From IMG/VR virus record IMGVR_UViG_3300017598_000405, positions 1 to 30,287 of that record: a DNA stretch of 30,287 nt. One strand, given 5' to 3'. The notes beneath the pieces were generated by a model. The model saw nothing but the letters and a program-made list of their open reading frames with translations, had not been told where the DNA came from and did no database searches. The stretch is from a virus. Shown here in pieces: positions 1 through 30,287 of the stretch. Position 1 is the first letter of the stretch; every line of letters starts with the position of its first letter. The translations under genes were made by a program, and so were the position numbers.

Positions 1-81
1 GCAGGTGCAGCAGGTGCAGCAGGTGCAGCAGGTGCAGCAGGTGCAGCAGGTGCAGCAGGTGCAGCAGGTGCAGCAGGTGCA
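1..81 (-). repeat. 9-bp tandem repeat encoding Ala-Pro-Ala
   Basis: Nine uninterrupted copies of gcaggtgca on the plus strand, starting at the window edge, so the array probably continues leftward. A second shorter, imperfect array lies at about 199-229. Units are in frame with the DUF2815-like gene and encode Ala-Pro-Ala. Being a multiple of three, gain or loss of units would change linker length without breaking the gene. Confidence 0.9.
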
Positions 82-1055
82 GCATTCAGTGTAGCGTGAC
101 CTTGAGCAACAATCATTTCGTCAGTCCAAGCAGGGTCACTAGGTGAAGCGCGAGTATGACCATTTAATAGTGCTATCGGGGCAGCTTGAGGTGAAGGTGC
201 AGCAGGTGCAGCAGGTGCAGCAGGAGCAGCAGGTGCTACGCCTTGTTGTGCTGACATTGGGGTTGGTACAGCACTTGCTGCATTTTGACCATAACCAGCT
301 TCAACGTTAGTTCCAACAATAGCACGACCACCGAAAGCTGCTGTTGCTGATTGTTGAACATGACCACCACCAAAGTTTTCATCATTATATGCCATTTGAA
401 CATTTAATAATTTGATAGCAATTACGTTACCTTTCCTACCTTGATAAGCCGTAACTTCTAATTGAGCAACAGCCCAACAACCAGAGTAAATTGATTTCGG
501 GTCAACAGCATGTTCACCTGTTGGGTCAGCACAACCTACAGCTTCGGCATTCTTAAAGCCCATTTTCCACATACCGATTGACTGTTCTTTAGGTGTACCA
601 ACTTGCTCAATAGCAACACCCATATCGTTTTTCTCTTTTTTCCAATCGGTATCACCATCAACTAATGGTGGTGGGAAATTAACACCAACCTGTGAAGCAT
701 TGTTGCCTGTACCACCAGCCGATGCAACAGCGTAACCTTGTTGGATAATCATCTCAGGTGTCCAACCTTGAGCAACAGGGAAATGTTCCATTGTATGACC
801 TTGTGTGAAGGTTAAACCAGCAGCACGATACATAATACCGAACGCTTCTGTACATACTTCATCAAGTGCTGTCAAAATGTTTTCATTACTTGACGCTACA
901 CCGTTTGCAACGTGTGCTGGTACTTGACCAGATTTAGGGAACATTGCACCAATAGAATATTTTGGTGTTTCGTTTGAACCTTCTTGAGCGTAAGGCGCGT
1001 CTAAGTGTGGGAAAGATACGCGAAACGGAGTTGTAAAAATTATACGATTTGCCAT
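1..1055 (-). CDS. DUF2815-family ssDNA-binding-like protein (3' end outside window)
   Basis: At least 351 residues, open to the left edge. The start ATG at 1055 follows GAGGAAT at good spacing. The N-terminus (MANRIIFTTPFRVSFPHL, then PKYSIGAMFPK) and the later block with IYSGCWAVAQLEVTAY followed by VIAIKLLNVQ are typical of DUF2815, an OB-fold-like family of phage replication regions thought to bind single-stranded DNA. That function is family knowledge, not proven here. The C-terminal third is a low-complexity Ala-Pro linker. Two copies of a short motif, WTPEMIIQQGYA (about residue 98) and WTDEMIVAQGHA (about 310), flank the core and sit between linkers. It lies directly downstream of the DUF2800 nuclease, a common pairing in phages, so the two probably act together in recombination or replication. 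The call is firm; the end is not visible. Confidence 0.82.
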   Translation of the reverse strand, partial: MANRIIFTTPFRVSFPHLDAPYAQEGSNETPKYSIGAMFPKSGQVPAHVANGVASSNENILTALDEVCTEAFGIMYRAAGLTFTQGHTMEHFPVAQGWTPEMIIQQGYAVASAGGTGNNASQVGVNFPPPLVDGDTDWKKEKNDMGVAIEQVGTPKEQSIGMWKMGFKNAEAVGCADPTGEHAVDPKSIYSGCWAVAQLEVTAYQGRKGNVIAIKLLNVQMAYNDENFGGGHVQQSATAAFGGRAIVGTNVEAGYGQNAASAVPTPMSAQQGVAPAAPAAPAAPAAPSPQAAPIALLNGHTRASPSDPAWTDEMIVAQGHATLNAAPAAPAAPAAPAAPAAPAAPAAPAAP

Positions 1056-1082
1056 GATATTTATTCCTCGCCTTAATAGGCT

Positions 1083-2321
1083 TTATTTAATTGATTTGAA
1101 TATACCAGCTATAGAGTCTGACATATCTGGTGCAATAGCTGCACGTTTATCGTTAATGGGTACAAGTAGTATTGGAGCTTGTGGTTTTTCATAAAATTTA
1201 TTTACGACATTTTTATCCACATGTTTCTTGTTAGCAGTCATACCTTTGAGTTTGGGTTTATTAAACATTTTATCTATAAAATCTAAAGTTTCTTTTTCGG
1301 TAACAGTGTGTTGTTTACCAAACTTGTCATATACAGACTGTCTAACAAATTCATCTTCATCAGTACAATAACCTCTAACAATTCCTTTAACTAACTTGCG
1401 ATCTTTAAGTGGTTTACCCTTACGAACAGCAAGTGTTGCTTGTTCTAAAAGTGCATCAAGTGTTCTTTTGATGGTCGGGATTTCGTCTATCAATGCAATC
1501 ATCTGATCGTCATTTACACGCTGTATAGAATCATTCAAACCTATCAAGTCAAACGTGTGACGAATACGTGTAGCACAGAAACCAGCAGCACGACAATATA
1601 TGCAGTGTGAACCAGCAACAAGGTCTGTTCTACCATGTGCTGCACGATAACCATAATGCCACTGTGTGATTTCTTCTATATTGTACTCGTTAGTACGAAT
1701 TACACCGTCAACATGTTCATCATTGTTTGGTTGAACGATAACATTTATCACTCGATTTATCTTACCCCAAAGTTGCAAAGTGTCCATTGCAGCTAAAGAA
1801 TAACCAACTGTTTGAGCGTTACCATTGAGTTGACCAAAACCTGTAATAGTTTGCATACCATCAACTTCAACCAGACCATAACCATTTTTATAATCACCAA
1901 CTATGAGTGTGTCACCATCAACAATAACTAAATCTGATGTACCCCATAGCTGGTCACTAATACTACTCAAGCATACTTTCAATTCTAAATACACTTTTGC
2001 ATTTGGTCGTTGTATTTTAATTTGACGAACATAATTTACATAAACTTGACCACCTTCTGCCATTTCTTCGGTTACGATATGTTTATTGAAAGTATGACCA
2101 ATCAAATCATAACAACTTAAACCGAATTTTAAAGCTACCTCCACCAACTCATGTACAGCAGTACCGAGTTCAGCAGGGGCATTTGTTCCGTTGGGTAAAC
2201 CAGTAGACATTGATACGCTACCACCACACACTAAAATGCGTGATTGAGCAGAGAACCCATACATACTATGTAATAAAGGAGTCCCTTGTTGTACTGCAAG
2301 CGCTACTGGTTTAAGTTCCAT
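1083..2321 (-). CDS. DUF2800 Cas4/RecB-like PD-(D/E)XK nuclease
   Basis: 412 residues from ATG at 2321; a TTG 27 bases further upstream is in frame but has no ribosome-binding site. Motifs fit the RecB/Cas4 nuclease fold: AVHELVE (His57), GTSDLVIVDGD (Asp130) and VGDYKNGYG (Asp143, Lys145), then TVGYSLAAM as the Q/Y-motif region. Four cysteines fit a [4Fe-4S] cluster as in Cas4 and AddB: Cys33 (RILVCGGS) and Cys240, Cys243, Cys249 (CIYCRAAGFC). DUF2800 proteins accompany DUF2815 in phage replication modules and are presumed recombination or end-processing nucleases. The start lies two bases after the stop of the 306-aa gene, so translation is probably coupled. Family call is strong; substrate is inferred. 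Confidence 0.85.
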   Translation of the reverse strand: MELKPVALAVQQGTPLLHSMYGFSAQSRILVCGGSVSMSTGLPNGTNAPAELGTAVHELVEVALKFGLSCYDLIGHTFNKHIVTEEMAEGGQVYVNYVRQIKIQRPNAKVYLELKVCLSSISDQLWGTSDLVIVDGDTLIVGDYKNGYGLVEVDGMQTITGFGQLNGNAQTVGYSLAAMDTLQLWGKINRVINVIVQPNNDEHVDGVIRTNEYNIEEITQWHYGYRAAHGRTDLVAGSHCIYCRAAGFCATRIRHTFDLIGLNDSIQRVNDDQMIALIDEIPTIKRTLDALLEQATLAVRKGKPLKDRKLVKGIVRGYCTDEDEFVRQSVYDKFGKQHTVTEKETLDFIDKMFNKPKLKGMTANKKHVDKNVVNKFYEKPQAPILLVPINDKRAAIAPDMSDSIAGIFKSIK

Positions 2322-2323
2322 GA

Positions 2324-3244
2324 TTACGAACCGAACGCGTCTTGCCAAGATTTATGGTAAGCCGTTACAGAAGTATTCACAGCAGGTAGACCAGCGTATA
2401 AAACAGCACCTAAATCGTTTGCACCAATACTGGTTAAACCATCAAGGATGGTAGCGGCATGTGTTTCACCACCCCAAGCACGAATTTCACGCAACATGTT
2501 AGCTACATCTAAGTAATCATCATACATACCTTGAACTGTATCAACTACACCTTGATATTGGTCTGGTACAAGGTTTGAGTAATCAGTAATGCCGAATGAC
2601 GTTTGAATTAAAGCAAACACTTCATCGTAAGGTACACCGAAATCATCTGTTATTTTACCGATTATATCAATACCTTGCTTTCTAACAGCCGCATGTTCAT
2701 CCACTGCTGGAACTGCTGGAACTGCTGGAACTGCTGGAACTGCTGGAACTGCTGGAACTGCTGGAACTGCTGGAACTGCTGGAACTGCTGGAACTGCTGG
2801 AACTGTTGGAACTGCTGGAACTGCTGGTGTGCCAGCAATAGGTGTAGGGTTAGCAGCTTTCCATTCAGCACGTACTTGTTCAGCTAAAGCTGGATCACCA
2901 CCTTTCTTACCACGCCAAACTTCACCACCTTTAACCAAATTTGATTTAACTTTAGTTTTAGTCTTAGCATGAATACGTTCATCCCAAGGGTAGCCTTCGC
3001 TATCAAGCTCCACCCCTACAGCAGCACTTGCCGTTGGGGTATCTACCACCGTGTTTCCAGCCGCTTGCTGCGTTGTACTTGCATCCACTGATGGTGTGGC
3101 TGGCACGTTTGGGACTGCTTGTTTATCCGTTACACCGAAATCTGCACCACCCATTTCAGTAGCTAATATTGTAAACTGTTTTGATAATTCATCTTGCAAA
3201 TTAGCGATTGTAGACATTGCATTTGCTATTTTAGTTTTGTTCAT
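2324..3244 (-). CDS. Phage protein with PWDxRIH motif and Pro-Ala-Val repeat
   Basis: 306 residues, first gene of the leftward operon, with an AAGG ribosome-binding site before ATG 3244. Residues 1-25 form a helix typical of a short coiled coil. The middle holds EGYPWDERIHAKTKTKVKS and then EVWRGKKGGDPALAEQVRAE, a motif found in many phage proteins of replication regions whose function I cannot state. This is followed by about 14 Pro-Ala-Val triplets, an extended linker. The C-terminal 120 residues look globular and helical, with Trp/Tyr/Gly-rich segments, and match no family I recognise. Position ahead of DUF2800 and DUF2815 suggests an accessory replication or recombination role. Function unknown. 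Confidence 0.7.
   Translation of the reverse strand: MNKTKIANAMSTIANLQDELSKQFTILATEMGGADFGVTDKQAVPNVPATPSVDASTTQQAAGNTVVDTPTASAAVGVELDSEGYPWDERIHAKTKTKVKSNLVKGGEVWRGKKGGDPALAEQVRAEWKAANPTPIAGTPAVPAVPTVPAVPAVPAVPAVPAVPAVPAVPAVPAVPAVPAVDEHAAVRKQGIDIIGKITDDFGVPYDEVFALIQTSFGITDYSNLVPDQYQGVVDTVQGMYDDYLDVANMLREIRAWGGETHAATILDGLTSIGANDLGAVLYAGLPAVNTSVTAYHKSWQDAFGS
2703..2826 (-). repeat. 9-bp tandem repeat encoding Pro-Ala-Val
   Basis: About 14 copies of a 9-bp unit (actgctgga on the plus strand), in frame with the 306-aa gene. One unit is changed and encodes Pro-Thr-Val; the eleven units on its left are identical. Near-identity of units suggests recent expansion by slippage. The reverse strand gives an artificial Trp-Asn-Cys reading frame that is not a gene. 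Confidence 0.92.
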
Positions 3245-3295
3245 TTTATTACCTTACTTGCTTAAAAAGTTATGACTCGTTGTTGAGTGATTGGT

Positions 3296-3324
3296 ACTCT
3301 ACACACATTAAAATAAATTTGCAA
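3296..3324 (-). promoter_or_regulatory. Predicted leftward sigma70-type promoter
   Basis: Reading leftward: TTGCAA (3324-3319), a 17-base spacer, then TAGAGT (3301-3296). The predicted start is about 45 bases before the 306-aa gene. Match is 4/6 for each box; the correct spacing and the position at the head of the operon support it. The -35 hexamer is shared with the rightward promoter. Confidence 0.5.
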
Positions 3325-3347
3325 ATATTATTTTATTAAATTATTAT
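3319..3347 (+). promoter_or_regulatory. Predicted rightward sigma70-type promoter of the early operon
   Basis: TTGCAA (3319-3324), a 17-base spacer, TATTAT (3342-3347). The predicted start is near 3354, about 25 bases before the first gene at 3379. The -35 box lies in the perfect palindrome ATTTGCAAAT (3317-3326), so polymerases for the two directions would compete for it. Confidence 0.6.
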
Positions 3348-3378
3348 TCAGTCACTTTTAATCAACGAGTAAATAATA

Positions 3379-3849
3379 ATGAGTAACATATTCAAGAATG
3401 AAACGAAAGAACGGTTGTGGTTAGCCAGCAATGTAACACAGTGGGAAGAAGGTAAAACATGGTTAGTTTATTCCCACTGTGTTGATGATAATCATTATTT
3501 CGCCAATGCAACAGGTGTACCCGAAGCTTGTTATATGACACATACGGAATGGGTATTATTACGTGATAAGTTGGGTTTAGTTGTACAACTACCCACTAAA
3601 GAAGAAGCTGAACAGTTTGAACCCACTCCTGTTAACGATCCTGTTAATAAACCAAAGCATTATCAAATGTTCGCTGATGGTACTCAAGCAATAGACATAA
3701 TTGAAGCATCTCTTACACCAGAAGAATTTGCTGGTTACTGTAAAGGTAACGCTTTGAAATATCGTTTACGTGCTGGTAACAAGGATAAATTACAACAAGA
3801 TATTGATAAAGCTGATTGGTACGCTAATAAATTCTCAGAAAAACAATAA
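3379..3849 (+). CDS. DUF3310-domain protein
   Basis: 156 residues, first gene of the rightward operon. Residues about 87-152 match DUF3310: DPVNKPKHYQMF, then QAIDIIEASL, GNALKYRLRAGNKD and DIDKADWYANKF. This small domain is common in phage early regions; its biochemical role is not settled and it is sometimes loosely annotated as a nucleotide kinase. The first 80 residues (Trp-rich, with HCVDDNHYFANATGVPE) are not part of that family and I do not recognise them. Start is ATG 3379; the upstream GAG is a weak ribosome-binding site. The family call is firm and function is open. Confidence 0.8.
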   Translation: MSNIFKNETKERLWLASNVTQWEEGKTWLVYSHCVDDNHYFANATGVPEACYMTHTEWVLLRDKLGLVVQLPTKEEAEQFEPTPVNDPVNKPKHYQMFADGTQAIDIIEASLTPEEFAGYCKGNALKYRLRAGNKDKLQQDIDKADWYANKFSEKQ

Positions 3850-3884
3850 CTTAACTGGTCGGATATGTTAAACGGTTATTATAG

Positions 3885-3933
3885 ATTATAGTAGTCATCA
3901 GTGACCTAACCAGCAACGGATAAAAACATGACA
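3885..3933 (+). repeat. 49-bp leader repeat, copy 1
   Basis: Matches 4755-4803 at 46 of 49 positions, exactly 870 bases apart. It runs from ATTATAGTAGTCA through the segment AACCAGCAACGGATAAAAAC and into the start codon of the 277-aa gene. It holds the semi-palindrome at 3894-3905 and the translation start region. Confidence 0.85.
3894..3905. promoter_or_regulatory. Candidate operator GTCATCAGTGAC
   Basis: One of five sites fitting GTCANCAKTGAC, with GTCA/TGAC arms, 22 bases before the ATG at 3928. TATAGT just upstream could be a -10 box, which would place this site over a transcription start, but no good -35 is seen. The binding protein is unknown. Confidence 0.45.
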
Positions 3934-4761
3934 AAACTAAACAAGACAGATAAAAATACCCGAATAGAATACCTAATTGAAAAATTGTTCAACATGAAAG
4001 GTGGTTTCAGTAAAGGTATGCGTACAACACATGACGATGGTCAATGGATTGAAATAAATAGTGGTGGTGGTATAAAACGCAACTATGTTCCCGATCACCC
4101 TTGGTTGTATAACTATGGGCTAGGTTTGGATAATGATAAGAACGAAACATTATTTGATGCTGCTGGTGGTTGTCACATTAACGAACCTGCTAAAACAATA
4201 GGTGATGATTTTGAAGTAGTTATGTTTAAAGATTTCAGCATATCATGGTTTAAATACGTCAAATTCAACCCTTCTAAGTTGAGAGGTATTTCACCTATTT
4301 CAAAATGTACATTGTATGAAAAACACCAACGAACAATTCAATTGAATGGTGAAGTGGACTATGAGAAATGTATGGTGGGTGTTAATGGTTTCAAACAAAC
4401 ACCTATAATGGTTCAAGGTAAACTCCACGACACTAATGATAATATTGTATTGTCAGCATCATTCAAAGAAGAATTTTATAAAGTTGGTGTTTTTCACATG
4501 AAAATTACTAATGATGCAAATGGTCAAGGTATACGGTTAGCATGTGAACCTTGGGAAGTGATTGAACTAATGAAGTACAGAAACAACCCAATTACACTTA
4601 ACGGTAATAAGAAACCTGTACTTCATTGGGTTTCAAAATACATAAAAGGTGAGTTGAGGAAAACAAAAGTTGACGCTCACATTAGAGGTTTGGGTAATTT
4701 TAACATTGACGGGTTCACTATTGAGATAACCAAACCTGAAAAATATATCCACGAATTATAG
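3928..4761 (+). CDS. Hypothetical phage protein (277 aa)
   Basis: I do not recognise a family. The protein is soluble, mixed alpha/beta, with no membrane segment. Visible features: a basic N-terminus, a Gly-rich stretch (WIEINSGGGIKRNYVPDHP), scattered Trp, and a C-terminal region with GNKKPVLHWVSKYIKGELRK. ATG 3928 was chosen because it ends a conserved leader shared with the gene at 4798. Its own stop (TAG 4759-4761) lies inside the second copy of that leader. The shared leader suggests that it and the next gene are controlled together, probably as early genes. Confidence 0.65.
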   Translation: MTKLNKTDKNTRIEYLIEKLFNMKGGFSKGMRTTHDDGQWIEINSGGGIKRNYVPDHPWLYNYGLGLDNDKNETLFDAAGGCHINEPAKTIGDDFEVVMFKDFSISWFKYVKFNPSKLRGISPISKCTLYEKHQRTIQLNGEVDYEKCMVGVNGFKQTPIMVQGKLHDTNDNIVLSASFKEEFYKVGVFHMKITNDANGQGIRLACEPWEVIELMKYRNNPITLNGNKKPVLHWVSKYIKGELRKTKVDAHIRGLGNFNIDGFTIEITKPEKYIHEL

Positions 4762-4803
4762 TAGTCACCATTGACCCAACCAGCAACGGATAAAAACATG
4801 ACA
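4755..4803 (+). repeat. 49-bp leader repeat, copy 2
   Basis: Second copy of the leader at 3885-3933, with three substitutions, two of them in the central four bases of the semi-palindrome. The GTCA and TGAC arms and the whole segment next to the start codon are unchanged, suggesting that these parts are selected. Confidence 0.85.
4764..4775. promoter_or_regulatory. Candidate operator GTCACCATTGAC
   Basis: Fits GTCANCAKTGAC. It lies 22 bases before the ATG at 4798. A possible promoter, TTGAGA (4721-4726) with a 17-base spacer and TATATC (4744-4749), would start transcription just upstream of it. Confidence 0.45.
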
Positions 4804-5091
4804 CCACGTGTAGATGAAAGCAAGTTACCGAAACTAACTAAGAACCAGAAATATGAATTAGCTAAAAAAGAAGCTGGTTTAAAGAAAGTAACGGTGTGGT
4901 GTCCTGACTATGCTGTTGATGAATTGAAAGAATTAATGGGTGATATTTGTGATTTCCACAATGAAAAAGGTGAGTTTCACAAAAAATTATTCCCTTCTAT
5001 GTACCGTGAGTTCAGTACAGGTCGAGTTGGGAATAAATCACTTCGTGATGTTAAACTAACAGCAAGAAAAGCAACTAAGGTGGTTAAGTAA
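4798..5091 (+). CDS. Small protein, possibly ribbon-helix-helix-like
   Basis: 97 residues from ATG 4798; a TTG at 4771 is in frame but falls inside the repeated leader, whose other copy ends at an ATG in the same place. The N-terminus is very basic (KLPKLTKNQKYELAKKEAGL). It is followed by KKVTVWCPDYAVDELKELMG, a beta-strand then helix pattern like ribbon-helix-helix DNA-binding proteins, and then a basic C-terminus. A DNA-binding regulator is therefore possible, and such a protein could be the reader of the nearby semi-palindromes, but this is inference. The stop overlaps the start of the next small gene (TAATG at 5089-5093), so translation is probably coupled. Confidence 0.65.
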   Translation: MTPRVDESKLPKLTKNQKYELAKKEAGLKKVTVWCPDYAVDELKELMGDICDFHNEKGEFHKKLFPSMYREFSTGRVGNKSLRDVKLTARKATKVVK

Positions 5092-5153
5092 TGAACAAAC
5101 AGTATGTGTGTGAACCAGTGAAATGCAACTGCGGTAAGGTAACGTGTTTCTAA
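5091..5153 (+). CDS. 20-aa Cys-rich peptide
   Basis: A complete small reading frame whose ATG overlaps the previous stop (TAATG) and whose TAA overlaps the next ATG (TAATG at 5151-5155). It is therefore exactly linked on both sides by the same overlap style used elsewhere in this operon. The product has four cysteines at positions 7, 12, 14 and 19 (pattern C-x4-C-x-C-x4-C), which could bind a metal. Alternatively it only keeps ribosomes moving between the two flanking genes. No homologue is known to me. Confidence 0.5.
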   Translation: MNKQYVCEPVKCNCGKVTCF

Positions 5154-5704
5154 TGTCATCAACCAAAGGTAACACCATATTACAAGAACACTATCCAACA
5201 CCAATAAATGCTGTGAAAGCGTTAGTTGACCAGTTGGTTGTGCTGCCTAATGATAAATTCCTAGAACCTTGTAGGGCAGAAGGTAATATTTACCAGCAGA
5301 TTATTCTGCCTGAGTCGCAAAAGTATTGGGCTGAAATTCGTGATGGTGTTGATTACTTGAACACACCATTTCCTAAAATGGATATTATTATTACAAACCC
5401 ACCTTTTAGTTTAACATGTGAGTTTTTAGAAAAATCCTTGAGTGAGTTATCAGAAAAAGGTGTACTTGCTTATCTACAAAGGGTGAATTACTTAGGTGCG
5501 GCTATTCGCCTACCCTTTTGGGAACGTGTGGGAACACCTAATAAATTTCCTGTACTTGTACCAAGACCATCATTTGTTAAGCGTGGTAAAGGTAGTCAAG
5601 ATAGTTGCGAATACGCGTGGTTCATTTATGATCGCGGTAATCGTTTGCCGTTTATGAAACACGGTGTAAGTCAAATCAAATGGAATAAAGTGAGATTAAA
5701 ATGA
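5153..5704 (+). CDS. N6-adenine DNA methyltransferase-like protein
   Basis: 183 residues. ATG 5153 is preferred over the GTG at 5144 because of the TAATG overlap with the small peptide gene. Motifs of Rossmann-fold adenine methyltransferases are present: HYPTPINAVKALVD at the N-terminus, LEPCRAEGNIY as the S-adenosylmethionine site (motif I, with Gly positions degenerate), and MDIIITNPPFSL as catalytic motif IV (NPPF). RPSFVKRGKGSQDSCEYAWF resembles the late region of phage Dam-like enzymes. It probably methylates adenine in phage DNA to avoid restriction or mark replication. There is no separate recognition domain, so the target cannot be read from the sequence. Class call is strong; activity is inferred. 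Confidence 0.8.
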   Translation: MSSTKGNTILQEHYPTPINAVKALVDQLVVLPNDKFLEPCRAEGNIYQQIILPESQKYWAEIRDGVDYLNTPFPKMDIIITNPPFSLTCEFLEKSLSELSEKGVLAYLQRVNYLGAAIRLPFWERVGTPNKFPVLVPRPSFVKRGKGSQDSCEYAWFIYDRGNRLPFMKHGVSQIKWNKVRLK

Positions 5705-5889
5705 CAGGTAAAATTGAGAAACGTAGAACACGAATTTTAGCAGCAATAAAGACTGAACCAAAGTCGTTCAAACGTGTTGCCAAAGAACTTAATTTAAGTA
5801 ATTCACTGGTTAAAAAAGACATGCTTGAAATGCTTTCTAACCGTCAAGTAACTGAGTCAAAAGCAGGTTACGTATGCCTGAAACAATAG
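5701..5889 (+). CDS. Small winged-helix DNA-binding protein
   Basis: 62 residues, start overlapping the methyltransferase stop (ATGA). RTRILAAIKTEPKSFKRVAKEL, then NLSNSLVKKDMLEMLSNRQV and a wing ending ESKAGYVCLKQ, reads as a compact winged helix-turn-helix with nothing else attached. It is likely a phage transcription regulator or an architectural DNA-binding protein. Its 3' end overlaps the next gene by 16 bases, so the two are co-translated. Target is unknown. Confidence 0.65.
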   Translation: MTGKIEKRRTRILAAIKTEPKSFKRVAKELNLSNSLVKKDMLEMLSNRQVTESKAGYVCLKQ

Positions 5890-6164
5890 GTGATCATTTT
5901 AGTCAGCAAGATGAAATCAATCGTTTGAAAAAAAAACTTGAATCAACAAGGGTCAACGAGTACAAAGCCAAAAAAAGTCGTGATGTTTTAAAAGCTAAAC
6001 GTGTCAAAACGCTTGAAGTGGTAATAAAGCTTTGTAAAACTGGTCGTTGTGATTTAACTAATCAGGAAATTGCAGACTTGTGTTTTGTGACCAAAAAAAC
6101 AGTAATTGAGATAAGGAGTCGGTTAAGAAATGGCAATAATAGAACCTCGCAAATATCAAGCTAA
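5874..6164 (+). CDS. Coiled-coil plus helix-turn-helix protein
   Basis: 96 residues from ATG 5874. Residues 12-50 are Lys/Glu/Arg-rich and helical, fitting a short coiled coil. About residues 52-85 (KTLEVVIKLCKTGRCDLTNQ then EIADLCFVTKKTVIEIRSRL) fit a helix-turn-helix like those of transcription initiators. It overlaps the helicase gene by 35 bases. The role is unknown; a dimeric regulator is the simplest reading. Confidence 0.6.
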   Translation: MPETIGDHFSQQDEINRLKKKLESTRVNEYKAKKSRDVLKAKRVKTLEVVIKLCKTGRCDLTNQEIADLCFVTKKTVIEIRSRLRNGNNRTSQISS

Positions 6165-7941
6165 AGCGATTGACGATAGTGAAGTAGCATGGGGGCAAGG
6201 TGTTGAAAATGTGTTACTTGTTGCGCCCACTGGTGCAGGAAAGACATTCATTAAAGCTTTCATGGCACAACGCTTTTTTAATCGTCATGAACCAGTAGTG
6301 ATATTTGCTCACCGTGATGTGTTGCTCAGTCAAATTAGTATGTCGTTAGCCAAGATTGGTTTGCATCACACCTTCATCTGTTCAGATTCAACAGAGCGTG
6401 AAATTAAAAACGCTCATGTTACTGAGTTTGGTCGTTGTTATGTTGTCGATGATTCACCTGTAATGATTGCCTCAGTGTTGACATGGGTTAACCGTGATTT
6501 AACGCATATAGCACCAATGATTAAATGTTGGATGCTTGATGAAGCGCATCACTTAACCGTGGGTACATCTTGGCATGAGTGCATTAAGCCACTAGTCAAC
6601 GCTAAAGGGTTAGGGGTAACAGCTACACCACTAAGAGCAGACCGCAAAGGTTTAGGGCGTAAGAATGAAGTCAAAATGAAGAAAGGTTTGGTTTATGATG
6701 ACTTCATTGATGCTGGTTGGACTGATGAATTAATCGTTGAACATTGTCATGGTGATTTAGTTGAAGTTGGTGGTGGTTTATTCGATGAAATGGTACTTGC
6801 TCCAACAATGGGTGAACTCATTGAAATGGGTTCGTTATCACCTTATCGAATTTACACTGTACCAAGTCAACTTGATTTAACTGATGTAAATGTTACCAGT
6901 GGTGGTGATTACAATCAGAAAAAATTAGCTGCTGCTTCTGATACTGCTGATATTACAGGTGATGCAGTAGAGCATTACAAACGACTTGCTTATGGTCAGC
7001 AAGCAATTACGTTCTGTGTGACCATCGACCACGCTAAACACGTTACTAAAGAGTTCAATGATGCTGGTATAAATTCTTTCATGTTATCAAGTAAAACCAA
7101 GCTTCGCATTCGCCAGAAAAAAGAAAAGGAATTCAGAGCAGGTAGAATAACTAACTTGATCAATGTTGATTTGTTCGGAGAAGGGTACGATGTACCAAAT
7201 TGTTCAGTTGTAATAATGCTTAGAAAAACCATGAGTTATGGTTTATTCATGCAGCAATTTGGGCGAATGTTACGACCTGCTGACGGAAAGGAATACGGTA
7301 TCTTATTAGACCACGTTGGTAATGTTGCAGAGCATTGTATCTATGGTGCGCCTCACGATAGCCCTGAATGGTCGTTAGAACCACCTAAAAAGAAAAAGAA
7401 AACTACCAGTACAGAAAAAGATTCTATCTCACGCACCTGTCCTGAGTGCTTTGGTTTCTACTTACCTAAATCTAATGCACCTACATCTTTTGTTTGCCCT
7501 TACTGTGATCATGCTGAAACTGAATCAGAAATTAACACAGCGATGCGTGAAATCCAAGTACGTGAGGGAACATTAGTTGAATATGACAATAGTTACTTGA
7601 ATGGGATACTCAAGGAAATTGAAAAAACTGACCGACCTGTTGAACGATTAAAGCAAGAATTGTATGGCGCACCTGATGTTGTCAAGCACAGTGCAGCAAA
7701 ACGTCATCTAGCGAAGCAAGAAGCACAACGGCAACTAAGAGGGTGGGTTGGTTCTTGGTGTGAACATATCGCCATACAGAAGCATTTAGACGTTGAAACA
7801 ACTCAAGGTGAATTTGCAAGAGTGTTTGGTGTTGATGTTTGGAAAGCGCAAACCTTGCCTGAACGTCAAGCATTGGATTTACTTGATAAAATAAAGAACA
7901 ACTGGTCAGACCACATAACAATAAATAGTGTGATATCTTAA
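6130..7941 (+). CDS. SF2 DEAH-box DNA helicase with C-terminal zinc ribbon
   Basis: 603 residues, ATG 6130 after AAGGAG at 6113-6118. Helicase motifs in order: Q-like RKYQAKAID, Walker A APTGAGKT (32-39), Ia FAHRDVLLSQ, DEAH (137-140), III VTATPLRAD, V FGEGYDVPNC, VI QQFGRMLRPADG. This is the class of phage helicases related to RecG/UvsW and type III restriction subunits, which remodel forks or recombination intermediates. Residues about 418-424 are a Lys-rich linker, followed by a four-Cys zinc ribbon (Cys437, 440, 456, 459) and a helical tail. Between the two motor lobes, GWTDELIVEHCHGD (residues 196-209) carries the WTDE motif seen in two other replication-region proteins. Probable replication or recombination helicase. 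Confidence 0.88.
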   Translation: MAIIEPRKYQAKAIDDSEVAWGQGVENVLLVAPTGAGKTFIKAFMAQRFFNRHEPVVIFAHRDVLLSQISMSLAKIGLHHTFICSDSTEREIKNAHVTEFGRCYVVDDSPVMIASVLTWVNRDLTHIAPMIKCWMLDEAHHLTVGTSWHECIKPLVNAKGLGVTATPLRADRKGLGRKNEVKMKKGLVYDDFIDAGWTDELIVEHCHGDLVEVGGGLFDEMVLAPTMGELIEMGSLSPYRIYTVPSQLDLTDVNVTSGGDYNQKKLAAASDTADITGDAVEHYKRLAYGQQAITFCVTIDHAKHVTKEFNDAGINSFMLSSKTKLRIRQKKEKEFRAGRITNLINVDLFGEGYDVPNCSVVIMLRKTMSYGLFMQQFGRMLRPADGKEYGILLDHVGNVAEHCIYGAPHDSPEWSLEPPKKKKKTTSTEKDSISRTCPECFGFYLPKSNAPTSFVCPYCDHAETESEINTAMREIQVREGTLVEYDNSYLNGILKEIEKTDRPVERLKQELYGAPDVVKHSAAKRHLAKQEAQRQLRGWVGSWCEHIAIQKHLDVETTQGEFARVFGVDVWKAQTLPERQALDLLDKIKNNWSDHITINSVIS

Positions 7942-7989
7942 TTGCGGTTTTTGGGTGAAAAATAAAAATAAACTAAAGGAATAATAATA

Positions 7990-8286
7990 ATGGTTACTGC
8001 AAATGACATTCAAATGAGAAACTTCGCCACCTTTTATAGTTTTATATTGGTTGGAGCATTAGCAACAATTGGAGCATTAGCGTTTAATGTTCATCCTGTT
8101 CAATATGAACCATTGAGTACAGACCAGCAAATAATTTTAACAAATAAATTAACCGTTAACGGTTTCAAAGTATTGTTGAAGAATGGGTGTTATGAACCTA
8201 TTGTTCAATATATCCAAACAAGCACATGGTCTGATAACTATTGTGCTGCACACTACAAACACATCAATTTAAGCGAGATAAAATAA
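7990..8286 (+). CDS. Small single-pass membrane protein
   Basis: 98 residues, ATG 7990 with TAAAGGA upstream. A hydrophobic helix spans about residues 13-34 (FATFYSFILVGALATIGALA). The rest is polar, with two cysteines (LLKNGCYEP and SDNYCAAHY) that could form a disulphide if this part is outside the membrane. No family is recognised. Its stop overlaps the next start (TAATG). Membrane proteins in phage early regions often affect host envelope or superinfection, but nothing here proves that. Confidence 0.65.
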   Translation: MVTANDIQMRNFATFYSFILVGALATIGALAFNVHPVQYEPLSTDQQIILTNKLTVNGFKVLLKNGCYEPIVQYIQTSTWSDNYCAAHYKHINLSEIK

Positions 8287-9038
8287 TGAATAATTTTAAA
8301 ATAAACATTAAAGGTTACGGTCAACTTCCATTACATGATTTCACTGAATCAGAATTGGTATTTGAAAACAAAAAACTGAACTCACTTGAACGTAGTAAAA
8401 TTTCAATGGTGTTCAATTATGGTCGGGACATAAAATGTACCATCGAGCGCAATGACAACACACCGCTAACCTTTGAAGCACAAGTTTTAGAAATGATGCG
8501 TGATGGAAAACTTACCACGTTCAAAATTCGCATGACTGAAACGACTTTTGAACAAGCACCGTCACCTAAATTCCCAGAACACTTGGTCATGGTTAAAGGT
8601 TCACCGTTTCATGATTATGCAATTGAACACATCATGACGGATGGTGAAGTTTACCATGAATGGACTGCTGCGGCTTTTTGGACTGATGAACAGTTAGTTA
8701 GAGAGGGTTACGTTAGAAGAAAAACGTTACAACTAACAGGTAAACAACATGGTAATTTAGAACAATTTAAAATATGTGGTTGGACTGATGAACTGTTAAT
8801 TAAATATGGTATTGCAGAATGGGTTGAAGATGATATAACTGTTGCTGAAATGCTGAAAGAACCTCAACGATACGTGATACAACCTGATAGCGAGTGGGAA
8901 CGATTAACGGTTGATTTTCAAGATATTCAAGATAACCTAGATTTCATGGAATTGGTTGATAAATTCTATAGTGAATTCGATTTAAAAGGTGGTCAAAACG
9001 CAGATGGTACTTGGTATTTAAAAGGTGAACGTAAATAA
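8286..9038 (+). CDS. Protein with two WTDE motifs
   Basis: 250 residues from ATG 8286; an in-frame TTG at 8241 inside the membrane-protein gene is rejected because TAATG overlap at 8284-8288 marks the real start. The N-terminal 100 residues look like a small beta-rich domain. Then come FWTDEQLVREGYV (131-143) and GWTDELLIKYGIA (165-177), two copies of a short motif also present in the DUF2815-like protein and in the helicase. The acidic C-terminus (DFQDIQDNLDFMELVDKFYS) ends with GGQNADGTWYLKGERK. No known family. Sharing a motif with replication proteins suggests a common partner. Confidence 0.65.
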   Translation: MNNFKINIKGYGQLPLHDFTESELVFENKKLNSLERSKISMVFNYGRDIKCTIERNDNTPLTFEAQVLEMMRDGKLTTFKIRMTETTFEQAPSPKFPEHLVMVKGSPFHDYAIEHIMTDGEVYHEWTAAAFWTDEQLVREGYVRRKTLQLTGKQHGNLEQFKICGWTDELLIKYGIAEWVEDDITVAEMLKEPQRYVIQPDSEWERLTVDFQDIQDNLDFMELVDKFYSEFDLKGGQNADGTWYLKGERK

Positions 9039-9043
9039 CTGGT

Positions 9044-9076
9044 AAAAAAAAAACCCTACATCAAATTGGTGTAGGG
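9044..9076 (-). terminator. Intrinsic terminator facing leftward
   Basis: Stem CCCTACA (9054-9060) with TGTAGGG (9070-9076) and a 9-base loop. On the minus strand the hairpin is followed by ten Ts (A-run at 9044-9053). On the plus strand no T-run follows. It therefore best fits stopping transcription coming from the right, antisense to the early operon. Confidence 0.6.
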
Positions 9077-9127
9077 CTATCAACATCAACAACCAGCAAG
9101 TATGTCAAGGGAGAATTGGAGGATATT

Positions 9128-9526
9128 ATGGGTAATAAAAATTGTCAAGTAAAACATTTAGTTGAATATGCTGTAAAAGAAAACTGCGTTATTTCAGTAT
9201 GGGATGGTGGGCAATGGTTAATCACTAGGTCACAAGTCACTGATGACCTACTTGCTGCTTGTGAATATGACAAACAAGTGCTAACACTTTTCATCACATG
9301 TAACGGTCATCAAAAAGGTAAAGTTCAGATTGGTCACGATGGTTTGATGTTTGATTACAACGTTAGCAATTGGTTAGATGATTGGTTCAAAGAATGGGGT
9401 AAAACACTCACTAAGTTCGACTACACGTGTTACCAGTGTGACAAACCTACGAACTGGTTAGCACCTGACTCACGTTGTGGTGATTGTACCCGTTATACAG
9501 TTGAAGAAATTAGAGGTGAAGTGTGA
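9128..9526 (+). CDS. Zinc-ribbon phage protein
   Basis: 132 residues. ATG 9128 has an excellent GGAGGA ribosome-binding site at 9118-9123; the TTG at 9116 overlaps that site and is rejected. The C-terminal third contains CYQCDKPTNWLAPDSRCGDC, a four-Cys zinc ribbon. The N-terminal part has strands rich in Trp and Tyr (ISVWDGGQWLITRSQVTDD). It lies directly before the DNA polymerase and overlaps its GTG start, so both are probably made together. A polymerase or nucleic-acid accessory role is plausible but unproven. Confidence 0.65.
   Translation: MGNKNCQVKHLVEYAVKENCVISVWDGGQWLITRSQVTDDLLAACEYDKQVLTLFITCNGHQKGKVQIGHDGLMFDYNVSNWLDDWFKEWGKTLTKFDYTCYQCDKPTNWLAPDSRCGDCTRYTVEEIRGEV
9236..9247. promoter_or_regulatory. 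GTCACTGATGAC, semi-palindrome inside a gene
   Basis: Exact reverse complement of the site at 3894-3905, so it fits the GTCANCAKTGAC consensus. It lies within codons of the zinc-ribbon gene (QVTDDL), which may fully explain it. Listed because of the identity with the leader site. Confidence 0.3.
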
Positions 9527-11616
9527 CAAAAACTAAAATTCCAGCAATGACCAACATTCAAGTTTACGATGAAGAATGTTACCCGAACATTTGGACAAAC
9601 ATGCTGCTCAGTGTAGCAACAGGTGAATGGTTTTTCTTTGAAGTATCTGACAGGGTAAACCAGATTAATGAATTCCGTGAAGCAATGCGCCACTGGAACT
9701 TCCACAACTACACACAAGTCGGTTTTAATAACATAGGGTACGATTACCCTGTTGTACATGCTATTATGACGGATATGAGCATTACAAGCGCTGCTGACAT
9801 ATTCGCTGTTTCCAAACGCATCATTGATACTGATTGGAACGATAGATTTACTAACCGTATACCTGAATGGAAACACATTGTGAACCAAATAGATTTATTT
9901 CTGGTTCATCATTTCGACAACCAAGCAAAGTCCGTGAAACTTAAAATCCTTGAATTCATTATGCGAATGGATGACATTGAAGATTTACCATTTGAACCAG
10001 AAACCTTTCTAACACATGAACAAATGGACGTACTAATTGCATACCAAAAGCATGATGTTAACGCTACCTATGAATTTTATGTAGAGTCAATTGACTTATT
10101 ACAATTCCGTTCAACACTGTCACATGAACATAACATGAACTATATGAACCATAATGACGGTAAAATCGGTGAAGCATTTTTCGTTAGGGGTTTAAATGAT
10201 GCAGGTATACAAACTAAAAACGTAGCAAAAAGTTACCGTGATTACATTGATATTAACGAAATTATTTTCTCCTATGTTAGATTTGACCACCCTGAGTTTA
10301 ATCGCATACTAGAACAAATGCGTACAGAACGAATCTATGAAACTAAAGGTGCAAATAGTTGGTCAGCCGTTATTGATGGGTTTAGTTACGATATCGGTCT
10401 TGGTGGTATTCATGCCAGTATCAAAGGTGAAACATTACGTGAAGATGATGAATTTGAAATATTAGACTTGGATTTTGCGTCATGGTATCCACACCTATCA
10501 TTTAATCACAATGTTTACCCTGAACATTTAACTGCTGCATTTTGTCCTGTGTATAAAAACTTATACGGTGAACGTAAAGCAATCAAGCAAGAAATGAAAA
10601 AGTTTGATAAAGATAGCGCTGAATACAAACGACTTGATGATAAACAAGCTGGACTCAAACTTAGCCTTAATACAGCTTACGGTAACAGTAACAGTGAGTA
10701 CAGTATTTTTTATGATCCAAAATTCACCATGACCATCACCATCAACGGTCAATTAATTCTGTGCATGTTAGCTGACCAGTTAATCAAGATACCACAATTA
10801 AGAATGATTCAATGTAACACTGATGGTTTAACTATCCGCTACCCACGCAAGTATAAAAATCAAGTGTTGGCAATTTGGAAATGGATAGAACAAGTAACAG
10901 GTATTGAACTAGAAGGTGTTCCATACTCACTAATGGCAATACGAGATGTTAATAATTATATTGCTGTAGCTGTACCAGAAGATGACGGTTACGTGAGTGT
11001 AAAACGTAAAGGTGATTACAATTTTGTTGGGTTAGAATGGCATAAAGACCACGGTGCATTAGTGGTTCAAAAAGCAGCATCAGCAGCAATACTTGAAGGT
11101 AAGAACATTCGTGAATTTATTATGAACCACGATGACATATTTGATTTCTTCAAAGTTGTTAAAGCGAACAGAGGTACAACGCTGGTCACTCAAGAACCTG
11201 TACTATGGGATGGTCATTTAGTTACACCAAACGCCACTACGGGTAAATTGCAAGCGATCACTCGTTATTATGTTAGCAATAATGGTTGTAAGCTTGTTAA
11301 GCAAATGCCACCGTTAAAGCGCAAAGCTGGTAATAACATTGAAATGACTATGATTAATTATCAAGGTCGTAAAGCACATGGTGGGCTGAATAAAAATCTG
11401 AAAGTTAAAACACTGCATGAATATAATTCAGCTTGTGCTTTGAATTATCGAATTAAAAAAGGTGGAACGTTTACGCACAGTGCTTTACGTGAAACAGGTG
11501 TTGAAAAAGATTGGTTGATAACCCCAATCAACAACATCACAAGTGAAACAACGTATGACATTAACTATGACTACTATATTAAAGAAGCTGAAAAATTAGT
11601 AAACAAAGTTATCTGA
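9523..11616 (+). CDS. Family B DNA polymerase with 3'-5' exonuclease
   Basis: 697 residues. GTG 9523 is chosen because AGAGG lies 7 bases upstream and it overlaps the previous stop. Exonuclease motifs: Exo I VYDEECYP (Asp16, Glu18), Exo II GFNNIGYDYPV (Asn70, Asp74), Exo III YQKHDVNATY (Tyr174, Asp178). Polymerase motifs: A DFASWYPHL (Asp317), B KLSLNTAYGNSNS (Lys379, Asn383, Tyr386, Gly387), C CNTDGLTI (Asn432, Asp434). Motif C has Asn where the usual DTD has its first Asp; the catalytic second Asp is kept. The enzyme is shorter than T4-type polymerases and would replicate the phage genome with the helicase, the DUF2815 protein and the nuclease. It is the last gene before a terminator. Confidence 0.88.
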   Translation: MTKTKIPAMTNIQVYDEECYPNIWTNMLLSVATGEWFFFEVSDRVNQINEFREAMRHWNFHNYTQVGFNNIGYDYPVVHAIMTDMSITSAADIFAVSKRIIDTDWNDRFTNRIPEWKHIVNQIDLFLVHHFDNQAKSVKLKILEFIMRMDDIEDLPFEPETFLTHEQMDVLIAYQKHDVNATYEFYVESIDLLQFRSTLSHEHNMNYMNHNDGKIGEAFFVRGLNDAGIQTKNVAKSYRDYIDINEIIFSYVRFDHPEFNRILEQMRTERIYETKGANSWSAVIDGFSYDIGLGGIHASIKGETLREDDEFEILDLDFASWYPHLSFNHNVYPEHLTAAFCPVYKNLYGERKAIKQEMKKFDKDSAEYKRLDDKQAGLKLSLNTAYGNSNSEYSIFYDPKFTMTITINGQLILCMLADQLIKIPQLRMIQCNTDGLTIRYPRKYKNQVLAIWKWIEQVTGIELEGVPYSLMAIRDVNNYIAVAVPEDDGYVSVKRKGDYNFVGLEWHKDHGALVVQKAASAAILEGKNIREFIMNHDDIFDFFKVVKANRGTTLVTQEPVLWDGHLVTPNATTGKLQAITRYYVSNNGCKLVKQMPPLKRKAGNNIEMTMINYQGRKAHGGLNKNLKVKTLHEYNSACALNYRIKKGGTFTHSALRETGVEKDWLITPINNITSETTYDINYDYYIKEAEKLVNKVI

Positions 11617-11618
11617 TG

Positions 11619-11642
11619 AAAGGGCGATTAAGCCCTTTTTTT
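11619..11642 (+). terminator. Intrinsic terminator of the early operon
   Basis: AAAGGGC (11619-11625), loop GATTAA, GCCCTTT (11632-11638), ending in a run of Ts to 11642, just after the polymerase stop. It separates the rightward early operon from the convergent late genes. No T-run follows on the minus strand, so it mainly works rightward. Confidence 0.85.
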
Positions 11643-11643
11643 A

Positions 11644-12027
11644 TTAGCCATTATATTCCTCAGTTTCATCTTCTAACACAATACCTTCATTGACTACGGG
11701 TTCAGGATTTTCAAAAATATCACTTAACACACCTCTACGTTGCTTAATGTCAACCATGAAATTCTCCTTGCGGTCACTCATTACGTCAGGACTCGTTATA
11801 AGCGCTTTTATATCCCACACTATAGGTTGTTCAATTGTGGTGTCAAAGTCTCGCATAGTAGCTATAACTTTACCCTGATGCGTTATCTTGAACCAGTCAT
11901 CGTAAATATGTAATTCAACACCTGAAAGTTTGTCTATAATGTGTTCGTCATCATTAACCACATACCTTTCCAAACCTTCTGCTAAACCTTTCTTGATAAA
12001 ATTTAATACACTTGCAATATTTAACAT
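11644..12027 (-). CDS. Hypothetical late protein (127 aa)
   Basis: 127 residues from ATG 12027 (MLNIASVLNFIKKGLAEGLE), with GGGGA upstream at good spacing. A longer form from ATG 12072 (142 aa) is possible, because that ATG overlaps the stop of the frame-shifted upstream product (TAATG), but the extra 15 codons would lie over a GC-rich hairpin. The protein is soluble, with a strand-rich middle (VELHIYDDWFKITHQGKVIA) and an acidic C-terminus (EGIVLEDETEEYNG). No family is recognised. It is the last gene of the late leftward run. Confidence 0.6.
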   Translation of the reverse strand: MLNIASVLNFIKKGLAEGLERYVVNDDEHIIDKLSGVELHIYDDWFKITHQGKVIATMRDFDTTIEQPIVWDIKALITSPDVMSDRKENFMVDIKQRRGVLSDIFENPEPVVNEGIVLEDETEEYNG

Positions 12028-12047
12028 AACTTTCCCCATAAAAGGAA

Positions 12048-12069
12048 GGGAGCAAAAGCCCCCTTTTTT
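12048..12069. terminator. GC-rich hairpin, possible terminator
   Basis: GGGAGC (12048-12053), loop AAAA, GCCCCC (12058-12063). On the minus strand the stem closes completely, with one G-T wobble, and is followed by TTCCTTTT; on the plus strand there is one A-C mismatch and a T6 run. It lies between two leftward genes and could attenuate late transcription or separate two messages. Confidence 0.4.
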
Positions 12070-12071
12070 CA

Positions 12072-12155
12072 TTAACCAAGACTAAAGAAACCTTTCTGCT
12101 TTTTGGATTGTGGTGCTTTCTCAACCTTCACAGGTTTTTCAGCAACCGTTACCCG
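12072..12155 (-). CDS. Frame -1 extension of the CCC-motif protein
   Basis: 27 codons in the -1 frame relative to the upstream gene, entered at the heptamer GGGAAAC (12161-12155). The peptide is Lys-rich and ends GFFSLG, with codon use like its neighbours. It has no ATG of its own. The frame is closed upstream by a TGA about ten codons before the heptamer, so it is hard to express except by frameshifting. The extended product would be about 204 residues instead of 178. Its stop overlaps an ATG at 12072. Confidence 0.55.
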   Translation of the reverse strand, partial: RVTVAEKPVKVEKAPQSKKQKGFFSLG

Positions 12156-12685
12156 TTTCCCCGTCCACCATGACCATGACCACCACGTTCAACTAATAAA
12201 GCATCCAACTTAGCGTTTTGTGATGCGTTAGCTATTGCATCAGCTACACGTACATCACTTGCTTGGTTTGCTAGAATTTGAGCTAAACCAGCATCAGTTT
12301 TCGCTTGATTCTGCACAGCTAACAACTTCGCTTCACAACAACACTTTGCCGCTTCACGTGCGTTTGCATTTTGCTCACGACTTAGCATGTTAACTTCTTG
12401 GGCGAAGAATTGTGTTTGGTCAGAAATTTTATCGTTAACGCGATCAAAACTAGTATTGGTTTGTAATGTGCGAAGTGTGTCACGATTTCGGTCTGCGTTG
12501 TCATCAATCTTCTGTGCTAAGAAATCATGACCTTGTGTGTTTAACTTTGAATTTGCATTAATGCGTACTGCATTACTCCCGTCATTGGCAAACTCTCTAC
12601 CATACCCACCACTTGCACCATAAGGTGTTGCAAAGTTTAACCCACGATTTGCTATTACTGCATCTGCTATGCTTGCGTTTTCCAT
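12149..12685 (-). CDS. CCC-motif late phage protein
   Basis: 178 residues from ATG 12685, with AGGTGG upstream; a GTG at 12697 is in frame but overlaps that site. N-terminus MENASIADAVIANRGLNF, a Gly/Asn-rich region, a long helical middle (FDRVNDKISDQTQFFAQEVN), then EAAKCCCEAKLLAVQNQAKT, a Cys-triplet helix seen in phage structural or morphogenesis proteins of unknown function, and a Gly-rich tail (GGHGHGGRGNG). The tail codons contain a perfect -1 slippery heptamer, so a minor longer form is expected. The gene lies in the late module between the moron and the last leftward gene. Probably a minor virion protein. Confidence 0.65.
   Translation of the reverse strand: MENASIADAVIANRGLNFATPYGASGGYGREFANDGSNAVRINANSKLNTQGHDFLAQKIDDNADRNRDTLRTLQTNTSFDRVNDKISDQTQFFAQEVNMLSREQNANAREAAKCCCEAKLLAVQNQAKTDAGLAQILANQASDVRVADAIANASQNAKLDALLVERGGHGHGGRGNG
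12155..12161 (-). other. Candidate programmed -1 frameshift site (GGGAAAC)
   Basis: In the zero frame the bases read G GGA AAC, exactly the X XXY YYZ phase, one codon before the stop TAA (12151-12149). Lambda tail genes G-T use the closely related GGGAAAG. Downstream only a weak GGTT/AACC stem (12147-12144 with 12136-12133) is seen as a stimulator. Confidence 0.6.
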
Positions 12686-12715
12686 AATGATACCCACCTG
12701 TATAAAAAATGAACA

Positions 12716-12727
12716 GTCAACATTGAC
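12716..12727. promoter_or_regulatory. Candidate operator GTCAACATTGAC over the moron -35 box
   Basis: Fits GTCANCAKTGAC with 5-bp arms GTCAA/TTGAC. Its right arm supplies TTGAC of the -35 box at 12723-12728, so a protein bound here would block the promoter. Confidence 0.55.
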
Positions 12728-12750
12728 ATAGGTAGGTATAGGTGTATAAA
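12723..12750 (+). promoter_or_regulatory. Strong sigma70-type promoter of the rightward small gene
   Basis: TTGACA (12723-12728, 6/6), a 16-base spacer, TATAAA (12745-12750, 5/6). The predicted start is near 12757, 20 bases before the ATG. It is the best promoter in the window and faces against the surrounding late genes. Confidence 0.8.
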
Positions 12751-12776
12751 TAAAGGAATAAAAGGAGGTTGTTGAT

Positions 12777-12944
12777 ATGTTACACCGACACGTTACAGCA
12801 AAGGGTACATGTACATATTGTAATGCTAAATTAAGGAAATGTGAGGAATGTGAGGAATGGTTTCACGCTACCAATTCCTTGCATGTCACCTGTTCACCAA
12901 AATGCAGAACTAGAAGATGTAGAGCAAGGAAAGGTAGTAAATAA
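12777..12944 (+). CDS. 55-aa Cys-rich zinc-finger protein (moron-like)
   Basis: Short rightward gene inside a leftward block. Ribosome-binding site AAGGAGGT (12762-12769) with 7-base spacing is near perfect, and a consensus promoter precedes it. The product contains CTYC (12-15), CEEC (22-25), His30 and His35, and VTCSPKCRTRRCRARKG (Cys39, 43, 48), enough ligands for one or two zinc ions. The CSPKCRxRRxRxR end resembles small zinc proteins with a CSxxCRxRxxR motif. The tail is strongly basic, so nucleic-acid binding is likely. A self-standing promoter, opposite orientation and no partner fit the definition of a moron: a gene expressed independently, perhaps in the prophage state. The stop lies one base from the end of the convergent holin gene. 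Confidence 0.8.
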   Translation: MLHRHVTAKGTCTYCNAKLRKCEECEEWFHATNSLHVTCSPKCRTRRCRARKGSK

Positions 12945-12945
12945 G

Positions 12946-13380
12946 TTATTTTTTATTAGCCATCATATCCCGACCATGCAAGACAATTTCTTTACCAAAA
13001 TAAAAGGTGATAATGGTTAGCATGATATACCCAAGCTGAAAAGCTGACGCCAACCCTATAATGCTCTCAATGGTTTTAGATACTTTTATACCAGTAAAGA
13101 ACCCGTACACAGCTAAAAATACACATATTTGAAACGTGAATATGAAATTTAAACCAAAAGCCATTGCACAATATCTACGCGCTAAATTTTGCCCTTGTGT
13201 TGCATTAGCCCATTTGATTTTAAGGTCTAACAGCTTTATTTTAGCATTGGATTTTTCTTCATCCGTGTGGAATGATTCATCAATAAATTCACCAATTCCA
13301 CCAACCATGTCTAGCGTTTTTTCTTGATTACCACCAAACAACGATCTAATTCCACTACCTACACTTGACAAAAAACTCAT
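12946..13380 (-). CDS. Holin-like protein (3TM holin family type)
   Basis: 144 residues, ATG 13380 after AAGGA. An amphipathic N-terminus (MSFLSSVGSGIRSLFGG) is followed by a charged region with FHTDEEKSNAKIKLLDLK, typical of Holin_3TMs proteins, then hydrophobic spans at about 71-97 (YCAMAFGLNFIFTFQICVFL and following residues) and 106-126 (SIIGLASAFQLGYIMLTIIT). The charged tail is HGRDMMANKK. Such proteins form the inner-membrane lesion that lets lysin out. No endolysin is visible nearby, so its partner must lie outside the window. The neighbours DUF1353 and a coiled-coil membrane protein complete a lysis-like cassette. Confidence 0.7.
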   Translation of the reverse strand: MSFLSSVGSGIRSLFGGNQEKTLDMVGGIGEFIDESFHTDEEKSNAKIKLLDLKIKWANATQGQNLARRYCAMAFGLNFIFTFQICVFLAVYGFFTGIKVSKTIESIIGLASAFQLGYIMLTIITFYFGKEIVLHGRDMMANKK

Positions 13381-13390
13381 GATATAATCC

Positions 13391-13714
13391 TTACTTATAA
13401 TTACCTGATGAAAACGCTAATACAGCGATAAGAGATACAACACATAACGGTAAGTTAGCACCTGTTTTACGAGCCAACAAGTAGAAATGCCAATCAACCT
13501 TGTATTTATTTTCTAACCCATTCCGCAACATGTAATCATGGTAGATTGAAGCTGTAAATAATTGACCATCTGGTTTAACCAACCATTGCAACCAACTTGG
13601 AATGCTTGCACCGTTGAAAGGAAGTCCAGCCTTGATGGTGACACCTTTAACTGTCCAATCTTCTTCCAGTAACCACAACTGCTTTTCAATCTTTTTAACT
13701 TTAGGATGTATCAT
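13391..13714 (-). CDS. DUF1353-family phage protein
   Basis: 107 residues, start overlapping the stop of the upstream gene (ATGA). The DUF1353 signature is clear: GLPFNGASIPSWLQWLVKP then ASIYHDYMLRNG. These proteins are common between tail and lysis genes, and the conserved His-Asp suggests a catalytic or metal-binding role that has not been shown. The C-terminal segment LPLCVVSLIAVLAFSSG could be a membrane helix. Family call is firm, function unknown. Confidence 0.8.
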   Translation of the reverse strand: MIHPKVKKIEKQLWLLEEDWTVKGVTIKAGLPFNGASIPSWLQWLVKPDGQLFTASIYHDYMLRNGLENKYKVDWHFYLLARKTGANLPLCVVSLIAVLAFSSGNYK

Positions 13715-14139
13715 GGCTTAACCCCTACCATTGAATATACTACCGCAACTACTGCAACTGCTGTACTGATTGCGGCTATTACACGTGTCCAAATAGTATT
13801 ACCGTTCTGTTGGTTTTTATCGTTAGCTTCATTTACACCTTGTGTATTTGCATTGATTAATTCAAGTGTTTGAACTCGCTTATCAATCAATAACATCACA
13901 CCGTTGGTTTCGTTCACTGAATCTTCAACAAGGTCAAGTCTGTCTAAGGCGCGACTTTCAAGGGAGGTTACTTTTTCTTCAAGTCGAGTATTGCTTTCAA
14001 TGGCAACTTTTACTGAACCAGCAAGGTCAGTAACAGCTATTGTGAGGTGGTTTTGATTAACTCTGAGTTCTGTGGATTGTTCAGCATTAGCTAGTATTGA
14101 GGCTTGTACTACTTTAGCCAACTCTGCAATTTCACTCAT
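13711..14139 (-). CDS. Coiled-coil protein with C-terminal membrane anchor
   Basis: 142 residues from ATG 14139 (MSEIAELAKVVQ). A longer form from a GTG at 14205 would read through a hairpin and is less likely. Residues 1-105 are heptad-like and helical (TRLEEKVTSLESRALDRLDL); residues about 116-138 (VIAAISTAVAVVAVVYSMVG) form a membrane helix. Layout and position next to the holin resemble XhlA-type hemolysin/holin accessory proteins, though no sequence signature proves it. A 12-bp inverted repeat covers its translation start region. Likely a lysis accessory or spanin-like protein. Confidence 0.55.
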   Translation of the reverse strand: MSEIAELAKVVQASILANAEQSTELRVNQNHLTIAVTDLAGSVKVAIESNTRLEEKVTSLESRALDRLDLVEDSVNETNGVMLLIDKRVQTLELINANTQGVNEANDKNQQNGNTIWTRVIAAISTAVAVVAVVYSMVGVKP

Positions 14140-14141
14140 TG

Positions 14142-14185
14142 TAATTACACTCTCATAAAGGTTTATTTTTACAAGAGTGTAATTA
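14142..14185 (-). promoter_or_regulatory. 12-bp perfect inverted repeat over a ribosome-binding region
   Basis: TAATTACACTCT (14142-14153) is the exact reverse complement of AGAGTGTAATTA (14174-14185), with a 20-base loop. In the leftward message the downstream arm ends 3 bases before ATG 14139 and contains its only GAG ribosome-binding element. The hairpin would therefore hide the start; it could also act as an RNA-processing site. Confidence 0.6.
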
Positions 14186-14192
14186 ATTATTA

Positions 14193-14759
14193 CTACATTG
14201 TCCACACTTCCGTTTGTTTTTGACCTGACAAACGTAACACGGTAATCAGTTGTAATTTAGTAACATTTACAACTGAGTTATCCGCAAGCACCCACGTAGT
14301 TATTTCAGCATCATCCATAACAATCGCTGCTCTTGCCATGCGGTCTTGTGATACTTCATTAGCATCAAAAACCATACCATCATGTTCAACAGTTAGTTTT
14401 TCAACTAGCGCTTCACGGTCAGCTTTAAACAGTGTACGAGCATAGCCAGTATCAGCAATGTCACCACCACGAACAGGAACAACAGGTTTTTCAGGCTTAG
14501 TTTCAGTAGGTAAAGTATTACCCTCTTCGTCTAATTCTGGTTCAGGTGCTATCCACTTTTCCCAACTGTCAACATCGTTGAGATGGTAGATATAATTTTC
14601 GCACCAATCCCAAGCGATACCTAAGTTCACCATTGCAGTAAACATATCAATGACTTTCTGAGGTTTACCTAAACCAATAACTCTGTCTAAAGCAGCTTGT
14701 GATTTAGTTTCAGGACGCAGTTTTAATTTACCATCTTCATCTAAAAAATCAGTTAACAT
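14193..14759 (-). CDS. DUF4376-like tail fibre-associated protein
   Basis: 188 residues, ATG 14759 two bases after the fibre gene stop; its ribosome-binding site GAGGAA lies in the last fibre codons. The C-terminal part (FDANEVSQDRMARAAIVM, TTWVLADNSVVNVTKLQL, TEVW) matches the DUF4376-type domain often found at the end of tail fibres or in fibre-assembly proteins. The N-terminal half has a Trp-rich helix (IAWDWCENYIYHL) and a Pro/Glu linker. Direct coupling to the fibre gene supports a chaperone or fibre-attached subunit. Confidence 0.7.
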   Translation of the reverse strand: MLTDFLDEDGKLKLRPETKSQAALDRVIGLGKPQKVIDMFTAMVNLGIAWDWCENYIYHLNDVDSWEKWIAPEPELDEEGNTLPTETKPEKPVVPVRGGDIADTGYARTLFKADREALVEKLTVEHDGMVFDANEVSQDRMARAAIVMDDAEITTWVLADNSVVNVTKLQLITVLRLSGQKQTEVWTM

Positions 14760-14761
14760 AA

Positions 14762-17626
14762 TTATTCCTCCGTCACAAAGTATTGAGTTTTGAATGATGC
14801 TGTTCCGAACAATACAGGATTACCATTGTCATCGGTCATTACATTCTGATTATCAGCAATTTCAAACTGGTTGTTGTCACCGAATCCGTTACCTTCCGCA
14901 CCACTATCAAAAACCAGCTCTTTATAGTGCATTTGAAGCGTAGCTACACTGTTTTCAGAAGATAACGATGATAGGACTTTGACTGCTGGTGATGGTATAT
15001 TATTAGTCAAGTCTATTGTGTCATGCTCAACTAGATAGTTAGCGTCTGAGTATAACAGACCACTAGCTTCATTAATAAACCATTCGGTTAAAGGTTTGCT
15101 TGCACGACTTTTTTTAGAGTTTCCTGTTGGCACTTTACCAATCAAGCTGTGTGTGAAAACAGAATTAACATTGTGACTATTAGCCCATACACCACCCACC
15201 GCTAACACCTTAGAGTTAACAGCATCTTCGGTGAAATGTGCTTGTGTTTCGTAGTTTACTAGCCACACCCTTCCATTCTCTAGTTCTGATAGATCGCCTA
15301 TATTGTTCAAAGTGCTATCAAACGTTCTAGCCGCACTGCCCCATACACCACCACCATTGTCTGTGAATAATGTGTCTTGTACTATTGCAGATGCTTTTCG
15401 ACTCATGTTTTTATACCCTGATACGAAGTCAGGAATCCACTGACCTTCGATACCATCAGCACCATAGAATTTTGAACCAACGGTGGTAAATAAAGCCGCT
15501 ATGTTAGCAGGTGAACCAACTATGTCTGTCCAGCTTGGGTTTGCTGATTTGTGGTTAGAGTATTCAACATAAACTAGATATGTATCGTGTGCTGTGTTTG
15601 TGGTTAGACCACCAGCGTCCCACAAGTAGAGGTATTTTGTGCTGTCATCCCAGTGTGTGATAGGGTAAATACCAGTACCTACGACCGCAAACCAACCTTC
15701 AACGAAGATAGGTTCACCACGATTAGCGTAAAGCCCTATGTCCTCGTGACTGAAACCGTTTAGAGGTAGAACCTCTACATTACCTGTATGGTTAAGGCTA
15801 TTAGCTGACGTTTCATTGTGAACCTTGGTAAACGGAACACCTTCAAAACCACGCTGAGCACCGTTCTTAGCCATTGACTCACCTTTAGCTAATATTTCAG
15901 CTTTAGGTAAACGTCTGCTCGACATTCTTAAATCAGAAACATCACTTGCGTAGATTGCGTTATAGGATTTACCGTCCGTATTTCTCGATCTTGTACCACC
16001 TAATTTTCCCGTGTCGATACGGTAGCCTACTTGTCCAATATTTCCTGTAGCATCATTGAAGCAGTCAGCTTTTGATACTGGTACTGTTGCTGTGCTTTCA
16101 TACCAATGTGCACTATTGTTATCTGATGTATTGTTAAATACACGACACCCATGTTTGTTAAAGCTAGGATGAAAAGCACCACTGTTCCTGCGTTGGACTA
16201 AAGCTATTGGCACAGCAAAACACAAACCGTTGTGTGCCCTGTTAGTGTTATTTGAATTAGCTCTTGCTCCCCATAAACCCAACCCTATTTCTGTAATCGG
16301 TTCTAATGTGTTGTCAGCAAAAACATCTGTAGAATTTGAGCTGTCAATATTGGTCGTTAAGTTTCCTCTGACTGCCACGCGATTAGCGTTATCGTAGTTA
16401 AGGAATTGACTTGAATCCCCCTCTTGTGGGTGAACCTTTCTCCAATTATCACCCAAACCTTTAATAACACGTATGCGATAACGTACTTGAATTAATTCAC
16501 CATCGTCAACATAGATATTGTTTCTAGGGTCTTGGATACACTTGGTTTGGTCGCTATCGCTCATGGTAGACCAACGTCTAACTCTAACTGGTGTTGTACT
16601 ATCCCATTCACCAAATGCGGCATAACCTTGTGGTACACCAGAGTCACCCAAGGCCAAACCTGTTATGGGACAAGTTGTAGCGCCAAATTGAGGATTACCA
16701 AAAACACAATATATATCTAGGTCAGAAATCTTCTCATGCCAAACTTCAAGAAAAACAAAGTCTTGTCTCGACAAAACACTTGCACTCAGGTTATTACCAC
16801 CAGCAACAATTGCAGCCGCTAAATCAGCGAAACGACCTGTACCATCTGATTTGTCTAAACCATCGGGTGCATCGGGGAATTTTATAACATTGCGTTCATT
16901 GGAGGTACTTACCCCATACATGTGGATTGCAACACCATTTACACTACATATAGGTTCAAGTGTACTTGATGTTGCACTTGCCACTGAACCTGATTCAAAA
17001 CCTATATTTAATATATTAGGTATTGGTGTATTATCTGCCCACATGCCTTGATTTACGGCATATACATTAGCACCAGTATCGTAATGCTTACCCCAATGCG
17101 TAAACCCACTAAAAGGGTTAGCACCATTTTTATTACTCTCAGCCAGCGCGAAAAACTCAGCTTTAGTCATGCCTTGAACGCTGCCTACTAAACTGTTAGC
17201 AGTAGTTTCAATAGCTTGTACATCAGCATCCATTTGTTGCAATGTGCGTGATGTTTTACTTACCCCTGCTTGGTTCACAAAAGTAACTGTACCTAAGTCA
17301 ACACCCCATTTATCAAGTGCTGTGAAATTATCACTCAACAACGTAGAAGCCGCTTGAATAGCTTTAGTAGCCGCAATGAAGTCACCAGCAGTATAGTAAA
17401 CTCTTGCTTTCACACTGGTTTGATTTGAGTCAGCCCACGCAACAGCTAATTCAATAAATTTATTATTTGAACCGTCAATGTACGCTTTTTTTATTTCAAC
17501 GGGTGCGAATGAACCAACGATAAGTCCATCACCCTCGCTGATATTGCTAATGTCCTCACCTGATGTTAAGGCAACAACAGAAGAACCGTTATTAACTGTA
17601 ACTTGATTTGCATAAAACCAAAGCAT
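14762..17626 (-). CDS. Tail fibre / receptor-binding protein
   Basis: 954 residues, ATG 17626 after AAGGAATTA. The N-terminus (MLWFYANQVTVNNGSSVVAL) looks like a beta-rich attachment domain. A helical segment (about 80-155, with RTLQQMDADVQAIETTANSL) fits a trimeric coiled coil. The long remainder is rich in Gly, Asn, Trp and Tyr and strand-like, as in host-range domains; FVFLEVWHEKISD and ECxP-less Trp repeats recur in marine phage fibres. No enzyme motif or autocleavage signature is seen. The place directly after the J-like tip protein, and the DUF4376-like partner after it, support the call. The receptor cannot be told. Confidence 0.75.
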   Translation of the reverse strand: MLWFYANQVTVNNGSSVVALTSGEDISNISEGDGLIVGSFAPVEIKKAYIDGSNNKFIELAVAWADSNQTSVKARVYYTAGDFIAATKAIQAASTLLSDNFTALDKWGVDLGTVTFVNQAGVSKTSRTLQQMDADVQAIETTANSLVGSVQGMTKAEFFALAESNKNGANPFSGFTHWGKHYDTGANVYAVNQGMWADNTPIPNILNIGFESGSVASATSSTLEPICSVNGVAIHMYGVSTSNERNVIKFPDAPDGLDKSDGTGRFADLAAAIVAGGNNLSASVLSRQDFVFLEVWHEKISDLDIYCVFGNPQFGATTCPITGLALGDSGVPQGYAAFGEWDSTTPVRVRRWSTMSDSDQTKCIQDPRNNIYVDDGELIQVRYRIRVIKGLGDNWRKVHPQEGDSSQFLNYDNANRVAVRGNLTTNIDSSNSTDVFADNTLEPITEIGLGLWGARANSNNTNRAHNGLCFAVPIALVQRRNSGAFHPSFNKHGCRVFNNTSDNNSAHWYESTATVPVSKADCFNDATGNIGQVGYRIDTGKLGGTRSRNTDGKSYNAIYASDVSDLRMSSRRLPKAEILAKGESMAKNGAQRGFEGVPFTKVHNETSANSLNHTGNVEVLPLNGFSHEDIGLYANRGEPIFVEGWFAVVGTGIYPITHWDDSTKYLYLWDAGGLTTNTAHDTYLVYVEYSNHKSANPSWTDIVGSPANIAALFTTVGSKFYGADGIEGQWIPDFVSGYKNMSRKASAIVQDTLFTDNGGGVWGSAARTFDSTLNNIGDLSELENGRVWLVNYETQAHFTEDAVNSKVLAVGGVWANSHNVNSVFTHSLIGKVPTGNSKKSRASKPLTEWFINEASGLLYSDANYLVEHDTIDLTNNIPSPAVKVLSSLSSENSVATLQMHYKELVFDSGAEGNGFGDNNQFEIADNQNVMTDDNGNPVLFGTASFKTQYFVTEE

Positions 17627-17669
17627 ATTAATTCCTTAAATTTTGTAATGTTAAAAACTTTATCTTAAT

Positions 17670-20600
17670 CTATTCTTCGGTGACAACCAATGATAATGAT
17701 TGTGAAGTTACATAGCTTGTTGTCAAATGTCTTGAATAACTCGTACATTTAACTTGATAAACCAGTGTAGCAACATCAGTAGCGTTGTCTAAGTTGGTTG
17801 ATGAAGCAATGGTTATTTCTTCAAATTCACTACCACCCAAACATACATTGCTACCTGTAAACACACCTGAAACAACATCAGTAAATCCACCACCGTTAAT
17901 ACTTTTCTGAATAGTCCAACCGAATGAAGGGTTAGCGGCAGTAGGACAAGAACCGTAACTTCTATTACCCTCTAAGTTATAATTCAACTTGAGTGATTTA
18001 GGTTTACCGATACTACTAAATGAAGCGACTGTCACAACAACAGCGCCAACAGTGTATTTACTTAACCCTGATGTAGCACCTGAATTAGTGATCGCACCAC
18101 TTCTCAATTCACCACCGAAATAACCACCACCAACTGCGTAAAGGTAAAAGTCACCTCTTGATTCATTAACAAGTGAGTAGTCAACTTGACCATTCACAAT
18201 AACACCTGTACCAAACCAATCAATGAATTGGTTACTTGAACCGAACCCATTAGCTGATGTAATTCTAACAGCACCCGTACCAATGTATTCTATCTTAGGT
18301 GATTGGATTAATGTATTGGCTTTGAACCTGTCACCACTGATTGAACCAGTAGCAATCAAATCACCGTTGACAAGTAAAGCAGGAGCATCCCACCCATTAG
18401 GTAGGGTTTTACATTCCTTGCTACTAATGACTGAACCAGTAGCGTTTCTGTACGTTAAAATGTCACCAACAACAGGTAAGAAACCTAAATGAGTAAGCAT
18501 GTCAGCGTTGGCTGTTGCGTTGGACGGGAATACACCGTTTCTAAGAACAAGTCCATACATACCAGCACCGCGAGTACCATCTGCTCCATCAGTACCATCT
18601 GCTCCATCAGTACCATCTGCTCCATCAGTACCATCTGCTCCATCTGCTCCTTTTATTAAAGACCATTTGTAATCAGTGTAGTCGTTTGAATCTGCAAGTG
18701 TAAAATCTACGTACTGACCAAGGTGTGACTTACCTGCATATACAGTTGTACTGAACCCACTAGAACCTGATTCATTGTTAGCATAGGCTAAATGTAAATA
18801 TGAGGTTTGACCATTTGTACCGTCAACACCAGCAACACCTTCTGCACCATTTGCACCTTTTGCTAGTTGCCATTTCCACAACGGACTACCACCAGCAGCA
18901 TCCGCAAGCGTGTTGTCTACATAAGTACCAATATACTCTTTACCAACAGGTGATTGACTAAAACCACCACCATCAGCGTCATCAGCATAAGCCAAATGAA
19001 AATGGCTAGATGTACCATCAGTACCATCAGTACCATCAGTACCATCAGCACCATCAAACGCTCGTATATCAGCTTCACTACTTACGCTAGTACCGTCACC
19101 TAGCGTAAGGTTGGCTTTAATATTCATGACATGGTTGATATTATCCAGCGTCAACAATGGAATGAAATCACCACTGTCATTTATAACACCCACTCTGAAA
19201 TTACTAGAACCAATGTCAAACGTATCTGTTGAACCGTCATTGCTGTTAACAAAACCAGAGATGCGACCATTAACGTCAGATAACATGCCACCACGTGCGA
19301 TCAAGTTGCCTTCATTATCTTCAAACACTTGGCGAATATCATTAAGACTTGCTGACTTATCACCTTTCATTACTCGTAAGTTACGGATGAATTCAGATAA
19401 CACACCTTCAACCCATGAATTACCAACAACAGCAACACAAGCAACCGCATCAACTTCACTGGTTATATCACCATTAGCATTCACACAATAACCGATTGAG
19501 GTACGAGTATATTCTTGTGCAGTAGCTAATGCTTTAGTATCACCTTCACCCATTTCAACTTGTAGCTTATCAAGTGCTGTTGCAGTTGCTTGACTATTGT
19601 TAGCAAAAGCAGTATTCAAAGTTGTAGTTTGTGCCTTGGTTAAACCATGTTGTGCTGTTAATTGCTCAAGTGATGTTGCTGTTGATTCTTGCTCTGTTGC
19701 TTGCGCTGTTAATTTCTGTTCAGCACTGGCAATTTTCAGAGTTGATTCGTCAATTTGATTATTAGCAAGCATGAGATTGAAAGCGTCAATAACACCCTTC
19801 ACACCCTCAGATTTAATGTCTAATTTAACACCAGCAATGCTTGTGATTTGATTAGTAATCTCACCATTTAGAGCATCTATATCTTGTCGTGCTGTTGTAA
19901 GTTGTTCATCAACACCACCTTCGGCAGCGTTATAAGCAATAACCAAATCAGTGACATTCGATTCAGCACCATCAACCCATGAGAACGCACCGTTAGCTTT
20001 AGCCAATGTGTCATTCGTATCAAATTCTTCAAGTGTTGTTGATATACTATAAGTAGTGTTAAAAGTATCAATCAACGTGTCTACGTTTGATTCTGTTTGA
20101 TAGCCAAGTCCATTCACCCAAGCAGTAGTTGCATAAGCAGACATTCTACCTGTCTTAGCATCCATGTCTTGCTCAATGGTTGACGTTCTTGTTACGATGT
20201 CATTAAAAGCTTGATCGTTAGCACCACGTTTCCCAACTTCAATGTAGTCAATATCACAGTCACCAAGATTAGCGACAAGCTTAATAATTGTACCCGTGTA
20301 ACCATTAGTACCCGTTGCATCAACCTGAACAACTTCCCACTCGTTTTCAATGGTTGGTTCAGGAACAGGTAATACAATTGTGTCATTAAGTGTCAATGTA
20401 CCAACCCAAGTACCAGCAACAGCCTTTCTAACACGTATACGGTACATAGGGTTATCAGTGGCAACATAACTAATAACAGGTGAAGTAATAACACTCTGTG
20501 TACTTACAATGAAACCTTGAGCATTCCAACTTGATTGCCCTGTGAAATTCTCAACATCACTGTTGAACTGCCAAGAATAAGCAGGAACTAAAGCATTAAT

Positions 20601-22883
20601 TGCACCAGCTACAATTGCATCAACTTCGGTAAATGAAGCTTTTTGTGTGATACGTCCAGCTTGAACCACAAGCTCAGATTCAGCGAGTGTAAGGCGAGTT
20701 TCACTATAAGTAATTCTTTCAGCTTCAAGTGCAATTCGTGCTTCATTTTTATCAATAGAAACTCGCGCGTCACTTAGTTGAATTTCACCACCTTTAATTC
20801 TGATCTCATAATTTTGTCTGAAATTAGCATAGGCTGATGTAGCATCAAAAACAGCTTTAGATAAATCGGTTTGACCGCGAGATATCAAGCCCGTCTTAGT
20901 GTTTATTTCTTCAAGCTGTAAATGAATATTATTAGGTTCAGTTCTATCAAGCTGGTCAATTAATTCATTTACTTCTGTTGCTAATCTTGATTTATCAATC
21001 TCACCGATAACTGCGAGTAAATGCGTGTTGTCATTTGTGGTAGCAACCGTTTTACTCGTCCAACCTGACATACCAGCAACGTTAATAGTACGCGCCCATA
21101 AGTAATAAGTTGTTTCAGGTGCTAACCCTGCAAGCGTGAACGCACCACTCTTACCTTTGTTATCAGCAGTATTAAAGTCATTGGTAGTGTTGATTAGTAA
21201 TTCAAATACAACACCAACGTAACTGCCTGTGATTTCAGGTGTGATTTCAAGTTCAAAGTTACTGGCAACAACATTTAAAATTGGTGCTTGAGGTTCATCT
21301 ATGGTAAAGCTTAATGTTGCATCAGCACTTCTATAACCAAGACCATTAATCGCCTTAATTTTTATAACTAAGTTACCTTGAGCAACATTGTTTAACTTGT
21401 ATGACTTAGCACTGACGGTTTGATAGTTATCACCGTTAACACTAACCAAGAACGAATTGTGTGGTGAACTCCACGTAACAACAGCTTGTGCCGTAGCATC
21501 ATCAGGAAAGGTAACACTTAGATTAGTAGGTGCTGAAACTTCCCAATAATTAGCAACACTCGTATCAGGTATTACTTGCTCTGGTTTAGTATTCCACGGA
21601 TAAATGCTAGCTTGATATTCAAGGAATTCCCAATCAATAACACCGCTAGAACGTGTTTTTTTACCAACGATGATAAATGGTTTATTGACCATCCCGAAAC
21701 CTTCATCATTGATATTCATCAGCATACCAACACCTAAGTTTTTCAACCTAGAAGTAGTGGGTACTTTAACCTTCAATGCGTTTCGGCTACGCTTTAATAT
21801 TATTTCAGCTTTCTGAACAGCTTCATAAATATTATCTACTGTATCAAGTGTGAAATTTTTCTCTAATTTCTGATTGAAATCTTCGGCTAAGTAGGTTTGA
21901 TATTCAGCATTGTCAGTAGGGTAAGTAACACTTGTCACCTTACCTTTTTGCGACTTGTCAGCAAATCTAACCGTGACTTTATTGAACCTGTCTTTTATTT
22001 CGTTATCTTCAACAATTAAGTCACCCATACGGTCAGTAGATAACAAGCTATCTGTAGCTGTTCTTTCACGTTCAATGTAAAAGTGAAACTGACCTTTGAT
22101 ATAGGGTAATGAACCACGACAACCTTTTAATATTTTATTGGTGTTATCTAGTAACGTATCGTTGCCGTTTAAACGAGCATTACAACTCATAAGAGGTTGT
22201 GCGTTGCCACCGTTATAAGGTGATACAGTTTGACCACTAAAGGTTTTTTCAAGCTGCATTCGTTCTTCATTTACTCTAATGGTGTTTAAATCACGACCAT
22301 AAGCAGGGTTAGTTAAATAATCATTCAGAACGTCAGCATAGTTTGTACTGTAAACTTTAGCACCACCGCCAATCGGGGTAACTTTAATACCTTTTAAATC
22401 AGCAGTAATTTGTGGAAAGTGGTTCATCTTTTCAGGGTCATACTCAAGACGTATTATCGAGTAAGCATAACCTTTACCGTCAAACTGTAACTGAGGATGG
22501 TAATCAGTTGCAGCAAAGGAAACACTCTCACCGTCTTTGAAATCCCAATGATGCGCCCACCGACTTGTTGTGCTGTTCTCAGCATCATATGCGGTAGAGT
22601 TGATAGGGAGTTCGTCAAGATAAATTTGACCGATTTCTTCTATTTGACCAACTGACCAAATAACTTGTAAATAGATGAGATCATTAGGTACATCGTCATT
22701 ATCATTAGGGTCTGCTACAACTGACCTAACTAAAATACCCTCTGCGCTTTTAACTTCACCATAAACCATCGGTTCAAAAGTTGGTTCACCCAAGGTTACA
22801 TTGACACCCTGAACTTGTTGTTTCGGCATGTCTGGTATCAACCAACCAAATGCAAAATCGAATATTTGAGTAAGGCTAGGCAT
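17670..22883 (-). CDS. J-like tail tip (central fibre) protein
   Basis: 1737 residues, the largest gene. The N-terminal 420 residues form the tail-tip hub (VQGVNVTLGEPTFEPMVYGE, then GCRGSLPYIKGQFHFYIERE) as in lambda J relatives. Two fibronectin-III-like domains follow (about 450-620). Long helical and DUF1983-type regions come next (SAYATTAWVNGLGYQTESNV). Then two tandem HLAYA domains are joined by collagen-like Gly-x-y stretches (GTDGTDGTDG and GADGTDGADGTDG), and a C-terminal beta domain ends SLSLVVTEE. The protein sits at the tail end, contacts the cell surface and probably triggers DNA release. Collagen-like stretches suggest trimers. Its length exceeds lambda J (1132 aa) because of the added modules. 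Confidence 0.85.
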   Translation of the reverse strand: MPSLTQIFDFAFGWLIPDMPKQQVQGVNVTLGEPTFEPMVYGEVKSAEGILVRSVVADPNDNDDVPNDLIYLQVIWSVGQIEEIGQIYLDELPINSTAYDAENSTTSRWAHHWDFKDGESVSFAATDYHPQLQFDGKGYAYSIIRLEYDPEKMNHFPQITADLKGIKVTPIGGGAKVYSTNYADVLNDYLTNPAYGRDLNTIRVNEERMQLEKTFSGQTVSPYNGGNAQPLMSCNARLNGNDTLLDNTNKILKGCRGSLPYIKGQFHFYIERERTATDSLLSTDRMGDLIVEDNEIKDRFNKVTVRFADKSQKGKVTSVTYPTDNAEYQTYLAEDFNQKLEKNFTLDTVDNIYEAVQKAEIILKRSRNALKVKVPTTSRLKNLGVGMLMNINDEGFGMVNKPFIIVGKKTRSSGVIDWEFLEYQASIYPWNTKPEQVIPDTSVANYWEVSAPTNLSVTFPDDATAQAVVTWSSPHNSFLVSVNGDNYQTVSAKSYKLNNVAQGNLVIKIKAINGLGYRSADATLSFTIDEPQAPILNVVASNFELEITPEITGSYVGVVFELLINTTNDFNTADNKGKSGAFTLAGLAPETTYYLWARTINVAGMSGWTSKTVATTNDNTHLLAVIGEIDKSRLATEVNELIDQLDRTEPNNIHLQLEEINTKTGLISRGQTDLSKAVFDATSAYANFRQNYEIRIKGGEIQLSDARVSIDKNEARIALEAERITYSETRLTLAESELVVQAGRITQKASFTEVDAIVAGAINALVPAYSWQFNSDVENFTGQSSWNAQGFIVSTQSVITSPVISYVATDNPMYRIRVRKAVAGTWVGTLTLNDTIVLPVPEPTIENEWEVVQVDATGTNGYTGTIIKLVANLGDCDIDYIEVGKRGANDQAFNDIVTRTSTIEQDMDAKTGRMSAYATTAWVNGLGYQTESNVDTLIDTFNTTYSISTTLEEFDTNDTLAKANGAFSWVDGAESNVTDLVIAYNAAEGGVDEQLTTARQDIDALNGEITNQITSIAGVKLDIKSEGVKGVIDAFNLMLANNQIDESTLKIASAEQKLTAQATEQESTATSLEQLTAQHGLTKAQTTTLNTAFANNSQATATALDKLQVEMGEGDTKALATAQEYTRTSIGYCVNANGDITSEVDAVACVAVVGNSWVEGVLSEFIRNLRVMKGDKSASLNDIRQVFEDNEGNLIARGGMLSDVNGRISGFVNSNDGSTDTFDIGSSNFRVGVINDSGDFIPLLTLDNINHVMNIKANLTLGDGTSVSSEADIRAFDGADGTDGTDGTDGTSSHFHLAYADDADGGGFSQSPVGKEYIGTYVDNTLADAAGGSPLWKWQLAKGANGAEGVAGVDGTNGQTSYLHLAYANNESGSSGFSTTVYAGKSHLGQYVDFTLADSNDYTDYKWSLIKGADGADGTDGADGTDGADGTDGADGTRGAGMYGLVLRNGVFPSNATANADMLTHLGFLPVVGDILTYRNATGSVISSKECKTLPNGWDAPALLVNGDLIATGSISGDRFKANTLIQSPKIEYIGTGAVRITSANGFGSSNQFIDWFGTGVIVNGQVDYSLVNESRGDFYLYAVGGGYFGGELRSGAITNSGATSGLSKYTVGAVVVTVASFSSIGKPKSLKLNYNLEGNRSYGSCPTAANPSFGWTIQKSINGGGFTDVVSGVFTGSNVCLGGSEFEEITIASSTNLDNATDVATLVYQVKCTSYSRHLTTSYVTSQSLSLVVTEE
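18574..18650 (-). repeat. 18-bp tandem repeat encoding collagen-like Gly-x-Asp triplets
   Basis: Three exact copies of gtaccatctgctccatca at 18574-18627 plus partial copies to 18650, encoding alternating Gly-Ala-Asp and Gly-Thr-Asp triplets in the tail tip gene. A likely site of length variation. Confidence 0.9.
19012..19047 (-). repeat. 9-bp tandem repeat encoding Gly-Thr-Asp
   Basis: Four exact copies of gtaccatca, followed by a variant, in the tail tip gene. It forms the first collagen-like stretch, ahead of the two HLAYA domains. Confidence 0.9.
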
Positions 22884-22907
22884 TTATTGTTATTCTCGTT
22901 TGTAGGT

Positions 22908-23435
22908 TTATAAAATATCGTCTGGTGTTTTAGGAACAGTGTGTTGACGATTACTAGGTATCACAGGTGCATTCTTACCCCAATACTTCACTTCACTAGC
23001 GTTTATGTAGTCAACAAATTGCAAGTTTAAATTAACCATGTTAACCATATCAAACGCGGCAAAAATAGATGAAACAGTCAAACTAATAGTGGAGGTGTTC
23101 AATTTACCAGAGTATGTGTATTTATTGCAATCACCATCAAGCCAAATTTCAGTATCAATGATGTTTTCGTCATCATCAAGTGTTAATCGTTCAACTAAAC
23201 ACCTTCGATTCTTATAAGCACCGTTTGCAAAAGCACTCACTAATGTTTGGTCTACTGCGCTCATAATTAACACAAAATCATTTGCTGATGGTGCGCTTTT
23301 CTGAACAATAGGTGAATCGACTTTAACTTTACCAGCTATGAAGTTTTTACCATCGTAAGTTTTGTTACGATGAAAATCAGTCAGGTAAATAGGTACATCC
23401 AAAGAAATGCTTACCGCATAAATATAATTTGACAT
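22908..23435 (-). CDS. Tail tip / baseplate hub protein (DUF2163-like placement)
   Basis: 175 residues. ATG 23435 directly follows the stop of the gene before it. Strand-rich sequence with YAVSISLDVPIYLTDFHRNK, a Cys-containing middle (RRCLVERLTLDDDENIIDTE, then WLDGDCNKY) and VSSIFAAFDMVNMVNLNLQF. It stands between the DUF2460-like protein and the J-like protein, where lambda-type tails have L/K/I genes and other siphophages have DUF2163 or BR0599-type hub proteins. The pattern fits a hub subunit; the family name is from position and general resemblance, not a firm motif. Confidence 0.6.
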   Translation of the reverse strand: MSNYIYAVSISLDVPIYLTDFHRNKTYDGKNFIAGKVKVDSPIVQKSAPSANDFVLIMSAVDQTLVSAFANGAYKNRRCLVERLTLDDDENIIDTEIWLDGDCNKYTYSGKLNTSTISLTVSSIFAAFDMVNMVNLNLQFVDYINASEVKYWGKNAPVIPSNRQHTVPKTPDDIL

Positions 23436-24023
23436 TTAAGCCTCAATAGCTCTTATTAAAACGGAAGTTAAACCTTTATTTGCGTCCAAACTTAGCGTTG
23501 AATCATCTTTAGTCATACGTAAGGTGAACACACCTTCACCAACATCTTCATTGATTGTAACGTTAGCAAAAAGTCTTGGGGTAATTTTAAGTGTAGCTTT
23601 ACCAGTATTATCGGAGTCCGTTGACTCTTTTATCTTATAAGCCTTAGTGTGATTAGCAAAGGTGATAAAGTCACCTGCTCTCAAAGCACCTACTGTGTTA
23701 AAAGGGAGTCCACCAACGTTTATACTATCTAAACCAGCAACAACACTAGAACTCACTTTGAAAGAGTTGTCAGCGCTCATGAAACGTAAAGGACATTTCA
23801 AAGTGAACGTGCCAAACCGACCACCAAGACCATCAATGAAAGCGCCAAGTTCACGTATATCATCAGACCAGAATTTCTTTGTTTCAAATTCCACGCGCCA
23901 CTTGTGAGGGTTGCCCCGTTTAGCAACTTCGGTGTTCATACCGTATTCAGTAACTTCCGTAAAAGTTTTACTGGTTATATTACACTTTGAAGCGCTTGAA
24001 AATTTAACTGGAAATGTTGACAT
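23436..24023 (-). CDS. Minor tail protein (DUF2460/gpM-like)
   Basis: 195 residues, ATG 24023 with AAAGGT upstream. HKWRVEFETKKFWSDDIREL followed by GAFIDGLGGRFGTFTLKCP resembles the conserved centre of DUF2460-type and gpM-type distal tail proteins, where a strand pair precedes a Gly-Arg turn. Place after the tape-measure gene fits. Its ribosome-binding site lies in one of two direct repeats that flank the homing-endonuclease remnant, so the insertion left its translation signal intact. Confidence 0.65.
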   Translation of the reverse strand: MSTFPVKFSSASKCNITSKTFTEVTEYGMNTEVAKRGNPHKWRVEFETKKFWSDDIRELGAFIDGLGGRFGTFTLKCPLRFMSADNSFKVSSSVVAGLDSINVGGLPFNTVGALRAGDFITFANHTKAYKIKESTDSDNTGKATLKITPRLFANVTINEDVGEGVFTLRMTKDDSTLSLDANKGLTSVLIRAIEA

Positions 24024-24028
24024 AATTT

Positions 24029-24042
24029 ACCTTTAAGGTCTA
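24029..24042. repeat. 14-bp direct repeat, left copy
   Basis: ACCTTTAAGGTCTA, identical to 24951-24964. It carries the ribosome-binding site of the gene at 24023 and the TAG stop of the endonuclease remnant. Confidence 0.85.
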
Positions 24043-24943
24043 CTTAGATGGTTCAAACCAATAATTTGGGAATTTTGAACTCTTACATCTGTTTATAATT
24101 GTTGCTTTAGTGCAATCATCCAACTCAGCAGCAGATGTTGATGAGTCAAACTTACCGTTAGGTGTATGATAATATCCTATGAAACCAGATGATGAAACTC
24201 CAACCCTTGATTTCAGTTTAATTAATCGCTCTTGGTTGCTGTTGTCAACTGATTCAAACCAATAATCTTTAAAGTTATCACTGTGCAACCTATACTTAAT
24301 ACCGTTGCTAGTGCAACCTATACTTTTAGCAGCTAAGTTTAAAGATTCAAATTTACCGTTAGGGGTATGATAATATCCTATGAAATATTTAGAACTAGCG
24401 CCTGATTGTGCTGTTTTAATTTTTAACACTACATCGTCTTTTATAGCATTAACTGCTATTGACTCAAACCAGTAATTCTGAAAATTAGAACTTTTACATC
24501 TGTTCCTAATTGTTTTAACAGTGCAACCAACACCTTCGGACGCTAAAACCAGTGATTCAAATTTACCGAAAGGTGTGTGGTAATAACCGTTAAAATTAGG
24601 AGACAAACAACCTTTCTTACCAAACCAGAAACTCTTATCACCTGTAAATTTGCCAATGTTGGATTCACTAATTTTATGTTTATGTTCTGGTGAAAGTTTT
24701 CTACCTTTGTTAGCTTTCAACAACCCAACAGTTGTTTTATGTGACATTGTTCTACCAATGTTGGACTCACTAATGTTACGTTTGTGTTCTGGTGAAAACT
24801 TTCTACCTTTGTTAGCTTTGCTCATTTTAACACGTGTTTCACGCGAATGTGTCTCACCAAACATAGCAAGGTGCTGTTTTCTTAGTCCAACCACGCATCA
24901 CACGAGAACTTATAATTTGATCATACAACCTCTCGTAATTCAT
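24040..24943 (-). pseudogene. Decayed HNH/NUMOD homing endonuclease
   Basis: Two pieces in different frames. An N-terminal piece starts at ATG 24943 with AGGTG upstream (MNYERLYDQIISSRVMRGWT, then KKTAPCYVW) and stops at 24854; this is the usual opening of phage HNH homing endonucleases, just before where the HHI catalytic motif would be. The larger piece, 24894-24040 from a GTG (284 aa), begins near the end of where an HNH domain would finish. It holds two NUMOD3-like units (KMSKANKGRKFSPEHKRNIS and LLKANKGRKLSPEHKHKISE) and three 60-residue repeats starting GYYHTPNGKFES and ending NYWFES, probably DNA-binding. The catalytic HNH core is missing, so it cannot cut DNA by this motif. It sits between two tail genes. 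Confidence 0.75.
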
Positions 24944-24950
24944 CACCAAC

Positions 24951-24964
24951 ACCTTTAAGGTCTA
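24951..24964. repeat. 14-bp direct repeat, right copy
   Basis: ACCTTTAAGGTCTA at the end of the tape-measure gene, including its stop codon. Removing the DNA between the two copies would join this stop to the ribosome-binding site and ATG of the next tail gene with normal spacing. Confidence 0.85.
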
Positions 24965-27699
24965 TTCATTGCGTACTTAATATGGTTTACAATGCGGTCA
25001 GCATTATCTTCATACCACCTTTCAGTAGCATTATAACCTGACGAATCAGGTAACGTCAAATTAATACTTGTATCCCCACCTGAACCACCTTCTTTTCTAC
25101 GTTTTAAGTCATCTTTCAAATCTTTGTTAAGCTTTTCAGTCATTACACGTTCACCACCTTGTAAAAGATAGCTACCTGTTCTTTCAACGGTACTGATACC
25201 GTCATGGAACTGTGGCATTTGTTGACTTTTAATATTCCTAACATTAACTAAACCAGCAGCAGTAACTAAACCAGCAGCAGCAAAGTTAAAAGGTGGTGGT
25301 AATGAAGCTAAAGCATTGTTTGCAGCAGCATAAGTGTTCATCACAGATTTAGCTATGTTAGCAGCTTTACTGATAGCAAATAGCTTTTTAGACCCACTAG
25401 CACCCAATGTACTTAATGCTGACCATGTATCTTTACTCGCTTGCATTCTGCCTTGTTTTTCAAGTTCAGCTTGTTTGATATTAAACTTACTTGTTACACC
25501 TTCACGTTGTTTTCTTTTTTCATCAGCACTAACTTCTGACGCTTCAATAGCATCTAACGATTCTTGTTTTACACGTAGTAGTTCGGCTTGCTTATTTTCT
25601 TGCTCACCAAGATTGACACCAAAGAAATCTTGGAAACCACCTGCACCATTTTCAACACCAGCAAAACTTTCATCAACTTTACCACTGAATTGTTGAGTAG
25701 CACGTTTAGCTGATTCTTCTTGTGCTTTTAATGTTTTAGAAGCTTCTGCTTGACTAAAAGCATCAACGTCAGCATCGTAATTTGAAGCAAGTTTGAATAG
25801 ATGATTAACCATGAATTCTTCACGTGAAGAATAACCTAAATCAGCCCACTCACTTTTTTTGAATTCAGCATTTTTAAATGCTTCAACATCAGCTTCATAC
25901 TTAGCTGTAATTTTGGCAACTTTACCACCACCACCGTCAATGGTTGCTATTAATTTAGCACGTTTTCTAGCTGCTGATGCAGCAACTTCTAATGCTCTAC
26001 GCTCACGATTTTCAGCAGCAACAATTCTATCGTTTTCACGCTTATCAATTTTATCAAGTTTTAACGCTAGACCTTTTTTAACATTTACAATTGTATCCGC
26101 ATATTCGTTTTCAACATCTATTTTATCATTGTAAGCATCTTCAACAAATTTATCATGGTGTAAAGTTAACTCTTTATTTTTATCAGCATGTTCTTGTTTA
26201 GCTTTATTTACTTGTACATTGATGTCGTATTCATTTTTACCAGCATGTCTTATACGTCTAATTTTTTCACCGTAAAACATTTCATTTACTTTGAGTGATT
26301 GATCAAACAAAGCTTGTTCTTCTTTTATAGCTTTATCACTAGCTATTGTTTGTTTTTCATACGCTTCGGTTAATGCTTTTGTTTTTTCCTGATGCACTCT
26401 TTCAGCTTTTGCTTTTTCTTTTTCAAAACCTGAAATTAAAGATATTCTACGTTGATCGTATGATTTGATAATTTCTTTATTAGCGTTTAAAGTTTGGTCT
26501 AATTCGCCAGCAAGTGTTTTAGCAAGCCCTTTTGCTTGTTGTATTCTTTCTACCGATTGTATTCTTTTTTTCTGGTTGATAAACTCCTGAAATTCAATAA
26601 CAGCTTCGTTATATCGACCTTCTGCAACCTTGATATTCTCGTCTTGTTTTGCAGTTGATTTACCTTCTTTTTCAAGCTGGTTTCGATACTTCATTGCTGC
26701 TAGTAATGTACGGTATCTTAACTGTTCTCTGGCTTGTAACTTATCAACGTCATCAAGTTCTATTTGTTTACTGTCATGAATCTTACTGCCTATTTGAAGC
26801 ATTTCATCAGTAATCATTACAAGACCAGTAATAGAGTCTCTTGCAAGTCTTATAAGTTTCGTTTTACCAAGTGATTCTAAAAAGTTATCCCAAGACTGAC
26901 CAGCAGAATCAACAGCAGCTTCTAACTGTGCGGCTTCAATGTTAGCTAAACCACCGAACTGATTTCGCATTTCAGCTAATACAATGTTTTGAGCGCCTAC
27001 GGTATCACCCATTTCCCACATTGACGCTATCATGTCTTTTTGGGATTTTGTAAATTGAATACCTTTACGAGACAATGCTCCAAGGTTTGCAATTGGGTCG
27101 TTTAAAGCTTTACCAAACGCAACCACACCTTCACGCAAATTACCACCAAATACAACTTTAGCATCAACAGCTAATTTAATGGTTTCTTTAAATGTTTCAC
27201 CTTGCACTTTACGAAAGGTTAATAATGCGTTGATTGCTTCTGAGGTACTAGCAACATCACCTAATGTATTTCTAGCTGTGCTTTGTGCTAAATCTTCTAA
27301 ATCGTTGCGAGTTAATCTAGCGGCAAAACCAGTGGCTTTAAGCAACCCTTGAAATTTGTTTTGTCGTTTTTCAAATTGCTCTAATGAAGATATTAATTTA
27401 CCAACGGCAATACCTACACCTGCAATACCTACACCAAGTGCAACATTACCTAAACCAAATCGGGTGATACCTGTACCGATAGCTGACAATCGACCAGAAA
27501 TAGGGTCTAACTGACCATTGAAGATAGCAACGTTGTTAGCTGCTCTTGTGAATTGTTGACCTAACTCTTTGACTTCTTTCTTGGATTTTTTGGTAGACTT
27601 TCGGGTACGCTCTAATTTTCGAGCAGCTTGGTCTAATGATTTTTCAAATGATTTAGTGTCACCAGCAATACCAATGACAATCTTAGTATCTTTACCCAC
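24955..27699 (-). CDS. Tail length tape measure protein
   Basis: 914 residues. GTG 27699 overlaps the end of the T chaperone frame and has AAGGAA upstream. N-terminus MGKDTKIVIGIAGDTKSFEK followed by Lys-rich helix is typical of tape measures. A hydrophobic segment at about 80-105 (LGVGIAGVGIAVGKLISSLE) and another near the C-terminus (NFAAAGLVTAAGLVNVRNIK) fit membrane-active parts. The long middle (about 330-700) is charged coiled coil. The end HDGISTVERTGSYLLQGGER is the conserved C-terminal motif region. It scaffolds tail-tube assembly and sets its length; at about 0.15 nm per residue the tail would be roughly 135-140 nm. Confidence 0.9.
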   Translation of the reverse strand: MGKDTKIVIGIAGDTKSFEKSLDQAARKLERTRKSTKKSKKEVKELGQQFTRAANNVAIFNGQLDPISGRLSAIGTGITRFGLGNVALGVGIAGVGIAVGKLISSLEQFEKRQNKFQGLLKATGFAARLTRNDLEDLAQSTARNTLGDVASTSEAINALLTFRKVQGETFKETIKLAVDAKVVFGGNLREGVVAFGKALNDPIANLGALSRKGIQFTKSQKDMIASMWEMGDTVGAQNIVLAEMRNQFGGLANIEAAQLEAAVDSAGQSWDNFLESLGKTKLIRLARDSITGLVMITDEMLQIGSKIHDSKQIELDDVDKLQAREQLRYRTLLAAMKYRNQLEKEGKSTAKQDENIKVAEGRYNEAVIEFQEFINQKKRIQSVERIQQAKGLAKTLAGELDQTLNANKEIIKSYDQRRISLISGFEKEKAKAERVHQEKTKALTEAYEKQTIASDKAIKEEQALFDQSLKVNEMFYGEKIRRIRHAGKNEYDINVQVNKAKQEHADKNKELTLHHDKFVEDAYNDKIDVENEYADTIVNVKKGLALKLDKIDKRENDRIVAAENRERRALEVAASAARKRAKLIATIDGGGGKVAKITAKYEADVEAFKNAEFKKSEWADLGYSSREEFMVNHLFKLASNYDADVDAFSQAEASKTLKAQEESAKRATQQFSGKVDESFAGVENGAGGFQDFFGVNLGEQENKQAELLRVKQESLDAIEASEVSADEKRKQREGVTSKFNIKQAELEKQGRMQASKDTWSALSTLGASGSKKLFAISKAANIAKSVMNTYAAANNALASLPPPFNFAAAGLVTAAGLVNVRNIKSQQMPQFHDGISTVERTGSYLLQGGERVMTEKLNKDLKDDLKRRKEGGSGGDTSINLTLPDSSGYNATERWYEDNADRIVNHIKYAMNRP

Positions 27700-27979
27700 C
27701 GCTACGATTCCTTAAAATTGCTTTCATTTCTTGCCAAGTTTGATCAGGTTTATCGGCAGTTTCTTTATTTGGATAAAAGTCAGATGGTTTTACTGGTTCT
27801 TTCGGGTTGTATAACCCATTAACAAGATATGTGCAAACTTCGGCATGTTGATACATTTCCAATTCGTATCCCCACGGTTCTTCCATATAATGATCAAACC
27901 ATTTATAAAAAACGCTTGATGGCATTTCATCAAGCATTTCATCAACATCAAGACGATTAAACTTTATAGCTAGTCTGTT
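27692..27979 (-). CDS. T-like tail assembly chaperone (made by -1 frameshift)
   Basis: Frame -1 relative to the G-like gene and open for about 95 codons. NRLAIKFNRLDVDEMLDEMP then FDHYMEEPWGYELEMYQHAE is the DUF4035-type pattern found in the T part of lambda-type G-T fusions. The conserved RLA segment begins before the first ATG (27937), so that ATG cannot be the true start. As in lambda, a small share of ribosomes should shift from G into this frame; both products help the tape measure and tail tube to assemble and are absent from virions. Slippage could occur at AAAGGAA (28006-28000) or TTTGGAA (27985-27979). Confidence 0.75.
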   Translation of the reverse strand, partial: NRLAIKFNRLDVDEMLDEMPSSVFYKWFDHYMEEPWGYELEMYQHAEVCTYLVNGLYNPKEPVKPSDFYPNKETADKPDQTWQEMKAILRNRSGG

Positions 27980-28359
27980 TCCAAACTTTCGTCCTGCAAT
28001 TCCTTTTCTTCGAACTTTAGTCCAGCAGCATCCTCTGCTGAATGTATTAACTTGTTAACATCGTTCATGTTTGTAACTTCATCACAAAGCATTCTATAAA
28101 TGTTATTAGGTGTTTGAGTAGGCTGACCATCAACAATAAAATGGTCAACTAAACAAGCAGCAACAAGCCGAAACCCTACTTTCGTATTGATTCCAGATTT
28201 GAAATAAATGGATGAACCATCTTTTACAAGACCATGTTCACGTTCCATTATGTCGTAGTATTCACACATAGCTAATGCTGATGGTTCAGTAAGGATGAAG
28301 TTCTCACCCTGTACTTCAACCTCAACAGTTTTACGCTTGCGGTTTTTAAACAAACCCAT
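27970..28359 (-). CDS. G-like tail assembly chaperone
   Basis: 129 residues. ATG 28359 overlaps the tail tube stop (TAATG). N-terminus FKNRKRKTVEVEVQGENFIL then EPSALAMCEYYDIMEREHG, a middle with VGFRLVAACLVDHF and an acidic C-terminus (EEKELQDESLETD) fit the G family between the tail tube and tape-measure genes. The last codons overlap the -1 frame that encodes the T part. Confidence 0.75.
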   Translation of the reverse strand: MGLFKNRKRKTVEVEVQGENFILTEPSALAMCEYYDIMEREHGLVKDGSSIYFKSGINTKVGFRLVAACLVDHFIVDGQPTQTPNNIYRMLCDEVTNMNDVNKLIHSAEDAAGLKFEEKELQDESLETD

Positions 28360-28772
28360 TATGCAGCAGCCAATACAGGCTTACCAGAAATCTTGATTTT
28401 GAAAGTTTGAGTGATGGTTTCATTTTTAGGTACTTCCATACCTGCACCTGTAACCACACCAACATAAGTATATGTTGAATTATCAGGGAATTTAATTTGA
28501 CCTTTCACCGTACCATCACCAGCGTCAAAAGCAGCCATTAACGCCACTTGACCAGCATCAGCAATAGCCCACTTTAAAGTTAGTGATAATTCACCAGCAT
28601 CAATCATACCAGCAACAAATTCTTTATAAATTTCAGCACTGTCTAAATAACTGTCTTCCGATGTGTCACGTGACATTTCAGGGAAACCTAATTCTTTAAC
28701 CTTTACTGTATTCACAGCGTATGAAACACCGTCATCACCCGATAAAGCATGTGTAGTAGTTGCACCAATCAT
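28359..28772 (-). CDS. Major tail tube protein
   Basis: 137 residues, ATG 28772. The pattern GFPEMSRDTSEDSYLDSAEI, then EFVAGMIDAGELSLTLKWAI, IKFPDNSTYTYVGVVTGAG and FKIKISGKPVL is that of the gpV/Hcp-like tail tube fold of lambda-type phages. Hexameric rings of this protein would form the tail tube. It lies just before the G/T chaperone genes and shares a TAATG overlap with G. Confidence 0.85.
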   Translation of the reverse strand: MIGATTTHALSGDDGVSYAVNTVKVKELGFPEMSRDTSEDSYLDSAEIYKEFVAGMIDAGELSLTLKWAIADAGQVALMAAFDAGDGTVKGQIKFPDNSTYTYVGVVTGAGMEVPKNETITQTFKIKISGKPVLAAA

Positions 28773-28776
28773 TTTG

Positions 28777-29175
28777 TTATACCTCGTATTTAACGTTAAA
28801 AATTAAAATCTTGACACCTGCGTCTGATTCGTTATCTAAGATATAATCAAAAGATTCAGGTTTAATGTATTCGACTAATCCGTCAAGGGTTGAACCAATA
28901 GGAAGTAAGTCGTAAATGTCTTGAGAATGAGTGTCTAACAAATTCTCGACTTCTTTCGCATTATCATGTATTGCAACACGTACTTCAAGTGAAATTTCTT
29001 CTGCACCATCTTCAAATAATCCGACACCTGTTGTAACGACAACAGCAGGTAAGTCTTTAGCACTATCACCAATATTATTCTTACGGGTACTGTAAGCTTT
29101 ATACTTAGCACCACCAGCAAAATTTTCAATAATTTCAGCAATTTTTTCACGGATAGGTTGTTCTTTTAGTATCAT
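28777..29175 (-). CDS. Tail terminator (gpU-like)
   Basis: 132 residues. ATG 29175 overlaps the Z-like stop (ATGA). ILKEQPIREKIAEIIENFAG, then LPAVVVTTGVGLFEDGAEEI and SLEVRVAIHDN followed by an alpha/beta C-terminal half (SFDYILDNESDAGVKILIFN) fit the tail terminator fold (gpU, minor capsid-to-tail ring). It caps the tail tube before joining to the head. Family membership is by pattern and gene order. Confidence 0.75.
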   Translation of the reverse strand: MILKEQPIREKIAEIIENFAGGAKYKAYSTRKNNIGDSAKDLPAVVVTTGVGLFEDGAEEISLEVRVAIHDNAKEVENLLDTHSQDIYDLLPIGSTLDGLVEYIKPESFDYILDNESDAGVKILIFNVKYEV

Positions 29176-29975
29176 TTTAATAGCCCTAGTTTCTTGAGTC
29201 TTTTATGTACTTCTTTAGTCTGCATTTCTTTAACTACCGTGTTTACATTATTCGTTCCTGAACCAGCAGCAGAGATTAGAGCTTGTCTAACTTTCAACTT
29301 TTCAATTTTCACAGCTTTCACAGGGTAAGGGTTTTTTTGACCAACACTTTTACGTTGGAAAAGTAGGTAACGCTTACCACCAAGTTGTGTCGCTTTAGCA
29401 CCAAGTTTTTCCATATAATGTTTATTGATAGCTTTACTACTTGCACGATATGAACCGTTTTCAAGATAAGCATTGTTATATGTACGACCTGCAATCTTAA
29501 CTTTACCGCCTCTACGACCACCTATTCTGGCACGTGAAACCTTTGATGACATGTTAGGTCTACGCTTACTACCAACGCGTCTTTTGCGTGATTTAAACCC
29601 ATACATTGCTTCTGCTTCTTTATCTTTAGCAAGTAGATCGACAACATTAATGGCATTACCACGAATCATGATTGACGCATATGGTCTAGCACTTCGACCT
29701 TTACCTGCTGAAACTTTCACACCTTGTACAAAGGTTCGATAGTAAATATGTTCTTTTGGGATAAGTAGTATATTAGCCGCGCGACCAATTACACTTGTTG
29801 ATGTTATATTTTTTGGAGTGATACCACTCACACGACCGTAAGCGATTTTATCAGCAGCTTTGTTGACACCTGCTTTACTAGCAAGCGTTACTGCTTTTTG
29901 GATATCGTGTTTTAATAATTCAGCTACGTCACCAAATCCTTCTAGCCCAGTAACATCAAAGCCACCGAAAGCCAT
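29172..29975 (-). CDS. Minor tail protein Z-like
   Basis: 267 residues, ATG 29975. N-terminus GFGDVAELLKHDIQKAVTLA, then a very basic, Gly/Arg-rich region (GFKSRKRRVGSKRRPNMSSK) that could contact DNA, then a conserved GGKRYLLFQRKSVGQKNPYP segment leading into VKAVKIEKLKVRQALISAA. This is the usual layout of Z-type tail completion proteins, which sit at the tail's head end. Position between FII-like and U-like genes agrees. Confidence 0.75.
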   Translation of the reverse strand: MAFGGFDVTGLEGFGDVAELLKHDIQKAVTLASKAGVNKAADKIAYGRVSGITPKNITSTSVIGRAANILLIPKEHIYYRTFVQGVKVSAGKGRSARPYASIMIRGNAINVVDLLAKDKEAEAMYGFKSRKRRVGSKRRPNMSSKVSRARIGGRRGGKVKIAGRTYNNAYLENGSYRASSKAINKHYMEKLGAKATQLGGKRYLLFQRKSVGQKNPYPVKAVKIEKLKVRQALISAAGSGTNNVNTVVKEMQTKEVHKRLKKLGLLK

Positions 29976-29977
29976 TG

Positions 29978-30287
29978 TTAACGTAGTTCCATCATTACTT
30001 GTGTACCTATTCTTTCGGTAAGGTGGATAGTAAATGTTCTATCAGTAGCAATCAGGTATAGTTGACTACGACCATTCTCAATTGCTACTGGTAAATCACT
30101 TTCAGGAATTTCAAAGGTGCGATAACCAGTACCAACACCTTCAAATTCATCAGTCTTTTCGTCAAAGATACCTCTGCAATCTTCACCTTTAGCTGCTTTG
30201 CCAGATATTGATTCGATTGTAACTATTCAAACGGATGCAGGTGCTTAATAACACTTCTAACGGTGGTCACTGGTGACGGTTGACCAC
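29978..30287 (-). pseudogene. FII-like head-tail joining protein, broken by a one-base frame change
   Basis: An 82-codon frame (30226-29978) reads VTIESISGKAAKGEDCRGIF, then FEGVGTGYRTFEIPESDLPV and LIATDRTFTIH, the pattern of lambda FII-type head-tail joining proteins. It has no ATG, GTG or TTG near its beginning. Just upstream, another frame, open from the right window edge to TAG 30225-30223, ends SVIKHLHPFE. Reading across with one extra A at GAATAG would join them as HPFEIVTIES. Either one base was lost by mutation or in the assembly, or two genes abut and the second uses an unusual start. The gene may begin beyond the edge. Confidence 0.55.
30266..30277. promoter_or_regulatory. GTCACTGGTGAC semi-palindrome near the right edge
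   Basis: The reverse complement GTCACCAGTGAC fits GTCANCAKTGAC. It lies inside a second inverted repeat, GTGGTCA (30263-30269) with TGACCAC (30281-30287). It falls in coding sequence, so it may be chance. Confidence 0.3.

Follow-up and report, generated by a model that had tools for sequence, protein, structure and literature searches.

Probable interchange of -1 frameshifting and UGA readthrough as routes to a minor basic-tailed protein in a tailed-phage gene family

Does a phage gene that closes on a slippery heptamer make one protein or two, and does the way in which the second protein is made matter to the family? The question is raised by a 30,287-base viral record with tailed-phage genes, analysed here over its full length and referred to as the window. 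Its CCC-motif gene, characterized by the motif AKCCCE, has a 3' end which reads ...GGA CGG GGA AAC GGG TAA, and a sequence-only reading had suggested that ribosomes slip there to add a basic tail. According to our computational, comparative analysis of the gene and its relatives, programmed recoding very probably makes a minor tailed isoform of the protein, with -1 frameshifting and UGA readthrough as interchangeable means of doing so. The features of the locus are the following.

12149 to 12685, minus strand: CCC-motif gene with a zero-frame product of 178 aa (ATG at 12685, TAA at 12151-12149), for which homologues were found
12155 to 12161, minus strand: slippery heptamer G_GGA_AAC in X_XXY_YYZ phase, identical in L002 and L041
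12149 to 12151, minus strand: zero-frame stop TAA, one codon past the heptamer
12189 to 12191, minus strand: TGA closing the -1 frame upstream of the heptamer
12072 to 12155, minus strand: -1 frame tail RVTVAEKPVKVEKAPQSKKQKGFFSLG and its stop TAA (12074-12072), with the KQKGF end common to L002, L003, and L004
12112 to 12147, minus strand: candidate stimulatory hairpin, proposed from folding energy, starting 7 nt past the heptamer
12046 to 12065, minus strand: terminator-like hairpin just past the tail stop
11644 to 12027, minus strand: downstream partner gene of the MLNI...HLYDD family (127 aa), the second gene of the cassette

The minus strand from 12163 to 12149 reads CGG GGA AAC GGG TAA, and the sequence-only reading was exact in placing GGGAAAC (12161-12155) in X_XXY_YYZ phase, one codon before the stop of the 178-aa protein. 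Translation confirmed the 27-codon extension that it had described up to the TAA at 12072; after the slip the reading continues as CGG GTA ACG ... GGT TAA and yields the 27-aa tail listed above. The -1 frame is open from 27 nt upstream of the heptamer, directly past the TGA at 12191-12189, and it is devoid of ATG, as had also been claimed; the sole ATG, GTG, TTG, or CTG codon in it is a GTG within the tail, 30 nt past the heptamer start, for which no Shine-Dalgarno sequence is evident. Since the terminator-like hairpin comes after the tail stop, the tail is predicted to lie within the transcript. Scans against Pfam and PHROG assigned the core of the CCC-motif protein to no family with a credible E-value and returned no homology to a known capsid or tail protein, and the Rfam scan gave no match. 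The proposed -1 frameshift to a tailed second form draws good support from two homologues, L002 and L041, while the accompanying description of the product as a virion protein encoded by a late gene found no support.

Protein searches of viral contigs identified L001 to L004, L008, the distant L011, L022 to L024, L037, and L040/L041, while L030 was located via the downstream partner gene, and L041 was retrieved with the L008 protein as the query after the idea had been formed. The close family consists of marine phage genes and has nine distinct members, namely, the window and eight relatives (L001, L002, L003, L004, L008, L030, L037, and L041); L040 is near-identical to L041, and L006, L007, L009, L010, L018 to L021, L025 to L029, L033, L034, L036, L038, and L039 are duplicates of the same contigs. 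The proteins of L002 and L041 are at most 57% identical to that of the window. Among phage isolates, the match is Shewanella phage 1/44, the same record as L004, and distant relatives occur in Vibrio phages 1.055.O, 1.083.O, and 2.096.O. No relative was detected in the genome contigs scanned. Two hits of a DNA pattern for the tail, L032 and L035, were discarded as chance matches rather than homologues. Five more distant proteins (L011, L022, L023, L013, and L014) have no clear or comparable tail, and the tail is therefore regarded as a trait of this subfamily.

Three lineages, represented by the window, L002, and L041, carry the identical G_GGA_AAC before a TAA stop, with the tail in the -1 frame. 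The 3' end of L002 reads TCG GGA AAC TAA, with the -1 tail ...SVSVKSPKKQKGFLRF, and that of L041 (and L040) reads CGG GGA AAC TAA, with the -1 tail ...KSRKSPKKQGGFLQF; L041, found later, fits the frameshift architecture. Alignment of homologues had been proposed as a check, and L002 and L041 indeed keep both the heptamer and the -1 extension, with the tail end KKQ[KG]GF. Over 35,037 in-phase codon positions in the long open reading frames (ORFs) of nine related records, we counted 191 X_XXY_YYZ heptamers, of which exactly three are G_GGA_AAC, and all three fall in the last four codons of the CCC-motif gene in the three lineages. The chance of such a placement is about 1e-9, assuming random, independent sites. 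In L002, a stop closes the -1 frame just 3 nt before the heptamer, which would confine the shift to the few codons that hold it. Openness of the -1 or the zero frame alone was rejected as evidence, since the -1 frame is open for at least 25 codons in 43 of 105 genes, partly because the next genes overlap, and 23 of the 105 are comparably open in the zero frame.

The remaining six members (L001, L003, L004, L008, L030, and L037) end on UGA, followed by a tail in the same frame. Past the UGA, the tail of L003 is ...KGHKQKGFFNMFS and that of L004 is ...KGNKQKGFLNFW, the tail peptide of Shewanella phage 1/44 being SVIGESEVPENEPNATPSK, while the tails of L001, L008, L030, and L037 comprise 23, 21, 73, and 73 codons, respectively, and have other basic ends (KKSVK, KQVKPK, and KSVKDVK). 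A zero-frame tail in homologues had been named beforehand as counterevidence to frameshifting; it is seen in these six members, always behind the UGA stop, a form which supports recoding. This alternation, which the sequence-only reading had no means of seeing, is the principal and more surprising result. The pattern TGA NNN NNT AAC GGN is common to L001, L008, L030, and L037 and could be either a readthrough context or merely tail coding sequence. In the distant L023 (3466-3560; L024 covers the same region), the CCC-motif gene likewise stops at TGA and its zero frame is open into the next gene (MCYEDQ...), possibly a further case of readthrough. The annotated 33-aa S144_27 (KJ018213; L012 9446-9547) overlies the tail of phage 1/44 in the +1 frame and not in the KQKGF frame; we set it aside as a gene for the tail on account of that frame and since the matching frame in L003 holds a stop.

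With UGA as the sole stop in the in-frame class, it could be argued that the codon is reassigned in these phages or their hosts, so that the product of the UGA type would be the full-length protein rather than a minor form. This is scarcely credible, given that Shewanella phage 1/44 ends 14 of its 74 genes with TGA (the CCC-motif gene having the longest in-frame extension among those 14), that no tRNA gene was found in the records scanned, and that the frameshift members would still require a shift. Decay of a tail that was once simply in frame, or errors of sequencing or assembly, would also leave stops of this kind, and a single added base at the heptamer or a single change at the UGA would restore the zero frame. 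However, all nine members have an open tail past the stop; an uninterrupted tail occurs in none of the nine and the tail is absent from none. Moreover, the heptamer recurs in three lineages of different records, the UGA is found in at least four lineages, one of which is represented by an isolate genome, and constraint on the tail persists in L030/L037 (see below). The chance that the stops are mere decay or error is accordingly very slim.

What joins the two classes is the tail itself. The C-terminal KQ[KG]GF[FL] is present in all three frameshift tails and in two UGA tails, as KQKGF in the window, L002, L003, and L004 and as KQGGF in L041, and the KQ[KG]GF tail end has no other occurrence in the loci scanned. 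When similarities between tails were compared with those of shuffled tails, the observed values were reached in 0 of 2000 cases for L002/L041 and for L002/L004 and in 1 of 2000 for window/L003; the counts were 8 for window/L041, 8 for window/L004, and 19 for window/L002, also of 2000.

A shared tail might also be produced by a separate small gene, or by reinitiation past the stop, without fusion to the CCC-motif protein. The tail of L030/L037 contains two ATGs in frame, at codons 11 and 13, preceded by AAGGA, and a separate start for part of that tail is therefore conceivable; the window tail has its one GTG. Against this, there is no ATG, GTG, or TTG in the tails of L002, a frameshift member, and of L001 and L008, two UGA members, and the only such codon of the L041 tail sits three codons before the end of the frame. 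Even in L030/L037, the ten residues between the UGA and the first ATG are identical despite two codons that differ, one of them a serine encoded by AGT versus TCT. A separate gene would furthermore leave the heptamer without a role, and we consider it very unlikely.

Granted frameshifting in the window, L002, and L041, the UGA-type tails could nonetheless be unexpressed remnants, with no interchange of mechanisms. The L003/L004 tail has a dN/dS of 0.78, which is not significantly below 1 and is uninformative, and the UGA contexts are unconserved apart from the pattern in four members mentioned above. Yet L003 and L004 retain KQKGF[FL] in frame despite a 6-nt indel, and L030 and L037 keep 73 codons with a tail dN/dS of 0.18 (Fisher P = 3e-4) versus 0.07 for the core. 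Judged by its codon substitutions, this UGA-type tail is under purifying selection, and we regard the remnant explanation as improbable.

Recoding by either device thus remains the preferred explanation, and the core-protein tree indicates how the two are distributed. The window and L001 are sisters (98/97), as are L002 and L008 (97/98), so each sister pair unites one frameshift member and one UGA member; L002 and L008 are 81% identical. With L041 and more relatives included, L002 and L008 stay paired (100/100), and forcing the frameshift members (window, L002, and L041) into one clade is rejected (p-AU 7e-5). The topology suggests either two or more changes of mechanism or transfer of the 3' end, together with its recoding site, by recombination. 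We consider it likely that in this phage gene family -1 frameshifting and UGA readthrough repeatedly replace each other at a single site, while a minor isoform with the basic tail is preserved. The apparent use of either a slip or a leaky UGA to reach the same tail suggests that the presence of two forms counts for more than the means of producing them.

As for stimulators, a putative hairpin starts 7, 7, and 6 nt past the heptamer in the window, L002, and L041, with z scores of -2.57, -2.44, and -1.21, respectively. In the window, the 50 nt past the heptamer fold at -14.8 kcal/mol; 4 of 200 shuffles, and 1.2% of 50-nt stretches of the record, are as stable. The role of the hairpin is suggestive only, since that of L041 is unexceptional (22 of 200 shuffles). 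The six UGA sites have no marked structure (z from -1.10 to +0.65), and a search for a conserved upstream Shine-Dalgarno stimulator revealed none. UGA readthrough is expected to occur at a low rate. G_GGA_AAC is a weak, low-efficiency heptamer in E. coli (PMC4066793), in keeping with a minor product, and it ranks with the more frequent motifs in insertion sequences that probably use programmed frameshifting (PMC4066793). A low frameshift rate would be close to that of readthrough, which may be the reason why each device can replace the other.

Together with its downstream partner, the CCC-motif gene constitutes a cassette of two genes that is found in differing genome neighbourhoods: in phage 1/44 and the Vibrio phages, it lies between the genes for the portal and the major capsid protein, with the head genes on the opposite strand, and in the window and L002, it is located elsewhere. 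In Vibrio phages 1.049.O and 1.050.O, the CCC-motif gene is deleted and its first codons are fused to the downstream gene at a shared GTTCAATT, which leaves a 62-aa fusion (L016 3989-4177; L017 3989-4177). No other CCC copy was found in these two phages, so the gene can be lost. Elsewhere in the window, 24040-24894 (minus strand) encodes a NUMOD3-containing, homing-endonuclease-like protein within the tail module, and 2324-3244 (minus strand) encodes a 306-aa protein with a long VPAVPA repeat that leaves long open frames on both strands.

Structure prediction from the alignment, for L003 with UGA read as W, gave a poor model (mean pLDDT 57.5, pTM 0.17) with one long helix spanning residues 39 to 174 and disordered ends, including the tail. 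We propose that one start gives rise to two proteins. Most ribosomes would terminate at the zero-frame stop and release the short form, for which a single long helix flanked by Gly-rich ends is predicted at low confidence. A minority of those on the window, L002, and L041 genes would slip by -1 on G_GGA_AAC, probably aided by the hairpin, and add the basic tail ending in KKQ[KG]GF, while in the six relatives a minority would read through the UGA, presumably with a near-cognate tRNA-Trp, and append a similar tail in frame. The minor tailed form would be maintained by selection, whereas the family would have switched devices at least twice, or recombination would have carried the device along with the 3' end. 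As to function, it is conceivable that the tail acts as a flexible basic arm through which a minority of subunits in a coiled-coil assembly bind nucleic acid, membrane, or a partner protein.

Parts of this arrangement have precedents. The RNA phage Q-beta, through a leaky UGA in its coat gene, makes in bacteria the minor extended protein A1; the likeness lies in the leaky UGA and the minor extended product, whereas Q-beta is an RNA phage with a long extension of its coat protein and here a non-coat gene of tailed DNA phages receives a short tail. C-terminal extensions of phage coat or tail genes via frameshifting have been described in T7/T3, A2, A118, A500, and PSA, and for Ig-like extensions a review remarks that it is indifferent whether decoding is +1, -1, or in frame (PMC5009743). 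As in gene 10 of T7/T3 (10A/10B) and in the Listeria phages A118, A500, and PSA, a short form would be accompanied by a minor, C-terminally extended form owing to a frameshift near the stop; there, however, the products belong to the major capsid or tail proteins and in some cases carry Ig-like extensions, while here an unannotated CCC-motif gene has a short basic extension and relatives with UGA readthrough. The lambda-type G/G-T tail chaperones, although G_GGA_AAC has been reported for G-T of halovirus HCTV-1 (PMC5009743), are encoded by an unrelated gene. The window has a separate tail-chaperone-like pair at 27692-28359 (minus strand), in which the second ORF lies in the -1 frame of the first and the candidate slip site is AGT_TTG (T_TTG), not a classical heptamer. 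Retroviral gag-pol relies on a -1 frameshift in many viruses and on UAG readthrough in murine leukaemia virus (PMC5009743), so that there, too, the same recoded product is reached by frameshifting in some and by stop readthrough in others; gag-pol differs in belonging to eukaryotic viruses, with a large enzymatic extension and another stop codon, whereas here the exchange concerns sister phage genes 81% identical. In the literature searched, with most subscription journals outside its scope, we met no combination of frameshifting and readthrough within one tailed-phage gene family. The sequence-only reading had held that a site in this type of gene was undescribed. Since frameshift-made extensions are already known from the coat and tail genes of phages, novelty seems to be limited to the gene and to the exchange of mechanisms.

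If true, the finding is also a warning that gene callers drop tails of this kind, as with phage 1/44, where the ORF annotated over the tail occupies the wrong frame. Because a sequenced isolate, Shewanella phage 1/44, belongs to the UGA branch, that branch is open to direct study. If the interchange is true, the pairs window/L001 and L002/L008 would be natural material for asking how mechanisms switch without loss of the product and how much output each device gives. The family would then be a bacterial-virus counterpart, between sister sequences, of the alternation of frameshifting and readthrough in gag-pol, and evolution would be seen to keep the two-form output while treating the recoding device as replaceable in closely related phage genes.

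Follow-up and report, generated by a model that had tools for sequence, protein, structure and literature searches.

On its minus strand, the window, a 30,287-base virus record analyzed at its full length, encodes a tail module of siphovirus type. According to Pfam and PHROGs profiles, the genes on that strand run in the order tail terminator, major tail protein, chaperone-like genes, tape measure, Dit, tail protein, and J-like tail protein, and about 0.9 kb separates the tape measure gene (24955-27699) from Dit (23436-24023). The features in and around this interval, all on the minus strand, are as follows.

24955..27699, minus strand: tape measure gene, 914 aa, GTG start as listed (Pfam TMP_2, 1e-9; open reading frame)
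24951..24964, minus strand: repeat copy 1, TAGACCTTAAAGGT, the tape measure end with its TAA, then the AAAGGT ribosome-binding site (RBS) of the insert
24854..24943, minus strand: N-terminal remnant of an HNH homing endonuclease, ATG 24943-24941, 29 codons, TGA 24856-24854 (tblastn)
24856..24866, minus strand: approximate deletion junction, where the N-terminal frame stops and the gene resumes in another frame without the HNH core (reading frames)
24040..24894, minus strand: listed 284-codon open frame, with its TAG (24042-24040) in repeat copy 2 (NUMOD3, phrog_314)
24466..24588, minus strand: C-terminal repeat 1 (GYYHTPFGKFES...NYWF) (protein repeat comparison; DNA repeats D1-D5)
24256..24378, minus strand: C-terminal repeat 2, with weak I-TevI DNA-binding and NUMOD1 matches below the Pfam cut-off
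24055..24177, minus strand: C-terminal repeat 3
24029..24042, minus strand: repeat copy 2, TAGACCTTAAAGGT, the TAG of the insert, then the AAAGGT RBS of Dit
23436..24023, minus strand: Dit gene, ATG 24023-24021 (phrog_1302, 3e-22; Pfam pb9 B-domain, 2.7e-4, below cut-off)

The initial annotation had called the gene downstream of the insert simply the next tail gene, and the phrog_1302 match now identifies it as the distal tail protein. It had also described a 14-bp repeat at both ends of the insert, and we find TAGACCTTAAAGGT exactly at 24964-24951 and 24042-24029 on the minus strand, with the copies 922 bases apart and no other exact occurrence in the window. The signals within the repeat can be placed more precisely than before: the tape measure end, AGA CCT TAA, falls within copy 1, with the TAA at 24957-24955, and the TAG that closes the frame of the insert falls within copy 2. 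AAAGGT stands 7 nt before the ATG of the insert at 24943 in copy 1 and 5 nt before the Dit ATG at 24023 in copy 2. Each portion of the repeat is used on one side or the other, and both copies hold stop or start signals of the neighboring genes. The earlier proposal that the displaced translation signal had been duplicated, sparing the tail genes, agrees with these positions, as both tail genes keep their stop or RBS, and the same structure can be seen directly in the phages AsFcp_2 and UP19/PSD2002 discussed below. We also sought an RBS-hiding hairpin by RNA folding at both start sites and found no sign of one, since the z-scores there (+1.12 and +1.15) are unremarkable.

The insert is a free-standing HNH (MobE-like) homing endonuclease gene that has decayed, in line with the remnant first proposed. 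Its native ATG at 24943 opens 29 codons (MNYERLYDQIISSRVMRGWTKKTAPCYVW), and 28-29 N-terminal codons survive in one frame; by tblastn, this remnant matches Vibrio phage PVA23 at 66.7% (6e-7) and the phi-pp2 "MobE" at 60.7% (2e-4). The 284-codon frame matches NUMOD3 in three stretches (Pfam, 3.9e-9, 36.7 bits against a cut-off of 20.4) and phrog_314, "homing endonuclease" (PHROGs, 1.8e-12). In intact relatives, the same N-terminus runs directly into the HNH core (HHI..P), as in RGWTKESAPCYTERHHILPK of PVA23 and in five others that we aligned. The loss of this core, also claimed initially, is borne out in the window, where it is absent between CYV and FGETH and Pfam gives no HNH match. Because the catalytic core is absent, the insert is a remnant rather than an active member of the endonuclease family. 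NUMOD3 and the three C-terminal repeats continue in a frame other than that of the N-terminal remnant, and the native part of the 284-codon frame starts near 24861 (FGETHSRETR...). The 284 codons of DNA-binding repeats reported earlier are indeed open, but as a native length they are about 10 codons too many: given that the native frame of the N-terminal remnant starts at ATG 24943, the first ~10 codons (24894-24865) are remnant DNA read out of frame. At its end, the 29-codon frame shares bases with the ATG at 24864-24862, where re-initiation could occur. The insert is placed between two open genes, outside any intron or intein, and an Rfam search of the element gave no intron at or below E 1, its sole match being a chance-level sRNA. 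A DNA transposon with a target-site duplication was considered and rejected: the endonuclease remnant is the only encoded protein, with no transposase, a Tc3 helix match is sub-threshold (Pfam, 19.8 bits against a cut-off of 31.5), and inverted repeats were detected, none of them at the two ends of the element.

To place the repeat among endonuclease genes generally, 80 IMG/VR loci were surveyed, which came to 65 distinct genes after removal of 2 without flank and 13 near-duplicates, and to 70 with five phage genes. Exact flanking repeats in these 70 genes track the mismatched-pair background, mostly 5-8 bp, and reach at least 11 bp in only 2 of the 70, so the 14-bp repeat of the window is unusual rather than typical for endonuclease genes. 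A 13-bp repeat at one locus (L070) is A-rich and was left out of the count. Two surveyed loci carry a downstream-type duplication, in which the first ~13-15 endonuclease codons copy those of the adjacent downstream gene, with that gene restarting immediately behind the endonuclease: in L127, the endonuclease (1663-2484) begins MAVPSSRQEFKDYCA and the next gene MAVPTSRQEFKDYV, and in L141, the endonuclease (1668-2366) begins MATITNRNDFKAFC and the next gene MAATPITNRNDFKQYC. Both score above all mismatched protein pairs; at the DNA level, L127 is above all mismatched pairs and L141 above all but 0.018%.

A close relative lacking the insert would show the ancestral junction. A near search of 50,697 phage records found no close relatives of 20000-30287, IMG/VR scans with the tape measure, Dit, J-like tail protein, and helicase returned nothing or distant loci only, and bacterial genomes yielded 5 distant Dit loci and no close relative. 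The copy-2 junction, used as a 22-mer, had no match in a collection from which the window's own record was possibly left out. Across these searches, with no close relative found, we saw neither an uninserted relative with a mismatching junction nor the repeat without the gene. In all 15 of the distant loci that have a Dit match, Dit lies directly after the tape measure; these loci come from 47 others compared (48 including the window's own locus) and contain near-copies (L026/L038, L012/L013, L040/L041, and L022/L024/L027/L043); their tape measure/Dit spacing ranges from short overlaps to ~60 nt. Removing one repeat and the insert from the window leaves TAA, 9 nt, and ATG, which is the spacing of L026 and L038. 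The compact rebuilt junction proposed earlier agrees with these two loci in its spacing; the single-copy junction itself was not seen, as no close empty relative was found.

Filled and empty versions of one site can be compared in other phages. In the Aeromonas phage AsFcp_2, an intact HNH endonuclease gene separates uvsW from uvsW.1, and no such gene is present there in PX29 or AsFcp_4 (the AsFcp_2 and AsFcp_4 records carry an UNVERIFIED mark). Aligning AsFcp_2 with these two gives blocks with a 16-bp overlap at the empty site. The overlap, AAAGAGGTGATGATTG, consists of the last uvsW codons with the RBS and start of uvsW.1 and is found on both sides of the gene; the 5' copy has diverged and the 3' copy matches the empty phage, with a right flank nearly identical to the empty phages. 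The endonuclease ends in INKEVMIENT-stop, compared to RVKEVMIENT-stop for the UvsW of PX29. We also observed that the final ~160-240 bp of uvsW beside the endonuclease (locus L056, 2260-2500) have diverged from PX29 and AsFcp_4, with the rest nearly identical, in the manner of a co-conversion tract. In the E. coli phages UP19 and PSD2002, of another genus than AsFcp_2, comparison with QL01 gives a 13-bp overlap at the same uvsW boundary, and the endonuclease ends in MKQVDL-stop, with codons of the empty QL01 uvsW end. When endonuclease and upstream C-termini were compared, the scores were matched by 0.2% of mismatched pairs for AsFcp_2, 3.3% for UP19, and 1.4% for PSD2002, and because of the latter two values this test is by itself weak for UP19 and PSD2002.

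The junction duplication is absent in Bp7 compared with QL01 and fDHCT2, in KIT01 (a GIY-YIG-like gene, judged by eye) compared with QL01, and in phi-pp2 (versus KVP40), D527 (versus K566), and CZ01 (versus KVP40), where DNA has been replaced. With these last three counted as one, the duplication is present in 2 of 5 events, a number that may overcount the events, as Bp7 and UP19/PSD2002 have a similar 5' joint and are possibly not independent. Such insertions can duplicate the junction, without this being a rule. Two further pairs were set aside: Aeh1 differs from Ah1 by another, non-endonuclease insert (5-bp overlap), and the Seg-like gene of PVA23 is too divergent from KVP40 to read. Within PVA23 (locus L053), an HNH N-terminus lies in frame at 2501-2728, upstream of the annotated start at 2729, and its homing endonuclease is therefore probably annotated too short.

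We think it probable that an endonuclease insertion duplicated the tape measure/Dit boundary and that the gene later decayed by internal deletion. A free-standing HNH endonuclease gene, MobE-like and NUMOD3-bearing, would have entered this boundary, at which the tape measure stop would have overlapped the RBS of the next gene (TAA/AAAGG). Because stop and RBS overlap, an insertion sparing both genes would need a boundary copy at both of its ends, with copy 1 finishing the tape measure and starting the endonuclease and copy 2 ending the endonuclease and starting Dit. The duplication would most likely have come from recombinational joining at the boundary, in which either the insert brought a boundary copy or repair copied the boundary, and selection would then have favored a joint that harmed neither gene. 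The endonuclease would subsequently have lost its HNH core to an internal deletion that also shifted the frame. Duplication of a single ancestral junction can be seen in the other phages, and we infer it here; the joining mechanism and the selective filter we likewise infer. The joint may have formed by repair synthesis, by an incoming boundary copy, or by recombination at boundary sequences. Given that in AsFcp_2 the left flank has diverged over ~160-240 bp and the right is nearly identical, its flanks fit donor DNA that arrived with the gene at the left and re-joined within the boundary sequence at the right.

Chance is a poor explanation of the 14-bp repeat. Two AAAGGT Shine-Dalgarno sites under the same constraint could resemble each other, with the other 8 bp matching by coincidence; AAAGGT-like sites are expected ahead of genes, and in a looser, wider, gapped score, 2.35% of mismatched pairs equal or exceed the window's 14. 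However, when 5' and 3' flanks of 70 other endonuclease genes were paired with the wrong partner, 0 of 4,830 pairs had an exact match of at least 14 (2 had 13), and among 20,000 pairs of 60-nt stretches picked at random from the window, 1 shared any 14-mer. Moreover, TAGACCTT upstream carries no constraint for Dit and is absent from the other listed start regions of the window. If up to three mismatches are allowed, the window has 12 occurrences of the motif where 3.35 would be expected, and only two of them are exact. We therefore regard coincidence as very improbable. It is scarcely credible that an error in sequencing or metagenomic assembly produced the insert: the window is a single contig, but the GC content of the insert (0.35) is near that of its neighbors (0.36 and 0.39), the homing-endonuclease homology lies within the insert, and the neighboring genes are open.

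The duplication could alternatively be only apparent, if the donor gene already had the same stop/RBS boundary and short homology, not site duplication, placed it here. In PMC3029335, short repeated boundary sequences are proposed as a cause of phage mosaicism, and in AsFcp_2 the 5' copy has diverged, as have the final ~160-240 bp of uvsW, as if donor uvsW DNA had traveled with the endonuclease. Given that TAGACCTTAAAGGT has just two exact copies in the window and does not recur as a boundary motif of the genome, we consider such a placement unlikely here. The initial annotation also raised the possibility that the protein survives in a DNA-binding role, which our analysis does not support. 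As a repressor, immunity factor, or marker-exclusion factor, the remnant could be translated from the listed frame of 284 codons or after re-initiation at ATG 24864; NUMOD3 and three repeats lie within ~270 codons that are still open after the core loss, and intact T4 intron endonucleases are reported to bind operators (PMC2988022). Yet the listed GTG has no evident RBS ahead of it, the AAAGGT serves a 29-codon frame that stops, an open frame by itself also fits recent decay, and the predicted structure of the 284-codon frame is unusable (pLDDT 31.8), which makes retention as a working protein quite improbable in our view. Values of dN/dS among the internal repeats (~0.06, 0.17, and 0.58, with one dS far above saturation) reflect the older history of the repeats and are uninformative for the time after HNH loss, and our searches found no relative close enough to gauge selection over that time.

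Several known systems resemble the decayed insertion that we favor. With MobE-type HNH endonucleases (phi-pp2 MobE, PVA23, AsFcp_2), the window shares the N-terminus, the placement between conserved genes, and, in part of them, NUMOD-type modules, whereas it differs from the MobE-type of T4-like phages in lacking the HNH core, in its shifted frame, in its siphovirus-type phage, and in its tape measure/Dit site. AsFcp_2 and UP19/PSD2002 have, like the window, the junction of uvsW/uvsW.1 on both sides (upstream last codons, downstream RBS and start); unlike in the window, their endonucleases are intact, the copies have diverged, and empty relatives are known. The closest published case found, described in parts of PMC3029335, is Island3 gene 68 of mycobacteriophages, the end of which repeats the end of upstream gene 67 (60 bp in common), with one copy in a relative without the gene; its authors also allow for a deletion in the relative. 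It is likewise a single inserted gene repeating the end of its upstream neighbor, although not an endonuclease. In the Xanthomonas oryzae phages Xp10, OP1, and Xop411, degenerate HNH genes with AP2-type domains and no conserved flanking sequences are reported in sections of PMC2248197; the window has likewise lost the HNH domain and kept part of a DNA-binding domain, but differs from them in domain type and flanks. The main review (PMC2988022) treats promoters, overlaps, and split genes, no word beginning with "duplicat" occurs in its main text, and the available portion of PMC1524935 holds nothing on boundary duplication. By title and the start of abstracts, with subscription journals mostly outside the scope, no boundary-duplication rule for homing endonucleases was found in the literature.

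As a homing endonuclease gene in decay, the element is of an ordinary kind; the footprint that it left is uncommon and informative. The harmless landing of free-standing homing endonuclease genes between tight or overlapping phage genes is poorly explained so far, and boundary duplication offers a simple, testable rule, wherein an insert at a stop/RBS overlap survives only if it carries or generates a second copy. As the repeats mark the exact empty site, they also provide a footprint for finding old insertions, ORFan genes included, and intact relatives with the same boundary duplication help explain the harmless invasion of crowded genomes. This meaning of the footprint is backed by two empty/filled comparisons, both in other phages and none from the window's own relatives.

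Apart from tandem arrays, the longest exact direct repeat of the window is AACCAGCAACGGATAAAAACATGACA, located at 3908-3933 and 4778-4803 (26 exact), and its similarity extends to 3885-3933 and 4755-4803 (46/49 bp, with a period of 870 bp). Two genes, 3928-4761 and 4798-5091, each have this repeat as their upstream region and start; the former (277 aa) is an ORFan for which PHROGs, Pfam, and phage records gave no match, and the latter matches phrog_11804 (7e-14). It looks like the same junction-duplication process around an ORFan, although it may instead be a duplicated promoter-like region. We tentatively raise the possibility that boundary duplication has repeatedly let single genes, and homing endonucleases in particular, into compact phage operons with no harm to translation. 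Such a route would have an upstream type (last codons, stop, and RBS: the window, AsFcp_2, and UP19/PSD2002) and a downstream type (start region and first codons: L127 and L141), and the window would hold two events, the second at the ORFan 3928-4761. Other repeats in the window include tandem 9-bp units of the GCAGGTGCA and CTGCTGGAA types at 1-220 and 2703-2820 and a 15-bp exact repeat, TTTTTTATTAGCCAT, at 11637-11651 and 12949-12963, the 3' ends of two minus-strand frames.
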